A stretch of DNA of 64,000 bases. Source: Planctomycetota bacterium. Its GTDB lineage: Bacteria; Planctomycetota; UBA1135; GCA-002686595. The stretch is from NCBI GenBank assembly GCA_028823345.1, contig JAPKBR010000003.1, positions 62,001 through 126,000 on the forward strand, read 5' to 3'. Both the position numbers and the translations under genes were made by a program. The notes under the pieces were generated by a model. The model did no database searches, was not told the DNA's origin, and saw nothing but the letters and a program-made list of their open reading frames with translations. Below, one piece after another: positions 1 through 64,000 of this stretch. How positions within the stretch are numbered: the stretch's first letter is position 1; the number at the start of each line of letters is the position of its first letter.

Positions 1-387
1 CTCATAGGGAAGCACCCCAGCGTCGATTTCATCCTGGCTCGGCAGCGGGTCCATGGGCGCCCAATCCGCATTGGTCCCGGGCTTGGCCCCGAGGGTCAAA
101 AGCGCCGCGTTCAGCATCTCCGGGTCCACATCGGTGAGCAAAAGGGTCTCGTGGGCGGCTCCCTGCGGCCCAGCCAGGAGGTACTCCAATAGGTCGTTGG
201 TCACGCCCACCTCCGCAGGAATTGAAACCCGACCCTGCTCTAACTCCAGGGCAATCCCCTGGGCCTCAAACACATCCCGCAAACCCGCCAGGGGATCAGG
301 GCCATCAGCGGGGTCCTGGGCCCAACCCACCAAGAGCGGCGTCAAACTAGCCAAGGCCAACAGGGAGATGCGCGAAATGAGGTTCAT
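1..387 (-). CDS. YdjY-like exported protein, 3' end cut by the window edge
   Basis: This reading frame is absent from the ORF track because its stop lies outside the window, but it is open from the ATG at 387 down to base 1 (129 codons). The N-terminus MNLISRISLLALASLTPLLVG is followed by WAQD and reads as a signal peptide. The segment LEYLLAGPQGAAHETLLLTD, followed by ALLTLGAKPG, matches the pattern I know from the YdjY domain, a periplasmic domain of unknown function common in planctomycetes. It lies 58 bases downstream of thyX on the same strand and is probably co-transcribed. The C-terminus is not visible, so extra domains cannot be excluded. Confidence 0.75.
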   Translation of the reverse strand, partial: MNLISRISLLALASLTPLLVGWAQDPADGPDPLAGLRDVFEAQGIALELEQGRVSIPAEVGVTNDLLEYLLAGPQGAAHETLLLTDVDPEMLNAALLTLGAKPGTNADWAPMDPLPSQDEIDAGVLPYE

Positions 388-445
388 GGCAAAGGACAAA
401 CGGGCCGGCAAGGGGTGGGGTTCATGGGCAAATTTGCCCAATTCG

Positions 446-1243
446 TTAGTGGCTCGATCGGAGGGCATCGATATCGACTCCGATGCGCTCCAACTCGGGC
501 TGCAGCAACTTCAAGATGCCCTCCGCAAATTGACGGATTTCATACTGGGCATCCACCGACAGGCGTTGGTCGAGGAAGTGCAGCACGCCTTGCAGGCTGA
601 CAGTCCAATAGGCCTGGGTGTAGAGACTTTGGGGAAGCATCATGCGGGCGATCTCCTTGGCTACGCCGCGCTCGATACGATCCTCGTAACGCTCGAAAGA
701 GGCGGTGCACTCGTCGAGCATCGCCTGACGTTCGCCCGCGTGATCGAAATCTGCAGGCAAATCCACAGACGCTTGCTTGTTCCCGTGGGAAGGATTCGAG
801 CGCATCGTACTGGGCACATAGAACTCGGGGGTCCACTGCACATAGCGACCGCTGATCTCGTTCCAGGAACAACCCTTGTCCGTATCGAAGAAGACATCGA
901 ACACATCCAGTGACACGGACTGGCCGTTGGCCTCGTACTCACGCCAGCCGGATCCCACCTGGTATTTGAACGCTTGACGGAAGACAAACAGGGGCGCCTT
1001 CCAATGGAACGTAAAGAACGAATGGCGGAAAGGTGAAGTATGCCCGTGCTTCCACAGGAACCCGCAGAGCTTGCTGTCCGCATCGGCAAAGGAATCCTTA
1101 CGCTTGTCGTAAGAAATACGCGCAGCATTGACCACCTTGAGGGACGAATCCTCTTTCATGCGGTCCACGAGAGAGATGAACCCGATGCCGTCATCAAGGG
1201 TCTCAATCGCGCCAACGGGGAGGGTAACGGATGTCGTGCTCAT
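446..1243 (-). CDS. thyX: Flavin-dependent thymidylate synthase, variant ThyX
   Basis: The 265-residue protein should convert dUMP to dTMP using methylene-tetrahydrofolate and FAD in the cytoplasm. The ThyX signature is recognisable but altered. The classical RQxxRHRxxSxNExSxRY is here RQAFKYQVG (residues 89-97), then about 27 extra residues, then SWNEISGRYV (126-135). RHR is thus replaced by KYQ. The KxQVG...SWNExSxRYV arrangement resembles, from memory, the KHQVGLSWNEVSRRYV form seen in some phage ThyX proteins. Other ThyX-like parts include VVNAARISYDKR near the N-terminus and the C-terminal QYEIRQFAEGILKLLQP. The start is the ATG just after the HEAT gene; no clear ribosome binding site is visible. 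No thyA is seen nearby. Confidence 0.85.
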   Translation of the reverse strand: MSTTSVTLPVGAIETLDDGIGFISLVDRMKEDSSLKVVNAARISYDKRKDSFADADSKLCGFLWKHGHTSPFRHSFFTFHWKAPLFVFRQAFKYQVGSGWREYEANGQSVSLDVFDVFFDTDKGCSWNEISGRYVQWTPEFYVPSTMRSNPSHGNKQASVDLPADFDHAGERQAMLDECTASFERYEDRIERGVAKEIARMMLPQSLYTQAYWTVSLQGVLHFLDQRLSVDAQYEIRQFAEGILKLLQPELERIGVDIDALRSSH

Positions 1244-1319
1244 GGTTGATTGTCGTGTTGCAATAGGGGAAAGGATTCGGTGCGCAAGAATCCTATTGTA
1301 CCCGCCTCACGCGAGACCA

Positions 1320-3875
1320 TCAACGGCCCAAACGGCCCCGTTGGGATTGGGAAAGGCCCCGCAGGGCTTGACCCAGGTGCCGCTCGATCACGGCAGGATC
1401 CCCAGCCCCAGGGCCCGCCCGCAGCCACCGCACCTGCAAGCTGCTGCGTGGGTTTTGCTCCCCGGCTAGGGCTACCCGAGCAGCGCTCAGGAGCCGAGCA
1501 GACGTATTTGTATCCTGGGCTGCGAAGTGGGCCAGCTCGTACAGAAGCCTCGCGTCGAGGCGCCACCACTGCCCCGCAGCAGCCAAGACTGCGGGGGCCT
1601 GGCCATTGTTGGCCAAGGCCCGGAAGGCCTCCAGTTCGGGGCGCCAGTTCGAGAGGATCCCCGGCAGGCTTTCCCCACGAAACCGCAGGGTCATGTCGGA
1701 ATCCGCTTGGGCCATGGGCCGCTCCAGGATGAGTCCCAACCATTCCTGGGGCACGGGCCCGCGACAGGCCAGGGCGCGCAGGAGGTCGAGCAATTCGGAT
1801 CCCACAAAGGGGTTTGCGGGCATGGCCACCCCATCTCTAAGGCGGGCTTCCAACTCTCGACGCAGAAGCTCCTCCGCGCCTTCGAGATTGCAAAATTGGT
1901 CCACCACCGCCAGTCGCAAATCAGGGGAGGCCAGTTGCAACAGGGGAGCCAACGCCTCTAGATCCTTGCACTGGCCAAGGGCTTCGATGGCTGCCACTTG
2001 AACCTCTTGTTGCCCGGCGGGATCCACGATCCAACGTACAAAGTCTCCACCCAGGGACACTTCCTTCAGCCGGCCCAAGGCGCGCACCGCTCGCAACTGC
2101 AGAACCCGGTCCACCGAGTCGAACAGCTCAACCAAGGTGCTGCGGAAAGGCTCAATCTCTGCTTGCCACCGCACCCCTTGCAAGGCCGCTTCAAAACGCA
2201 GACGGAGTGGATTTCCCAGCTCCATGACGCCCAACAGATCGGCGCGGCCGTCCCCACCCCGAGCCAACACGGCCAGCGCCGCCTTGCCTAACTCGTGGCG
2301 CGTGGAGGGATGATTCTTGCTGGCGATTTGCAGCCCGCGCCGGGTCAAAGCTCGCGACCCTTCAGGATTCACCCGTGCTAGGGCTTGCAAGAGATCAGTG
2401 GCCGTTGCCTCCGCCCGGCGACGGTCTGTGTCCTCGGCTCCGTCGACCACGCCCAAGGCCCGGGCCAACTCCTCTTCTAAGACTTCGCTCACCCCCCCAT
2501 CTCCGCGAAACCGCCCAAGTAACTCGATCGCACCGCTGGCGTCCGTGGGTTCATCCGTAAGCAACTTCAAGAAGTCCGCCCGGAATGCCGGCAAGGCCCG
2601 ACCCCGTGGCAAGTCCCGCAAACGCTCCCGGCGAGCTCCAGCAGGTAACCCAGCCCAACGATCCCGAAAGGCTTGCTCTTGGTCCGGATCGAGTTCCACA
2701 TCGGACAACCAGCGAAAGGCCGCTAAGCGCAGGCTGGGAGCCGAACCCTGCACCAGTTCCAAAAACAAAGTGACCCACTCTTTTGCGTGGGGTCCATTCA
2801 GCTGGCCCGAGGCAAAGAGCGCGATATCAAAACGCAAGGCCGCATTCCGATCGGAAAAGAGCCAGGGCTCTAGATCCGCCGCGCGCCAGCGGTACCTGCG
2901 CCCGCCCAGGGTTTGCCAAAAAATCAAGGCGCGTTCATCGTCCAGAGCCTGCCCCACCGAGGCCGCCTGCTTGGGAGGCAAGCATAGGGCTGCCCCTTCC
3001 AAGAGTAACTCCAGTGAAGCCTCCGCTTCCAAGTCCATGGCCTCGGCCTGTTCGAACAACCCGAGGCCCAGGGTTTTGGCCAAGGTCAAGTCTTCGCGCT
3101 CTCCCAAGAGTTGCGCCAACTCCCGGCGCTGCTTCAGTACGCGTCGGTGGTCGATACCAGCACAGAAATCCCCAAGGAGTACGGGCAACAACGGGTCGAG
3201 CCCAGCGCTGACGCACAAGCCTTCAATCAGGATCTGATCGGGATGGTCCGAAGCGCGCAGGGCCAGGGCAAGCTCTGGGGACACTCCTCCCAGGGACAAG
3301 GGCTCCAGCGCATCGGCCAACTCCACCGCGCCCCATAAAACCGCGTCCCGCTGTTCTCGCCAAGCACCCGGTCCCGCGGTCATCAAGTGCCAATGGGCCA
3401 CGGCGCGAACCATCGGGTCATCATCATCGACCAGCTCAACCAACACCGTGGGCAGGCCGCAACGGGCGGCGGCGGTGCGCACGAGTGGGTGCACATCCTT
3501 GGCTAGGCCAACCATTTCCGCCTGAAAGGTTTCGGATTCGGCGCCTCCCCCACGCACGAGAGCACGAATCGCTCCGGCACGCACATTGGGTTGGGGATGG
3601 TCCAAGCAAGCGCGTACCTGATCCAACACCACGTCCAGGACCCCACCGGTTTCGGAGCGCGCAATGGCTTCCAAGGCCACCAATCGTTCGGGCCAGGAAT
3701 CAGAAACCAGCAGTGCGTCGAGCCGATCCCCTTGCCCTCCGTCACCAAGTGCGAGCCCCCGGATGCGTGCCTCGCGCTCCACCGCGCCGGATTGGGCAAA
3801 GGCTCCTAGGGCCAAGGCGCCAAAGAGGGTTGCCACCAGCGACCCTCTGGAAAGTCTGCCCAGGATTCCCCTCAC
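1320..3875 (-). CDS. Exported HEAT-repeat protein of unknown function
   Basis: I place the start at the GTG at 3875, which overlaps the nnrD stop as GTGA and has a purine-rich GGGGGAAGG just upstream, rather than at the ORF-track ATG inside nnrD. The 851-residue product begins MRGILGRLSRGSLVATLFGALALGAFAQ, a signal peptide. The rest is a long run of leucine- and alanine-rich helical repeats of HEAT type, for example RAGAIRALVRGG, LRLAAFRWLSD and LQLRAVRALGRLKEV, with no catalytic motif that I recognise. A scaffold or protein-binding role in the periplasm is the only reasonable inference. Its tight coupling to nnrD looks like compact operon packing rather than shared function. Confidence 0.75.
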   Translation of the reverse strand: MRGILGRLSRGSLVATLFGALALGAFAQSGAVEREARIRGLALGDGGQGDRLDALLVSDSWPERLVALEAIARSETGGVLDVVLDQVRACLDHPQPNVRAGAIRALVRGGGAESETFQAEMVGLAKDVHPLVRTAAARCGLPTVLVELVDDDDPMVRAVAHWHLMTAGPGAWREQRDAVLWGAVELADALEPLSLGGVSPELALALRASDHPDQILIEGLCVSAGLDPLLPVLLGDFCAGIDHRRVLKQRRELAQLLGEREDLTLAKTLGLGLFEQAEAMDLEAEASLELLLEGAALCLPPKQAASVGQALDDERALIFWQTLGGRRYRWRAADLEPWLFSDRNAALRFDIALFASGQLNGPHAKEWVTLFLELVQGSAPSLRLAAFRWLSDVELDPDQEQAFRDRWAGLPAGARRERLRDLPRGRALPAFRADFLKLLTDEPTDASGAIELLGRFRGDGGVSEVLEEELARALGVVDGAEDTDRRRAEATATDLLQALARVNPEGSRALTRRGLQIASKNHPSTRHELGKAALAVLARGGDGRADLLGVMELGNPLRLRFEAALQGVRWQAEIEPFRSTLVELFDSVDRVLQLRAVRALGRLKEVSLGGDFVRWIVDPAGQQEVQVAAIEALGQCKDLEALAPLLQLASPDLRLAVVDQFCNLEGAEELLRRELEARLRDGVAMPANPFVGSELLDLLRALACRGPVPQEWLGLILERPMAQADSDMTLRFRGESLPGILSNWRPELEAFRALANNGQAPAVLAAAGQWWRLDARLLYELAHFAAQDTNTSARLLSAARVALAGEQNPRSSLQVRWLRAGPGAGDPAVIERHLGQALRGLSQSQRGRLGR

Positions 3876-4786
3876 GCACCTTCCCCCCGCATCTGGCGGA
3901 AGGCTCCTGGCAAACCGTCGATCAGATCCCCAGCGATCAAGCACTCGGGTCCTAACTTAGCCCGCTGCAAGTCGCCAGCTCGGGCGTGCAATTCGACTCC
4001 CGCGCAAACCGCATCCAAGCTGCCGTAGGCATTTGCATCGTCCGTACAGCGGCACAACAGTGCCGCAATGATCCCGCTCAACACATCCCCCGCTCCTGCG
4101 GTGGCCATGCCCGCATTCCCCCGTTGGCAAACCCACGAGCCCTCGCCCCGCACGACCACGGTTCTTTGTCCCTTGAGCACCACGGTTGCTTGGGTGATCT
4201 CCGCCAAGCGATGCGCGGCTGCCTGCCGGTCTTCGTCGCTGCTACCAAAGTCTTCACCCAGCAGCCCACGCGCTTCACCGGGATGGGGCGTCAAGATCAC
4301 TTCGCCCTTGGCCTGGGCGACCAAGTCTGGATGGTCCGCCAACACGCCTAGGGCATCCGCGTCCAACAGGAGCGGCGTCGTGTTGTCTTGGTCTTCGAGC
4401 AAGCGATGCACCAATTCACGCGTGCTCCCCGAACGTGTCAAACCCGGTCCCACGAGACGCACATTGTGGCGCAGATTGCGCAGGGCGCTGGGGATGCGTC
4501 CCGCGAGCAAGTCACGCTTGGTGCTCACATCGAGATGCAATACCTCGGGGCATGCGCTGGCCACGATGGGCAAAGTACCCGGCCAAAGATGCACCACTGT
4601 GACCAACCCGGCTCCCGCGCGCTGGGCCGCGCGGGCGGCGAGGATCGCCGCCCCGGGCATCTCAGTCGAACCCGCGATGCACAGCACACGCCCCGCATCC
4701 CCCTTGTGGGAGTCCCCGGGAAGGGGTTCGGGGAGATGGGGCTCGGGGAGGGAAGACACGGGGGGATTGGACGAAGATTTCGCCAT
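3872..4786 (-). CDS. nnrD: ADP-dependent (S)-NAD(P)H-hydrate dehydratase
   Basis: The enzyme repairs hydrated NAD(P)H, the damaged cofactor, using ADP (ATP in eukaryotes). The ribokinase-like fold motifs are present: HKGDAGRVLCIAGS near residue 27, LTPHPGEARGLLG in the middle, and NAGMATAGAGDVLSG toward the C-terminus, which holds the phosphate-binding loop and catalytic Asp. I chose the ATG at 4786 (304 residues) because the 17 extra residues in the ORF track are not family-like and would cut into the divergent promoter region. The epimerase half (NnrE), often fused at the N-terminus, is absent, so this is the stand-alone form. It is followed by the HEAT gene with a GTGA overlap. Confidence 0.92.
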   Translation of the reverse strand: MAKSSSNPPVSSLPEPHLPEPLPGDSHKGDAGRVLCIAGSTEMPGAAILAARAAQRAGAGLVTVVHLWPGTLPIVASACPEVLHLDVSTKRDLLAGRIPSALRNLRHNVRLVGPGLTRSGSTRELVHRLLEDQDNTTPLLLDADALGVLADHPDLVAQAKGEVILTPHPGEARGLLGEDFGSSDEDRQAAAHRLAEITQATVVLKGQRTVVVRGEGSWVCQRGNAGMATAGAGDVLSGIIAALLCRCTDDANAYGSLDAVCAGVELHARAGDLQRAKLGPECLIAGDLIDGLPGAFRQMRGEGA

Positions 4787-4845
4787 GGATCCGACTCTAA
4801 CCCGAGGGAGGCGGTCAGCGAGGGTTATCCTGCCCACGAGCTACT

Positions 4846-5226
4846 ATGAACCCTCCCCGCCCTGCCTCCTGGATCGCCTTCCTCCTGCCCCTGATCCTGC
4901 TAGGTGCGGTGGGCTTGGCAGCCGCTATTCTGGCCCTCGGGCCTGATTCGATCCTCACCTGGGTGGGCTACGGGGTCGCCGGTTTGGTGCTGCTGTGGCT
5001 CGGGGCCACCACTTTTTGGCCCGCGCGAGCCGATCGGGCCTGCCCGGAATGCGGCCAAGAGAGCCTGGAACGCATGGACGCAAAAACCACCATGGGCCTA
5101 GTCTGCACCCTGTGCACCTACCAGGACCCCCAGGCCAGCGGCTGGTTCCTAGCCGAGGAAGAAGAAACGGACCTGGAAGATCTCGTGCGCCAGCAAAGGC
5201 AGGCCCTGCGCGATTCCCGACGATGA
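4846..5226 (+). CDS. Small membrane protein with a cytoplasmic zinc ribbon
   Basis: This 126-residue protein has two hydrophobic segments (about 9-31 and 37-57), followed by a CPEC ... CTLC pair (about residues 66-69 and 86-89) typical of a zinc ribbon, and an acidic then basic tail with a likely short helix (EEEETDLEDLVRQQRQALRD). It is transcribed divergently from nnrD across a 59-base gap that must hold both promoters. I do not recognise the family. A membrane-anchored metal-binding or regulatory role is possible but not shown. Confidence 0.7.
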   Translation: MNPPRPASWIAFLLPLILLGAVGLAAAILALGPDSILTWVGYGVAGLVLLWLGATTFWPARADRACPECGQESLERMDAKTTMGLVCTLCTYQDPQASGWFLAEEEETDLEDLVRQQRQALRDSRR

Positions 5227-5239
5227 AACCCGGGCTCTC

Positions 5240-5719
5240 GTGAGCCATACTGATCCCAGAATGGATTTCCCCAACGAACCCCAAATCCCCATGCGGCTGT
5301 GCAACCTGTTTTTGCGGGACAACTCAAGCCAGCAGTGGCTGCAGCTTGCCGAAGTCGACGGCACGCGCGGTTTCCCCATCGTGATCGGCACCAACGAAGC
5401 CCACGAGATCCAGCGCGTCCTGACCGGCACGGAACCCCCGCGCCCCATGACCCATCAACTGGCCCTTGAATCGATTCAAGCCCTCGGCGGTCAGGTGGAA
5501 CGGGTTGCGATCACCGACCTGAAAGACAACACCTTCTACGCCCAACTGATCCTGCGCACCCCGGATGGGACAGAACATGCGATCGAGTCCCGCCCAAGCG
5601 ATGCCTTGGCCCTGGGCCTGCGCGTCGGCTGCGAGATTCACGTGGCCGAAAGCGTCCTTGAGGCAGTCCGCACGGATCAGAGCGGCCAAGATCCCTTGGA
5701 CGATCCCAAGGATTTCTAG
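5240..5719 (+). CDS. Bifunctional nuclease (DUF151) family protein
   Basis: The protein matches the DUF151/BFN family. It has LAEVDGTRGFPIVIGTNEA near the N-terminus, then RPMTHQLALESIQALGGQVERV, FYAQLIL and the conserved IESRPSDALALGLRVG. Members have been reported to have RNase/DNase activity in plants, but the bacterial role is poorly defined. The track start is a GTG at 5240; the ATG at 5261 or the one at 5291 (MRLCNLF) are alternatives and the family core starts close to the latter. It lies 13 bases downstream of the zinc ribbon gene and is probably co-transcribed. The length of about 150 residues is normal for the family. Confidence 0.85.
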   Translation: MSHTDPRMDFPNEPQIPMRLCNLFLRDNSSQQWLQLAEVDGTRGFPIVIGTNEAHEIQRVLTGTEPPRPMTHQLALESIQALGGQVERVAITDLKDNTFYAQLILRTPDGTEHAIESRPSDALALGLRVGCEIHVAESVLEAVRTDQSGQDPLDDPKDF

Positions 5720-5789
5720 CTGCACGCTCACCAGAACCGGAATCACCAGATCCCGAGTGAACGCCCCGGCACCATCCACTTGCCATGTG

Positions 5790-5808
5790 GCACCCTGTGG
5801 CGGGGTGC
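5790..5808. terminator. Possible hairpin between converging genes
   Basis: GCACCC, a 7-base loop and GGGTGC form a 6-bp stem between the 3' ends of the DUF151 gene and the M28 peptidase gene. There is no U-run, so an intrinsic terminator is only plausible from position. Confidence 0.3.
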
Positions 5809-5821
5809 GCCCCCACGGTAC

Positions 5822-7738
5822 CTAGCCGATCTTGCCGCTAGGCTTCTCGCCGCCTTGCTGGGCCTCTTCGGGCTTGGCCTCTTCCTTCGCGCGCTTCCCG
5901 CGAATCTCGCGCTCGCCGGTGTCTGATTTACGCTCGCCCTTGAGCGTGCCGTCCTCTTGCAAGGTCCCTTCGTAGTGGGAAGTGCCGTAGGACTCAGACT
6001 TGTACATGCCCTTGACAGTCTTGGTTTCCTTGTCGTAGGTCAGGTCGAGCAAGGGGCCGCCGCTACCCATGACGCCCAGGTCTCCGGAGATGGAACCGTC
6101 CTCGTGGTGCTGAAAAGTCAGGGTGAACTCGAAGACCACTTCGCCTTCCGAGTACATGGCCATGTCCCACTTGCCCTCGAGGGGTCCGCTAGCTTTGGGA
6201 CTGCTGGAGGCTTCCACCACCGCAGCCTCTTCGGGCTCGGGTTTTTCCACATAGCGAGGCAAGATCGAATCGGCCATGGCTAGGTTGTAGGCGGTGACCG
6301 CGGAGCACACTGCGGATTGAACCAGGTTCTCTTCCACCGCATAGCGCGTGGTGTCGTTCTGGGTGTGCCAAACGAAGCGGTAGTTGCGGGCTTCGCGGCC
6401 GGTCAGACCCTTTTCAGCCCAGTAGAAACCCGGAACTCCAAGACGGTTGAAAGACGCATGGTCGCTGGAACCACCACGGGGCATTTTCTCTTGCACGGAG
6501 AGCGAGATCTGCAGGTCCGGGAACCGAGCGTTGACCGGAGCAATCGCTTCTTCAAGCATGGGAGCCATGGCCTCGGTGCAGTTCAAACCGCCCTGATAGC
6601 CGGTTCCTCCATCATCCACAAAGCAGGCAGAGATGCCGTCCAACTGGTCGGTTTCCTTGAGCCACTCGGCGTAGCGCTTGGACCCAAAGAGGCCTTGTTC
6701 TTCGCCACTCCAAAGGCAGACGCGAATGGTGCGCCGGGGTTGGACCCCACTGGCAGCAAGAATTCGCGCAGCTTCGATCATCACCGACGATCCGGTGCCA
6801 TTGTCCTGACACCCCTGGGATCCAGGACCGTTCCAAGAATCCAGGTGGGCGGAAATGATCACGACCTCATCGGGAAACTCGGTGCCGGGGATCTCGGCGA
6901 TCACATCAAACACAGGGAAGGGACCTTCGGTGAAAAAGTGCACCAAGTCCGCTTCCAACTCCACGGGCTTGCCTGCGGAAAGTTGCTCGTCGAGAGCATC
7001 ATAGTCTGTCTTGCGAATGGTGATCGAACGATCCTTGGAGAGGGTGTCCATGGTCAGTTCCATCCAATCACGAACGCCACCGGTGGTCACCTGATCATTG
7101 CGACTTGCGCGGATGGTGCCCGCGATGTCCGCCTCCTCGATGGCCTCTTTGATCTCCTTGCGCAGACGAGACTTCTCCAGGCGTGACATTTTCTGATCCT
7201 CACTTTCGCCTTCCTCGGCATCTTCGTCTTTGCTGCTGCCGCGACGACGGCGAGAGCTCACGTCCTCCAAAATCCAAGCGCCATCCAAACGATTGCGCAC
7301 CGCTTCGAATTCTTCGGGGGTAGTGGGGCGCTTGAACACGAAACCGCGCAGGGGTCCGTCCGTACCCGGCGCCCAGGCGCGGGTGGTGAATTCAAAGTCG
7401 GCCTCCACCGGCGACACCATGCGCACGCTGGAGGGTCCGCGATCAAAGCGCACGGGAACCTCGCCCCACTTCCAGAGGTGCGCATTCTTCATGCCGTAGG
7501 AAGCGAACTTGCCCCGTGCCCAAGTGGATGCGCGCTCGAGTCCAGCAGATCCTGTCAAGCGCGGCCCGATTCCGTGGCACAACTCTTCCAGGGTTGCCCA
7601 GACCTGCGTGCGCTCGGTCCCCTCCTCAATCAGAGAGGCAACCGCTTCGGGGGAGCCCTGGGACGAGGCCGCAGGGGTCAGGAAAAAAGCGGGAAGAAGG
7701 GTCAGGGCCAGCAGGATAAGGAATCGTTGGATTTGCAT
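5822..7738 (-). CDS. Secreted M28-family zinc peptidase
   Basis: The ORF track extends far upstream of the real gene. The ATG at 7738 gives a 638-residue protein starting MQIQRFLILLALTLLPAFFL, a clear signal peptide ending near ASSQG. The M28 (aminopeptidase Y/PSMA-like) catalytic core is visible: SAHLDSWNGPGSQGCQDNGTG (metal His at about 298, metal Asp in DNGTG), LWSGEEQGLFGSK with the catalytic and metal Glu, a metal Asp in FVDDGG, and a later VWHTQNDTT His. Before the core is a PA-like insert. The C-terminal 120 residues form a separate beta-rich domain (GKWDMAMYSEGEV...GTLKGERKSDTGE). The protein is probably periplasmic or secreted and hydrolyses peptides; the substrate is unknown. Confidence 0.88.
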   Translation of the reverse strand: MQIQRFLILLALTLLPAFFLTPAASSQGSPEAVASLIEEGTERTQVWATLEELCHGIGPRLTGSAGLERASTWARGKFASYGMKNAHLWKWGEVPVRFDRGPSSVRMVSPVEADFEFTTRAWAPGTDGPLRGFVFKRPTTPEEFEAVRNRLDGAWILEDVSSRRRRGSSKDEDAEEGESEDQKMSRLEKSRLRKEIKEAIEEADIAGTIRASRNDQVTTGGVRDWMELTMDTLSKDRSITIRKTDYDALDEQLSAGKPVELEADLVHFFTEGPFPVFDVIAEIPGTEFPDEVVIISAHLDSWNGPGSQGCQDNGTGSSVMIEAARILAASGVQPRRTIRVCLWSGEEQGLFGSKRYAEWLKETDQLDGISACFVDDGGTGYQGGLNCTEAMAPMLEEAIAPVNARFPDLQISLSVQEKMPRGGSSDHASFNRLGVPGFYWAEKGLTGREARNYRFVWHTQNDTTRYAVEENLVQSAVCSAVTAYNLAMADSILPRYVEKPEPEEAAVVEASSSPKASGPLEGKWDMAMYSEGEVVFEFTLTFQHHEDGSISGDLGVMGSGGPLLDLTYDKETKTVKGMYKSESYGTSHYEGTLQEDGTLKGERKSDTGEREIRGKRAKEEAKPEEAQQGGEKPSGKIG

Positions 7739-7866
7739 GGTTGGTTCGCTCTTGGGGATCGGTCGTCTATGGATGCTAACGCCTATGGGCCCGTAGTGGG
7801 GCCCGAGCAACACACCTCGTACGGAGAAGCCTTCACTCGTCCCACCTAAGTGGCTACCTTGACCCG

Positions 7867-9687
7867 GTGCAGGACTCCCCCACCCCCAACAGAACTCCCT
7901 GGCTGGGGCTCTTTCTCCTGCTGTTCTCCTCTGCGAGCCTGCGCCTTTTCCCCATCCAGCACGGCCTGCCGGACAATCATGTGCCAGATACGCATGTGGT
8001 GAAGGCTGCTCTAGGTATGGCCCAGGATCGAGATCTGATTCCTCCCGTCGGACGCTGGAGCACCTACCCCAACCTCTTGCCCTATGTGTTGCTCCCATGC
8101 TATGCGGGTCAATTTGCGCTGGGGCGTATGAACGGAGAGTGGCGCAATCCCGACGAGTATGCCAAGGCAATCAAGTCGAGCCCCGGGCGCGCGCACCTCT
8201 TGGCCCGTATCGTGCTCGCCCTGATCAGCGCCCTCGCCCCGATTTTTGTGGTGCTCGGTCTGCGCGCCGCCGGGTTCGGCTGGGGAGCATGGTGCGGAGG
8301 ATGGCTCAGCGCGTCATCCCTCTTGCTGGTGCAGCTTGCCACACACGAACGACCATGGGCGCCCCTTGCAACATTCATTGCCCTCAGCATGTGGCCCGCG
8401 GCAATCCATGTAAGGACCGGTGCAGCGCGACCCTTGCTGCTCTCCGGACTTGCAGCAGCCCTTGCCTTCAGTACACATCAGGCAGGAGCCTTCGCGATTT
8501 TGATCCCGGCCATCGCCTGGGCCAGCACAACCCAGAGTTGGCAAGGAGCCGGCCTCAAGGAACGAATGCGCGTGGGATTCATCTGCGCGGGATTATTCCT
8601 GGTGGTGGCCCTCACCATCGGGCACCCCTATTTGATTCGGCACGGAATGACACCCACCGATGCGGTGGCGGCCGGTAGCCAACTAGAAGGATCCCAACAC
8701 GTTTCCATCGGTGGCCAATCTGTAATCTTTCAGCTTTCTGCCGAGACCCTTCAAAAGCTCAGCAAGGCCTTAGTGGGATATGACCCGTTGCTGTTGATCT
8801 TGGCCCTGCTTGGATTTGCCGCAGGTCTCAAGCGTCGTGAGACCCGGCCGGCGACGGGCTTTGCCCTCATCTGGGGCTTGTTCTTTTTGACCAACCAGAA
8901 CGACCATGTGCGCTATCTGGTTCCCCTGGCCGTGGGATTGGCCTGGCCTGCGGGAATCGCCTGCGAGAGCCTCCTACGTAAACCCCTGCCCCGCACCCTA
9001 CTGCTGCTGGGGTTCTGCCTGCCCTTGGCTCAGGCCCTGCGCCTCGGTGTCATCCTGCGCCGCCCGGACACCAGGGCCATGGCCCAGGCGGAACTCTTGC
9101 AACAGCAGGGGAACGAGCCCATTGCTGAAGGGGTCGGCGGACCCCATTTAGCACTCAGCCGCACGGCTCTCCACCGCCTGGCTCAATTACGCGACCTGCG
9201 CACACGCGAACTGTACCGTTTGGTGATCTTGGATGAAGGGATTGAGCCGGAGAGCGGCTATGGCCTCGACGCCCTGCCCCTTGAAGATGTATTCGAATTC
9301 GACCCGCGCCACCACGCATCCTGGCCCCGGAAAAAAACTATAGAGCGCCTCGGTAAAGACGCCAACGACCCCATCATGGTGCTGCGCGCCTTCGGCTGCG
9401 ACACGATTCTGTTGGCGGACCGCACGCCCCTGGACGGGCATCCGCCCATGCTCATGGATCGGCGGGAGGCAACCCAAGAACCGGGGCCGGACCTCAGTTT
9501 GCACCCAGAGGGCGTCCGTCCAAGACTCAAACCCCTTGCCCTGCCTCCGCGCCCTTTGGCCAGTTGGAGTCCAGGCAAGAACGTCAGCGACGCACGCCTG
9601 CCCCTAGAGCTCGGCTTCCCTCTAACAGAGCTCTGGAAAATCGAACGACCCGGTCCCCTGCTGCAGCTTTATCGGGTCCCGCGCTGA
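7867..9687 (+). CDS. GT-C type multi-spanning membrane glycosyltransferase-like protein
   Basis: This 606-residue protein has about ten to twelve hydrophobic segments over residues 7-410, followed by a soluble C-terminal part. Near the N-terminus, [16 protein letters not shown] lies after the first membrane segment, where GT-C enzymes (PMT, ArnT, GT39-like families) carry their acidic catalytic motif. The overall plan resembles the dolichyl- or undecaprenyl-phosphate sugar-dependent mannosyltransferase-like proteins common in planctomycetes. The start is a GTG; there is no clear ribosome binding site. It is divergent from the M28 gene. The sugar donor and acceptor are unknown, and assignment to one GT family would be a guess. 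Confidence 0.65.
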
Positions 9688-9741
9688 GATCGGTGCCAAT
9701 GGGCCGCGTGAGTCGCTATGATCCCACCGCGTTCATCGCAC

Positions 9742-9829
9742 GGAGGAGTGGCAGAGTGGCCGAACGCGGCGGTTTTGAAAACCGCTGACTCGAAAGGGTC
9801 CGGGGGTTCAAATCCCTCCTCCTCCGCCA
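9742..9829 (+). tRNA. serT: tRNA-Ser (anticodon UGA)
   Basis: The acceptor stem GGAGGAG pairs with CTCCTCC, followed by discriminator G and an encoded CCA. The anticodon loop TTTGAAA sits in the stem GCGGT/ACCGC and gives anticodon TGA. A long variable arm (CTCGAAAGGGTCCG region) and the TTCAAAT T-loop fit a class II serine tRNA. The length of 88 bases including CCA is normal. Confidence 0.95.
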
Positions 9830-9843
9830 TCCACTCGCGCCAA

Positions 9844-9858
9844 GAGCGCCGAGCGCTC
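9844..9858. terminator. Short GC hairpin after tRNA-Ser
   Basis: GAGCGC, loop CGA and GCGCTC form a compact 6-bp stem between the tRNA 3' end and the stop codon of the opposing DUF1579 gene, which it overlaps by two bases. It is suitably placed to end either transcript, but has no U-run. Confidence 0.35.
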
Positions 9859-10903
9859 ACTTGATCTGCGCGTAGCGCCCTTCAAGGACGCGCATACCCG
9901 GGGCCACGCCCAAGAGTCGATCCGAGGTGACGAATGCGGGTCCTTTAGCGCCAATGATCGTGGTGGTACGCTGGGCATAAGGCTTGCCGCGGTAGGTTCC
10001 CGAATCCACCACCACATAGGCCTTGTCCTGCAACCAACCTTGCATGGAACCGGAGAAGCCCATGTTGTCCATCCACAGGATGTCGTAGCACTTACGCATG
10101 GTGTTCCAAGATGTCATGCGGTACTCCTTATAAACCGGCATGCCCGGCTCCGGCTCGTTTTCCACAACGGTGATCAATGCCAGGCCACCGGGGAAAAGGT
10201 CACTGCGCTCGATGGCGCTCATGGTAATCGCAGCCTTGCCCGGTTCGGTAATCACCGATCCCTGCAAACGGCTGACGCCCAAGCTTGAAGTAAGCTTGGC
10301 CAGTTCGCCCCGGGGCCGGGCGCTATCGGAGCCAGCGTCCCGAGCCACGCGCCGCTCACCCCCAAAGGGTTCAAAGGTGCCGTCGATCATCACGAATCCC
10401 TCGTGGGTGTCGACCATGGAAAGGACCTTCATCCTGCCCTTGCCGCCTTCGAACGTAAATGTTCCGCGCTCGATCGCGAGCTTGCCCTGGTTCTCGCCCA
10501 AGGTAGCCGTCAAGAGCGTCGCACCGGTCCAGGTGGCAACCGAACGACTGACGCCCTTGCGGTTGTCGCAGGCGAAAGATACGAGGTGCCCAGCCTGGGG
10601 ATCAAAGGCATAGAAAGTTGTGGAGCGATAGCCACCGGGTAGGACCTCGCCCAGATCCACCACCAAGTGCTCACGCACTCCATGACCGTCGAGGATCCGC
10701 TCGACCACCAAGGTCGCAGTCCACTCCATGGCCGAGCCGCCGGGACCGTCATAGGCAACACCTCGGCCAACCCACTGACCCAGCATGGGCTGGAATGCCT
10801 TGAGGGACCGGTGGGGACGGGGGCCCTGGGAGGGCACTTGAATAGGATCCTGGGGAGCGGCGAGCAGAACGGCGCAGCAGGCCAATATGAGGGAAGCAGT
10901 CAT
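9857..10903 (-). CDS. DUF1579-like exported protein
   Basis: The 348-residue protein starts with a signal peptide ([19 protein letters not shown]). It then has two similar beta-rich halves. The first has [20 protein letters not shown] and [15 protein letters not shown], and the second has [20 protein letters not shown] and [17 protein letters not shown]. Both fit the lipocalin-like DUF1579 pattern, in which a GxW motif follows the first helix. The function of the family is unknown. It is separated from the upstream sulfatase-like gene by 174 bases, so it probably has its own promoter. Confidence 0.65.
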
Positions 10904-11077
10904 GGGTAGGGTTTTGGGTCAGAGAAGATCGGACCCCCATCTATCGGCCTCGAAGCACCTCACACTTCAGCTACGCACCTCAACCCCTACCCTAGGGGTG
11001 AAAAGGGTCCGAAATTGAGGCACAGGAGCAACAGCAACGACCTATCAGGGCCCCTGAAGGCCCCCCAGGGTGCTCAC

Positions 11078-13555
11078 CTATTGCACCAGTTCACGCAGGA
11101 CCTTGCGGCCTTGAATCAGTTTTTCGAGTTCGGCGTTGTTCCGAGCGCGAGCAGCTGAGAGCACCGCGAGGGCACGGCCCGAGTCCCCTCCAGCAACCAG
11201 GCCTTCCACTGTGAGCACAATCATCCAGGGGTCCTCGGGGGTCCGCAAGAGAACCTCGGCAGCCAATTGTCCGGTGCGCACAGCGTCCCCTTGGCCATCC
11301 GTCACAAAAACCAACAGACGCTGCAGCTCGGGCACATCGGGGGTGGCGGCAAGCTGCTCCAGCAAAAGTAACTCTGCTTGTCCACCGCGCTCGGTTCGCA
11401 TCCAGAGGAGAGCCAAGCTATAGGTGGCTCGCCCTTCACTAGGGTCGAGGGCGCGTGCTTCTTGGATCAGAGGCTCGGCCTCGGCGTATTCCCCGGCCGA
11501 AACAAGACTGATCCCCAAGTTGACCAGGGCGCGCAGGTGGGTTGGTTCGATCCCGAGCGTCTTACGATAGTGCCCGCGCGCTTCCTCGGGCCTCTTCAGG
11601 GCCTCTACCACCACCGCCAAGTTGAACCAAGCGTCGGCAGAGAGCGGATCAGCATCGAGCCCCTTGCGAATGGCAGCCTCAGCAACCACGTCCCTTCCGA
11701 GTTGGTGCTCTAGGTGGCCGATTCCAACCCAAGCCTCGGCGGATCGTTCATCGATGACAAGCGCCCGCTCATATGCAGCCCGTGCCTCCTTGAAGGCACC
11801 GTCTTCGGTGAGCCAGTCTCCCTCACGCACCAAGGGCAAGGGGTTCAGCGGATCCATCTTCTGGGCCTTGGCCAGACGTTCTCGCCAGGCACCCAGCCCC
11901 ACCTCACGCTCGATCTCGGCCAACTCTAGCCAATCGGTAGAAGTCGCACCCGCCCCCACGACCGTGGACTTCATCCACTCCAGAGCCTCCTCCGTACGGC
12001 CCAATTGCCGCAAGACTTCTCCCCGGGCCGTACGCAACATGGCATCCCCGGGCTCTTCCTCCAAGAGCATCAGGATCGCCTCCTCGGCCTCTTCGAAGCG
12101 GTCGGAGCGCACCAATTCCTGGACAACCTGGCTGCGCCCCCAGAACGTGACCTTGTCTTTCGGGTCCGAAAGGGGGCCATCTGACATATTGCCCTCCGCC
12201 GCACCGCTGGCATAACCCAGGGCAGCAAGGGTTTCCGCCACTTCCAGGGAGTCCGACCCCGCGTCCACCCTGCGCACATCCATCTCCCCGTCGGACAAGA
12301 GTTCTTCCAAGTCATCCCCCATCTCCTCGAGCCGCGCCCCCTCATCCTTGGATCGATCAATCAGTTCTTCGGGATCATTCTTCAAGTCATAGAGTTCCGG
12401 ACGGGGTGCACGGATCGAACGCCAGCGATCATTCCGCAAACTCCGAAGATCCGACCAGCCATGGTCAAAGAAGCTGGACATACCTTCCGAGTAGGCGCCA
12501 GCGCCGGTCTCCAGAGGTTCCCCCCCCATGCACACGGAGCCGTGGGAGCGGCCGTCCATAGGCACGGACGGCGTGCCCAACAATTCCAACACGGTCGGAG
12601 CCAAATCCGCTCCGCTGACAACCCCGGACACGACGGTTCCCCCTGTCAGGCTTGGATGGGACAAGATCCAGGGCACGTGGATGGTGGCGTCATACACGAA
12701 CAAGCCGTGGCTACGCTCTTGGTGTTCCCCAAGGGCTTCACCATGATCCGCTGTGAAAGCGATCAGGGTATTGTCCAACTGACCACGCCGTTTTAAATCC
12801 TCCAGCAAGACCCCCAGCATGTGATCGCTGTAGGCGATTTCCGCATCGTAAGGATTGGGCACATCCGAGAAAAATGGCTCGGGGGCCTCGTAGTCCGCGT
12901 GGGGATCAAAAAGGTGCAACCACAGGAACCACGGTCCCTCTTGCACCCCATCGAGGAATTTCTGAGCCCTTCGCACCCCATCATCTGCCCGGGTTTCGCG
13001 AAACATGAACAAGGGCGCCTGGACCGCCTGGCTCAAATCGTCGTCGTACACATCAAAGCCCCGGGCAAGGCCAAAACGAGAATCCAGCACAAAGGCACTG
13101 ACCACGGCGCCAGTGGTGTAGCCCTCTGCCGAGAGCAAAGTGGACAAAGTAGGCACGTCCTCTGGGAGACGGTGGGTGCCGTTATTGCGTGCCCCATGGT
13201 TGAAAGGCAGCCGGCCCGAGAGGATCGAGGCATGTGACGGCAGGGTGATCGGTGCCACGCTCATGCAGTATTCAAAGCGCACGCCCCCCGCGGCGAGGCC
13301 ATCGAGCACCGGCGTCACAGCTCCCGTGTACCCATAGGACCCAAGGTGATCCGCCCTGGTGGTGTCCAGGGTAATCAACAACAGATTAGTCTTGGGGGGC
13401 AGATGGTCAATGGACTGGCCGCCACAGCTGATAAAACTCGCCGCGCTCAAGACCGCGACACCCAGACCAAACACCATTCTCGGGAGTTTGGTCAACCGCC
13501 GGGAGGAAGAATCGCAACCCATCACAGGTCGTGCAGCAATTGAACGGGAAATCAT
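11078..13555 (-). CDS. Sulfatase-fold hydrolase fused to TPR repeats, probable lipoprotein
   Basis: The protein joins an alkaline-phosphatase/sulfatase-fold domain (about residues 55-430) to C-terminal tetratricopeptide repeats (about 490-825). Metal-site motifs are LLLITLDTTRADHLGSYGY and FTADHGEALGEH. The nucleophile position reads TLPSHASILSG, so the CxPxR or SxPxR sequence needed for formylglycine formation is absent and a Thr sits at the nucleophile site. That suggests a phosphate-ester hydrolase or transferase rather than a true sulfatase. TPR units include LRTARGEVLRQLGRTEEAL and AEAWVGIGHLEHQLGRDV. The segment VFGLGVAVLSAASFISCGG looks like a lipoprotein signal. The start is uncertain: ATG 13555 is used, with 13522 also possible. 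Confidence 0.8.
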   Translation of the reverse strand: MISRSIAARPVMGCDSSSRRLTKLPRMVFGLGVAVLSAASFISCGGQSIDHLPPKTNLLLITLDTTRADHLGSYGYTGAVTPVLDGLAAGGVRFEYCMSVAPITLPSHASILSGRLPFNHGARNNGTHRLPEDVPTLSTLLSAEGYTTGAVVSAFVLDSRFGLARGFDVYDDDLSQAVQAPLFMFRETRADDGVRRAQKFLDGVQEGPWFLWLHLFDPHADYEAPEPFFSDVPNPYDAEIAYSDHMLGVLLEDLKRRGQLDNTLIAFTADHGEALGEHQERSHGLFVYDATIHVPWILSHPSLTGGTVVSGVVSGADLAPTVLELLGTPSVPMDGRSHGSVCMGGEPLETGAGAYSEGMSSFFDHGWSDLRSLRNDRWRSIRAPRPELYDLKNDPEELIDRSKDEGARLEEMGDDLEELLSDGEMDVRRVDAGSDSLEVAETLAALGYASGAAEGNMSDGPLSDPKDKVTFWGRSQVVQELVRSDRFEEAEEAILMLLEEEPGDAMLRTARGEVLRQLGRTEEALEWMKSTVVGAGATSTDWLELAEIEREVGLGAWRERLAKAQKMDPLNPLPLVREGDWLTEDGAFKEARAAYERALVIDERSAEAWVGIGHLEHQLGRDVVAEAAIRKGLDADPLSADAWFNLAVVVEALKRPEEARGHYRKTLGIEPTHLRALVNLGISLVSAGEYAEAEPLIQEARALDPSEGRATYSLALLWMRTERGGQAELLLLEQLAATPDVPELQRLLVFVTDGQGDAVRTGQLAAEVLLRTPEDPWMIVLTVEGLVAGGDSGRALAVLSAARARNNAELEKLIQGRKVLRELVQ

Positions 13556-13871
13556 GGGGAATTCGTCGGCCTGCAGACCTCGTCGTCTACGCAGAAGGGA
13601 TGGGCCATCATGTCTCAAGGAAAGATCCAAGCCAAGCGCATCTCAGAATGAAAAATGCGCTTGCCCTCAGAGTGTCTCAAATGTGAGCCAGTCGATCGAG
13701 TCCCAGCCTTGAATCCCTCAAAACTGAGGATCCATGCCTAAACGGACCCCTGAAAGCGCAAACCTCCCCGCATCCCTGTCATTCCCCGGACTCTCTGAGT
13801 CCTGCTAAGCCGCCCGGCCTCATCCCGGGGCGATTCGCCCATCTCAGGGGAGCTTCATCTTCCACTGGATC
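13556..13871. other. Intergenic stretch, no gene seen
   Basis: About 316 bases lie between the sulfatase/TPR start chosen here and the stop of the upstream gene. If the ORF-track start at 13630 is right the gap is 241 bases. It is C-rich, has no convincing ORF, no clear repeat and no obvious promoter hexamers. It probably holds the promoter of the downstream gene. Confidence 0.5.
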
Positions 13872-14981
13872 CTAGAAGATCCAGACCATGCCCTCGGACC
13901 AGGCTTCGTCGGCGACTTTGGACACAACTACCACGGCCAATTCCAGGCTGGGATCATCGCGCCTCATGGCCGATTCCAGTGGCGCCTGCTCAGGCAAGAT
14001 GACGCTCATTTCAAGGTCCTGATTCTCGCATACTTCGAATCCAGGACAAGCCCAGCGTTGGTTGCGGGCGCGCAATAGGAGACGGTAACGGCCGGGACGG
14101 ACCGCAGGCCAAATACCAGGTCCACTTCGCAGCCTGCCCGCGGGGATCGCATAGACCTTGCGCCAAGCAAGGTCTTGGGATTCCACCACATTGGGCAGCC
14201 TAACTCGGCGCTGCAATTCAAAGCTCATGCCCGAAAATTCGCCCTCGGGCAACAGGCGGTCGAGAGTGAATTCCACGCGCAAGCCGCGCTCGATGTGGAT
14301 CTCCACTTCGTGCCGGCCAGCCACAAGGGTGCGAGACGGGCCGTATTCCCCAAAGGCCATACCCACGGGGCCTACGGAGATGCGCCAGTTGCCTGGTTCG
14401 AGTGAGGGAGAACGGAAGGCTCCTTCAAACGTGCAGCGCGAACGGGGCAAACGAGCACCGTCCAGTTGAGTCTCGGGGTGCTCGGAGCCTTCAGGCAAGA
14501 ACCACACGTCTAATGAGCCACTCGGACCCCCGTGTCGCTCCACCAAGTGCCCCTGCACCTGAGCGAACTTGCCGCCGAGGATCTGGACCTCTATGGATTC
14601 CCCCTCGGGCACAAAGACTGTTTTTTCGTTGCGCACACCAGCAGCCGTTTCGAGCGCGACAATCCAGGTGCCCGCCTGAACCAGCACCCAAATCCCGGGT
14701 TCCACTTCGCGCTCTTGCCCCACTCCGTCTGGCAATGCCGCGCTCATGAAGACACGATCTCCATTGGCGGGGTCGAGGGAGATCACCTTCAGTCGGGTAC
14801 TGACGGACACCAGCGGGAGCGGGCCCGAATCCGAGTCTACGGCTGTGGTTGCCATAGCCTTTACCCCGCTGGTTTGCGAACCACCAAGGGGTAAGACATC
14901 GCCCGGGGGCGCGGCCACCTGCCAGATGAATCCGGACAAGATCAATAGAACAGGGAGGATTAGGGCACGGGAGGATACCAT
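13872..14981 (-). CDS. Exported protein of unknown function with beta-sandwich character
   Basis: The 369-residue product has an N-terminal hydrophobic signal (LILPVLLILSGFIWQVA) and then a beta-rich sequence with repeated phrases such as EPGIWVLVQAGTWIVALE, LEPGNWRISVGPVGMAF and VRPGRYRLLLRARN. These PG-W/Y-x-hydrophobic units are typical of carboxypeptidase-regulatory-like or Cna-B-like folds, but I cannot name the family. It sits directly downstream of the STT3-like gene (83 bases) on the same strand, within the envelope block. An adhesive or glycan-related surface role is only inferred from context. Confidence 0.6.
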   Translation of the reverse strand: MVSSRALILPVLLILSGFIWQVAAPPGDVLPLGGSQTSGVKAMATTAVDSDSGPLPLVSVSTRLKVISLDPANGDRVFMSAALPDGVGQEREVEPGIWVLVQAGTWIVALETAAGVRNEKTVFVPEGESIEVQILGGKFAQVQGHLVERHGGPSGSLDVWFLPEGSEHPETQLDGARLPRSRCTFEGAFRSPSLEPGNWRISVGPVGMAFGEYGPSRTLVAGRHEVEIHIERGLRVEFTLDRLLPEGEFSGMSFELQRRVRLPNVVESQDLAWRKVYAIPAGRLRSGPGIWPAVRPGRYRLLLRARNQRWACPGFEVCENQDLEMSVILPEQAPLESAMRRDDPSLELAVVVVSKVADEAWSEGMVWIF

Positions 14982-15064
14982 CCTGTAAGGATCGGTCGAA
15001 TCCTGTGGGGGCCTTAAAAGAGGGCGCTACAGTCGCCCCGGATGCCTCAAATTGAACCACGCCC

Positions 15065-17293
15065 TTAGGCATCCGAAAGCAGCAGAACGGTCCTTCCTTC
15101 CTGTACGTCTGCTTCGGTGACTTGAGCGCTCCCCTTGAGCCCGCCGCAGCTCCAGCGCAACTCTTCCCCCACCACGTCTCCCGCGGCTTCGCCGCCGCTG
15201 GGGTAGGGCCAACGGACGCACGCCTCCCCATCAGGCCCGGCTTTGGCGCTAGCCCGGTGCATCAATCGGTGCCCGTCGGGCAAGATCAAGGGCAAGGCAA
15301 CCTGCAAGACATCACCAGGATTCACCCTGGCGACGAGGTTCGCTCCGGCCACAATCCGGTAAATGCGCGCTCCGGGCTGGGGGTGGGGGTCCTCCGTGTG
15401 GACACGGTCGAAGAGCTCGCGAGGTGACTGATGAACGAGCTGTAAATATCCCGGCACGTCGCGCATCTCCAGCAAGCGCTGCACTAGCGCATCATCGGGC
15501 ATTGTTGTTATGCCCAGGTTTTGGAGCCAGGGCACTAGGTTGCGTTGCCAACGGCTCGTCACCAACAGGTGACTGACCTTGAAATTCGCAAGAGATTCTC
15601 GCAGCTCTACATCATCAGTGCTGGCCAAGGCTACCCATGGGGCGCGGAATACGTCACGTCCTAGGTAGGCGCCAAAGTTGCTCGCCAGAGTCCTACGCCG
15701 GGCGAGCCATTCAATCCCGTGCCCCAGATCCCACTGGGCGAGCACCGCCCAGTCACTGCCGGGATCAGGTTGCTCACGCAACCAAACACATGCCTCGCGC
15801 ATGCTGCGATGGGACGAAAGAGTCGCGGACTCCTGGTCCCCCATTGCCCGTCCCTGGGTCCAGCCCGGCGCCCCATGGGGCAGCCAACCGTGAACGGCCA
15901 ACAGCAAGATAAGCGACGCCATTGAAGCCCACAGGGGCCGACGGGCCACCGGCTTGAGTGACCCAAGAGCGACTCCCGCCAAGATCCCCATCAAGGGTAT
16001 TAAGGACTCGGTGAAGCGTACCTGCATGAAGGCGGCTAACAACGCCCCAATAAACATGAGGCGCCAAAGAAGCAGTCCCTTCCGCCAGGGAAAAAACAAA
16101 CCACCCAGGGCCAACAAAAGCCCCGGCCCGGTCCAATTCAAGAGTGCCGCCCCCGGCGCACGGCTCTCCCCTATCACCCCCATGAACTCGTCCCGGGCAC
16201 TTAGCCACGCCAAGCCCCGCATAAAGCCAGCTTGGGCTTCCCGGGGCACGTCGGCTAGGACCCAACCACCGACCATCAGCACAAGAAGGCCGCGCGACGC
16301 CAGGGGGTTCTTGGACCCAAAGGCCAATGGCAAGAAGCTTAGCCCCAAGCCACCCGCCAACAACGCCTGCAACATAGATGGTTCCAGCAAACGATCCGCT
16401 GGCCAGGGACTGGTCAGTCCCATGGGCACGAGGAACAAGGCCACGGCGCAAAAGTACAAGAGCGCCGTACGGGCCACCTCTCGGCGGCGAAGAGAATCAC
16501 GTTCCGCACGCCAACATGTGTGACCAAAAAAGAGCACCCCCATCCCGAGCAAGCCCAGGCATGGCAACCAAACCGAAACCCCAAGGGCCAGCACGCCTGC
16601 AGCCAAAAGAGTCCGGACCAAGGGGACGCCAAGGCCGCCTCGCTTGACCAAGCCATCGAGCAGCAGCAGGCTGAGGATGATGAGCCCAGAAGCCAAGGCG
16701 TGGTGATCACCCATGCCAAGAAACGAGTAACGCAGGGCAGCGGGAGCGAGAGCCACGATTCCTCCCCCCATGGCGGCCGCGGTCAGCCCCCCCTTGCCCC
16801 CCACCAACCACGCGGCCGCAACCGCCGCGACCAAAGCTTGCAACACACCGAAGAGAACTCCGGAGGAGCCCACAAAGACCTCGACGAAAGCGTCCCTCTC
16901 GGGCCCCGCCTGCTTGGGTGCAAAGGGCGTTGCAGCAAGCCAAAGCAGCCGGGTGAAACCCGAGGGCCAGGGGATTGGCGCTCCCCGGGGATCTTCCAAG
17001 ACCCCGCTCAACTTTCCGGCGGTCAGCAGGGGATCACGCCCAGCGATCTGCCCTCCGTCTGCGAGCGCCCGCTCCAGCCGGCGCATGTGATAGTGCCCAT
17101 CAGGATCAAAGGTCCCAAAGCTCGTACCCTCTGCCACGGCTAGACCCGGCTCTAAGACCGTACGCGTGGTAATGCGCGTCGTGAGAGCAAGAACCGCCAC
17201 GCCAATCAAAACCAAGGCAAGCCCGCCCCGGGGAAGCGCTCCATTTGACGGGCCCGAGATCAATCCTCTCGCACCCTCAGGAAACGCCGGCAT
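15065..17293 (-). CDS. STT3/GT66-like membrane oligosaccharyltransferase
   Basis: The 742-residue protein has about twelve membrane segments and a soluble C-terminal domain, the plan of single-subunit oligosaccharyltransferases (Stt3, AglB, PglB). Their four motifs are recognisable: an acidic first loop DPDGHYHMRR (63-72), a second acidic site GDHHALASG (195-203), a VIGE sequence (372-375) at the place of the SVSE/TIxE loop, and QWDLGHGIEWLARR (520-533) at the place of WWDYG. In the family the enzyme moves a lipid-linked glycan to Asn in secreted proteins. The ORF-track ATG overlaps the upstream gene by 34 bases; a TTG at 17263 would make a TTGA overlap instead. The acceptor specificity cannot be told from sequence. 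Confidence 0.75.
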   Translation of the reverse strand: MPAFPEGARGLISGPSNGALPRGGLALVLIGVAVLALTTRITTRTVLEPGLAVAEGTSFGTFDPDGHYHMRRLERALADGGQIAGRDPLLTAGKLSGVLEDPRGAPIPWPSGFTRLLWLAATPFAPKQAGPERDAFVEVFVGSSGVLFGVLQALVAAVAAAWLVGGKGGLTAAAMGGGIVALAPAALRYSFLGMGDHHALASGLIILSLLLLDGLVKRGGLGVPLVRTLLAAGVLALGVSVWLPCLGLLGMGVLFFGHTCWRAERDSLRRREVARTALLYFCAVALFLVPMGLTSPWPADRLLEPSMLQALLAGGLGLSFLPLAFGSKNPLASRGLLVLMVGGWVLADVPREAQAGFMRGLAWLSARDEFMGVIGESRAPGAALLNWTGPGLLLALGGLFFPWRKGLLLWRLMFIGALLAAFMQVRFTESLIPLMGILAGVALGSLKPVARRPLWASMASLILLLAVHGWLPHGAPGWTQGRAMGDQESATLSSHRSMREACVWLREQPDPGSDWAVLAQWDLGHGIEWLARRRTLASNFGAYLGRDVFRAPWVALASTDDVELRESLANFKVSHLLVTSRWQRNLVPWLQNLGITTMPDDALVQRLLEMRDVPGYLQLVHQSPRELFDRVHTEDPHPQPGARIYRIVAGANLVARVNPGDVLQVALPLILPDGHRLMHRASAKAGPDGEACVRWPYPSGGEAAGDVVGEELRWSCGGLKGSAQVTEADVQEGRTVLLLSDA

Positions 17294-19224
17294 TCCCCGG
17301 CCACAATCCCAAGAGCCTCCCGCTGCTCCTCAAAATGCGCCTCTCGATCCAGCATGGGGTGCCAATCCGAGTCATAGACGGTCAGGAAGTCTCGCTCGGG
17401 AATCAGGGGCAAACTAAAAATACCCGAGGTGGTCCAAACTCCGAGGTGTGCCCAAGCGCCCATCACTCGCACCCGTTGCTTTGGAGGATCGAACAGGCTC
17501 TGTCCGAGGCTGTACCCCGCGCGGTGTTCCGGATTCACACCCAAACACTCCAACAGAGTGCTGGAAACATCCAAGTGACTGGTGGGCCGCGACTCCACAC
17601 CAACCTCGATACCGGGACCCGACATGAGGAATGGCACGGCAACCTGTGCTGGTGTGAAGTTCGACGTATGGCCCCAATAGCCGTGCTCGCCAAACTCCTC
17701 CCCATGGTCGCCGGTGACGATCACAAGGGGCTCGGCCTCGCCTTCGTACTCGTCCAAGGCAGCGAGCAATCGGCCGGCCACCGCATCACTGTGGTGCACC
17801 GCGTTGCGATAGGTATTGTGCACCTCTTCGCTCAGTTGTTCCTGTTCAGGGCCCGGGGGAGTCGTGCCCAAATCGATGTAGTTCAGGTTCTCGAGGGCCG
17901 GCTGATAGGGACCACCGGGGTTGAAATAGGGCTGGTGGGGCGAATCGAGAAGCACAAAGCAGAAGAAGGGCTGTTCGGAATCCCGTTCCGCAAGCCACTG
18001 CTCAAAGGCCTCGGCCACCAGGACATCTTTGACATCCGAGCGTCGAGTACGAGGCCTCCCTTCCCCATCAAGGAACCGGTCGGTCACCTGCCCGGGATCC
18101 AGGCTACTCCAGGCAGTCAGCTTGAACTCGGGGAAACTCATGGAAGCGGCCGAGAACACGCGCACCTCATAGCCAGCAGCCACCAGGGCAGTGACTAGCA
18201 CCGGCGGCACGCCCTGTTCTAAAATGTACTCCCAATAGGAACCGTGCAAGCCATAGAGCATGCCGAGCAAACCGAACCGCGTCGCATTGCCACTGGAAAG
18301 ATGATCCTCGAAGCTACGGGCGTTCTGGGCGAAAGCATGCAGGTTCGGGGTCAGTTTCGGGCCGAGCGCATCCTGGCGCCAAGAATCCAACACGCAGATC
18401 AACACATCTGGATTCCCTTGATCGGGGGGGATCACCGGTTGAATTTGGGGCCACGCAATTTCGGTGTTCGCCGGGCGCAGGTGCTCACCGAGCAAACCCG
18501 CACCCACCGGGTCAGCTATTTGGCTAGGGCGAATCTTGAGCCCCGGCAAACCACTGGTCGCAGCCAGCACTTCGGTCTCACCTGTCCATTCTGCAGCACC
18601 CCAAACGGCTTTTTCCAAAACGACCAGGGGCATCAGGAAAACCAGAGACACGAAAGCGGGGCGCAGCAACAACCGGGAACGACGACCAACCAAAATGCGC
18701 TCGCTCTCACTCTTCACACGCCAGTTCCAAAACAACATCTGCATGAAAGTCGCGGTCAAGAAAACCAAAGCCGCGGTGACCCAAATGTAGGGGCCAAGAA
18801 CCAGCGCGTCCCCGGAGCCCTCGGTCATCACCAGATTGACGAAGGTCTCGTTCAGGTGATAGCGCATGATCCGGAACACCACCGTGTCGGTGTACAGCAG
18901 AATCAGGAAGGCGCCGCCGGCCATGGCCTGCAAGGTGCCGATCCAGCGCCAAGGAATTCGTAGGCGTAGGGCGATGGCGAACAGACTCCCCGGCACGAGC
19001 CCAAGGATGAGCACACTGGAGATCAGCGAAAAGGCGGTGTAGATCCGGATCCAGGGGGCCAGGTCCGCTGGCTCTCGAACCAGCCAGAGGCTCCCCACGA
19101 GGGCCCCACCCACCACCATCAGGAGCCAGAGCTGGAATGACGCATAGACCAGGGCGGGCCGGGGAGGGACCGCTTTCAGAGGTGCTACGGGCGAGGAAAA
19201 GGGGAGGCGGGGCATAGCGGACAT
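17260..19224 (-). CDS. YejM/PbgA-like inner-membrane protein with sulfatase-fold domain
   Basis: The 654-residue protein has five or so N-terminal membrane helices (about 27-235) and a periplasmic alkaline-phosphatase-fold domain (about 270-600). The domain has VLICVLDSWRQDALG, LSSGNATRFGLLGMLYGLHG and IVTGDHGEEFGEHGYWGH. The SSGN...GL.GxxYGL...Y stretch closely resembles the signature of YejM (PbgA/LapC), the Enterobacterial regulator of LPS synthesis. The metal-binding residues appear intact, so a catalytic role is also possible. It is the first gene of the run continuing into the STT3-like gene, with overlapping ends. This supports an LPS- or glycolipid-bearing envelope. Confidence 0.78.
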   Translation of the reverse strand: MSAMPRLPFSSPVAPLKAVPPRPALVYASFQLWLLMVVGGALVGSLWLVREPADLAPWIRIYTAFSLISSVLILGLVPGSLFAIALRLRIPWRWIGTLQAMAGGAFLILLYTDTVVFRIMRYHLNETFVNLVMTEGSGDALVLGPYIWVTAALVFLTATFMQMLFWNWRVKSESERILVGRRSRLLLRPAFVSLVFLMPLVVLEKAVWGAAEWTGETEVLAATSGLPGLKIRPSQIADPVGAGLLGEHLRPANTEIAWPQIQPVIPPDQGNPDVLICVLDSWRQDALGPKLTPNLHAFAQNARSFEDHLSSGNATRFGLLGMLYGLHGSYWEYILEQGVPPVLVTALVAAGYEVRVFSAASMSFPEFKLTAWSSLDPGQVTDRFLDGEGRPRTRRSDVKDVLVAEAFEQWLAERDSEQPFFCFVLLDSPHQPYFNPGGPYQPALENLNYIDLGTTPPGPEQEQLSEEVHNTYRNAVHHSDAVAGRLLAALDEYEGEAEPLVIVTGDHGEEFGEHGYWGHTSNFTPAQVAVPFLMSGPGIEVGVESRPTSHLDVSSTLLECLGVNPEHRAGYSLGQSLFDPPKQRVRVMGAWAHLGVWTTSGIFSLPLIPERDFLTVYDSDWHPMLDREAHFEEQREALGIVAGECRRFLRVRED

Positions 19225-19365
19225 CCCATGTTAGTGTGAAAACGGGTCCTGGCCGTGCAAGAAAGGCATTTGAAGGGGCTTAAAGCCCCCGGAACGGATT
19301 TCCCCTCGTCGCTAGATTGAGGCTTGCCCCCCGCCGGGGAGCCGGATACCCTTCCCGCCCTGCTT

Positions 19366-19455
19366 GGAGAGGTGGCAGAGCGGCTGAATGCGCGACATTG
19401 CTAATGTCGTGACCTCGTAAGGGGTCCGGGGGTTCGAATCCCCCCCTCTCCGCCA
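19366..19455 (+). tRNA. serV: tRNA-Ser (anticodon GCU)
   Basis: The acceptor stem GGAGAGG pairs with CCTCTCC, followed by discriminator G and an encoded CCA. The anticodon arm CGACA-TTGCTAA-TGTCG gives anticodon GCT. The long variable arm and the TTCGAAT T-loop are as expected for a serine tRNA of 90 bases. It is a second, different serine isoacceptor, about 9.5 kb from tRNA-Ser(UGA). Confidence 0.95.
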
Positions 19456-19577
19456 GGGCCTTCCCCTGGTTTCCTGGCAGGCCGGTGCCGCCTTGGCCCC
19501 GCCCAGGTGGGCTTTCCGGCCCCGCCAGCCATTTATCTGATTCGTTTTCCTCCCGGACAAAAGGCATCCTCTGCCCC

Positions 19578-20108
19578 ATGGATCATCCCACGAACCAAGA
19601 TCCCCGGTCGAGCACCTCTGCGCGACGCCTCCCCAAATCCCGAGGGCCTCTTTTATTCGCGCTGCTCCTTGGCCTTGGGGCCTGCACGCCGATTCGCACC
19701 CTGACCATCGAATCAAACCCCAGTGGTGCGACGGTTCGACTCGATGAAGCGATGGTTGGGCAAACCCCGCTAGTCTTGCCCTTTGACCACCACGGCTCAC
19801 GCCGGGTCAGCATCTACCTGGAGGGTTATCAGGTCTGGACAGAAATCACCGAGATCAAAACCCCTTGGTGGGCGTACTTCCCCCTGGATCTGATCAGCGA
19901 TCACCTGATCCCCTGGCAATTGCATGATGAACACAAGGTCCATGCGGCCATGACCCCCGGCAGTGGAGCCCCTTTGGTTACCGGGTGGGATCAATTCATC
20001 GAACACACAAGGAAAGTACACGCCGAAGAGCGCAGCCGGTCGCTGGGCACCGCAGACCCTTTGACGCAAAACAATCAAGACGCCGATCCATCGGTCGACG
20101 AACAGTGA
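19578..20108 (+). CDS. PEGA-domain lipoprotein
   Basis: The start is set at the ATG at 19578, 31 codons inside the ORF-track frame, because the upstream part has no family features and partly overlaps the tRNA flank. The 176-residue product has a lipoprotein signal ending LLLGLGAC, so Cys would be the lipidated residue. It is followed by a PEGA domain: RTLTIESNPSGATVRLDEAM and GQTPLVLPFDHHGSRRVSI, ending LEGYQVW. PEGA domains are carbohydrate-binding-like surface modules of unknown role. The stop overlaps the murD start as GTGA. Confidence 0.8.
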   Translation: MDHPTNQDPRSSTSARRLPKSRGPLLFALLLGLGACTPIRTLTIESNPSGATVRLDEAMVGQTPLVLPFDHHGSRRVSIYLEGYQVWTEITEIKTPWWAYFPLDLISDHLIPWQLHDEHKVHAAMTPGSGAPLVTGWDQFIEHTRKVHAEERSRSLGTADPLTQNNQDADPSVDEQ

Positions 20109-21445
20109 CCGCAACCCGAGGACGCGCACTGGTCATGGGACTCGGCCTCTTCGGAGGGGGCGCAGGAGCCGCACGGTATCTGGTCCACAAGGGATGGGAT
20201 GTTCTGGTCACGGATCTGCGCTCGGAAGAAACCCTCGCCGCTGGCGTGGAGCAGCTCGAGGGGATGACCCTCAACATGCGCCTCGGTTGCCACGAGGAAG
20301 CGGATTTCCGGGAAGCAGATCTGGTGGTCGCCAACCCTGCAGTGCGCCCCGACAATCGCTTCTTGCAGATTGCGCGGGAAAGCGGCGCGCGCATCACAAG
20401 TGAATTGGAACTCTTCCTGGAATCCGTACCAAGCCGTCTGGTTTTGATCACCGGCACTGCGGGCAAGAGCTCCAGCGCCAGCTTCCTGGTCACCCTCCTT
20501 GAGGCAAGTGGGCAACAAGCTCACCTGGGGGGCAACATTGGGCGCAGCTTGCTGGGAGCGCTCGCGACCCTTGGCCCCGAGGACATCGTTTGCCTTGAGG
20601 TCTCCTCCTATCAACTGGAAGCTCTGGAATTGAAATCCCACCCGCGGGTGGAATTGGTGGCTATTACCAATGTCTCCGGCGACCATCTGGAACGCCATGG
20701 GAGCCTGGGGGAATACGCCCGGGCCAAGGGGCGCATCCTGGGCCTAGGCGCGGAGGATGCCACCGCTGTCCTGCCCCGTGACCTTCGGACCCAAGCAGCC
20801 TTTGCCACAACACTGAGGACTCTCGACCACCCGGGTTCAGGATCGGATGGGGCTCAGCTCGAGCTCCCTCGGGGCCCAATCTCCATGGAGCACTTACCGC
20901 TTCTGCCTGACTTTCAGCGCGCCAACGTACGCCTGGCTATGTTGCTGGGCAGCTGCCTGGGCCTGACCCGCGAGCAATTGGAAGAGGGCCTTGCCCACCT
21001 GAAGCCTCCCCCTCACCGGGCCGAAGAACTCGGTCACTTCGGCGGTATCCGGGTGGTCGACAATGGCATTTCCACGACCCCTGAAGCGACCCTCGTGGTG
21101 CTCGAAGGAGAACCAGAATGCGTGACTCTTCTTTTGGGAGGCGAACCCAAACAAGGACTGGCCTTTGATCCGTTGATTGAGGCCTGCGCCCGTCGCGGGG
21201 ATCGCCTGCTGCTTTACGGCAAGGCCGCCGAATCGATCCACGCACTCTGTTCCAAGAACGGGATCGAAGCCCACCGGGCGGACTCCTTTCAGTTGGCGGT
21301 CTACGGCGCCCTGGAAAAGACCCCGGCAGGGGGCACCCTGTTGTTTTCCCCAGGATGCGCGAGCTTCGACACCCATAAGAATTTTAAAGACCGCGCCTTG
21401 GCATTCCGGCGCCTGCTACCACCGGCCGACTCGTCCGGCATTTAA
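20105..21445 (+). CDS. murD: UDP-N-acetylmuramoylalanine-glutamate ligase, MurD family
   Basis: The 446-residue enzyme adds glutamate to UDP-MurNAc-L-Ala in peptidoglycan synthesis, using ATP in the cytoplasm. The GTG at 20105 overlaps the PEGA stop, so the 40 extra residues in the track are dropped. Motifs present are the Rossmann start VMGLGLFGGGAGAARYL, the P-loop GTAGKSSSASFL, NVSGDHLERHG, YARAKGRI with the carbamylated Lys position, and the C-terminal SPGCASFDTHKNFKDR. The usual NDSKATN is DNGISTTPEAT, so the substrate-contacting Lys is replaced by Ile. Such forms might be MurD2-like, adding L-Glu, but this is uncertain. The gene stands alone, outside any mur/dcw cluster. Confidence 0.85.
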   Translation: MTATRGRALVMGLGLFGGGAGAARYLVHKGWDVLVTDLRSEETLAAGVEQLEGMTLNMRLGCHEEADFREADLVVANPAVRPDNRFLQIARESGARITSELELFLESVPSRLVLITGTAGKSSSASFLVTLLEASGQQAHLGGNIGRSLLGALATLGPEDIVCLEVSSYQLEALELKSHPRVELVAITNVSGDHLERHGSLGEYARAKGRILGLGAEDATAVLPRDLRTQAAFATTLRTLDHPGSGSDGAQLELPRGPISMEHLPLLPDFQRANVRLAMLLGSCLGLTREQLEEGLAHLKPPPHRAEELGHFGGIRVVDNGISTTPEATLVVLEGEPECVTLLLGGEPKQGLAFDPLIEACARRGDRLLLYGKAAESIHALCSKNGIEAHRADSFQLAVYGALEKTPAGGTLLFSPGCASFDTHKNFKDRALAFRRLLPPADSSGI

Positions 21446-21458
21446 CCCTGACTCGATC

Positions 21459-22319
21459 ATGAAGACCAGCTCCGCCACCATCCAAGCGCTCATGCAGCAA
21501 GCTCACCAACGAGCGTTGCAACTGCACGCGGACTCCTTGACCCTTGAGCACCTCTTAGAGGCTACTCTCGCCAACGAAGACTCCGCCGCCTGCCAAGCGG
21601 TGACCTTCGCATTTGCCGATCCTGAAACCCTCGGCCAAGAAATCCTCGCCATCGCGAACGGCCTGATGGTAGTGGGCTCCAAGGCGGTGTTGCCCTTCAG
21701 CCCTCTGGCCGTGAAGAGCCTGTACCAAGCACGTGAGTCAGCCGCAAGTCGCGGAGCCACGGCGGTGCTTCTGACCGATGTGCTCGAGCACGCCTATGAA
21801 TACGCACCCGATGAAATCTGCAAGGACTTGTCCCAGGCTGGATTGTCCCTGACTTCGCTGCGCCACGAGGACGAGAGCGGCGATTGCCTGGTGGATAAGG
21901 GCCCCCTGTTCCGTCACTTTCACAATGACACACGCCGGTGCTTGTCCCTGGCATGCAAGGTCGCGGCCCAAGAGAAGCTAGAGGCTATTTCCCCGGCGCA
22001 CTTAATCCTGGGAGCCCTTTCCGCAGCAGACGCGAGAGAACTGGCCGGCTTGCGCCTAAGCGCTGCCCAACAGATATTGCGAGGCCGCAGCGCCGACCTC
22101 ACCGCTCCCGAGGAACGGCAGCTGCAGCCCGAGGGCAATCTGCAGGCCTTGCTGCAGAGTCTGGGAGACGACGCGGACAGCCTGGACCTCCTGCTGGCCT
22201 GCCACCAGCACGGTTCCCCTGAATTACAGGCGGCCCTTGCTCGTCACAAGATCAGCCCGGAACTGCTTCAGAGGGCCCGTGGGGCCTGGCAAGACGAGTC
22301 TCCCCAGACTGACGGTTGA
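21459..22319 (+). CDS. Stand-alone Clp N-domain-like protein
   Basis: The 286-residue frame starts at the ATG at 21459, 13 bases after murD; the longer track ORF overlaps murD and is discarded. The protein resembles the Clp_N repeat domain of ClpA/ClpC. I see three helical units: ALMQQAHQRALQLHADSLTLEHLLEATL, then LAVKSLYQARESAASRGATAVLLTDVLEH, and then RRCLSLACKVAAQEKLEAISPAHLILGALS. No AAA+ module follows. It lies just upstream of mcsA and clpC, so an adaptor, decoy or substrate-recognition role for ClpC is plausible. The last 70 residues have no family features that I recognise. Confidence 0.7.
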   Translation: MKTSSATIQALMQQAHQRALQLHADSLTLEHLLEATLANEDSAACQAVTFAFADPETLGQEILAIANGLMVVGSKAVLPFSPLAVKSLYQARESAASRGATAVLLTDVLEHAYEYAPDEICKDLSQAGLSLTSLRHEDESGDCLVDKGPLFRHFHNDTRRCLSLACKVAAQEKLEAISPAHLILGALSAADARELAGLRLSAAQQILRGRSADLTAPEERQLQPEGNLQALLQSLGDDADSLDLLLACHQHGSPELQAALARHKISPELLQRARGAWQDESPQTDG

Positions 22320-22378
22320 TCTGGAGTACTCGGCGGCTTATTCCTGGTAGACTCAATTGCTCAGCCACGCCCCAAATC

Positions 22379-22939
22379 ATGACCCTCTGCCAATCCTGCA
22401 ACAACAACCACGCCACCGTGCATGTGCTCGGCGTGGAGGAGTTCCGTGGGTTCAAGGCTGCGGAGAACAAGGTCAACGTGGAGCACCTGTGCGAAACCTG
22501 TGCTGGCGCCAAGGATGTGCCGTTTGCCATGCCCGCCACGAAGCAGCTGCAAAATATCTGGGAGCTGCTCAGCCAGAAGGCCCAGGGCGCGTCCACGGCC
22601 CCGAACAAGGCTCCCCTCAAGAGCTGCAACTCCTGCGGCACGGACGTCCAGACCTTTCAACGAACGGGCCGTCTGGGCTGCGAAGAGTGCTACGAAGCCT
22701 TCGCCGACGAGCTCTCGGACATCTTCGACCGCATCCACGGAGCCACCGCCCACGCGGGCCGCAGCCCTGGGGAAGACCCCGCGACTTTCGAGCGCCGGGC
22801 GCGTGTCGAGGGCCTCGAGCGGGAGCTGGAGGCTGCCATCGAGCAAGAAGCCTACGAGCGGGCCGCAGGAATTCGCGACGAATTGAAGGGTCTTGGGGAC
22901 TCCGAAGAAGGCGCAACGCCCGCCCCCGAAGCCTCGTGA
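22379..22939 (+). CDS. mcsA: McsA-like zinc-finger protein with UVR motif
   Basis: The 186-residue protein has the McsA plan. There are two CxxC zinc sites at the N-terminus (LCQSCNNN and LCETCAG), then CNSCG and LGCEECYEAF, and a C-terminal UvrB/UvrC-type helical motif, RVEGLERELEAAIEQEAYERAAGIRDELK. In Firmicutes McsA activates the protein arginine kinase McsB and works with ClpC. The start is the ATG at 22379; the track start at 22316 is inside the preceding stop region. The neighbours are the Clp-N protein upstream and clpC 276 bases downstream. No mcsB or ctsR is in the window. Confidence 0.85.
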   Translation: MTLCQSCNNNHATVHVLGVEEFRGFKAAENKVNVEHLCETCAGAKDVPFAMPATKQLQNIWELLSQKAQGASTAPNKAPLKSCNSCGTDVQTFQRTGRLGCEECYEAFADELSDIFDRIHGATAHAGRSPGEDPATFERRARVEGLERELEAAIEQEAYERAAGIRDELKGLGDSEEGATPAPEAS

Positions 22940-23068
22940 CCCCCGTCCTAGCCCCCAGTTGGGCAAAGAACCTCTCCCTGACCGAGATTTATCCGCCACC
23001 CCCAAGTGGGTACTTTTTTCGGCATTCCTAGGGCTCAAGGGCCCTCTAGGGCATCTCGAGTGGACTTT

Positions 23069-23209
23069 GCATAATGTTTCGCTGCAACCCACGACTACCG
23101 CCACCACGAGTTCCTCAGCATGGGCTCAACCGTTTGGCCTTGAACGCCGAAAAACCTAGACCAAGAGCTTCCCACCGACGCTCTGTCCCACTCACCTCCC
23201 CTATATAAA
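23069..23209 (+). promoter_or_regulatory. Candidate promoter elements upstream of clpC
   Basis: Two AT-rich boxes stand out in this GC-rich gap. One is an extended -10-like TTTGCATAAT at about 23066-23075. The other is TATATAAA at 23202-23209, only 7-14 bases before the clpC ATG. Neither has a good -35 hexamer. If the second is used, the message would be almost leaderless. No CIRCE or CtsR-type operator is visible. Confidence 0.3.
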
Positions 23210-23215
23210 AGCAAC

Positions 23216-25744
23216 ATGTTCGATCGTTTCACTGACCGCGCCAAAAAGGTGATGAACCTCGCCCGCCAAGAGGCGCAACGGTTCAACCATGAGTACCTGG
23301 GCACCGAGCACGTGCTGCTCGGCCTCGTTCAAGAGGGATCAGGCGTCGCTGCCAATGTGCTCAAGAACATGGGCATCGACCTGACCAAAATCCGTATGGA
23401 GGTCGAGAAAATCGTGAAGACCGGCCCCAGCATGGTCACCATGGGCCAGCTCCCCTTCACCCCGCGGGCCAAAAAGGTGCTTGAGCTTTCCATGGAGGAA
23501 GCGGGCAGCCTGGGTCACAACTACATCGGAACCGAGCACCTGCTGCTCGGTCTGATCAAGGAAAACGAAGGCATCGCCGCACAGGTACTGCTGAACCTCG
23601 GCATCAAGTTGCAAGACGTGCGCGATGAGGTACTCGATTTCCTCGGCGCCGAAACCGGCGAAGATGACGACGATGAGATCTCGGTGGACGAGCCCACCGG
23701 CGGTGGCGCTGGCAGCCCCGCAGGCAAGAGTAAAACCCCTGCCCTGGACTCCTTCGGCCGCGACCTAACTGAACTCGCCAAGGGTGGACGCCTGGATGTG
23801 GTGATCGGACGCGAGCAAGAAATCGAACGCGTGGTCCAGATTCTCTCACGACGCACCAAGAACAACCCTGTGTTGTTGGGCGAGCCCGGCGTGGGCAAGA
23901 CCGCGATCGTCGAGGGCCTGGCCCAGATGATCATCGACAACACGGTCCCCGAAATTCTGCGCGGCAAGCGCATCGTGGTTCTGGACCTAGCTCTGATGGT
24001 TGCGGGCACCAAGTACCGCGGCCAGTTCGAAGAGCGTATCAAGGCCGTGATGACCGAAGTGCGCCGGGTCAAGGACGTGGTGCTCTTCATCGACGAGCTG
24101 CACACCCTGGTGGGAGCCGGCGGCGCTGAAGGCGCCATCGACGCCTCCAATGTGCTCAAGCCCGCCCTCTCCCGCGGAGAGATCCAGTGCATCGGCGCCA
24201 CGACCCTCGACGAATACCGCAAGCACATCGAGAAAGACGGCGCTCTAGAGCGTCGCTTCCAGTCGGTCAACGTGGAACCCCCCACCCCGGACCAAGCCAT
24301 CGCAATCCTCATGGGTTTGCGAGATCGCTACGAAGCTCACCACAGAGTGTCCTACACCGATGATGCCCTTAAGTTGGCGGTGGAGCTTTCCACCCGTTAC
24401 ATCAATAACCGTTTCCTGCCGGACAAAGCCATCGACGTGATGGACGAGGCTGGTGCCCGAGTGCGCATCAAGGCCATGGTTCCCCCGCCCGACATGCGCG
24501 AATTGACCGAGAAGATCGAGCACCTCGAGCGTGAAAAGGACGCTGCGGTGGCCGGTCAGGACTTCGAAAAGGCCGCCAGCCTTCGCGATGATGCTTACCA
24601 GCTGAAGCGCAAGAAGGAGGAGACCCAAGCCGAATGGCGCCAGGAGCAATCCGACAAGGAGCAAGTGGGTGAAGTGGACACAGATGTGATCCAAGAAACG
24701 GTCTCAAAAATGACCGGCATTCCGCTCACGCGCCTCGAGAAGGCTGAACGCGAGCGCCTCTTGCAAATGGAAGCCGAAATGGGCCAGGTGGTCATCCACC
24801 AGGACGCCGCTATCAACGCGATCGCCCGTTCCGTTCGCCGTTCGCGCTCGGGACTCAAGGATCCGCGTCGCCCCATGGGCTCGTTCCTGTTCCTCGGCCC
24901 GTCGGGCGTGGGCAAGACGTTCCTTTGCAAGCAACTGGCCAAGTTCATGTTTGGTGACGAAGACGCTGTGACCGTAATGGACATGAGCGAATACATGGAG
25001 AAGCACAACGCATCCCGCCTGGTCGGTGCGCCTCCGGGCTATGTGGGCTACGAAGAGGGAGGCCAGCTGACCGAAAAGGTCCGCCGTCGCCCCTACTCCG
25101 TGGTGCTGCTCGACGAAATCGAGAAAGCACACCCGGATGTGTTCAACATGCTGCTGCAGATCATGGAAGAAGGTCGCTTGACCGACTCCTTCGGCCGCCA
25201 TGTGGACTTCCGCAATGTGATCGTGATCATGACTTCCAACCTTGGCTCCGCCCAGATGAAGACCAGCTCGACCCTGGGCTTTGGACGCACGGACAAGTCG
25301 GACCTGAGCGAGACCGATCAACGCAAGAAGATCGAGTCCGACGTGATGGTCGAAGTGGAACGCCACTTCCGTCCTGAGTTCCTGAACCGTCTCGACGAGG
25401 TCGTGATCTTCAACTCCCTAGTCAAGGAAGACCTGGTGCGGATTGTCGAGCTGCAATTGGACGAAGTGTCCAAGCGTCTTGCCCAGCACGATGTGGACCT
25501 GAAGCTGACCCAGAGCGCAAAATCGTTCCTGATCGAAAAGGGATTCCACCCGGATTACGGCGCGCGTCCCCTGCGACGGGCCATCGAGCGGCACGTGGAA
25601 GATCCCCTGGCGGAACACCTCCTGCGCGGAGAAGCCGATGCGGAACGCAGCATCTGGGTAGACTTCGCCGAGGGCGCGGATTGCCTGCGCTTCCTGGACG
25701 AAGAGCCCGCTGCTCCCAAGAAAAAGAAGACCAAGGCCAAGTAA
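23216..25744 (+). CDS. clpC: ATP-dependent Clp protease ATPase subunit ClpC
   Basis: The 842-residue AAA+ unfoldase delivers proteins to ClpP. The layout is textbook ClpC. A double Clp_N repeat (1-145) has [14 protein letters not shown] and [14 protein letters not shown], followed by an acidic, glycine-rich linker. The first AAA+ domain has Walker A GEPGVGKT (222-229) and [19 protein letters not shown]-type middle region carries [20 protein letters not shown]. The second AAA+ domain has GPSGVGKT (about 561-568), then [13 protein letters not shown] and [18 protein letters not shown]. The length is slightly above the usual 810-820 because of the linker. There is no SD before the ATG. The clpP partner is not in the window. 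Confidence 0.97.
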
Positions 25745-25767
25745 GCCTCGGCCTCTAAGGACTGATC

Positions 25768-25804
25768 CAGCGAGGGTCGCCACTACCGGTGGCGACCCTC
25801 GCTG
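25768..25804. terminator. Strong hairpin between clpC and the converging DUF6288-like gene
   Basis: CAGCGAGGGTCGCCAC, loop TACCG and GTGGCGACCCTCGCTG form a perfect 16-bp stem, 24 bases after the clpC stop and just before the stop of the opposing gene. There is no long U-run on either side, but the strength and position fit a bidirectional terminator. Confidence 0.75.
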
Positions 25805-25808
25805 TTCA

Positions 25809-27338
25809 TTAGTCGAAGGCCTTTCCGGTGATATGCAGGCTCTTCATCGGAATCGAAAAGACCAAGGCGGTCATCGCCGTGGCAGAAAGACGCGAGTCTG
25901 CCCCATAGCCAGAGTTGTCCCTGTTCGGCTGGTAATAGAACGAGCCGTCCGGACATTGGGAAAGCACGAACCACCAGCGATTGGCATCCATCAGGGTCCT
26001 GAAGCTCTTGGGTCGAACGTTGGCCGCGAGAGCTCCGTAGACCATACCCATGATTGGCGAAGCATGGGTGTCCGGGAAGGTTTCGGGGTGCATCCCAATC
26101 ACCCCCGCATGGGAGCGAGCGCGGGAAGCGTAAACCCGATTGGAATAGGGGCTTAGGAAATTCGCGATGCCTGCTGCACCGGTCCTTCCCATGTCCGCCC
26201 AGTTCTGATTGCCTGCAACTTCGTCCTTGTACCACAGGTAACCGTTCTTGCCGGTCCCCCGGGCTAGGAAGGCGTAGGCGGCATCGTGTCGCTCACGATC
26301 CACCTCAATGCCACAGTGACTCATGAGTGCCAAGGCCAGTGCGCCCTGACCGGTGATCATCGAGATCGGGCCATAACCCTCAAAGCCAGGGTTGTGGCCC
26401 CAGCCCCCGTGGGAATCAAGGGGGCCCTTGGGCTGGGATCCGGGATGGGTGTCCTTGGACTCCTTGGCTAACTGAGAGATATCCATGTACTGGGTGCTCA
26501 TCAAGAAGTCATAGACCTCTTGCAGTTCCGGCAGCAACCATTTTTCCTTAGTGGCCAGGTAGTACTCCCCCATCACGATGGCGGCTCCGGTGTAACGCCA
26601 ATTGATCAACCACGAGTCATCTTCAGCACTGGTGGTGCGCGCGTGCATGCGGACATTCTTCTCCACTGCGGCTAGGTGCTTCCGGTCGCCGCTGGCCAAG
26701 AGCGCTAAGGGTGCATGCACGTCATGGACCGGTGATCCCCAGGACCCATCTTTGCGTTGATTCTCAATCAAATAGCTATAGACATCCCGGCGGACAAGTT
26801 CACTCTTGGCACAGTCGGCTGGAAAGGTTTTGGAGAAAACCCCATAGCGCGTCCCAAGGGGTAACTTCACCTTCAGGACTTCCTTGCCGCGCAACAGTCC
26901 CACTTCAAGCCGCCCCTTGTTCTTCTTGCCCTTCTTCTGACTTTTCTCCAATGCCGCGGCGAACTCCTGCATGGGTCCTGCCCCACCAAACACATCCATG
27001 CCATAGCCATTGCGGTGCTCCACCACAAACAGACGCCCCCCCGCACCGGTGATGCGATCCCCAACACGCACCAAGCCTTCGGCCGGGGAGTCCTTGAGTA
27101 TCCCCTTGACCAACAGCTGCTTAGGCGAGTCCGCAATCAACTGCACCCGGATCCCGCTGATCCCCAGATTGTAGTACCAGCCATCCATGTCCTTGTCCGG
27201 CCCACGGTTCGCACCCTGAGTCCAGGGGCGTCCGTCCGGGTGGTAATGAACCTGGCCGATGGTGGGAGCGCTCAGTTGAAGCGCCAAGAGAACAGCGCCG
27301 CAACGCAGGATGGATTTGCTCAGATGAAAATTGCACAT
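25809..27338 (-). CDS. Exported PDZ plus alpha-toroid protein (DUF6288-like)
   Basis: The ATG at 27338 is chosen; the 197 extra track residues are antisense to the neighbouring HEAT gene. The 509-residue protein has a signal peptide (SILRCGAVLLALQLSAPTIGQ) and then a PDZ-like domain with LLVKGILKDSPAEGLVRVGD. Next comes a toroid of paired helices resembling terpene cyclase or prenyltransferase alpha-alpha barrels: YSYLIENQRKDGSWGSP, STQYMDISQ, HDAAYAFLARGTGKNGYLW and WWFVLSQCPDGSFYYQPN. The QxxDGSW-like phrases are typical of that fold. I recall this layout as DUF6288. No function is known; a sheltering or binding role in the periplasm is the safest statement. Confidence 0.75.
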   Translation of the reverse strand: MCNFHLSKSILRCGAVLLALQLSAPTIGQVHYHPDGRPWTQGANRGPDKDMDGWYYNLGISGIRVQLIADSPKQLLVKGILKDSPAEGLVRVGDRITGAGGRLFVVEHRNGYGMDVFGGAGPMQEFAAALEKSQKKGKKNKGRLEVGLLRGKEVLKVKLPLGTRYGVFSKTFPADCAKSELVRRDVYSYLIENQRKDGSWGSPVHDVHAPLALLASGDRKHLAAVEKNVRMHARTTSAEDDSWLINWRYTGAAIVMGEYYLATKEKWLLPELQEVYDFLMSTQYMDISQLAKESKDTHPGSQPKGPLDSHGGWGHNPGFEGYGPISMITGQGALALALMSHCGIEVDRERHDAAYAFLARGTGKNGYLWYKDEVAGNQNWADMGRTGAAGIANFLSPYSNRVYASRARSHAGVIGMHPETFPDTHASPIMGMVYGALAANVRPKSFRTLMDANRWWFVLSQCPDGSFYYQPNRDNSGYGADSRLSATAMTALVFSIPMKSLHITGKAFD

Positions 27339-27548
27339 GATGGTGGTCTCGGGGGTGATCCCCCAGAGGCAGGAGCAAGGTAGCGCGGAACAGCCAACGG
27401 GTCCAGCCCTGCGAATCGGGCAGGCCCATCCGCGTTTGGAGCACCCTTGGGCCGGCCTTTCCACTTCGGGACGGATCCAATCGTCACCCTTGACCAAATT
27501 CTGGGTTAGAGTCAGGTCCGGGGTAGGCACTAGACGCCTCGAATCATC

Positions 27549-28349
27549 ATGCAAGCAATCCTCAGCCTCCTCCTCATTGTCCCCCTTGCTCAGGCCCCCG
27601 CAGATCCAGCGAGCGATCTGCGCGAACAAGCCGAGACCGCCGTGGAGCGCATCGACAAAGCGTTCAAGAACAAAACCATGGAGCCCTCGCAGAAGGGAAA
27701 TGCCCTGCGTGCGGAATCCGGAGTGCTTCACGAGTTGGTGATCAAGCGCATCGCCAAGGAGCTCGGGGACAAGAAACCCCTGATCCGTGATGCGGCTGTG
27801 GAGAGCCTCGGCACCATGATCCACACCGAATCCCTCAAGGCCCTCTTGAAGCACGGCAAGCGCGACCGCAAGCAGATGGTCAAGCAAGATGAGTACCACG
27901 TGGCTTGGATCAAGGCGATCGGGCGGCAACAGGATGAGGAAGCTCTCGATGCTTTGACCAACAAGCTATTCACCTATCCCACGGCCGCCGTAATCCAGGC
28001 ACGTGTTTTTGCAATCGGAAACATCCGCTCCGTGAAGAGTGTGGACACCCTTATCCAACTGATGACGGTCACCGATGCGCGCAGGGTCAACAACCACATG
28101 CCCAACCTGCAGACCGCTCTGATTCGCCTGACCAGCGTGGATCTCGGCGTGAATGCACAGAGTTGGGCTGATTGGTGGCGCACGTCCAAAAAGACCTTTC
28201 AGATCCCCAAAGAACCACCTGTGATGAAGAAACAAATGCAGGCCCGCTGGGATCGGTTTTGGGGCTACGAACGCACCTACGATCGCAACGCTAAACGCAG
28301 CAAGCGCGGGCAGGATCCGGAAGACGACCCAGATGGCGGCGGGAATTGA
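27549..28349 (+). CDS. Exported HEAT-repeat-like protein
   Basis: The 266-residue protein starts MQAILSLLLIVPLAQAPADP, a short signal peptide. Helical repeats of HEAT/armadillo type follow: KKPLIRDAAVESLGTMIHTESLKALLK, YHVAWIKAIGRQQDEEALDALTN and VIQARVFAIGNIRSVKSVDTLI. The tail is lysine- and arginine-rich and ends DPEDDPDGGGN. No catalytic motif is seen. It is divergent from the PDZ/toroid gene and overlaps the DUF309 start as TTGA. Confidence 0.7.
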   Translation: MQAILSLLLIVPLAQAPADPASDLREQAETAVERIDKAFKNKTMEPSQKGNALRAESGVLHELVIKRIAKELGDKKPLIRDAAVESLGTMIHTESLKALLKHGKRDRKQMVKQDEYHVAWIKAIGRQQDEEALDALTNKLFTYPTAAVIQARVFAIGNIRSVKSVDTLIQLMTVTDARRVNNHMPNLQTALIRLTSVDLGVNAQSWADWWRTSKKTFQIPKEPPVMKKQMQARWDRFWGYERTYDRNAKRSKRGQDPEDDPDGGGN

Positions 28350-28732
28350 AGATCGAACCCCCGGAAGAGGATTTCGACCCGGAACAATTCGATGCAGCTG
28401 CACGCGAGACCGCCATCGGTGAGGGCATAGCCCACTTCAACGGGGGCGACTACTATGAAGCCCACGAGTGCTTCGAACGCTGCTGGCTCGCATCCGAAGG
28501 CGAAGGCAGCAACTTTTGGAAAGGCCTCGTGCAGGCATCTATCTGCCTCGATCATTTGAGCCGCAACAATCAGGAGGGGGCGCGCAAACTGCACACGGGC
28601 ATGCGCCGCCTATTGGCTCCCTTCTTCCCTCATCACGAAGGCTTGGACGTGCAACAGTTCTTGTCCGAGATGCAAACCCAACTTCGAGACTCCTCCGCCA
28701 AGGCTCCTGCCCTGCGCCGCATGGAACTGTAA
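28346..28732 (+). CDS. DUF309 family protein
   Basis: The small, mostly helical protein of 128 residues carries the DUF309 hallmark FNGGDYYEAHECFERCW, followed by FWKGLVQASICLDHLSRNN. The family is widespread and of unknown function; the conserved His and Glu in EAHE suggest a metal or substrate site. The start is a TTG that overlaps the upstream stop as TTGA, and no better start lies nearby. It converges with the thioesterase gene. Confidence 0.82.
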   Translation: MKIEPPEEDFDPEQFDAAARETAIGEGIAHFNGGDYYEAHECFERCWLASEGEGSNFWKGLVQASICLDHLSRNNQEGARKLHTGMRRLLAPFFPHHEGLDVQQFLSEMQTQLRDSSAKAPALRRMEL

Positions 28733-28778
28733 TCCGGTGCCGGAGTGCACTTCCGAGGATCCTGTGCCAGGCACGCTC

Positions 28779-29192
28779 TTATTGCTGAGTTGCTTCGAGG
28801 GCGGCGCGGATCTCAGCGGGTAAGGCCTGGGCCGTCAGAGGCCGTTGAGCGAGGCTCACGCAAGCTAGCTCGACCTCGGCCTGGGCAAGCATCGCCTCCT
28901 CGTCCACCCGTCGAATGGTGTAACCAAAAGTGATCGAGGCCGCCCGCAAACGCTGCACCCAAATCGTGACCACCAGGTGATCCTCGTAATGTGCCGCAGC
29001 CCGGTAGCGAATGCTCAAGTTCCTCACGGGCAACCCAATGCCCGCCTTTTCCAGAGCCCCATAGGGATGCCCTAATTCCCGCAGCCACTCCGTTCGCGCC
29101 TCTTCGAGATAGGCCACATAAGCCCCATGGTGCACGACCCCCATCTGATCGGTTTCGCCATAACGGACTCGTACATGATGCTGGTAGACCAT
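28779..29192 (-). CDS. YbgC-type acyl-CoA thioesterase
   Basis: The 137-residue hot-dog-fold protein begins VRVRYGETDQMGVVHHGAYVAYLEEARTEWLRELG. This is the 4HBT/YbgC active-site segment in which the Asp of ETDQMGVVHH is catalytic. Such enzymes hydrolyse short acyl-CoA thioesters. YbgC itself belongs to the tol-pal cluster, but here the gene stands alone between DUF309 and a membrane protein gene, so the substrate is open. Confidence 0.85.
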   Translation of the reverse strand: MVYQHHVRVRYGETDQMGVVHHGAYVAYLEEARTEWLRELGHPYGALEKAGIGLPVRNLSIRYRAAAHYEDHLVVTIWVQRLRAASITFGYTIRRVDEEAMLAQAEVELACVSLAQRPLTAQALPAEIRAALEATQQ

Positions 29193-29389
29193 GGGTGGAC
29201 TTTACGGTGCCTGGTCATGGGGTACCAGCCCATGCCAGATCCCCGCCCCACCGGAAGCGCCCCACCCGGAGATCTAACGGTTCAGCCCGAGCCACGCGGT
29301 GGTCGAGTGCAAGGCGCAGATCCCAGGTTTCACCCTCTCCTCGCTTGCAAGAATAGGTGCCAGGGGGCACCCTATGCTCCTTCCCCACA

Positions 29390-30196
29390 ATGCAAAACAA
29401 AGACTCCCAAGGCGACCCGACGGTCGCCACCCTCCTGACCTGGTTCGTGCCGGGGGCGGGACACCTTTATCTAGGGCGGCCCCTGTTTGCCCTCGTGGCC
29501 TTCCTATTGGTGGAAGGGGTCTACCTGCTCGGACTCTGGCTGACCGATGGTCGCGCCTTCGAGATTCTGCCAGCGGAGATGCGCAGCCAATTCGCCCCAT
29601 TCCTGGCACCGGAATTGGGCAATCTCGGGGCCATGCTCTTCCAGAGCTCACGCTTTGGGTTCGGCACAGGCGCCCCCTCGGTCTGGCCGGACACCATGAA
29701 CTTAGGCATGGCCCTTACGTCGTTCGGCGGCATCCTCAATGTGCTGCTCATGTCCCGGGCACATTTCGACGCCCGTGCCAGCAAGACAGCCCCTGGCTTG
29801 AGGCCCGAAGCCGCGGCCCTTGCCTGTTGGGTGCTCCCTGGTCTGGGTCAGATTTTGCAAGGCCGGCGCCTACGGGGAATCTTGATGTTCGTCCTGCTGG
29901 TGGGAATCTTCGCCATTGGGACAACCATGGGCGAAGGCGCCAACCTCGATCGGGAGCGGCACTATTTCTACTGGGGTGGCCAATTCATGTTGGGAGTGCC
30001 GGCCTTGTTCGCAGAGATGATCCACGGACACGCGCCCCTGGACCATGAGGTGCCCTACCACGATTTGGCAGTGGTGATGGGCTGCGTCGCGGGTCTCTTG
30101 AATGTGCTGGTCATGGTCGATGCCTATGGGTGGAGCGAATCCTTGCGCATTGGCCGAAATCCCAGGCATGGCTTGACCGCGGAGGGCACCCCATGA
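29390..30196 (+). CDS. Multi-spanning membrane protein (DUF6677-like)
   Basis: The 268-residue product has about six hydrophobic segments. Two similar motifs stand out: LLTWFVPGAGHLYLGRPLFALVAFL near the N-terminus and LACWVLPGLGQILQGRRLRGILMFV in the middle. This P-G-x-G-x-x-x-x-G-R pattern is typical of TM2-like or DUF6677 proteins in planctomycetes. The function is unknown. The start at the ATG at 29390 is preferred over the GTG at 29357. It overlaps the next small gene as ATGA. Confidence 0.7.
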   Translation: MQNKDSQGDPTVATLLTWFVPGAGHLYLGRPLFALVAFLLVEGVYLLGLWLTDGRAFEILPAEMRSQFAPFLAPELGNLGAMLFQSSRFGFGTGAPSVWPDTMNLGMALTSFGGILNVLLMSRAHFDARASKTAPGLRPEAAALACWVLPGLGQILQGRRLRGILMFVLLVGIFAIGTTMGEGANLDRERHYFYWGGQFMLGVPALFAEMIHGHAPLDHEVPYHDLAVVMGCVAGLLNVLVMVDAYGWSESLRIGRNPRHGLTAEGTP

Positions 30197-30390
30197 AAGA
30201 CATCTGGCTGCATCTGTTCTTGTTCCTACTGGCAAGCACCGCCATCGTCGGAGTCACCACCATGTTGGCGGAACCCAATGATGCGATAGCGCGACTGGTC
30301 TTTCCCCGCCGCTGGCTGAAGTTCGTACTGACCAGCGGCGCAGTGGCGTTGATGATGATCCTGCTGGGATATACCCTGGCATCGATCTAG
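30193..30390 (+). CDS. Small two-helix membrane protein
   Basis: The ATG at 30193 overlaps the previous stop as ATGA, giving 65 residues with two hydrophobic helices (MKDIWLHLFLFLLASTAIVG and LTSGAVALMMILLGYTLASI) and a basic loop, FPRRWLKF, between them. The track start at 30130 lies inside the upstream gene. I do not recognise the family. Translational coupling suggests that it works with the upstream membrane protein. Confidence 0.6.
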   Translation: MKDIWLHLFLFLLASTAIVGVTTMLAEPNDAIARLVFPRRWLKFVLTSGAVALMMILLGYTLASI

Positions 30391-30395
30391 GGCTT

Positions 30396-31310
30396 TCAAG
30401 ATTCCTCACGTGCGCTGATCCAGAGCCCACCCGGAATGCGCTTGACGCGACCATCGAGTTCCAAGTCCACCAAGCGAGCTGAAGTCTCCAAAAGGGGCTG
30501 ATTCACCCGAAAACAAAGGTTCTCTGCGCTGATGGCGTCTCCCTCAAGGGCGCGTAGAATCGGATCCGCGTCCCCCACATGCTCGCCCCAATCACCCCCC
30601 GCAGGTCGCCCGCCCCGCATGGATTCCAGGTCCGTCAACAATTGACCGGGTGATCCCACTGCATTCGCCCCCTCACGTAACAGACGTAAGGCCCCGAGTC
30701 CCAGAGGATGGTCCACGGCCTGGGGTAGGACGAACACCGCCCGCCCCAGATCCGCCGCCCAACGTGCGGTGATCAACGATCCCGAACGGTGGGCCGCTTC
30801 GATCACCAAGGTCGCATCGCACAGAGCAGCGATGATTCTGTTGCGCATTGGAAAGTGATGGCGTCGAGGCGAGACCCCAGGTTCAAATTCGCTGAGCAGC
30901 AGTCCGTGTTGGGTCATGCGTTCGGTGAGGTCTCCCGTGGGCCAGGGCTGATCTACGCCACAACCGAGTACGCCAATGGTGGTGCCACCTTCGTCCAAGA
31001 CTGCTTGATGCGCGATGCCATCGACGCCCCGCGCGAGCCCACTGACCACAACACATCCCGCGCGGGCGAGAGCCCCCGCGAAACGCAGGGCTTGGTTGCG
31101 CCCATAGGCCGTGGGCGAGCGTGACCCCACCACCGCAATCCGCGGTCCTGCTTGCAGGATCTCCTTTCGACCACGGGTCCAAAAAGTTCGAACCGCCGGG
31201 TCCAACCCCAACAGTCCTTCCAATGGAGCGCCCCAGTCATTCCGCGGGCGCTCGTGTCGTTGAATGCTCTGCACAAAAGCACAGACGCACGGGGAGCGCG
31301 GTGGTTTCAC
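30396..31310 (-). CDS. dprA: DNA processing protein DprA/Smf
   Basis: DprA binds single-stranded DNA and loads RecA during natural transformation. The Rossmann-like core is clear: IAVVGSRSPTAYGRNQALRFAG, VVSGLARGVDGIAHQAVLDEGG, TIGVLGCGVDQPWP, LLSEFEPGVSPRRHHFPMRNRIIAALCD and IEAAHRSGSLITARWA. A short C-terminal winged-helix-like part follows. The N-terminal SAM-like domain seen in many DprA proteins is missing. The start is a GTG and the total is 304 residues. It converges with the small membrane protein gene only five bases away. Confidence 0.92.
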   Translation of the reverse strand: MKPPRSPCVCAFVQSIQRHERPRNDWGAPLEGLLGLDPAVRTFWTRGRKEILQAGPRIAVVGSRSPTAYGRNQALRFAGALARAGCVVVSGLARGVDGIAHQAVLDEGGTTIGVLGCGVDQPWPTGDLTERMTQHGLLLSEFEPGVSPRRHHFPMRNRIIAALCDATLVIEAAHRSGSLITARWAADLGRAVFVLPQAVDHPLGLGALRLLREGANAVGSPGQLLTDLESMRGGRPAGGDWGEHVGDADPILRALEGDAISAENLCFRVNQPLLETSARLVDLELDGRVKRIPGGLWISAREES

Positions 31311-31363
31311 TCCGAATTTGCGAGAGGGCTCCTGGCCTGCCCCGGTGGAGCACGAAGGCGGTC

Positions 31364-31594
31364 CTAGGCAGAGGGCTTGCTCGACTTCTCGCTTTTCACA
31401 AGCGACAATTCAGGAGCAGGCAGTTGCGGCGCGGGCTCGGACCAAACCGCGTGGAAAATGCCTGGCTGGGCATCTAGGACTCGGTCGGCACAGGCCCTGC
31501 ACGTGGTGCCATCAGGCAGCAAATTGAGGACCGGGGGCTGGCCGGTACTCTGGGCGCAGGTCATGCAAATGGTCTCAGGTTGGGATGTTCTCAC
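31364..31594 (-). CDS. Small zinc ribbon protein upstream of dprA
   Basis: The 76-residue frame has two CxxC pairs (ICMTC at 9-13 and TCRACADRVLDA at about 31-42), as in a zinc ribbon, and a Ser/Lys/Pro-rich tail. A purine-rich stretch GAGAGGGG directly precedes the GTG start. It lies 53 bases upstream of dprA on the same strand. No known family is recognised; it may be a small adaptor. Confidence 0.5.
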   Translation of the reverse strand: MRTSQPETICMTCAQSTGQPPVLNLLPDGTTCRACADRVLDAQPGIFHAVWSEPAPQLPAPELSLVKSEKSSKPSA

Positions 31595-31730
31595 CCCCTC
31601 TCTTTCGACCCAGGAACCCCTATTCCTTGAGGGCTGCCCCCCATTGGCCCGGGTCTGACACTCCCAGGTACCCCCAAAGCCTGAATCCAGATCTAAAAAC
31701 CCTTCATATTAGGTTGGGTTTTCCCTGATT

Positions 31731-31771
31731 TATACCCCTCAGGCCCCTCTGTGACCTATCGTATGGGTATA
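31731..31771. promoter_or_regulatory. Inverted repeat upstream of the isc operon, candidate operator
   Basis: TATACCC at 31731-31737 is matched by GGGTATA at 31765-31771, an exact 7-bp inverted repeat with a 27-base spacer. It lies 115-155 bases before the iscR-like gene, in an otherwise gene-free 292-base gap. A TAATAAA box near 31831 could be a -10. Autoregulation by the Rrf2 protein is plausible, but the repeat does not match a known IscR consensus well. Confidence 0.3.
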
Positions 31772-31886
31772 GGGCACTGATTTGAAGCACATTGATCAGC
31801 GGCCCCCAGCCCCCTCAACTCAATCCGTACTAATAAAGTGCCGATAGACCCAGGGGTCCCCAAACCACCATCCATCTCATCGAGCC

Positions 31887-32375
31887 ATGCTCAAACTCAC
31901 AAAGCGCACTGAATACGGGCTGATTGCCCTAACCCACCTGGCTCAAATGCCCGGTGAGGTCGTGCCCGCTCGTGAGATTGGAGACAGCTTCCCCATCCCC
32001 CGCCGTCTCTTGGCTGAGGTGCTCAAGGACCTTTGTCGCGTCAACCTGATCGACTCGACCCGCGGAGCCCATGGGGGCTATGCCCTCTCGCGTTCGGCGA
32101 AGGAAATATCCCTGGCAGAAATTGTCAGTGCCCTAGAGGGCGCCCCCACCGTGAGCGGTTGCGGCGATGGAGATCTCTTGGCCGGCGAAACCCCCTGCGA
32201 GGTGCGACCGATTTGTCCAATCCGCTCCCCCCTTGAACGCATCAGGGAAAGGATCTGGCAGATCATGCTGACCACTAGCCTGGCCACTCTAGCACAGCCC
32301 AACGAACCCCCTGTTTCCATAGTCAATCACCTGCAGACCAATCACAATCTGCAAGCCAACGAACAACAATCATGA
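31887..32375 (+). CDS. iscR: Rrf2-family regulator, IscR-like
   Basis: The 162-residue winged-helix protein starts [20 protein letters not shown] and has [13 protein letters not shown], the Rrf2 DNA-binding wing. Three cysteines (C92, C104 and C110 in [22 protein letters not shown]) could bind a 2Fe-2S cluster, as in IscR, although the spacing of 11 and 5 differs from the enterobacterial 5 and 5. In the family it senses Fe-S status and represses the isc operon. It is the first gene of the operon and overlaps iscS as ATGA. Confidence 0.85.
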
Positions 32376-33586
32376 ACACCCCCGTCTACCTCGACTTCCA
32401 AGCCACCACCCCCGTGGACCCGCGGGTCCTAGAGGCGATTTTGCCGTACTTCACTGAAGTCTTCGGCAACGCCGCCAGCCGCAACCACCCCTTTGGGTGG
32501 GATGCGGAAAAGGCGGTGGACAATGCGCGCGCTCAGTGCGCAGCCTTGATCGGCGCCCACGAAAAGGAAATCGTCTTCACCTCCGGCTCCACCGAAGCGA
32601 TCAACTTGGCCCTCAAGGGTGTCGCTGAGATGTACGGCTCGAAGGGCAAGCACATCATCACCAGCATGTCCGAGCACAAGGCCGTCTTGGATGTGGCCAA
32701 GCACTTGGAAAAGGAAGGTTTTGAAGTCACCTACCTCACCCCGGACAAATTGGGCCGTCACAGCGTTGAACAGATCGAAGCCGCCATGCGCGATGACACG
32801 ATTCTGGTGGCGATCATGTGGGCCAACAACGAAATTGGCACGATCCAATCCATTGCTGAAATCGGCAAACTCTGCAAAGAGCGCAAAGTGCTCTTTATGT
32901 GCGATGGCACCCAAGCTGCCGGGAAGATCCCCGTCAACGTGGACGAAGCCGGCGTGGACTTGATGTGCGCCTCGGGGCACAAGATGTACGGACCTAAGGG
33001 CGTAGGCTTCCTCTACGTGCGCCGCAAGAATCCGCGGGTGCGCCTGGTGGCCCAAATGGACGGTGGCGGTCACGAGCGCGGCATGCGTTCGGGCACCTTG
33101 AACGTCCCGGGAATTGTGGGCCTTGGGGCTGCGGCCGATGTTGCGCTCAAGGACCTAGAGAAGGACGCTAAGCACTCGCTTCAGTTGCGTGAACGCTTCG
33201 AAGCGCGCGTCTTCAAAGCCCTCGATCAGGTCTTCATCAACGGCGACAAAGACAACCGCCTGCCCGGTTGCTCGAACCTTTCGTTTGCCTACGTGGAGGG
33301 CGAGAGCCTGATCATGGGCATTCCTGAATTGGCGGTTTCCTCAGGCTCCGCCTGCACCTCCGCCAGCCTCGAACCTAGCCACGTGCTGCAAAGCATGGGC
33401 GTGGGTGACGAATTGGCCCACTCCTCAATCCGCTTCGGTTTCGGCCGCTTGACCACGGAAGAGGAAACGGATTACGCCGCCGACCAAATCATCCGCGCAG
33501 TGATCAAGCTGCGCGAACTTTCACCCCTTTACGAGATGGCCCTAGAGGGCATCGATTTAAGTCAAGTTAACTGGACGGGCCACTAG
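32372..33586 (+). CDS. iscS: Cysteine desulfurase IscS
   Basis: The PLP enzyme takes sulfur from cysteine and passes it as persulfide to IscU. The 404-residue protein has the N-terminal [31 protein letters not shown], the PLP lysine in [14 protein letters not shown], and the mobile catalytic loop [17 protein letters not shown] (Cys near 328), which is typical of the class I IscS type. The C-terminus [19 protein letters not shown] also matches IscS proteins. It is coupled to iscR by ATGA and followed by iscU after 20 bases. Confidence 0.96.
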
Positions 33587-33606
33587 GCCCTATTGGAAAT
33601 CAAATT

Positions 33607-33996
33607 ATGGCATACAGCGACAAGGTCCTCGACCACTACAACAACCCGCGCAACGTGGGCTCATTGGATAAAACCAGCAAAGCCGTGGGCACCGGCATCG
33701 TCGGCGCTCCCGAGTGCGGCGATGTGATGAAGCTTCAAATCGAAGTGGACGGCGATCGCATTGTGGATGCGAAGTTCAAAACGTTCGGTTGCGGATCGGC
33801 AATCGCCTCTTCGTCCCTAGCCACCGAGTGGCTGCGGGGCAAAACCCTGCAAGAGGCCACCGCCATCACCAACACGGAAATCGTGCAAGAGCTCAGCCTG
33901 CCCCCGGTCAAGATCCACTGTTCGGTGCTAGCCGAGGATGCGATCAAGGCTGCGGTTTCGGACTTCAAGCGCAAGCACGAAGGGGAGGACGCCTGA
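33607..33996 (+). CDS. iscU: Fe-S cluster scaffold IscU
   Basis: This is the scaffold on which the cluster is built. The 129-residue protein has the three conserved cysteines at C37 (GAPECGDVMKLQI), C62 (TFGCGSAIASSS) and C105 (KIHCSVLAEDAIK). The LPPVK sequence (98-102), recognised by the chaperone HscA, is intact, and hscA is downstream. Asp39 in ECGD is also conserved. The standard start is the ATG after an AT-rich leader. Confidence 0.97.
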   Translation: MAYSDKVLDHYNNPRNVGSLDKTSKAVGTGIVGAPECGDVMKLQIEVDGDRIVDAKFKTFGCGSAIASSSLATEWLRGKTLQEATAITNTEIVQELSLPPVKIHCSVLAEDAIKAAVSDFKRKHEGEDA

Positions 33997-33997
33997 T

Positions 33998-34327
33998 ATG
34001 GCTATCTCCCTTTCAGAACGCGCCGTCAAGGAAGTCGAGCGAATCGTTACCGATCAGTCTCTGCCCGAAGAAACCGGCCTGCGGGTTGGAGTCAAGGGCG
34101 GCGGTTGTTCTGGATTTTCCTACACCCTGGGCTTTGACGATCAAAAACGCGCCACGGACCAGATCTCGGTATTCGCCGGAGTGCGCATCCTCTGCGATCC
34201 GAAATCGTTCCTGTACCTGAACGGCACCATGATCGACTTTGAAGAGAGCCTGATGGGCCGCGGCTTCAAATTCACCAACCCCAACGCCAGCAAGAGCTGC
34301 GGCTGTGGCGAAAGTTTCAGCGTCTAG
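33998..34327 (+). CDS. iscA: Fe-S assembly protein IscA
   Basis: This A-type carrier of 109 residues has KGGGCSGFSYTLGF with C37 and the C-terminal SCGCGESFSV with C101 and C103, the three cluster ligands. The ATG at 33998 lies one base after the iscU stop; the 20 extra track residues read through iscU and are dropped. It is in the normal isc order, between iscU and hscB. Confidence 0.94.
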   Translation: MAISLSERAVKEVERIVTDQSLPEETGLRVGVKGGGCSGFSYTLGFDDQKRATDQISVFAGVRILCDPKSFLYLNGTMIDFEESLMGRGFKFTNPNASKSCGCGESFSV

Positions 34328-34340
34328 AACCATTCTTCCC

Positions 34341-34997
34341 GTGGACACCGGCCTCCACTCCTGCCCCCACTGTGACGCCGAGCTGTGGAGCCCCCTCGCT
34401 TGTGAAGAGTGCGGGGCGCTGCTCGAATCCAGTGACCATGGCACGCCCTTTGTAGTCTTTGGCCTCGAGCGCGCTTGGGACATCGACCGCAAGGATCTGC
34501 GGCGACGGCTCTTGCGCCTGCAACGCCTGGTGCACCCGGACCACGCCGGGGCTACGGACCAGGCCCAGGAGGCAGCGGCCACCTTGAATCACGCCCACGA
34601 GGTCTTGGCGGATCCGTCCCTACGAGCAAACCTATTGCTGCGCTTGCTCGGCGGCCCGGACGAATCCACCGAACGCAAGATGCCCCAGGATTTCCTCATG
34701 GAAGTTCTCGAATGGAACGAAACCCTGGATGAAATTACCGAGGACCAGGGTTCCGAGCCGGCCTCGCGAGAAGCGCGCCTGATCCACCTGCAAGACGAGT
34801 TGCTCCAACGCAGGGAAGACCTACTGGTCGAAGTGGGCGCCGCACTCATGCCGCTCCCCGAACCCAAGTCCGAATCCCTCGCCCTTCTGCGCCGCCGCCT
34901 GAATGCCGCGCGCTACCTCGCTCGTACACTTTGGCGCATCCGCGAAATGCGCCTCACCGAACAGGGCCTTTCCGGCGCCACGAAACCTCCCCTTTGA
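34341..34997 (+). CDS. hscB: J-domain co-chaperone HscB with N-terminal zinc ribbon
   Basis: HscB delivers IscU to HscA and stimulates its ATPase. With the GTG at 34341 as start, the protein has 218 residues. The track GTG at 34305, inside iscA, is the alternative. An N-terminal four-cysteine module, SCPHC (C8, C11) and ACEEC (C21, C24) followed by GALLES, precedes the J-domain, which has RLQRLVHPDHAG with HPD at 65-67. The C-terminal IscU-binding helices include MPQDFLMEVLEWNETLDEI. Enterobacterial HscB has no such zinc ribbon; eukaryotic HSC20 does. The gene is in isc order before hscA. Confidence 0.9.
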   Translation: MDTGLHSCPHCDAELWSPLACEECGALLESSDHGTPFVVFGLERAWDIDRKDLRRRLLRLQRLVHPDHAGATDQAQEAAATLNHAHEVLADPSLRANLLLRLLGGPDESTERKMPQDFLMEVLEWNETLDEITEDQGSEPASREARLIHLQDELLQRREDLLVEVGAALMPLPEPKSESLALLRRRLNAARYLARTLWRIREMRLTEQGLSGATKPPL

Positions 34998-35033
34998 TCT
35001 CCCCCCACCACCCCCCAACCAAAAAACAACACC

Positions 35034-36899
35034 GTGGGTTACATTGAACTCGACGTCGTAAACAACGACGCGCCGCGCGTGGTAATAGGCATTGACCTTG
35101 GAACCACCAATTCCCTCGCCGCCATCTGGGAAGACACAGGGCCACGCGTCCTGACTCCCGACGGTATGAGCGCTTCAATTCCAAGCGTGGTGCATGTGCC
35201 CGCGGAAGGCAACCCGGTGGTGGGAACAGACGCAAAGGCCCAGGCCATGGTCGATCCCGAGCACACGGTTTTCTCCGTCAAGCGCATGATGGGGCGCGGA
35301 GTCGAGGACCTCGACTTGGCCAACAATCCCCTGCCCTATAAGGTGCTGGAGGATGACAGAAAGCTCGCCATGGTCGAGCTGCACGGAAAGCGCATGACGC
35401 CCCAAGAGCTCTCCGCTTGGATCTTGGTGGGAGTCCTTGAACACGCTCGCAAGGCCACGGGATCCGAAGTGGCCGCCGCGGTGATCACCGTCCCCGCTTA
35501 CTTTGATGACGCACAACGCCAAGCCACCCGGGACGCGGCTCGCATCGCTGGCTTGGAAGTCCTGCGCATCGTCAACGAGCCCACCGCCGCCAGCCTGGCC
35601 TATGGGTTAGGCCGAACCGACGCCCAAACCGTCGCGGTCTTTGACCTGGGCGGCGGGACCTTTGATGTTTCCCTGCTTTCCATCGAGGAGGGCGTGTTCC
35701 AAGTGCTGGCCACCAACGGCGACACTCGCCTCGGGGGTGACGACTTTGACCAAGCCCTGGTGCAACTGGCCCGTGAAGATCTGGCGAACGATGTTTCCCC
35801 TGAACTCTTCAACGACCCGGCCTTCCTGCAAGCTGCGCGCCTGTCCGCAGAAAAGTGCAAGCAAGCCCTGAGTTCCGATCCCGAAGCCGAGTTGCACTTG
35901 GCCCTGCCGGACCTGAACATCAACTACCGCCGGCGCATCACGCGCCCGGAATTCGAAGCCCTCATCGAACCCCTGGTGCAGCGCACCCTCCAGTCCTGCC
36001 GCCGCGCCCTCAGCGATGCGGAACTCACCACCGACCAAATCGACGAAGTGGTGCTTGTGGGCGGATCCACCCGCGTGCCCCTCGTGCGCGCCCAAGTGGA
36101 AGCCTTCTTCGGTCGCGCCCCCCACACCGCCCTGAACCCCGACCACGTGGTGGCCCTCGGCGCAGCGGTCCAAGCGCATGTGCTCACTGGCGGCACGCGA
36201 GACGTTCTACTGATGGATGTCACGCCCCTTTCCCTCGGCATCGAGACCATGGGAGGCGCTGTGTCTAAGATGATCGAGCGCAACTCGACCATCCCCTGCA
36301 GCCACAAGGAAGGTTTCTCCACCTACGCCGAAGGCCAAACGGGCATCGACTTCCACGTGATCCAAGGCGAGCGCGAACTAGCCGCCGACTGCCGCTCCCT
36401 CGGACGCTTCAGTCTCAAGGACATCCCCCCCATGCCCGCTGGTATGGCCCGAGTCGGCGTGCGCTTTGCCCTCGATGCCGACGGCGTGCTCACGGTCAGC
36501 GCCAAGGAGGAATCCACCGGCGCCAGTGCCTCCATCGAAATCGCACCCATGCACGGCCTAACCGACAACGAAGTCGAAACCATGCTGGACGCGGGATTCG
36601 CAAATGCCCAAGAGGACTTCGACAACCGTCGCGTCGTCGACCTGCAAACCGAGATCGGCACCATGCTGACCGCCATCGACCGCAGCAACGAAGCCGCTCA
36701 AACGGGCCTCGACCGAGAGTCGCTTCTCGACCTCACCGAAGCAGTCGAAGCTGCGAAGAAAGCCCAGACCACCCACGACCTGCCCCAAATCCAGTCCGCC
36801 CGCGACCGGCTTGAGCAGGCATCCCTACCCCTGGCCACGATTTTAATGGACGGAGTAGTGAAGGGTGCAATTACGGGGAAGAGAGTGGACGAGCTATGA
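35034..36899 (+). CDS. hscA: Hsp70-type chaperone HscA
   Basis: The specialised Hsp70 of the Isc system uses ATP to release the cluster from IscU. The 621-residue protein has VVIGIDLGTTNSLAAIW, the phosphate and adenosine motifs AVFDLGGGTFDVSLL and DEVVLVGGSTRVP, NEPTAASLAYGLG, and the substrate domain with PLSLGIETMGG and DFHVIQGERELAADCRSLG. Its length and IGTM-type lid match HscA more than DnaK. The start is a GTG in an A-rich leader 36 bases after hscB; a later ATG would cut into the nucleotide-binding domain. Confidence 0.95.
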   Translation: MGYIELDVVNNDAPRVVIGIDLGTTNSLAAIWEDTGPRVLTPDGMSASIPSVVHVPAEGNPVVGTDAKAQAMVDPEHTVFSVKRMMGRGVEDLDLANNPLPYKVLEDDRKLAMVELHGKRMTPQELSAWILVGVLEHARKATGSEVAAAVITVPAYFDDAQRQATRDAARIAGLEVLRIVNEPTAASLAYGLGRTDAQTVAVFDLGGGTFDVSLLSIEEGVFQVLATNGDTRLGGDDFDQALVQLAREDLANDVSPELFNDPAFLQAARLSAEKCKQALSSDPEAELHLALPDLNINYRRRITRPEFEALIEPLVQRTLQSCRRALSDAELTTDQIDEVVLVGGSTRVPLVRAQVEAFFGRAPHTALNPDHVVALGAAVQAHVLTGGTRDVLLMDVTPLSLGIETMGGAVSKMIERNSTIPCSHKEGFSTYAEGQTGIDFHVIQGERELAADCRSLGRFSLKDIPPMPAGMARVGVRFALDADGVLTVSAKEESTGASASIEIAPMHGLTDNEVETMLDAGFANAQEDFDNRRVVDLQTEIGTMLTAIDRSNEAAQTGLDRESLLDLTEAVEAAKKAQTTHDLPQIQSARDRLEQASLPLATILMDGVVKGAITGKRVDEL

Positions 36900-36902
36900 G
36901 CG

Positions 36903-36926
36903 TGGGCGGTCCATGAGTACCGCCCA
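36903..36926. terminator. Hairpin directly after hscA
   Basis: TGGGCGGT, loop CCATGAGT and ACCGCCCA form an exact 8-bp stem starting three bases after the hscA stop. It could end or attenuate the isc message, although no U-run follows. The loop contains the ATG of the small frame listed next, so a translational role is the alternative. Confidence 0.45.
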
Positions 36927-37131
36927 GTCACAGCCCCCTGCCCCCCGTCGCCGGTCCAGGGCGAGAACGTACAAACCCGAGGCCTCCGTGGGTCGACTCG
37001 GGCGGTCCCATGATCGGGTCACTGGGGCAGGCCTTGAGTCCCAGGTGTTTTCCATTTCCAGCCTCGGCCCCTTCTTCACGGACCTGGGTAGATTCTTTAC
37101 GAGCATGCTTCGGAGGAAACAGAACACTTGA
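36913..37131 (+). CDS. Possible small basic protein
   Basis: The frame of 72 residues starts MSTAQSQPPAPRRRSRARTYKPE and ends FFTDLGRFFTSMLRRKQNT. It is rich in Arg and Ser with a weakly hydrophobic C-terminal third. Its stop overlaps the start of the DCC gene as TTGA, a coupling used elsewhere in this window, which is the main argument that it is real. Against it, the start lies in the loop of a hairpin, there is no ribosome binding site and no family is recognised. Confidence 0.35.
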   Translation: MSTAQSQPPAPRRRSRARTYKPEASVGRLGRSHDRVTGAGLESQVFSISSLGPFFTDLGRFFTSMLRRKQNT

Positions 37132-37550
37132 GCTCCAACTTCAGCCCGGCCTCAGCAATTGTGCTCTACGATTCCAAGTGTGGTATTTGCGATCGATCGG
37201 TCCGTTGGCTGATCGCTCACGACCCACACTCCCGGCTGTTGTTTGCATGCTTGCAAGGAAGCACCGCTAAGGAGCTACGCAACCGACACCCCGCGATCCC
37301 CGCCGAAACCGAATCCCTCGTTTTGGTCGAAGGCACAGGACTAGACGAACAAGTTTCCTTGCGCAGCCGGGCGGTTCTCGGGGCACTAGCCCTCCTGCCC
37401 TGGCCATGGAGAGCCGGGAGCTGGTTCCGTGTCCTGCCCAGGTTCCTCCTTGATCCCGCCTACAGGCTGTTCGCCTCACGGCGCCATCGCTTCACACCAG
37501 CAGGAACATGCGCCCTGCCACACTCCCAAGAAAAACGTTTCTTGCCCTGA
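37128..37550 (+). CDS. DCC/DUF393 thiol-disulfide oxidoreductase-like protein
   Basis: The protein of 140 residues begins IVLYDSKCGICDRSVRWLIAHD, the DCC family signature with a CxxC thioredoxin-like site, followed by a YRLFASRRHRF segment typical of the C-terminus of this family. The function is unknown, probably redox. The start is a TTG preceded by GGAGGAA, one of the few good ribosome binding sites in the window. It follows the isc operon in the usual place of fdx, but is not a ferredoxin. Confidence 0.8.
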   Translation: MSSNFSPASAIVLYDSKCGICDRSVRWLIAHDPHSRLLFACLQGSTAKELRNRHPAIPAETESLVLVEGTGLDEQVSLRSRAVLGALALLPWPWRAGSWFRVLPRFLLDPAYRLFASRRHRFTPAGTCALPHSQEKRFLP

Positions 37551-37698
37551 GTGCTGCGGGATCGGAATCAAGAGACCTGAAGGCAACGCACCGAACGGTG
37601 AAAGATGTGCCTCCCTCGACCAATCGCCCAAGGCCCAGATCCTGGCCCACCCCTAAGAAACTTCAGTTTGCCTGGGCTCGCAGGTATAGTTTTCTTCC

Positions 37699-39048
37699 AT
37701 GTCAACCAACACGGAACTCAAACGAGAGCTCGGGCCGGTGATGCTCTGGGGCCTCGGCGTGGGCTATGTCATTTCAGGGATGTACTTTGGCTGGAACCTG
37801 GGATTGCCGGAGGCGGGGCCCTATGGGATGTTGCTCGCCACGGTCATGGTCACGATCATGTATGTGACCTTTACGCTGAGTTACTCGGAGTTGGCCTGCG
37901 CCATTCCCAAGGCCGGGGGCGTGTTTGTCTATGCGGATCGGGCCCTGGGTCCGAAGTTGGGTTTCTTAGGGGGCGTAGCGCAAATTGTTGAGTTTGTTTT
38001 TGCACCGCCAGCAATTGCGGCGGCCATCGGCGCCTACTTGAACATCAAGTTTCCTGATGTGGACACCTGGATGTTTGCTGTGGGTGCCTATGTGCTGTTC
38101 ACCAGCCTTAACATCTGGGGCGTCAAGCTCTCAGCGATCTTCGAACTGGTCGTGACCGTGCTGGCGGTCATCGAGCTTTTGATCTTCGCGGGGGTCACAG
38201 CCCCGCACTTCACGTTTGAAGCCTTCAGCAAGAACCCCTTGCCCAATGGTTGGGGCGGCGCGTTTGCAGCGATCCCTTTTGCAATCTGGTTTTACCTCGC
38301 CATCGAAGGCCTGGCCAACGTGGCCGAAGAGACCCACAACCCCCAGCGCAACATCAGCATCGGGTTTGGCTCTGCCATTGGAACCCTGGTGATGCTGGCT
38401 TTCTTAACCTTCTTTTGTTCGGTGGGAGTCAACGGGTGGGAGACAGTGGTCTTTGAACCGGGGTCCAGCGAGCCATCGGACTCGCCCTTGCCCCTAGCCA
38501 TGGCGCACCTCTTAGGCCGAGAATCGTTTCTGTTCACGCTCTTGATCAACGTAGGGCTACTTGGGCTGATTGCCTCGTTCCACGGCATCATTCTGGTAGC
38601 GGGCCGGGCGACTTTTGAGTTTGGCCGAGTGGGCTATGCGCCGAAGTTCCTTGGGCGGACACACCCCACCCGCAAAACTCCCGCGGCGGCCTTGATCTTG
38701 AACATGCTGGTGGGCTTTGGAGCCCTAATGAGCGGCCGTACGGGGGACATCATCACCATGGCGGTGTTTGGCGCCTTGACCCTCTACTTGGTCTCCATGC
38801 TGTCGCTTTTCGCCCTGCGCCGAAAAGAACCGGATTTGGATAGGCCCTATCGCGCACCTTTCTATCCCGTGATCCCGGGAGTGGCCCTGGTCCTTTCCCT
38901 CGTGAGCCTCGTGGCTCTGACTTACCACAACCACCAAATCGCCCTGTTGTACGGCGCGATCTTGACCTTAGCCTTTGGCTGGTTCTTCTTGGTAGTACCC
39001 AAGGAACGCCGCCAGGGTCTGCACACCCTTGGAGACAACGACAAGTGA
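37699..39048 (+). CDS. eat: APC-superfamily amino acid/ethanolamine permease
   Basis: The 449-residue protein has about twelve membrane helices, with LGVGYVISGMYFGWNLGLPEAGPYGML near the start. This fits the ethanolamine permease (Eat) branch of the APC superfamily, in which VISGxYFGWN is a hallmark. The middle segment IWFYLAIEGLANVAEETHNPQRNI is the substrate-pathway helix with the conserved Glu. It should import a primary amine such as ethanolamine with protons. It is the first gene of the catabolic operon and overlaps the ligase gene as GTGA. Confidence 0.8.
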   Translation: MSTNTELKRELGPVMLWGLGVGYVISGMYFGWNLGLPEAGPYGMLLATVMVTIMYVTFTLSYSELACAIPKAGGVFVYADRALGPKLGFLGGVAQIVEFVFAPPAIAAAIGAYLNIKFPDVDTWMFAVGAYVLFTSLNIWGVKLSAIFELVVTVLAVIELLIFAGVTAPHFTFEAFSKNPLPNGWGGAFAAIPFAIWFYLAIEGLANVAEETHNPQRNISIGFGSAIGTLVMLAFLTFFCSVGVNGWETVVFEPGSSEPSDSPLPLAMAHLLGRESFLFTLLINVGLLGLIASFHGIILVAGRATFEFGRVGYAPKFLGRTHPTRKTPAAALILNMLVGFGALMSGRTGDIITMAVFGALTLYLVSMLSLFALRRKEPDLDRPYRAPFYPVIPGVALVLSLVSLVALTYHNHQIALLYGAILTLAFGWFFLVVPKERRQGLHTLGDNDK

Positions 39049-40421
39049 GTAACCCCATCGCAACCACCGAAGAGATCATCGAAGAGGTGACCTCCAGTTC
39101 CTCCCCCTTCGTCAAGCTGGCCGTGTGCGACATCGACGGTGTCCTACGGGGCAAGTATGTGCACAAGGACAAGTTCCTTTCGGTGCTCAAGGAGGGCCTT
39201 GGGTTCTGCGATGTGATCTTTGGATGGGACATGGGGGATCAGTGCTATGACCATGTTCCATTCACCGGCTGGCATACGGGCTATCCCGATGCACAGGCGC
39301 GCCTCGACCCCAAGAGCTTCCGGAAAATTCCCTGGGAAAACGAAGTGCCCTTTTTCCTGGGTGACTTTTCCAAGGAGGACAACCCCGCCGGAGCCCCTCC
39401 CTGCCCGCGCACGCTTCTGAAGAAAGTCATCGCCCAGGCGAGCGACATGAACCTGCTACCAGCTTTCTCCATGGAGTTTGAGTGGTTCAACTTCTTCGAG
39501 ACCGCCGAGAGCCTGGAGGAAAAGGGCTTTGTGCGTCCCCAGCCCATCACCCCCGGAATGCACGGGTACTCCATGCTGCGCACGAGCCAGAACTCTGAGT
39601 TCTTTGCCACCCTGCACGGGGCCCTGGAGGACTTTGACGTGCCCATCGAGGGCCTGCACACGGAAACGGGCCCCGGAGTCTTGGAAGCGGCGCTCATTTA
39701 CAGCGACGTCCTGGAAGCAGCCGATCGGGCGGTGCTTTTCAAGTGGGGCGCCAAGTCCATCGCCCACGACTTTGGAATGATGGCCAGCTTTATGGCCAAG
39801 TGGAACAGCGAGCTGCCCGGTTGCAGCGGGCACATTCACCAGAGTCTCTGGAGCGCAGACGGAAAAACCAACCTGTTCTTCGATGGGAATGGGCCGGACA
39901 ACATGAGCGACACCTTCCGCCACTATCTTGCGGGGCAAATGCACTGCCTGCCAGAAATCCTGCCGCTCCTAGCACCCAACATCAACAGCTACAAACGGCT
40001 AGTAGAAGGGCACTGGGCCCCCACCACAGTCACCTGGGGCATCAACAATCGCACGGCGGCTTTGCGGGTGATCAGCGGCGGTGAAAAGTCCACGCGCCTG
40101 GAAAACCGCGTTGTGGGATCCGACGCGAACCCCTACCTCGCTATGGCCGCTTCCCTGGCCAGTGGGCTCTATGGCATCCGGCACAAGCTGGAGCCGGTGC
40201 GGGACAAGGTGATCGGCAACGCGTACGAGGACACCGGCGCCGTTCGTCTGCCCAACACGCTCTCCGCAGCCACCGAGCGCATGGCAGAATCCGCCATCGC
40301 CAAAGAACTATTCGACGAAGCCTTCATCGAACACTTTGTGGCCACCCGACGCTGGGAGTGCAAGCAGCACCAGGCTGCGGTCACCGACTGGGAAACCCAG
40401 CGTTACTTTGAAATCGTCTAG
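39045..40421 (+). CDS. Gamma-glutamyl-amine ligase, glutamine synthetase family
   Basis: The 458-residue enzyme should join glutamate to an amine with ATP. It carries the glutamine synthetase active site: MEFEWFNF, ETGPGVLEAAL, SGHIHQSL with the ATP and metal His residues, NSYKRLVEGHWAPTTVTWG and ENRVVGSDANPYLAM. The N-terminal CDIDGVLRGKYV form is that of GlnA-like gamma-glutamyl-amine ligases (PuuA and GlnA4-like), not GlnA itself. The context of an ethanolamine-type permease and an alcohol dehydrogenase suggests gamma-glutamylethanolamide synthesis. The GTG start overlaps the permease stop. Confidence 0.85.
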   Translation: MSNPIATTEEIIEEVTSSSSPFVKLAVCDIDGVLRGKYVHKDKFLSVLKEGLGFCDVIFGWDMGDQCYDHVPFTGWHTGYPDAQARLDPKSFRKIPWENEVPFFLGDFSKEDNPAGAPPCPRTLLKKVIAQASDMNLLPAFSMEFEWFNFFETAESLEEKGFVRPQPITPGMHGYSMLRTSQNSEFFATLHGALEDFDVPIEGLHTETGPGVLEAALIYSDVLEAADRAVLFKWGAKSIAHDFGMMASFMAKWNSELPGCSGHIHQSLWSADGKTNLFFDGNGPDNMSDTFRHYLAGQMHCLPEILPLLAPNINSYKRLVEGHWAPTTVTWGINNRTAALRVISGGEKSTRLENRVVGSDANPYLAMAASLASGLYGIRHKLEPVRDKVIGNAYEDTGAVRLPNTLSAATERMAESAIAKELFDEAFIEHFVATRRWECKQHQAAVTDWETQRYFEIV

Positions 40422-40430
40422 CATCTGGCC

Positions 40431-41603
40431 ATGACTCCCGTCACTCAGTTCAATTACCCGACCCAGGTGCGCTTCGGCCCCGGATCCATGGGCGAAGTTC
40501 CAGAGCACCTGACCGCCCTGGGGATCCAACGCCCTCTTCTGGTCACCGACAAGATCGTCGCCGAATTGCCCCCTGGACAAAAGCTGGCAAGCTGTCTGGA
40601 AAACTTGCCCTTGGACAGCGCTGTGTTCTCCGGTATCTGGGGCAACCCGGTGATCAGTCAAGTGCAAGCGGGAGTGGCCGCGTTCAAAGAACACAAAGCC
40701 GACGGCATCGTGGCCCTCGGCGGCGGCGCGTCCATGGATGTGGCCAAGATCATTGCGCTCATGGCCCATCACCCGGGTTCCGTGTTGGACTACGAGGACG
40801 GGAATCCCAATCAAAAGCCAATTCAAAACCCGATCCCGCCGATCATCGCGATTCCAACCACCGCAGGCACGGGCAGCGAAGTGGGCCGGGCCGCAGTGGT
40901 TTCGGAAGACGGCTCCCATCGCAAAGCGATTCTGTTTCATCCGCGTCTCTTGCCCGCGGTGGTGTTGCTCGATCCGGAACTGACCGTGGGTTTGCCCGCA
41001 AAGGTCACTGCCGCCACGGGCATGGATGCCTTGAGCCACCTGGGAGAAGCATTCTTGGTCGACAGCTTTCACCCCATGGCGGATGGAGTTTCCCTGGAGG
41101 GCCTGGGTTTGATTTCCAAGAGCCTTTTGGATTGTGTCGATTTCGCGAATGCTGGCACGGGAGCCACGCCCGAACACATCGACGCCCGGGGCTTGATGCT
41201 GACTGCTTCCATGATGGGCGCCGTGGCCTTTCAAAAAGGTTTGGGTGTGACCCATTCCTGCGCCCATGCCCTCTCGACGGTTTGCGATTTGCACCACGGA
41301 CTGGCCAACGGGATCATGTTGCCCTTCACCTTCGGCTTCAACCGCAGTGCCTGCGAAGATAAGTTCAAGCGCATGAGCATCGCGGTGGGAGCAGATGGAA
41401 GCGCGGATGGCTTTTTCCGCTGGTTGGACGGGCTGCGAGCGCAGATTGGCATTCCCGCAAGCCTGAGGTTGGCCGGTGTTGGACCGGAGCACCTCGACGA
41501 CTTGATTGCCTTTGCACTCAAAGATTCTTGCCACTTGGAAAACCCAGTGCCGGTTTCTGAAGCTGATTTCCGTGCCCTCTTTCAGTCCGCGCTTCAGGCA
41601 TGA
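40431..41603 (+). CDS. Iron-containing alcohol dehydrogenase
   Basis: The 390-residue protein belongs to the group III Fe-ADH family. The NAD loop is ALGGGASMDVAKI, and the PTTAGTGSEVG motif follows. Metal ligands are the Asp in LLDPELTVGLPAKVTAATGMDALSHLGEA, its His, the His in GVTHSCAHAL and the His in LHHGLANGIMLPF, all four in place. It should oxidise an alcohol to an aldehyde with NAD. Between a gamma-glutamyl-amine ligase and an aldehyde dehydrogenase, the likely substrate is the hydroxyl of a gamma-glutamylated amino alcohol. It overlaps the next gene as ATGA. Confidence 0.88.
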   Translation: MTPVTQFNYPTQVRFGPGSMGEVPEHLTALGIQRPLLVTDKIVAELPPGQKLASCLENLPLDSAVFSGIWGNPVISQVQAGVAAFKEHKADGIVALGGGASMDVAKIIALMAHHPGSVLDYEDGNPNQKPIQNPIPPIIAIPTTAGTGSEVGRAAVVSEDGSHRKAILFHPRLLPAVVLLDPELTVGLPAKVTAATGMDALSHLGEAFLVDSFHPMADGVSLEGLGLISKSLLDCVDFANAGTGATPEHIDARGLMLTASMMGAVAFQKGLGVTHSCAHALSTVCDLHHGLANGIMLPFTFGFNRSACEDKFKRMSIAVGADGSADGFFRWLDGLRAQIGIPASLRLAGVGPEHLDDLIAFALKDSCHLENPVPVSEADFRALFQSALQA

Positions 41604-42364
41604 CTCCCCGTCCCCTCAAAATCGGCCTCGGCGCGTGCTTTTTCCACGCGGATCCCGCGCGCCCCATTTTCAAAGGCAAGACCCTGCAATACATGGAGCA
41701 GTCCATGGCTCATTGGGTGATGGCCTCCGGGGCAGTGCCCTTGATGTTGCCCCGGCCCAGCGGCCTGGTCGATGTGCGAATGCTGGTGGAGGAAATCGAC
41801 GGCTTACTGCTACAGGGTGGCTCGGATGTTTCCCCAAAAACCTATGGCATGCAAGCGCACAAACCCGAGTGGGCCGGAGACCGAGAGCGTGACCTCTATG
41901 AGATCGAGCTGCTCAACGAATGCTTGCGGGTGGGGAAACCTGTCCTGGGTATTTGCCGCGGCCTGCAATTGATCAATGTCGCCTTCGGCGGGACTCTCTA
42001 TCAGGATTTGGAAACCCAGTGCCCCGAATCCCAAGTCCATCGGGATTGGAATGTGTACGAGGATCTGCATCACGAGGTAGTGTTTGAGCCTGGCTCACGC
42101 CTGCACGAGTTCTATCCGGGGAAATCCGGCGGGCGCGTGAACAGCATTCATCATCAAGCCGTCATGGATCTTGCCGAAGGGCTGGTGATTGAAGCCCGTT
42201 CCGTGGACGACGGGATTGTTGAAGCCCTGCACCGTCCCGGACCCAGCTACCTCTACGCGCTGCAATGGCATCCCGAGTTCATTTCTGCGGAAGCTGCGGA
42301 GCTCCTGTCTCCAAATCCAATCATGCGCAGTTTCCTTTCCGCTGCTGAAGAAGCCCGCGCCTAA
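41600..42364 (+). CDS. Gamma-glutamyl-amine hydrolase (class I amidotransferase, C26)
   Basis: The 254-residue cysteine hydrolase splits the gamma-glutamyl bond. It has the nucleophile elbow GICRGLQLINVAFGG with Cys at 119, the oxyanion region LLLQGGSDVSP, and the catalytic His/Glu in LQWHPEF. This is the PuuD-like architecture. It should release glutamate and the oxidised product (for ethanolamine, glycine) at the end of the pathway. Its ATGA overlap with the alcohol dehydrogenase and its close spacing to the aldehyde dehydrogenase gene put it firmly in the operon. Confidence 0.88.
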   Translation: MTPRPLKIGLGACFFHADPARPIFKGKTLQYMEQSMAHWVMASGAVPLMLPRPSGLVDVRMLVEEIDGLLLQGGSDVSPKTYGMQAHKPEWAGDRERDLYEIELLNECLRVGKPVLGICRGLQLINVAFGGTLYQDLETQCPESQVHRDWNVYEDLHHEVVFEPGSRLHEFYPGKSGGRVNSIHHQAVMDLAEGLVIEARSVDDGIVEALHRPGPSYLYALQWHPEFISAEAAELLSPNPIMRSFLSAAEEARA

Positions 42365-42369
42365 AATCC

Positions 42370-43743
42370 ATGCTGCAAGTCATCAACCCAGCCACCGGCG
42401 GTGCGCTCTGTGAGCTAAGAACCGACTCCCCCGAAATGGTGAGCGACAAGTACCAACAAGCACGCCTGGCCCAACCCGCCTGGGCCGCTCTTGAGGTCCA
42501 AGAACGCTGCGCTTTTATACGCCGCTTCCAGCAACAACTGATCGAGCGCCAGGAAGAACTCGCAGGCCTTTTGACCTCGGAAACGGGCAAGCCCCTGCAG
42601 CAGTCCCTCAACGAACTGAATGGCGTCCAGGGTCGCATCGATTTCTTCCTGAAGAGCACCGCGGACACCATTCAGGCCCTCGATATGCTGCCGTCGGGCA
42701 ACAATCCCGCCGAGCGCCTGACCTTTGAACCCCTGGGAGTGATCGCAAACATCTCCGCCTGGAATTACCCCTACCTTGTGGGTGCCAATGTCTTCATCCC
42801 GGCGCTCCTGACCGGTAATACGGTGCTTTACAAGCCGTCGGAATTCGCCTCCCTCACAGGCAAGGCGATCTTCGACATGTTCACCTCGAGCGGTCTACCG
42901 GAGGGTGTCTTGAGCGTCATCATTGGTGAAGGCGAGGTGGGTGCACACCTGCTCCAACAGCCCATCGATGGGGTCTACTTCACCGGGTCTCATGCCACTG
43001 GCGTCAAGATCGCCGCGGGCGCCGCCCCAAATTTGATGCGCGTCCAACTGGAACTGGGAGGCAAAGACCCGGTCTATGTGATGGAGGACGCTCCAGTTGC
43101 CGCCGCCGCAACCGCCCTTGCGGACGGAGCCTTCTACAACGCAGGCCAAAGCTGCTGCGCAGTGGAGCGAATCTATGTGCGCAACGAGATCATGGACGAG
43201 TTCGTAAAGCACTTTGTTATCGCCGCACAAAAACTCGTTGTTGGATCCCCCACCGATCCCACCACCACCCTCGGGCCCCTGACCCGTGCCGCGCAACTCG
43301 ACGTGCTGGACGCCCAGGTGGCGGATGCTCTGCAAAAGGGCGCCCAGCTCAAGGTCGGCGGGCAAAGGCTCCCTGGTCCCGGGTCGTTCTATCAGCCAAC
43401 CGTCATGACCCAGGTCAACCACACCATGGACCTGATGACCGAAGAGAGTTTTGGCCCCATCATCGGCATCCAAGGTGTGTCTTCTGACAGCGAAGCACTA
43501 GAGCTGATGAACGACAGCCCCTATGGCCTGACCGCGGCGGTTTTTTCTCCCGACCAACAACGGGCCCAAGGCATCCTGGCCCGCGTCAACTCCGGCACCG
43601 TCTACTGGAATTGCTGCGACCGGGTCAGTCCGCACCTGCCCTGGACCGGCCGGGGGAACTCAGGCATCGGCAGCACGCTCTCGACCCTTGGGATTCAGGC
43701 GTTTGTGCAGCCAAAGAGCTGGCACATGAACGCGGGCCAATAG
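42370..43743 (+). CDS. NAD(P)-dependent aldehyde dehydrogenase
   Basis: The 457-residue enzyme has the ALDH motifs. WNYP and LYKPSEFASLTG bind NAD, FTGSHATG is the phosphate loop, VQLELGGKDPVYV carries the general-base Glu, NAGQSCCAVERIYV carries the catalytic Cys (about residue 262), and EESFGPIIGI is near the C-terminus. It should turn the gamma-glutamyl-aminoaldehyde produced by the alcohol dehydrogenase into the acid. It is the last gene of the operon, six bases after the hydrolase. Confidence 0.9.
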   Translation: MLQVINPATGGALCELRTDSPEMVSDKYQQARLAQPAWAALEVQERCAFIRRFQQQLIERQEELAGLLTSETGKPLQQSLNELNGVQGRIDFFLKSTADTIQALDMLPSGNNPAERLTFEPLGVIANISAWNYPYLVGANVFIPALLTGNTVLYKPSEFASLTGKAIFDMFTSSGLPEGVLSVIIGEGEVGAHLLQQPIDGVYFTGSHATGVKIAAGAAPNLMRVQLELGGKDPVYVMEDAPVAAAATALADGAFYNAGQSCCAVERIYVRNEIMDEFVKHFVIAAQKLVVGSPTDPTTTLGPLTRAAQLDVLDAQVADALQKGAQLKVGGQRLPGPGSFYQPTVMTQVNHTMDLMTEESFGPIIGIQGVSSDSEALELMNDSPYGLTAAVFSPDQQRAQGILARVNSGTVYWNCCDRVSPHLPWTGRGNSGIGSTLSTLGIQAFVQPKSWHMNAGQ

Positions 43744-43782
43744 GGAATCAAGGCTTGATTGGCACTTGGGTAACTCGAAGGG

Positions 43783-43802
43783 GAGGGGTGAACTAACCCC
43801 TC
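43783..43802. terminator. Hairpin between aldehyde dehydrogenase gene and gpmI
   Basis: GAGGGGT, loop GAACTA and ACCCCTC form an exact 7-bp stem in the 57-base gap between two convergent genes. It overlaps the gpmI stop by two bases, so it could end transcripts from either side. There is no U-run. Confidence 0.4.
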
Positions 43803-45333
43803 ACTCAAACAAGCTGCGGGCAGTCATGGCGGAGGGTACCTCCAAATCAAGCACCTGCAAGAGCGTCGGGGCCACGTCCGCCAGCACGCCGTGGGGCCGA
43901 ATCGACTGGCCTTTCAGGGACTCGCCGCAAAAGACGATGGGCACGGGGTTCAAGGTGTGGGCTGTGTGAGGTTCGCCGGACTCAGGATCCACAAGCTTTT
44001 CCGAGTTGCCATGGTCTGCGGTGATGACCGCCAGGCCGCCTAAGGCGTTCACCGCAGCGGTGACCTCTTGCAGGCAACTATCCACGAACGCCACCGCTTG
44101 GCAAGCGGCACCGTAGTCCCCCGTGTGACCCACCATGTCCGCGTTGGCGTAGTTGATGATGAACACGTCGGTTTCAGCGCGGCCAAGTTCCTTCAAGATT
44201 GCGTCGGTAACGCCTCGGGCGCTCATTTGGGGCGCCAAGTCATAGGTGGCGACTTTGGGGCTAGGGAGCAGAATGCGGTTTTCGCCTGGCAGCACATCTT
44301 CTTTGCCCCCAGAAAAGAAAAAGGTCACGTGGGCGTACTTTTCGGTCTCTGCAATCCGCGCCTGCCGCAGCCCAGCACGGCTGAGCACCTCCGGGAGCAT
44401 GTCCGACAGATCGTTCGGCGCAAAGGCGATGGGAAAGGGGAAGTCCGCGCGGTATTGGGTGAAGGTGGTGATGGCCGGGCGGCCCGTGCCTCGCCGTTCG
44501 AAGTGCTCGAAGTCTTCAAATGCCAAAGCAAGTGAAATCTCGCGCACACGATCCGACCGGTAATTGAACATGATCAGCGGTTCGTCTGAACCGATGCGCG
44601 TGCCCTCCGCCGGGCCGATCAAGGTGGGCTCCATAAACTCGTCGGTGATTCCTGCTGCGTAGGATTGTTCCAGTGCATTTAACACCGAATCCCGCTGCTC
44701 ACCGATTCCAGCGGTGAGTAAGTCGTGAGCCTTTTGCACGCGCTCCCAGCGATTGTCCCGATCCATGGCCCAGTAGCGTCCCACAAGACTGACAATGCGG
44801 CCCACACCCACTTCAACGCAGGCCGCCTCAAGGCGCGCCAGATGTTTCACCCCTGAGCGCGGTGCCGTGTCCCGTCCATCAGTCAGGGCGTGGATCAAAA
44901 CCTTATCGCCAGGCACGCCGACCTTTTTGGCCATGCGCAAGAGAGCCACGATGTGTTTGTCGCTGGCATGCACGGCCCCATCAGAGACCAGCCCCATGAG
45001 GTGCAGGTTTTGGTCTCCCCGCCGAGCGTCCTCCATGGCTTTCAGCAACGCGCCATTCTCGAAGAACTCGCCGCTCTCGATGGCCGCGTCGATACGCGTG
45101 ATGTCCTGATTGATCACCCGCCCAGCGCCAAGGCTCATGTGCCCCACCTCACTGTTGCCCATGATTCCCTCCGGCAGGCCCACTTCCCGCCCGCAGGCAT
45201 GCAGCAGTCCGTGGGGATACTGACCCAACAACTGCTGAAAGAAAGGCGCAGAGGAGGCGATCGCGTTGAACTCAGGTTCATCGCGCTGCCCCCAACCATC
45301 GAGGACAACCAACAGGAGCGGAGGACGTTTCAT
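43801..45333 (-). CDS. gpmI: 2,3-bisphosphoglycerate-independent phosphoglycerate mutase
   Basis: The glycolytic enzyme interconverts 3- and 2-phosphoglycerate with two Mn ions. The ATG at 45333 gives 510 residues, a normal length; the 60 extra track residues overlap the divergent gene. Motifs are LLLVVLDGWG with a metal Asp, GIMGNSEVGHMSLGAGR with the phospho-Ser at 61, ALTDGRDTAPRSG, the TFFFSGGKEDVLPGE segment and TADHGNSEKL with the second metal site. The gene is transcribed divergently from the M48 lipoprotein gene. Confidence 0.97.
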   Translation of the reverse strand: MKRPPLLLVVLDGWGQRDEPEFNAIASSAPFFQQLLGQYPHGLLHACGREVGLPEGIMGNSEVGHMSLGAGRVINQDITRIDAAIESGEFFENGALLKAMEDARRGDQNLHLMGLVSDGAVHASDKHIVALLRMAKKVGVPGDKVLIHALTDGRDTAPRSGVKHLARLEAACVEVGVGRIVSLVGRYWAMDRDNRWERVQKAHDLLTAGIGEQRDSVLNALEQSYAAGITDEFMEPTLIGPAEGTRIGSDEPLIMFNYRSDRVREISLALAFEDFEHFERRGTGRPAITTFTQYRADFPFPIAFAPNDLSDMLPEVLSRAGLRQARIAETEKYAHVTFFFSGGKEDVLPGENRILLPSPKVATYDLAPQMSARGVTDAILKELGRAETDVFIINYANADMVGHTGDYGAACQAVAFVDSCLQEVTAAVNALGGLAVITADHGNSEKLVDPESGEPHTAHTLNPVPIVFCGESLKGQSIRPHGVLADVAPTLLQVLDLEVPSAMTARSLFE

Positions 45334-45399
45334 GCTTAGAATTCCTGGGGAAAAGCACCTGTGGCCCAGGGCTCCCCACATGCACCATACTAAAGGCCC

Positions 45400-46224
45400 A
45401 TGGAAAAGAAGAAGCCGACCACCACTCGAATCACGCGAGCTTTCAGGGCTGCAGGCCTCGCGGGCCTGGGCCTGCTGGCCAGTTGCGCCAACTTCAATAC
45501 CTTCAGCGTCCAAGAGGACGTCACCCTCGGGGTAAGGGCGTATGAGGACGTGCGCAGCAAGGAGCCCCTGGTCACCTCGGGCCCCGCCCTAGAGCATGTC
45601 TTGAGGGTCACCGAGCGCCTAGTCCCTGCGGCCCTGGTGGATGCCCCGTCATTTGCCGAGAAATTCCCCTGGGAGACCGTCCTGATCCAAGAGGACAGCA
45701 CCCTCAACGCCTTCTGCCTCCCCGGGGGCAAGATGGCGGTCTACACGGGCATTTTGGCAGTCACCCAAGACGAGGCGGGCTTGGCAGTGGTCATGGCCCA
45801 CGAAATCGCCCATGCCACAGCGCGCCACGGCACCCAAGCCATGACGCGCCAATTGGCCTTGAGCGGAGGGCTGGCCATGCTGGGCGTGGTGCTGGAGGAG
45901 AACGAGCTGAACCCCGAATACTCCATGGCGATCGCCTCCATTAGCGCCACCCTGCTGACCCTCTCCTATGGGCGAGACGCGGAGCTAGAAGCGGACCGGG
46001 TGGGCCTCATCACTATGGCCAGGGCGGGCTATGACCCCCGGGTGGCGGTGGAGTTTTGGCAGCGCATGGAGGCCCAGGGCGGTGGAGCCCCGCCGGAGTG
46101 GCTCTCCACGCACCCCTCCCACGGTCACCGCATCGAGCAGATTCGAAGCCTCTTGCCCGAAGCCCTGGCCATCTGGGAAAGCACCCAGGGCCGGGGGGGA
46201 AGCTCTACAGAATCGGATTTCTGA
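45400..46224 (+). CDS. M48-family metalloprotease lipoprotein
   Basis: The 274-residue protein has a lipoprotein signal with lipobox LLASC (Cys29) and an M48 catalytic site MAHEIAHATARHG (134-146), where the two His bind zinc and Glu is catalytic. The third zinc ligand is in YGRDAELEADRVGL. This is the short BepA/LoiP/YcaL-like type without TPR repeats, a periplasmic quality-control protease for outer-membrane proteins in related bacteria. It is followed three bases later by a hairpin. Confidence 0.88.
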   Translation: MEKKKPTTTRITRAFRAAGLAGLGLLASCANFNTFSVQEDVTLGVRAYEDVRSKEPLVTSGPALEHVLRVTERLVPAALVDAPSFAEKFPWETVLIQEDSTLNAFCLPGGKMAVYTGILAVTQDEAGLAVVMAHEIAHATARHGTQAMTRQLALSGGLAMLGVVLEENELNPEYSMAIASISATLLTLSYGRDAELEADRVGLITMARAGYDPRVAVEFWQRMEAQGGGAPPEWLSTHPSHGHRIEQIRSLLPEALAIWESTQGRGGSSTESDF

Positions 46225-46227
46225 AAA

Positions 46228-46260
46228 GTTGTAAACCCCTTGCAGTCAAGGGGTTACAAC
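46228..46260. terminator. Long hairpin after the M48 lipoprotein gene
   Basis: GTTGTAAACCCCTTG, loop CAGT and CAAGGGGTTACAAC form a 14-bp stem with one bulged A. It starts three bases after the M48 stop. On the minus strand it is followed by four T residues, and on the plus strand by none. A terminator is the simplest reading. Confidence 0.5.
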
Positions 46261-46411
46261 GGCGGGGCCGAAGGAGGGCAAGCGAAGTCGGGCTGCGGTT
46301 TCTACTTTCCTATGCCCACGGGACCAACCCCGAGGTATTCCGGGTCCCCACGGACCCCCGCCCGAGTACTTCTCCGGGCATTTCCACCAGCACCTACCCC
46401 TCCGCTGCCCC

Positions 46412-47899
46412 GTGAAGGTCGCCTTCGCAACTCCCGAATTCCAGAGCTTGGTGCGCCGCACCAACCTCGCCGAGATCGCTGAACAACTCCCCCGCGCCCT
46501 GATGGCTGCGGGTGCGAATGTCCGTGTCTTTTTGCCTCTGACCAAGGACATCGACACCTCGATTCTCACCGGGCTCAAGAACGCGGGCAGCCTGACTCTC
46601 CCGGATGGGGACGAAACCGTGCGCGTGCGAGTGATGCGCGGCCAGCTCAACGGCTTGGAGCTCTGCCTGATCGATCATGCCCAGCTCTTCCGCACGCGGC
46701 ACCCCTACGGAGATGCCCAGGGCCCCTATAGCGACAACTGGCGCCGGTTCGCGATTTTCGCACGGGCCGTTCTGGAAGGCCTTGAACTCATCCGCTTCTC
46801 CGCAGATGTGATCCACTGTTTTGATTGGACCACGGGTTTGATTCCGGTCATTCAAAAACTCGAGTACCAAAACCGCGTTGAGAAACACCCTGCCTCCAAG
46901 GCTGGCACTTTCTTCGCCGTGCAAAACACCGCTATGCAAGGCAGTTTTGAGCGCGAGATCTTGCCAAAGATCGGAATCCCCCACTCAGAATTCCACGCCA
47001 TTGGCGGAGTCGAGTTGGGAGGCAAGATCAACTACCTGAAGGCAGGGGCAGAGTACGCCACAATCATCGGCACCAACTCCCCCACAATGGTGGGGTCAGT
47101 AACCTCCTTGCCCAACGACAGCACGGTCTACGACACCTTTAGGCGTCGAGAAAAAGAGATCGTTGGCATTACGCCCGGCATCAACTATCGCTCTTGGGAC
47201 CCGAGCTGCGACCCCCTGCTGGCCCAGGTCTTCGGTCCCGATGACAAGGATCCCACCGCAGGCAAGCGCAGGTGCAAAGTCACCTTGCAAAAAGCCCTCA
47301 AACTAGACAACGGTCCCCGGACGCCCCTGATCTGCGTGATCGGCCAGTTCGACAGCGATGGCGGTTTCGACATTGTCTCTGAGGCGCTCACTCCCCTGCT
47401 GGAGCGGTCCGTGCAAGTGGTCATGATGGGCCCGGGAAGTCCCGAGGTTCTTGAGCGCCTGCACACCATCGAGCAAACATTCGCCGGCCGTTGCCGAATC
47501 ATCGAGGGCTACAACGTCAACACTGCCCATGTGTTGCTTGGTGGGTCCGACATCTTGCTGTTACCGTCCCACTTCCACGCTGCGCCAACCTTGCCCGCAA
47601 TTGGCATGCGCTACGGCGTGGTCCCAGTCACTTTTGCGAACGGCGGACTCGCAGATGTGGTTCGGGATGTGCGCGATCATCCGCTTAATGGCACTGGATT
47701 TTCATTCAAGAGCTACGACGCTGACTCTATGCTCGAGGATGGCATCGATGCTGCGCGGCAGCACTACAAGAACACCCCTGACTGGAAACAAGTGGTTCTG
47801 CGCTGCCTGGGCGAAGACAACTCTTGGGCTGCTGCAGCCGATCAACAGCTCAAGGCCTACCGCCGCGTTCGTCGGCGTACTCCCCCGAGGAGGAGCTAG
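46412..47899 (+). CDS. Glycogen synthase-like glycosyltransferase, degenerate motifs
   Basis: The 495-residue GT-B protein is related to GlgA: KVAFATPEFQSLVRR at the start, FFAVQNTAMQGSFE at the place of the HNxxYQG motif, GITPGINYRSWDP at the place of NGID...WNP, and MRYGVVPVTFANGGLADVV near the C-terminus. Two hallmarks are missing. KTGGL near the N-terminus reads RRTNL, and the EPCG motif with the catalytic Glu reads LLPSHFHAAPTLPAIG (about residue 387). It may use another sugar or be inactive. The start is a GTG with a 151-base leader. It heads the run of ROK kinase and glcDEF. Confidence 0.75.
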   Translation: MKVAFATPEFQSLVRRTNLAEIAEQLPRALMAAGANVRVFLPLTKDIDTSILTGLKNAGSLTLPDGDETVRVRVMRGQLNGLELCLIDHAQLFRTRHPYGDAQGPYSDNWRRFAIFARAVLEGLELIRFSADVIHCFDWTTGLIPVIQKLEYQNRVEKHPASKAGTFFAVQNTAMQGSFEREILPKIGIPHSEFHAIGGVELGGKINYLKAGAEYATIIGTNSPTMVGSVTSLPNDSTVYDTFRRREKEIVGITPGINYRSWDPSCDPLLAQVFGPDDKDPTAGKRRCKVTLQKALKLDNGPRTPLICVIGQFDSDGGFDIVSEALTPLLERSVQVVMMGPGSPEVLERLHTIEQTFAGRCRIIEGYNVNTAHVLLGGSDILLLPSHFHAAPTLPAIGMRYGVVPVTFANGGLADVVRDVRDHPLNGTGFSFKSYDADSMLEDGIDAARQHYKNTPDWKQVVLRCLGEDNSWAAAADQQLKAYRRVRRRTPPRRS

Positions 47900-47905
47900 C
47901 TGCTA

Positions 47906-48817
47906 ATGTCGCCGACCGGTCGTTTCCTAGGTCTCGACATCGGTGGAACCTCGGTCAAGGCCGGCATGGTCGGGCCCGGGGAAAAACGAGTGGGTGCATC
48001 TATGCCCCTGCCCACCCAAATCCAGGACGGGCCAGAAGTCTTTCTTGACCGGCTTTGCGACTACGCTCGCTCTTTCGGTCCCTTTGACGCGGTAGGCGTA
48101 GGCTGCCCCGGGGTATTTGATCCAGGTACGGGTGCCCTGCGCGCTTCGGCCAACCTCCAAAATCTCGAGGGGCGCATCTTGGGCCAAGAAATTGCGCAAC
48201 GGCTCAACCTATCCGAGAACCAAGTGCGCGTGGACAACGACGCGAACCTTGCCGCCTATGGGGAACAGTGGCACGGTGCCGGAGCAGGTCGTGACAACAT
48301 GTGCCTGCTCACCCTGGGCACCGGGATCGGCGGCGGACTGATCCAAGACGGTCGGCTCTTCACCGGCCCCCACGGTATGGCAAGCGAGGTGGGCCACATC
48401 GTGATTCTGCCCAAGGAACAGGGAGGGCATCCCTGCGGCTGCGGCAGTGCCGGCTGCCTGGAAACCCTGGCCTCTGCCACCCACGTGAGACGCCGCGCGC
48501 GGGAAGCGGGCCTGACCGAGGATACGGTGGAACTCTGCCGCCGTGCCGAGGCGGCGGCGGGACCCGAACGGGAATTGCTGCACCAGGTTGGCCGCGACTT
48601 GGGACGGGGCATGTCCTATGTAGTTTCGCTCTTAGACATCACCTTCTTCGTGATCGCAGGGGGCTTCAGCGCGGCCTTGCCCCAGATGATCGAAGGGATC
48701 CACGAAACACTTTCTGAGCGGCGCTATGGCACGCCCAAGCCTGATGTGGTTCGTGCGACCCTGGGCCCTGATGCTGGCTGGATGGGGGCCGCTCGCCTAG
48801 CGGGGGACGCCCGGTGA
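47906..48817 (+). CDS. ROK-family sugar kinase, probable glucokinase
   Basis: The 303-residue protein has the ROK features: the ATP phosphate loop FLGLDIGGTSVKAGM, DNDANLAAYGEQ with the catalytic Asp, LTLGTGIGGGLIQDG, and the zinc motif HPCGCGSAGCLETLAS. ROK kinases phosphorylate glucose or related sugars at O6. It follows the glycogen-synthase-like gene by six bases and overlaps glcD as GTGA, so it belongs to a sugar and C2-acid operon. Whether the substrate is glucose or an N-acetylated sugar cannot be settled by sight. Confidence 0.85.
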   Translation: MSPTGRFLGLDIGGTSVKAGMVGPGEKRVGASMPLPTQIQDGPEVFLDRLCDYARSFGPFDAVGVGCPGVFDPGTGALRASANLQNLEGRILGQEIAQRLNLSENQVRVDNDANLAAYGEQWHGAGAGRDNMCLLTLGTGIGGGLIQDGRLFTGPHGMASEVGHIVILPKEQGGHPCGCGSAGCLETLASATHVRRRAREAGLTEDTVELCRRAEAAAGPERELLHQVGRDLGRGMSYVVSLLDITFFVIAGGFSAALPQMIEGIHETLSERRYGTPKPDVVRATLGPDAGWMGAARLAGDAR

Positions 48818-50259
48818 CCAAGAACTGGATCGACGAACTGCGCACAATAGTCGGGCCCCGCAATGTAATCACCGGCTCTGAATCCCTTGCTTGGGAATCC
48901 GACGGATTGTCATTGGTGCGCGGAATGGGCCAAGCCATCGTCTTGCCGTTGGATACGGAAGAAACCGTCCTGGTCATGAAACTATTGGCACGAGAGGGAG
49001 TCCCGGTGGTGCCAAGAGGCGCTGGCACTGGCCTCACCGGCGGAGCCACACCAGTCGAAGGAGGCGTGACCGTGGGAACCGCGCGCATGCGCGAGATCTT
49101 TTCCATTGATCCAGTCGGACGATTGGCGCATGTGCAGGCGGGAGTAGTGAACTCGGATCTCAGCGTGGCTGCCCGGCCCCATGGTCTGTTCTATGCCCCG
49201 GACCCTTCGAGTCAAGCGGCTTGCACCTTGGGAGGCAACGTGGCAAACAACTCGGGCGGGCCCCACTGCTTCATGCACGGATCCACCACCCGCCACGTGC
49301 GCGGAGTCAAGTTGGTGGATGCCCAGGGCCAAGTGCTCGACCTCTTGGCCAGCCCGGCGGATCCCGAAGGCCTCGATCTGGTCGGTCTGATCACCGGTAG
49401 CGAAGGCATGTTCGGGATGGTCACCGAAGTGCAGCTGAACCTCGAGCCTCTTCCCGAGGAGGTCCAGACCATCATTGCGGTTTTCCCCAGCTTGGATGCG
49501 GCCTGCGACTGCGTTTCCGAAGCAATCGCCGCCCACATCGAAGCATCAGCCATCGAGATCCTCGACAAGCTCACCATCGCTGCGGTGGAGGACAGCATTT
49601 TTGCTGCGGGCTATCCCCGGGAGGCAGAAGCGCTCTTGCTCGTGGAAGCGGAAGGGGGTGCCTTGGAAGTGCAAGAGACCATCGACTTGGTTTTGCAACT
49701 GGCGAAGAAACACGGGGCCATGGAAATCCGCAGCGCTCAAGACAAGGCTGAACGCGCACGGCTTTGGGCCGGCCGCAAGGGAGCCTTCGGGGCCATGGGG
49801 CGCGTGGCGCCGGACCTCTATGTTGCCGACGTGGTCGCGCCTCGCACGCGCTTGCGGGAAATCGTCGCCCTTGCGATCAAGATCGCCGAGGAACGCAACC
49901 TGCGCTTGGGCAACGTTTTCCATGCAGGGGATGGCAACCTGCACCCGAATATCGCCTACGACCGGCGAGACGAGGACGAGGTCCGTCGCGTACTGGAAGC
50001 GGGACAGCTGATCATGGAGGCCTGCATCGAACGGGGCGGATCCTTGACCGGCGAACACGGGGTGGGGGTCGAAAAGATGACCCACATGTGCGACCTATTC
50101 GACGACGACGACCTGAACACCATGCACCGGGTACGGGATGCACTTGATCCCAAACGCCGCATGAACCCAACCAAGGTTCTGCCCCTGCGCGCCTGCCGCG
50201 AAGTACGCAACGGCGGATTGCCCTTTTCACCCATGGGGAATCTGGGGGCCAAGACATGA
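48814..50259 (+). CDS. glcD: Glycolate oxidase subunit GlcD
   Basis: This FAD-binding subunit oxidises glycolate to glyoxylate. It has the PCMH-type flavin motif VPRGAGTGLTGGATPVEGG and QAACTLGGNVANNSGGPHC, with the C-terminal FHAGDGNLHPNI and GEHGVGVEKM. The length of 481 residues is normal. The GTG start overlaps the ROK gene. glcE and glcF follow, each with a four-base overlap, so the three subunits are made together. Confidence 0.95.
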   Translation: MTKNWIDELRTIVGPRNVITGSESLAWESDGLSLVRGMGQAIVLPLDTEETVLVMKLLAREGVPVVPRGAGTGLTGGATPVEGGVTVGTARMREIFSIDPVGRLAHVQAGVVNSDLSVAARPHGLFYAPDPSSQAACTLGGNVANNSGGPHCFMHGSTTRHVRGVKLVDAQGQVLDLLASPADPEGLDLVGLITGSEGMFGMVTEVQLNLEPLPEEVQTIIAVFPSLDAACDCVSEAIAAHIEASAIEILDKLTIAAVEDSIFAAGYPREAEALLLVEAEGGALEVQETIDLVLQLAKKHGAMEIRSAQDKAERARLWAGRKGAFGAMGRVAPDLYVADVVAPRTRLREIVALAIKIAEERNLRLGNVFHAGDGNLHPNIAYDRRDEDEVRRVLEAGQLIMEACIERGGSLTGEHGVGVEKMTHMCDLFDDDDLNTMHRVRDALDPKRRMNPTKVLPLRACREVRNGGLPFSPMGNLGAKT

Positions 50260-51500
50260 GCCAGACCAATGCTTCAGACCGCGCGCACCTCTTGGGCCAG
50301 GGCTCGGGATGCGCCCTGGGAGAAGTGCGTGAATTGACTTGTCTCGCACCCAAGGACCACGGCCAACTGGCGGAGGTCCTGGGGGAAGCCCGTCGCAGGA
50401 GTTTCTCCGTGCTGCCCATCGGCGCAGGAAGTCAATTGGCCTGGTGTCGTCCCGATGCCATCGATGACCCGGCCAACGCCCCCATCCCGATCAGCCTCAT
50501 GCACATGGCCGGGGTGCTAGAGCAGATCCCTGGCGAAGGCACGGTCACCGCCCAGGCTGGCACTCCTTGGTGCGACCTAGCCCAAGCCGTTGAGCAATCA
50601 GGCGAATGCCTCCCGGCGGACTTGGCCGGAGCAACCACGTCCACCCTGGGGGGCATTTTGGCAGCGGGACGCTCGGGCCCCAACCGATTGCGCCATGGCC
50701 CCCTGCGCCATCATGTGCTGGGCATGCAGGTCATGCTGTCTGACGGCACCCTGGCCAAGAGCGGTGGACGATTGGTCAAGAACGTCACCGGGTTCGATCT
50801 TCATCGCTTGTACACGGGTTCCCGCGGCACCCTGGCCATCATTCTTGAAGCCAGCTTGCGGCTCAAGGCCCTCCCCGAACGGGAATGGAGTTTTTCCATG
50901 CCCGTGGCAGACTGCGCCAGCGGATTTACCAAGGCCTTAGAAATCCAACAGGCCATGCCACGCCTGCACTGGTTGGTGCTGACGCGCACCCAGTCCGGAG
51001 TGCGCCTGCAAGGTGGACTCGCGGGGCGTGCAAGCCAAGTGAGGTCGGATCAGGAGAGGGTCCTAAGGGCCCTTGGGGGCACACCCGAATCCTTTGATGG
51101 CCAAGCACCCACCGAGCGCAAACGCCTCGGGGAAGAGGGGGCAGAGAATCGCCACGCCTGGGAAATCGGCAGTCCACTCACCCACTGCGCCGAACTCCTA
51201 GGCATCCTCGAAGCCCAACTGCCCACCGAGACAAAGCTGTGGGTGGATTGCGGTGCAGGTCGTATTTTGGTGGGTCCGGCGGGAGACGCGACCGTCACGG
51301 AAAAGCCCTCTTGGGCGGAAACCATCGGTGCAGAGGCCACATCCCTGCGCCCTCTCTGTGTCCACCGCCACTTGCACGCCCAGTGGACAGGGTCCAATCC
51401 AAGCCCCACTCAAACGAATTGGCAACAACGCTTGACGTGCGGACTCGATCCGGCCGGCATCTTCTCCATGACCCTTGATCCCGGGAAGGCACCCGCATGA
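50256..51500 (+). CDS. glcE: Glycolate oxidase subunit GlcE
   Basis: The protein is a second FAD-binding subunit, a paralogue of GlcD. It has TLGGILAAGRSGPNRLRHGPLRHHVLGMQV and KNVTGFDLHRLYTGSRGTLAIILE, which are GlcE hallmarks. The 414 residues are slightly longer than the 350-400 usual. It overlaps glcD and glcF by ATGA. The first 30 residues are less conserved. Confidence 0.93.
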   Translation: MSQTNASDRAHLLGQGSGCALGEVRELTCLAPKDHGQLAEVLGEARRRSFSVLPIGAGSQLAWCRPDAIDDPANAPIPISLMHMAGVLEQIPGEGTVTAQAGTPWCDLAQAVEQSGECLPADLAGATTSTLGGILAAGRSGPNRLRHGPLRHHVLGMQVMLSDGTLAKSGGRLVKNVTGFDLHRLYTGSRGTLAIILEASLRLKALPEREWSFSMPVADCASGFTKALEIQQAMPRLHWLVLTRTQSGVRLQGGLAGRASQVRSDQERVLRALGGTPESFDGQAPTERKRLGEEGAENRHAWEIGSPLTHCAELLGILEAQLPTETKLWVDCGAGRILVGPAGDATVTEKPSWAETIGAEATSLRPLCVHRHLHAQWTGSNPSPTQTNWQQRLTCGLDPAGIFSMTLDPGKAPA

Positions 51501-52822
51501 GCAGCGCGATCCGCTCCTTGCCCCTGGACTACGACCTGACCCTGGACTGCATCCACTGCGGTTTGTGTCTGAACTCCTGTCCTACCTATCGCCAAAGCGG
51601 CCGGGAATCAGAGGGCCCCCGCGGCAGAATACATCTGATGCGCGCCCTGGCCGAAGGACGCCTAGAGGCCGATCAGGATTGCGTGGAAGCCCTTGACTCG
51701 TGCCTAGTCTGCCGCAATTGCGAAACCGTTTGCCCCGCCGGAGTGCAGTTCGGCGCCCTGATGGAAAGCGCCCGGGACCATCTGCCTGCGCCGGGTCTTC
51801 TCGCACGGGGCCTGCGTTGGTTTGGGTTCCGCTTGGTCCTTCCCCACCGCCGGGTGCTTGGGTTCTTGGCAGGAGCCGTGCGCCTGACGCAACTCCTGCG
51901 ACTGCCCCAGGCCATAGCACCGCTCTTGGGTCAGCGTGGAATTGCTCTGGCCCATCTGCCGGTTTTCCCGGAAGCGAACAAGCGTCGTAATCTGCCCCCC
52001 ATATGCCCCAGCACGAGCGAACGCACGGAAGCCGTGGGCATGCTGGAAGGTTGCGTGCAGAGGCAACTGTACGGGGATGTCAACCGCGCAACCGTCGCAG
52101 TCCTCAATGCTTGCGGTGCCGATGTGCACACGCCACAAGACCACGCATGTTGCGGGGCACTGCACGCGCACAACGGGGACTTGGACGAAGCCCGACGCTT
52201 GGCCCAAAAAACCATCCAAGCATTCGAGGACATGGGCGGCGAACCGGACATGCGGATTGTGTTGAACTCGGCCGGTTGTGGAGCCCACATGGCCGAGTAC
52301 CCAAGGCTCTTCGCTGAGGATCCCCTATGGCTCCCGCGGGCGGATGCCTTTGCGCAACGGGTGATCGATTTCTCCGCCTTTGTGGCCCAAGCCGAACGGG
52401 CTGAGCGACTCAAGAAACAACTCGCACCCCTAGCCCCACGCAAGGTTGCCTGGGACGATCCCTGCCATCTTTGTCACGGCCAAGGAATCACCGCCGAGCC
52501 TCGGGCCCTGTTGGATTTAATTCCTGGAATCGAGCGGGTGGAGATGCCGGGCGCTGGATCCTGCTGCGGGTCAGCGGGCATCCATGCCCTCTTGTATCCA
52601 GCGGAATCCAACCAGTTACTCGACGCCAAACTAGAGGAGTTCACTAGCTCTGAAGCCGATGTATTGATCACCGCGAATCCCGGGTGCCAGATGCAGTGGC
52701 ATGGGGGTTTCTCAAGAACAGGAAAGGCTACCCGGCCCCAACACTTAGCCGAAATCCTCGCCGCATCCTTGGCTCAAGGACCCCAGGTGGTTTCGAAGGC
52801 TAAGCCTCCGAAGAAGGGATAG
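51497..52822 (+). CDS. glcF: Glycolate oxidase iron-sulfur subunit GlcF
   Basis: The 441-residue subunit has two 4Fe-4S ferredoxin-like motifs, CIHCGLCLNSCPTY and CLVCRNCETVCPAG, followed by two CCG domains with DHACCGALHAHNGD and GAGSCCGSAGIHAL, the heterodisulfide-reductase-like cysteine motifs of GlcF. It passes electrons from the flavin subunits to the quinone pool at the membrane. The start overlaps glcE as ATGA. No transporter (glcA or lldP-like) is in the window. Confidence 0.94.
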   Translation: MSSAIRSLPLDYDLTLDCIHCGLCLNSCPTYRQSGRESEGPRGRIHLMRALAEGRLEADQDCVEALDSCLVCRNCETVCPAGVQFGALMESARDHLPAPGLLARGLRWFGFRLVLPHRRVLGFLAGAVRLTQLLRLPQAIAPLLGQRGIALAHLPVFPEANKRRNLPPICPSTSERTEAVGMLEGCVQRQLYGDVNRATVAVLNACGADVHTPQDHACCGALHAHNGDLDEARRLAQKTIQAFEDMGGEPDMRIVLNSAGCGAHMAEYPRLFAEDPLWLPRADAFAQRVIDFSAFVAQAERAERLKKQLAPLAPRKVAWDDPCHLCHGQGITAEPRALLDLIPGIERVEMPGAGSCCGSAGIHALLYPAESNQLLDAKLEEFTSSEADVLITANPGCQMQWHGGFSRTGKATRPQHLAEILAASLAQGPQVVSKAKPPKKG

Positions 52823-52892
52823 GGCTGCTATCCAAGTTAGTCCAACGAGACTTGGGGACCAAAGAGATGCTCGGCACCTCATTCATCAATCC

Positions 52893-53636
52893 CTAAGGAG
52901 TCTGGGGCGACTCGTCCCCTTCGGGATTCTGTTCGGAGTCCAGCGTGGGAGGCAACCAAGCCGCGACAAACGGCTCAAGGTCCTCATATCTGGCGCGGGC
53001 CCTGGGCGGAAAAGCGAGGTGCAAGATCAGTGCCCTCGGGCCGCTCGTCAAGTCCACCCGCAAGGTGTCGTGAAAGGTGGGCTCCCCGTCGACCCTCTCG
53101 AAGTGTCTCAGGTGAACCCAGGGCACCTCGTAGGGGCCCCAAGGAATGCGCCCCCCATCCATGGGCAAGGCCTCGCCCTTGAAATTCAAGCTCTCGATCC
53201 CCTTGTAGTTGAGGCCTCGAAAGAGCTTCTTGCGCTGGTCCAAGCTGGTCTTGATCGGGTGCCGTACCAAGAGTGCCCCACTGGGGCCGAATCCTTCGCG
53301 CTGCTTCAGGTGCCCCCAAGGTTTGGGCTGCATTTTCCCCATCCTTTTCGGCATATTGGATAGGGCTTCGGCTTCCTGCTCATCAGCCACGAACTCGGGC
53401 GTAGCATCCCCCAAGGGCGAGTACCGCAACATGACGCGCCCATCGGGCACGGACTCGCAGCCATCCACTTTCCAGCCCAGGGGAGATCCCACAGGATCGA
53501 AGACCTCGTTCAAAAACGGTTCTTCCTCGATGGCTAGCGCCGAGCGAGAGCATTGACCTGAAAAGGTCATGCCCAACAGGGCGAGGCCGCCGAAGAGGGC
53601 CAGTACTCCCCCCACACTTTCGCGCGATCGACTCAT
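52893..53636 (-). CDS. Exported or membrane-anchored protein of unknown function
   Basis: The protein of 247 residues has an N-terminal hydrophobic helix (VGGVLALFGGLALLGMTFSG) and a soluble region rich in charged and aromatic residues, including LKQREGFGPSGALLVRHPIKTSLDQRKKLFRGLNYKG. The C-terminal tail is acidic and Pro-rich. I recognise no family. It overlaps the previous gene as ATGA, so the pair is probably produced together. Confidence 0.6.
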   Translation of the reverse strand: MSRSRESVGGVLALFGGLALLGMTFSGQCSRSALAIEEEPFLNEVFDPVGSPLGWKVDGCESVPDGRVMLRYSPLGDATPEFVADEQEAEALSNMPKRMGKMQPKPWGHLKQREGFGPSGALLVRHPIKTSLDQRKKLFRGLNYKGIESLNFKGEALPMDGGRIPWGPYEVPWVHLRHFERVDGEPTFHDTLRVDLTSGPRALILHLAFPPRARARYEDLEPFVAAWLPPTLDSEQNPEGDESPQTP

Positions 53637-54289
53637 TGGTCGGAATCTTCCTCGTCAGATATCTCTTCGATCGGCTCAGGCTCTTCTTGTACCAGTGAGT
53701 ACGCCCCATCCGGTCCAATCGTGAAGGGATCAAAGAAGACCCGCAGCTCCTCGTCGGTGATCTCACCCTTCGATCCCGTGCGCTGAAACTGGACCATGAT
53801 GACGGGCAGGGCGCCTTCCTCGCTGAGCTCCAACATGAAAGTCGACCCGCTTGATGTATTCGTATCGTAGCTCCCTTCGAAAACACGCCCTTGAATCTCA
53901 ATCGTGCGCTCCGCCCCACCCGAAGGAGCGGTTTCATCCCAGTGCTCACCCGCCATTTCCATGTCGTTGATCACAAAGAAAAAAGCGGTCACGGGGGAGC
54001 CATCATCTCCACCGGGCCCCTGCATAACGAAAACCTCAAAATCCATGAAGGGGATCTTGTTCCCGAGTACCAGGTTCCAGCCTTCGGGCAACTCTTCCAC
54101 CGGCAAGGCTTCGGCCAGCCTTTCAAGGCTGGCCTCGGGGTTCAGGGCATCCTTAACCCAACCAACCCCCATGAAGCCGATCACTCCGGCAATTACCAGC
54201 AGGCCCAAGCAGCCCAAGCCACAGCCCCAAAGCAGTGGATTGCGCTTCTTTTTACCGCCACCTTCCGTCGATCCCCAATCATCAGCCAT
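53633..54289 (-). CDS. Single-pass membrane protein of unknown function
   Basis: The ATG at 54289, two bases after the hydroxyacyl-CoA dehydrogenase stop, is chosen over the track start at 54301. The 218-residue product has a basic stretch, GGGKKKRN, and a hydrophobic helix, LLWGCGLGCLGLLVIAGVIGF. The periplasmic domain has EGWNLVLGNKIPFMDFEVFVM and an acidic tail ending EEISDEEDSDQ. I do not recognise the family. The position suggests a link to the lipid genes or simply read-through transcription. Confidence 0.6.
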   Translation of the reverse strand: MADDWGSTEGGGKKKRNPLLWGCGLGCLGLLVIAGVIGFMGVGWVKDALNPEASLERLAEALPVEELPEGWNLVLGNKIPFMDFEVFVMQGPGGDDGSPVTAFFFVINDMEMAGEHWDETAPSGGAERTIEIQGRVFEGSYDTNTSSGSTFMLELSEEGALPVIMVQFQRTGSKGEITDEELRVFFDPFTIGPDGAYSLVQEEPEPIEEISDEEDSDQ

Positions 54290-54291
54290 AT

Positions 54292-55149
<858 letters not shown>

Positions 55150-55176
55150 GAAAGTCAAAAAGGAAGGTGCAGAGGA

Positions 55177-56208
55177 CTAGGGAACCAGGATGATCTTACC
55201 GCGCACGGCTCGATCCTCCAGCAACTGATGGGCTTGGCGCGCTTCGGCCAGGGGCAAAATGCGATCGATCACCGGCCGGTAGACTCCGGCGGAGAGCCTC
55301 GCAAGAATCAGGGGCAAAGCACTGCGTGGCCCCATGGTGGAACCGAGCACGGTCTGCTGTTTGATGAATAGGTGCGGCAGTTGCAACTGAACCTCTGGAC
55401 CTGTGGTGCCCCCGCAGGTGACCAAGCGACCGAGCCGCGCCAGGACACGCATGGAACCGGACCAGGTGGCGGGGCCCACGTGCTCCACCACCACATCTGT
55501 GCCCTTGCCGCCAGTAAGCGCCTTGATCTCCTTGGGCCAATTGGGATCGGTGTGGTCCACTGCAGCTTCGGCGCCCAATTCGAGCCCCAATGCGCGACCC
55601 TCGGGGCTGCTGGCGCTGGTGAAAACCCGGCAACCCTCATCCCTCGCAATTTGAATTGCGGCGCAACCCACGCCCGATCCGGCACCGAGGATCATCACGG
55701 TTTCGCCTTTGCGAATTACCGCGCGCTCCATCAGCATGCCCCATGCGGTCAAGAACGTAAGGGGCGTGGCAGCGGTTGTGATCGGGTCCAGCCCAGCGGG
55801 AAGGGGCAGACAGTAGCGGGCGGGCAAGGTCACATATTCCGCGGCGAAACCATCGCAGTGTTCTCCGCGAATCCCATAGTCCGGCGCCAGATTGTCTTGA
55901 CCCAAGCGCACAAAATCAGAATCCAGAGACGTGGTGAAGCCCGGCTCAAGCAGGACCTGTTGACCCACGGAAAGGTCATTGACTCCAGCCCCTAGGGCCG
56001 CCACTTCCCCGGTGCCGTCGCAGCCAGGAATGCGGGGAAACTCCACCGGAAATCCGGGCATACCCCGACGCACCCAGAGATCCAGGTGATTGACCGAAAC
56101 CGCGAGCACCCGAACCAGGACTTCCCCGGGGCCGGGCTCAGGGCGCTGGACGTCGGCCAGTTGCAAGACCTCGGGGCCTCCGTGCTGGGTGATCTGAACT
56201 GCTTGCAT
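55177..56208 (-). CDS. Zinc-type alcohol dehydrogenase/quinone oxidoreductase-like protein
   Basis: The 343-residue medium-chain dehydrogenase has GPGEVLVRVLAVSVNHLDLWV, PGCDGTGEVAALG and the NAD(P) motif ILGAGSGVGCAAIQIA. The structural-zinc lobe, normally with four cysteines before GEH, reads TSLDSDFVRLGQDNLAPDY, so those cysteines are gone, and the catalytic Cys after the V-S-V motif is Asn. It is therefore a zinc-free quinone-oxidoreductase or enoyl-reductase type. With ECH and HBD next to it, an acyl-CoA or aldehyde substrate is plausible. Confidence 0.85.
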   Translation of the reverse strand: MQAVQITQHGGPEVLQLADVQRPEPGPGEVLVRVLAVSVNHLDLWVRRGMPGFPVEFPRIPGCDGTGEVAALGAGVNDLSVGQQVLLEPGFTTSLDSDFVRLGQDNLAPDYGIRGEHCDGFAAEYVTLPARYCLPLPAGLDPITTAATPLTFLTAWGMLMERAVIRKGETVMILGAGSGVGCAAIQIARDEGCRVFTSASSPEGRALGLELGAEAAVDHTDPNWPKEIKALTGGKGTDVVVEHVGPATWSGSMRVLARLGRLVTCGGTTGPEVQLQLPHLFIKQQTVLGSTMGPRSALPLILARLSAGVYRPVIDRILPLAEARQAHQLLEDRAVRGKIILVP

Positions 56209-56231
56209 AGGACTTGGGGGAATGAAAAGCC

Positions 56232-57065
56232 TTAGCGCCCTTGGAAATCGGGCTTACGCTTGTTGGTAAAGGCATCCATGCCCTCTCGCGCATCTTCACT
56301 AGCGAAGAGGCGTTGCTGCATTTCCCGTTCCAACGCTAACCCCGATTCAAGGGGAACTTCCATACCGCTCTTGACCGCGCGCTTAATCATGCCCACTGCC
56401 ATAGAAGCGCGATTGGGCGAGGTAAAGGTCTGTGCGTATTCCAGGAGGGACTCCACAAACTCCCCCTCGTTGTCCGCTGGGCGCACTTCGTCCACCAATC
56501 CCAGAGACAGAGCCTCGTCAAATCCAAAGGTGCGTCCACTGGCCATCAACTCGATCGCGCGACTGGCACCCACGATGCGTGACAAACGTTGGGTGCCGCC
56601 AGTACCGGGCAAGACACCTAGGTGGACTTCAGGCAAGCCGCACTTACCCGAGCCAGCCCGGGCGATGCGCAAGTCGCAGGCCAAGGCGATTTCCAAACCG
56701 CCTCCAACACAATGACCACCGAGCCCAGCAATCACCAACTTGGGCGTGTGCTCAAGCCGCAACATGGTCTCGTTGGCATGCAGGCAGAATTGGTATTTGT
56801 AAGTGGGAGTGATGCCCTTGAGCACATTGATGTCGGCTCCGGCACAAAAGAACTTTTCTCCCGCGCCCACGAGCACCAGCACTTGCACACCGTCATCAAA
56901 GCGAGCCCGCAGAATCGCCTGATCCAAGTCGAGCATCATCTCGTGGCTGTAACCGTTGGCCGGTTCGTTGTGCAGGCAGATCAAGGCCACGCCGGCACCA
57001 CTGCGGTAGTTCACCAGCCCGTGGGGCATGCTCTGTGCTTCAGTTAGTTCGTCCAATAGGCTCAT
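56232..57065 (-). CDS. Enoyl-CoA hydratase/isomerase family protein
   Basis: The 277-residue crotonase-fold enzyme should hydrate trans-2-enoyl-CoA. It has FFCAGADINVLKG with the oxyanion pocket, GHCVGGGLEIALACDLRIA with the first catalytic Glu, and LPEVHLGVLPGTGGTQRLSR with the second. The ATG at 57065 is preferred; the 23 extra track residues overlap the space needed by the upstream nucleotidase. It forms a co-directional run with the quinone-reductase-like and 3-hydroxyacyl-CoA dehydrogenase genes. Confidence 0.92.
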   Translation of the reverse strand: MSLLDELTEAQSMPHGLVNYRSGAGVALICLHNEPANGYSHEMMLDLDQAILRARFDDGVQVLVLVGAGEKFFCAGADINVLKGITPTYKYQFCLHANETMLRLEHTPKLVIAGLGGHCVGGGLEIALACDLRIARAGSGKCGLPEVHLGVLPGTGGTQRLSRIVGASRAIELMASGRTFGFDEALSLGLVDEVRPADNEGEFVESLLEYAQTFTSPNRASMAVGMIKRAVKSGMEVPLESGLALEREMQQRLFASEDAREGMDAFTNKRKPDFQGR

Positions 57066-57140
57066 GATTGACTCGTCCGCGGGGCTGCGCGAAAAGAGCT
57101 TAACGGACGGCAGGGCCACAGAGGCCAAGCGCACCAGCCC

Positions 57141-58727
57141 TCAGGGCAGAATCACAAAGCGGTTCTCAGCGCTCGGGGTCAGCCCCCGGCCCTCTTTCCA
57201 TTCCCGGGCCAGGGCATTCTCCAGCAAGGTGCGTTGCAGGATCGGATCCGTAACCCGCTCCCGGGCCTGCTGGAACTCGATGTAGGCATCGCCACCATTG
57301 GCAAGGAAACTGTTCGTGGTCACCTTGTATTCTTGAGTCGGCACGAGTTTCTGGCCGTCCACCAGCAGAGCCACCACTGTGGGGTAACGGCCGTTACGTT
57401 TGACTTGTGCAACAATTCCGCTGAACTCCAATCCAGAGCGTCCGCGGCCTTCTAGAGAACGCGTCAAGAGATCCGTCAACTGACTCCCGGTCATCGTCAA
57501 GGTCACCAAATTGTTGTCGAAGGGCAGGATGCGGAACAAATCCCGGCGGGTCACTTCCCCTGCCTCGATACCCGCACGGATCCCACCACGGTTGTGAATC
57601 GCCACCTGGGCCCCCGCATGGGCACGCATCAAGTCGGTGATCAGGTTGCCCGATGCCGTGGTGGCATAGGCATCCTTACCCCGGCCTAGGGCCCCATCCA
57701 GCCGACCAATAACCTTGTCCATAGCGATGGCACTGCGGCGCAGCATTTCGTCGCAGGCGGCAGCGATAGCCGGCACCCCTTCGCCCTCGGCGGGTTCCCC
57801 ATAAAGGTTCACCAGCCGAGCCTCACCGCGCAACAGGGATTTCGTTTCTGCATCAAACCACAAGTCCACCCGTCCTATGCTGCGAGCTTTGGAACCCGCC
57901 TGCACGATGAGGGTGCGCCCCTCGCGCTCGCCCTTATGGAGCACCGTGTGGGTGTGCCCGCCCACGATCAGCTCCAAGTCCGGGTGGGCCTTGGCCAACT
58001 TTTTGTCGTCGTACACACCGCAATGGGTCACCGGCAGCCAAAAGTCCACGTTCACTTCGCGCTCGGCCAACTCTTTTTTGATGCGCGTGAGAGTATCGGC
58101 GGGTTCTTCCCACTCAAGATCACGGGTCGACACATGGCTCATCTCCGGCGTCTGGACCGAACACATGCCGACCACGCAGATCGACAGGCCGCCACGCTCG
58201 AGCACGGAGTACTCACCGGTCCCAGGGATCGTGCCCCCGGTCTTGGTACGTGCATTTGCAAGGAGAGCCGGCAGGGGCGCGCTCTTCAGCAACTCTTCAA
58301 AGTGCGCCACGCCGTGATCGAACTCGTGATTGCCCACGGTGACCAGGTCGTAGCCCATCAACATCATGACCTTCAAGATCCCAAGGCCCTTGTCCAAGCC
58401 CCCTTCCGGTGTTCCCTGGTACCAGTCTCCCCCATCCACCACCAAGATCGCCGCGCCCTCTTCGGCGGCCGCGTCCCGGGTGCGCTTGATGTAGGCACCG
58501 ATGCGGTTCAGGCCACCCGAGGTCGGGGGCGGGTCCTGGTCCTTGACCCAAGTCGCGGGCAGGGGCACCACTTGACCGTGCATATCGTTGGTGTGGAGCA
58601 CGATCAGGTGCAGCCTCTCGGGAGCTTCAGATGCCCCGTCTTGAGCAGCCTCGCTTGAGGCCGCAATGAGTAAGAACGGGACGAGCAAGGCCCCCATAAG
58701 CGGGGCGAATAGTGATCGGATGCGCAT
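57141..58727 (-). CDS. Secreted 5'-nucleotidase/metallophosphatase (UshA-like)
   Basis: The 528-residue protein has an N-terminal signal peptide (SLFAPLMGALLVPFLLIAASSEA) and a calcineurin-like phosphatase domain: VLHTNDMHGQVVPLP, VDGGDWYQGTPEGG, VGNHEFDHGV and IVGGHTHTVLHKGE. A C-terminal 5'-nucleotidase domain follows, with AIHNRGGIRAGIEAGEV, FRILPFDNNLVTLTMTG and YKVTTNSFLANGGD. It should hydrolyse nucleotides or cyclic nucleotides in the periplasm to recover phosphate and nucleosides. The domain order and length are normal. Confidence 0.92.
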   Translation of the reverse strand: MRIRSLFAPLMGALLVPFLLIAASSEAAQDGASEAPERLHLIVLHTNDMHGQVVPLPATWVKDQDPPPTSGGLNRIGAYIKRTRDAAAEEGAAILVVDGGDWYQGTPEGGLDKGLGILKVMMLMGYDLVTVGNHEFDHGVAHFEELLKSAPLPALLANARTKTGGTIPGTGEYSVLERGGLSICVVGMCSVQTPEMSHVSTRDLEWEEPADTLTRIKKELAEREVNVDFWLPVTHCGVYDDKKLAKAHPDLELIVGGHTHTVLHKGEREGRTLIVQAGSKARSIGRVDLWFDAETKSLLRGEARLVNLYGEPAEGEGVPAIAAACDEMLRRSAIAMDKVIGRLDGALGRGKDAYATTASGNLITDLMRAHAGAQVAIHNRGGIRAGIEAGEVTRRDLFRILPFDNNLVTLTMTGSQLTDLLTRSLEGRGRSGLEFSGIVAQVKRNGRYPTVVALLVDGQKLVPTQEYKVTTNSFLANGGDAYIEFQQARERVTDPILQRTLLENALAREWKEGRGLTPSAENRFVILP

Positions 58728-59210
58728 GATTCAGAGATGGGACAAGAGAATGGCCTCTAGGGACCAGCAAGCAGGGTACATCAGAAAGCCCACAGCAAGG
58801 GGAGGAAGGATTCAGGACCGACCGCTCGAAGGCTCAAAGTTGAAGGTGGCAAGCCCCGACCAAGGCCCCAGGCCACCCCGCTGACCCCAATTAGAGACCC
58901 ATCAACCCCGCCCAATCCTTCACACCACTGTGCCTGCTGGTGCTGGTGCACGAGGATCTGAATCACGCCTCAGATGCTCCGCCGCTTTTTCGCACCCAGC
59001 ACCTCGGCGGATTCCGGGCTCCGGAAGAAGCCAAAGCCACCAGCCGGTTGGTTCAGCGGGCGCTTGGGGCTTGCGCTACCGCGCGCGGTTCAAACGCTGA
59101 GGAGAACGCCCATCATCTGGGGAAAACCCGGGCAATCCATAGGAACCTCAACCCGCCAGTGAGTTTTTGGGACCTCGCTCTGGAATCACATGCGGACACT
59201 TCTCTAGCGT
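58728..59210. other. Intergenic stretch between divergent genes
   Basis: About 480 bases between the UshA-like gene and the radical-SAM-like gene. It has short frames on both strands, including a 96-residue one at 58940-59230 that has no family features and runs into the next gene. No tRNA, repeat or clear promoter box is seen. It must hold the promoters of both flanking genes. Confidence 0.5.
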
Positions 59211-60146
59211 GTGTCCATGCAAGCCTGTGACAAGCCAAACATCACCCCTGAGATCCGTCCCGCCCTGGACAAGGACGACAGGCAAGCTACGCAAACCCTC
59301 GCCCCGGACGAAACCCAACTCGCCCCTGATACAGCGCCGATTCCGTCCGCTGCACCCTTCACCACGCCAACCCACGCAGCCCCAACCAATTGGAAAGCCC
59401 TGGACCGCGAGCGAAGAAATCTGCCCGCGGACGCTTTCCCCCTGGTCACCTCCCGTGCCTGTCCACCGGGTTGCCCGTCATGTCACAATTCCTTTGGCCG
59501 CAGCGTGCGAGCTCGCTCCTTAGAGAGCGTCCTGGAGGAAGCCCGCAAGAGCTTGACCAGCGGCCTGACCCATGTGGTATTGCTTGACGAGATTTTTGAC
59601 CATGACGCCGCCCAAGCCACCCGCATAACCCAGGGGTTGGCCAAACTAGGGGTCAAGAAAATCAGCCTGGCCCATCCACTTGCTGGGGAACGCACGACCC
59701 CTGCCCTGGCCCAGGCCCTTGCCGCCGCAGGCCTCACCCAATGTGAATTGCACGCGGGACCACCCAGGCGCCTACAGGGCTTGCTCGGCGTACACCAGGA
59801 CAGCCGAGCATTCCAGGCCGCCGCAAAGTCATTAGACGCTGAAGGAATACAGATTCGATTGCGGATATTCCTCGGCTGGCCAGGAGAAGACGCACAGGAT
59901 CGCCGCGCCACATTCAGCTTGGCCATGGGCCTTCCCTGGAGCCACCTGCGCGTGCAACCCGCCTCCCAATCTGTCCAGATGCCGCACCTGGCAAGCGCTC
60001 TCCCAACGGAAAGCCCGCGCAGGATTCGCATCCGCTGCCTCTGCATTGCTCTGATCGGAAACCTGCACCCCAATGCTCGCTTGCGCCATGCTCGACAGGT
60101 TATCCAGAAGCTCAAGCTGCGACTCATGCCTCCCCAAGGGGCCTGA
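59211..60146 (+). CDS. Short radical-SAM-like protein
   Basis: The 311-residue protein has a Pro/Ala/Thr-rich, probably disordered first 60 residues. TSRACPPGCPSCHNSFGR then carries the CxxxCxxC cluster motif at 84, 88 and 91, preceded by the VTSR typical of B12-type or PhpK-like radical SAM enzymes. SLESVLEEARKSLTSGLTHVVLLDEIFDHD resembles the first half of the TIM barrel, and the end is short and basic. Only about 220 residues remain for the barrel, fewer than usual. The gene precedes the YgiQ radical SAM gene by 120 bases. The role is unknown. Confidence 0.6.
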   Translation: MSMQACDKPNITPEIRPALDKDDRQATQTLAPDETQLAPDTAPIPSAAPFTTPTHAAPTNWKALDRERRNLPADAFPLVTSRACPPGCPSCHNSFGRSVRARSLESVLEEARKSLTSGLTHVVLLDEIFDHDAAQATRITQGLAKLGVKKISLAHPLAGERTTPALAQALAAAGLTQCELHAGPPRRLQGLLGVHQDSRAFQAAAKSLDAEGIQIRLRIFLGWPGEDAQDRRATFSLAMGLPWSHLRVQPASQSVQMPHLASALPTESPRRIRIRCLCIALIGNLHPNARLRHARQVIQKLKLRLMPPQGA

Positions 60147-60266
60147 GGACACCCAGCCCTCAAGATCCGAGAAGGGCCAGTGCGTAGCAGCCCGCCTGCC
60201 CGTGCAAAAGTGACTCTCCGGGGCCCCCAAGGCGCTGCCCTCGTGGGGCATGGTGTATCCTCTGCC

Positions 60267-62222
60267 ATGGCCATCGATCAACATTCCGCTTCGGCGAAGG
60301 ACTTTCTGCCCACCAGCGCCGAAGAAGCGCGAGCTCGTGGCTGGGATGAGCTCGATGTGATCTTTGTGAGCGGGGATGCCTATGTGGACCACCCCTCCTT
60401 CGCGGCTTCCCTCTTGGGGCGTGTCCTAGAGGCCAAAGGCCTGCGGGTCGGCATCCTGGCCCAACCTGATTGGCGCAACGCCGATGCCTTTCGCAGCATG
60501 GGCCCGCCGCGCTTGTTCTTTGCCGTCAGCGCAGGGAACATGGACTCGATGATCAATCACTACACCGCCAATCGCAAGCGGCGCAACCAGGATGCCTACT
60601 CCCCTGGTGGCGCGATTGAACTGCGCCCGGACCGGGCCACGAATGTCTACACCCAACGCTGCCGAGAAGCATTCCCCGGAATCCCAGTGGTGGCTGGCGG
60701 CGTCGAAGCCAGCCTGCGCAGGGTGGCGCACTATGACTGGTGGTCCGACAACGTGCGCCCAAGCATCTTGACATCAAGTAAGGCTGATCTGGTGGGCTAC
60801 GGTATGGGCGAAGAAGTCATCTGCCAAGTAGCCGACATCCTTGACCAGGGTGGCACCATCAAGGACTGCCGCAAGTTACGCGGGGTGGCCTATTTGCTTG
60901 GAGCCAAGGAAGAGCTGCCCGACCACCCTTTCACCGAACACAGTGGGGATGGGCGCACCATGGAACTGCCCAGTTTCGAAGTTATTTGCGAGGACAAGCT
61001 GGCCTTCGCGATGGCAACTCGGAGAGTGCACCTAGAAACCAACCCCCACAACGCTCGACGCATTGTCCAGCCCCATGGGGACAGGCGGGTGGTGATCAAT
61101 CCCCCGGCCCTCCCCTTCAGCGAAACCCAGCTCGATAAGATCTACGACCTCCCCTACCAGCGCCGACCCCATCCCACGTACAAGGAGGAAATCCCTGCCT
61201 TCACCATGATCCGCGATTCGATCACGATCATGCGTGGTTGCTTTGGGGGCTGCACCTTTTGCTCGATCACCCTGCACCAGGGGCGCACGATCCAGAGCCG
61301 TTCCAAGGAGTCGATCATGGCCGAGGTGGAACAGACCGCACAGGCTCACGACTTCAAGGGCACGATCTCTGATCTGGGCGGTCCCACTGCCAACATGTAC
61401 CGCATGCATTGCACGAAGCCCGAGGTCGAGAAAATCTGCCGCCGACTCTCCTGCGTGCACCCCACCATTTGCAAGCTGCTTTCCACCGACCACGGCCCCA
61501 CCCGGGAGCTCATGAGTGAAGCGCGCGAAACCGAAGGGGTCAAGCGGGTGCACATTGCCTCTGGTATCCGGACGGATCTGGCACAGAGAGACCCGGCCTA
61601 CCTGGATGATCTTGCGGCGCGCCACGTGGGCGGGCACCTGAAGGTGGCACCAGAACACGCATCATCCAAGGTGCTCAAGCTGATGAAGAAGCCCGACCCC
61701 GGAGACTTTGACAGCTTTGCCGATCGCTTCGCAGAAGCCAGCGCGCGGGCGGGAAAAGAACAGTACCTGGTGCCTTACTTCATCGCCGGACACCCGGGTA
61801 CGGGTCCCGAAGAAATGATCGAGTTGGCCGAGTTCCTTAAGGGTCGAGGTTACAAGCCGCGCCAAGTGCAGGAGTTCATCCCCGCACCCATGGACATCGC
61901 CACCTGCATGCATTACGCGGGACTCGACCCCATGACCCTCAAGCCGGTCAAGACCGTGCGACGCCTGCGGGATCGGCGCATACAAAAGGCCATGATGCAA
62001 TTCTTTGAACCAAGCAATTGGTTCCTCGTGCACGAAGCCCTCCTCGCTGCTGGCCGCGAAGATCTCATCGGCAAGGGCCCCAAGTGTCTGATACCCGCCC
62101 AGCCCCCGGCGGAAGCCATCGCTGCGCGGAAGGCTAGAAAGGCCAAACGGGATGGCAAGGGCCCGCCCAGCCAGAAAAGCTCCGCTGGCAGTGACCGTCA
62201 AAAAAGCAACCGCCGCAAATAG
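60267..62222 (+). CDS. ygiQ: YgiQ-family radical SAM protein
   Basis: The 651-residue protein is a full-length YgiQ. An N-terminal B12-binding-like domain has ELDVIFVSGDAYVDHPSFAA and GILAQPDWRNADAFRSMG. The radical SAM core has IMRGCFGGCTFCSITLHQGR with cysteines at 325, 329 and 332, followed by HLKVAPEHASSKVLKLMKKP and VQEFIPAPMDIATCMHYAG. The product of YgiQ enzymes is unknown. The start at the ATG at 60267 is preferred; the track start at 60180 adds an unrelated stretch. The C-terminal tail is Lys-rich (KARKAKRDGKGPP). Confidence 0.93.
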   Translation: MAIDQHSASAKDFLPTSAEEARARGWDELDVIFVSGDAYVDHPSFAASLLGRVLEAKGLRVGILAQPDWRNADAFRSMGPPRLFFAVSAGNMDSMINHYTANRKRRNQDAYSPGGAIELRPDRATNVYTQRCREAFPGIPVVAGGVEASLRRVAHYDWWSDNVRPSILTSSKADLVGYGMGEEVICQVADILDQGGTIKDCRKLRGVAYLLGAKEELPDHPFTEHSGDGRTMELPSFEVICEDKLAFAMATRRVHLETNPHNARRIVQPHGDRRVVINPPALPFSETQLDKIYDLPYQRRPHPTYKEEIPAFTMIRDSITIMRGCFGGCTFCSITLHQGRTIQSRSKESIMAEVEQTAQAHDFKGTISDLGGPTANMYRMHCTKPEVEKICRRLSCVHPTICKLLSTDHGPTRELMSEARETEGVKRVHIASGIRTDLAQRDPAYLDDLAARHVGGHLKVAPEHASSKVLKLMKKPDPGDFDSFADRFAEASARAGKEQYLVPYFIAGHPGTGPEEMIELAEFLKGRGYKPRQVQEFIPAPMDIATCMHYAGLDPMTLKPVKTVRRLRDRRIQKAMMQFFEPSNWFLVHEALLAAGREDLIGKGPKCLIPAQPPAEAIAARKARKAKRDGKGPPSQKSSAGSDRQKSNRRK

Positions 62223-62232
62223 CGCCGGTTGC
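62200..62232 (-). terminator. Intrinsic terminator for the fdxA transcript
   Basis: Read on the minus strand, GCAACCG-G-CGC, loop TATTT and GCG-G-CGGTTGC form a 10-bp stem with one mismatch, directly followed by six T residues. It lies about 105 bases after the fdxA stop and overlaps the last codons of ygiQ on the other strand. Confidence 0.7.
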
Positions 62233-62336
62233 CATGAGTCATAAGCGATCGGGAGGATCGACGGCGGTGCAACTTGCACCTGCCAGAGGATTCAAACCCG
62301 TCGCGCTGATGGAGGAGTAACTCCCCCACCCACCGA

Positions 62337-62675
62337 TCACTCGGTGAAGGCTTCTTCGGAGAGATGCTCGCGCTTCTTCTCCACGTCCTTCCACTCTTCC
62401 GCCTCGTCGAGGGCGTCTTTCTTGTCGGTGATCAACGGCCAGAGGCCCGCCAGCTTGGCGTTGATTTCCACGTACTCAGCCCACTGCTCGGGTACTTCGG
62501 TCTCTTCGAAGATCGCTTCGGTGGGACACTCGGGAACGCAAGCACCGCAGTCGATGCACTCGTCCGGGTTGATGACGAGGAAGTTCTCCCCTTCGGCAAA
62601 GCAATCCACCGGACAAACATCTACACAGTCAGTGTACTTGCATTTAATACAGGGTTCGGCGACGACGTAAGCCAT
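62337..62675 (-). CDS. fdxA: 7Fe-8S type ferredoxin FdxA
   Basis: The 112-residue acidic protein has two cluster motifs: [18 protein letters not shown] at 9-26 and [16 protein letters not shown] at 40-55. The first has the extra spacing that normally holds a 3Fe-4S cluster and the second a 4Fe-4S cluster, as in FdxA of Azotobacter and mycobacteria. The C-terminal [13 protein letters not shown] extension is also typical of the family. It is a small soluble electron carrier. An intrinsic terminator lies downstream. The isc operon lacks its own ferredoxin, so this one may help, but this is inference. Confidence 0.93.
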
Positions 62676-62784
62676 GGTTTCTACTCTTCTGGTCTCTAGG
62701 GGAAAATGGGGGGAGAATCGGGTTTCTCCGGCGCAGGAGTCTAGCGCAAGGGCGACTGGTGGGCAAACACGACCCAGAACAAAA

Positions 62785-63600
62785 TCAACACCAGGAATTG
62801 TTGATTACTTCGCCTAGGCCGCCGGCTCCGGGCACGATGTACCCAGCCTCCGTGAGGCCCCGTTCCTGTGCCCAGAGGGTCCCAGGAACCTCTAGGAGCA
62901 CATGCTCGGGAGAGAGCCCCCGGTCCACGCGGCCGGCAAAGACTTTCACCTCTTGCTTCAGGTCCCGGGCGCTGGCCAGGAATTCGGGGGTCGCGATCAG
63001 GGGCATGGCGAGGATTTGAGACGGCGTCCCATGGTTCTCGACCAGCCAATTCACCGCCGTACGCAGGGTGCCCCCGGTGGCTCCCATGGGATCGGGAATC
63101 ACAAGGGTCACCCCATCGAGGGAGCCCCCCACCTTGGCGGCACGTAAATCCACGCCGCTCACACGACCGGCCGAGTCAGCGACCCGAGCCATATCCAAGT
63201 GGTCAAGGCGCAAGCAATCCAGGGGCAACACTAAGGTCAGGAGTTCGAACAGGGTCTGGGCGGGCACGATGCCACCGCGCATGATGTCCAGCACCACGAC
63301 ACGCTGGGATGGATCTAGGTGCTCTCCTCGCAGCACCCCCGCATCCGGTTGGGAGACCGCCATACGCGTAGGGCGTTCAGATTGGACCGTGGGCAGGGTC
63401 ATGCCAAAAGCCTCGGCGCCCAGATGTTGGTAGGCCGCGCGCAAAATTGCCATCACTTCTGGATGGGGAGTATCCGCGCATGAAAGGCGCGCCAAGAGAG
63501 TGCTGCTCAGGGCATCGTCTTGGATGTGTACGTTTTCGCCATAGGCGTGCTGCAGGCCATGCTGGGAAATGTCGAAGGGCGTAGTGGAAGAACCACCCAT
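62785..63600 (-). CDS. upp: Uracil phosphoribosyltransferase-like protein
   Basis: The 271-residue protein resembles UPRT, which makes UMP from uracil and PRPP. The PRPP loop is [18 protein letters not shown], and [33 protein letters not shown] and [19 protein letters not shown] match conserved UPRT elements. It is longer than the 208-residue standard form because of an N-terminal extension of about 60 residues, and the uracil-binding C-terminus has GAGGLGE instead of GLGDAGD. Specificity for uracil is thus likely but not certain. It lies three bases downstream of the aminotransferase gene on the same strand. Confidence 0.75.
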
Positions 63601-63603
63601 GGG

Positions 63604-64000
63604 TCAAGCTTCCCCTGCCACTTGGACACCATTGGCGAGAGCCTTGACCAGGCGCGCCACTTGAGCCACCGGAGTCGCACAAAGAGCAATCCGAACACCC
63701 CCGTCGAGGGGCACCACAAAGACTCCATTCTCGCGACAAACGGCGGCCGTCTTGCGCGCGTTGGGAGTGAATACGGTGACGAAGAAGCCACCCTCATAGC
63801 GCGGGAAATCCAAACCAGCGCTGCGGGCGGCACCATTGAAAGCCGCGACGCGCTCGCTCAAAAGCCGCACCAGCCGCGCACGATCCAAATCCGCTTGGCT
63901 GCGCAGGTCAGGGTCTTGTAACAGATTAGCGATTGCCAAGAGACCCAAGTGATTGCAGTTGGACCAAGTGCCCCGAGATGAATGCTGCAGGGCACAGCGG
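63604..64000 (-). CDS. Aminotransferase class I/II, 3' part, cut by the window edge
   Basis: The frame stays open to the window edge (132 codons seen). ALQHSSRGTWSNCNHLGLLA at the upstream side is the arginine- and substrate-binding stretch of aspartate/aromatic aminotransferases. The C-terminal GLDFPRYEGGFFVTVF and GGVRIALCATPVAQVARLV match the small-domain end, with the substrate-carboxylate Arg in VRIALC. The track start at 63948 is internal. It is a PLP enzyme; the substrate cannot be told from this part. Confidence 0.8.
   Translation of the reverse strand, partial: RCALQHSSRGTWSNCNHLGLLAIANLLQDPDLRSQADLDRARLVRLLSERVAAFNGAARSAGLDFPRYEGGFFVTVFTPNARKTAAVCRENGVFVVPLDGGVRIALCATPVAQVARLVKALANGVQVAGEA

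Follow-up and report, generated by a model that had tools for sequence, protein, structure and literature searches.

Characterised bacterial oligosaccharyltransferases come chiefly from Campylobacter-like groups. In a published tree, only a few bacterial sequences fall within the euryarchaeal branch (PMC4973528), and AglB-like enzymes of planctomycetes are not described in the literature searched, whose coverage was partial. The metal site of the Archaeoglobus fulgidus enzyme (AfAglB) comprises D47, D161 and H163, the latter two within an Asp-His-His second motif, plus E360 of the TIXE motif, and its QNRF segment places R426 near the phosphate site (PMC8342417). The WWD of the WWDYG motif builds the pocket for the +2 Ser/Thr of the acceptor (PMC7226087), and mutation of the first Trp of this motif in Campylobacter jejuni PglB (W457S) inactivates N-glycosylation (PMC3527161). 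For YejM, also called PbgA or LapC in enterobacteria, Thr302 is a conserved active-site threonine (PMC7576196). The locus considered here brings relatives of these two families together.

The window, that is, the whole stretch of 64,000 nucleotides analysed, belongs to contig C61 of a 3.5-Mb planctomycete metagenome-assembled genome that is 88% complete. Positions 11078-19224 hold four long ORFs, all on the minus strand, transcribed in the order YejM-like, AglB/STT3-like, exported beta-rich and sulfatase-fold/TPR (Table 1). An earlier note on this DNA had described four co-directional genes encoding a YejM-like membrane hydrolase, an STT3-like enzyme, an exported protein and a sulfatase-fold/TPR protein; the ORFs lie where it placed them, and all four descriptions stand, the third protein being exported and without a family match. 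The first two genes probably form an envelope module, in which AglB-like glycan transfer to an exported acceptor would be combined with YejM-like handling of a phosphate-bearing partner.

Table 1. Features of the locus, in window coordinates.
Feature	Position	Strand	Basis or conservation
YejM-like inner-membrane protein, 654 aa; N-terminal DUF3413-like membrane domain plus alkaline-phosphatase/sulfatase-fold periplasmic domain	17260..19224	-	PF00884, PF11893, NCBIfam YejM, PDB 5i5h
T315 of YejM-like protein, nucleophile-equivalent (YejM Thr302)	18280..18282	-	invariant in 10
D506-H507 of YejM-like protein, metal-ligand pair (LtaS D475-H476 equivalent)	17704..17709	-	invariant; E. coli YejM has AGRG here
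Overlap of YejM-like stop and AglB-like start, 34 nt	17260..17293	-	ORF coordinates
AglB/STT3-like oligosaccharyltransferase homologue, 742 aa; about 13 predicted membrane segments and a soluble C-terminal domain with an AglB_L1 beta-barrel at its end	15065..17293	-	TIGR04154, PF18079, PDB 3waj, hydropathy
D65 of F-DPD-xxYHxRR, first DXD motif; AfAglB D47 equivalent by motif spacing	17099..17101	-	24/24 conserved
D196-H197-H198, second DXD motif, archaeal D-H-H form	16700..16708	-	25/25; aligned to AfAglB D161-H162-H163
E376 of TIXE-equivalent (V-I-G-E-S)	16166..16168	-	25/25; aligned to AfAglB TIAE
W521-D-L-G-H525, WWDYG-equivalent, Q520 instead of first Trp	15719..15733	-	W, G and H in all 25; D in 20 of 25; first Trp in none
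Exported beta-rich protein, 369 aa; module membership uncertain	13872..14981	-	no Pfam/NCBIfam match; only in L033-L036
Sulfatase-fold/TPR protein, lipoprotein-like signal (FISC); probably separate gene	11078..13630	-	PF00884 1.2e-43 plus TPR; split from the others in L036

On homology, the 742-residue protein is a divergent member of the archaeal-type (AglB) oligosaccharyltransferase family. Taken alone, it matches TIGR04154 (archaeal STT3, NCBIfam) at 2.3e-14 and PF18079 (the AglB_L1 barrel, Pfam) at 6.2e-5, both below the model cut-offs (52.7 against 450 bits and 23.5 against 23.6, respectively). A family profile (A1), made from the alignment of 25 planctomycete homologues from the order, matches A. 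fulgidus AglB-L (PDB 3waj) at 1.7e-32 over both the membrane and the soluble domains, and human STT3A at 5.9e-10, which bears out the STT3-like identity proposed earlier with homology far above chance. All 25 family members match TIGR04154, 19 match AglB_L1 and AglB_core(-like) models, and 13 match PF02516; used by itself on the window genome, this last model overlooked the protein, which TIGR04154 and the custom profile detected. Hydropathy averaged over the family has 13 peaks, and a structure prediction from six sequences (pLDDT 46.5, pTM 0.32) was too poor for use. Profile matches to the AglB family occur in 20 of 294 sampled Planctomycetota genomes, so that homologues of this kind are sparse in this phylum sample, in line with the earlier note, which had called STT3 homologues uncommon in bacteria outside Campylobacter-like groups, and the window genome carries one copy by this measure. 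Given that the WWDYG motif is incomplete, the claim is of a divergent AglB homologue predicted to work like an oligosaccharyltransferase, rather than of a proven N-oligosaccharyltransferase.

The motifs of this protein account for both halves of that wording. In the profile alignment to AglB-L, the DHH, I-x-E, QxRF and WDxGHxIE segments are all in register, with GDHH falling on D161-H162-H163 and WDLG on WWDYG, the superposition that had been proposed as a check; D65, whose region lies outside the PDB alignment, was placed through its D-x-x-Y-H spacing. The earlier view that all four family motifs are altered holds for the first Trp of WWDYG and the Thr of TIXE, both lost, and fails for GDHH, since D-H-H is the standard archaeal form (PMC8342417). 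The TIXE Thr position varies within the family, the Glu being kept in every member, and Q424-x-R426-F427, the counterpart of AfAglB QNRF, is likewise present in 25 of 25. The WWDYG region reads VLA-x-W-D-x-G-H-x-I-E across the family; the complete motif is found in no member, the second Trp and the Gly being universal and the first Trp uniformly missing. A M-x-x-hydrophobic pattern, a candidate for the DK or MI motif of the kinked helix, was seen by eye in several relatives, the window protein not among them.

In five of the 25 sequences D522 is replaced by Ser or Gly, and such loss of canonical residues near WWDYG in some members might be taken as the mark of a decaying, inactive AglB relic kept through linkage to a housekeeping locus. 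All of the metal and catalytic residues are invariant, though the sequences diverge widely, most of them sharing 24-35% identity with the window protein, and this makes a relic very improbable. More distant planctomycete homologues (L072 and L075) retain WWDxG, so loss of the first Trp looks derived, and the ancestor was probably a normal N-oligosaccharyltransferase. The enzyme might thus still be a canonical one, glycosylating Asn in N-X-S/T, its pocket filled by residues nearby and its gene tied to the YejM-like one by co-transcription only; D65 and E376, which in AglB activate the acceptor Asn, are, like W521 and G524, invariant, and D522 remains in 20 of 25. This reading is nonetheless unlikely, if less so than the relic, in view of the first Trp being absent throughout and of the inactivity of PglB W457S, on account of which N-oligosaccharyltransferase activity is not to be assumed for the window protein. 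Because every member of the subfamily lacks that Trp, the +2 Ser/Thr pocket has probably changed, and the enzyme would be expected to recognise an acceptor signal other than strict N-X-S/T. Catalysis is thus probably kept and acceptor recognition probably changed, as far as motifs can predict.

Set against AglB-L of A. fulgidus (PDB 3waj, 5gmy and 7e9s) and TIGR04154, the window protein has in common the membrane domain, the D-H-H, I-x-E, QxRF and WDxGHxIE segments and the C-terminal AglB_L1 barrel, but it lacks the first Trp of WWDYG and the Thr of TIXE, resides in a bacterial host and is coupled to a YejM-like gene. It also differs in that no exosortase was found in its genome; an archaeosortase/exosortase link, prompted by the name of TIGR04154, was considered and dropped, PF09721 being absent from this 88% complete assembly. 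With Campylobacter PglB it shares the single-subunit bacterial type and, judging by sequence, the same catalytic logic, whereas its second motif is the archaeal D-H-H (D-x-D in PglB), its C-terminal barrel is of AglB type, the first Trp that PglB requires is missing, and no pgl-type cluster was seen at the window locus.

The partner protein carries a DUF3413-type N-terminal membrane domain fused to a sulfatase-fold domain, matching PF00884 at 1.1e-28 and PF11893 (DUF3413) at 2.5e-8 in Pfam, the NCBIfam YejM model at 4.7e-31 (107.7 bits, far under the 825-bit cut-off) and PDB YejM at 3.7e-18. A profile of 10 sequences matches PDB YejM 5i5h at 1.5e-43 over the membrane and soluble domains, in two aligned stretches, and also LtaS (3.1e-7), EptA (1.8e-6) and MCR-1 (about 7e-6). 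Within the alignment of these 10 sequences, D280, T315, D506-H507 and H519 are invariant. A protein without a nucleophile, which A314 at the position of YejM Thr301 might imply, was rejected, as T315, itself invariant, is the counterpart of Thr302. The window protein thus shares with enterobacterial YejM the N-terminal membrane domain, the sulfatase-fold domain and the Thr302 equivalent, and differs from E. coli YejM in keeping the D-H metal ligands and in adjoining an AglB gene. With the LtaS/EptA/MCR phosphotransferases it shares the metal-ligand and Thr active-site pattern, its membrane domain being of YejM type. Since the D-H pair is kept here and absent from E. coli YejM, the protein resembles an active LtaS/EptA-class enzyme more than YejM itself, and its active site looks LtaS/EptA-like and more complete than that of E. 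coli YejM.

This kinship with YejM and with LtaS/EptA-type lipid enzymes, together with the altered acceptor pocket, raises the prospect that the transferase passes its glycan to a non-protein acceptor, a lipid or cell-wall polymer, with the YejM-like protein as a lipid-handling partner by analogy with the part YejM plays in LPS homeostasis. Strict retention of E376 and D65, the residues by which oligosaccharyltransferases activate the Asn amide, tells against such an acceptor, as does the fact that no ligase-family match is reported for the AglB-like protein in Pfam or NCBIfam; we regard this reading as distinctly improbable. For the AglB-like gene, a role in glycan transfer at the surface, most likely to protein, remains the interpretation that fits best.

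The association of the two genes extends well beyond the window. They overlap here and overlap or abut in most relatives, and the pair occurs in eight genera of one Planctomycetota family, directly adjacent in seven of them; in G008 about 1.6 kb separates the two genes. The carriers are G000, G001, G002, G004 and G005 of the window's own genus, G007, G008, G019, G023, G024 and G028, and G195/G236. The usual neighbour of the pair is the same divergent PEGA-MurD-UVR-ClpC block, and the AglB proteins paired with YejM form a single clade (99/99, in 100% of bootstrap trees). The locus can also hold a YejM-like orthologue and no AglB gene (G016, G035, G011, G017 and G018), and other lineages have AglB relatives that are not next to YejM; consequently, the pairing is best described as an old, stable association of one lineage and not as an obligate one. 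The search for all four genes, which the earlier note had called for, thus recovered the YejM-STT3 pair in eight genera, whereas the beta-rich and sulfatase/TPR genes are not kept at this place beyond the genus. The block is not a four-gene unit, and in the closest relative an adhesin-like gene splits it. That relative, L036, whose AglB protein is 93% identical, has an opposite-strand gene for a 1,023-residue Big_9/cadherin-like protein between the beta-rich and sulfatase/TPR genes, which puts the sulfatase/TPR gene outside any conserved unit; its candidacy as a member of the block was rejected on this synteny. The beta-rich protein, which has no family match in Pfam or NCBIfam and whose gene was found only in the window's genus (L033-L036), may be a genus-level accessory or client.

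In the mechanism proposed for the pair, the AglB-like gene product would be a single-subunit, archaeal-type oligosaccharyltransferase of the inner membrane, holding a divalent metal through D65, D196 and H198, with E376. It would transfer a preassembled, polyprenyl-phosphate-linked glycan on the periplasmic side to an exported acceptor, of which a protein is the likeliest kind, with a signal expected to be non-standard relative to strict N-X-S/T. The YejM-like gene product, presumably co-produced with the transferase, would be a metal phosphotransferase or phosphatase of the YejM/LtaS/EptA class with T315 as its Thr nucleophile, and may have as its target a phosphate-bearing component of that pathway: the carrier lipid, the head group of a phospholipid or the glycan once transferred. 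The sulfatase/TPR gene is left out of the module. The window genome encodes four candidate glycan-priming transferases (PF02397) and four flippase-like proteins (PF01943), sets that are compatible with lipid-linked glycan assembly without identifying the donor; among the genes immediately around the pair, none was recognised as serving glycan assembly. A bolder and more tentative proposal, possible rather than probable, is that this planctomycete branch of archaeal-type enzymes gave up the Ser/Thr +2 pocket and glycosylates another peptide signal, or else an acceptor that is not a peptide, while a YejM/LtaS-type phosphotransferase, dedicated to it and catalytically competent, modifies the glycan or recycles the lipid carrier.

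A planctomycete branch with intact catalytic residues and an edited acceptor pocket would broaden the range of bacterial glycosylation. The function of WWDYG could be probed in it by a natural experiment, and enzymes that follow new acceptor rules might be drawn from it. The tight link to a YejM-like enzyme whose active site looks complete bears on the enzymatic role of YejM-family proteins. These bacteria may have a form of surface decoration that has gone unrecognised.

Several further observations concern the same families and their surroundings. A sister family has an AglB-like gene after a DUF5916 (CBM9-like) gene (L042 8842-19665, L043 8532-14019 and L044 6663-11079), L042 and L043 also having a MutY-like gene close by; this is a separate conserved neighbourhood of the AglB-like gene. 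Tandem AglB-like paralogues occur at L050 7339-11962 and L112 4469-9173, a further copy lying elsewhere in the same genomes (G031 and G337). At the PEGA-MurD-ClpC locus of G018 (L110 8576-12291), two YejM-like genes stand in tandem and an AglB-like gene was not detected. At the site of the Cys of formylglycine sulfatases (C-x-P-S-R), the sulfatase/TPR protein carries Thr (TLPSH) and is therefore unlikely to be a canonical sulfatase. The Big_9/cadherin-like repeat protein of L036 (12547-15618, minus strand) has a shorter piece as its counterpart in L034 and is absent from the window. Two tRNA-Ser genes on the plus strand flank the block about 9.6 kb apart (9742-9829 and 19366-19455, anticodons TGA and GCT). 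Finally, a 606-residue polytopic protein encoded on the plus strand at 7867-9687, 1.4 kb outside the block, matches TIGR04154 (0.0055) and PMT_2 (0.58) weakly; it is a possible GT-C glycosyltransferase, and it keeps the same place across the genus.
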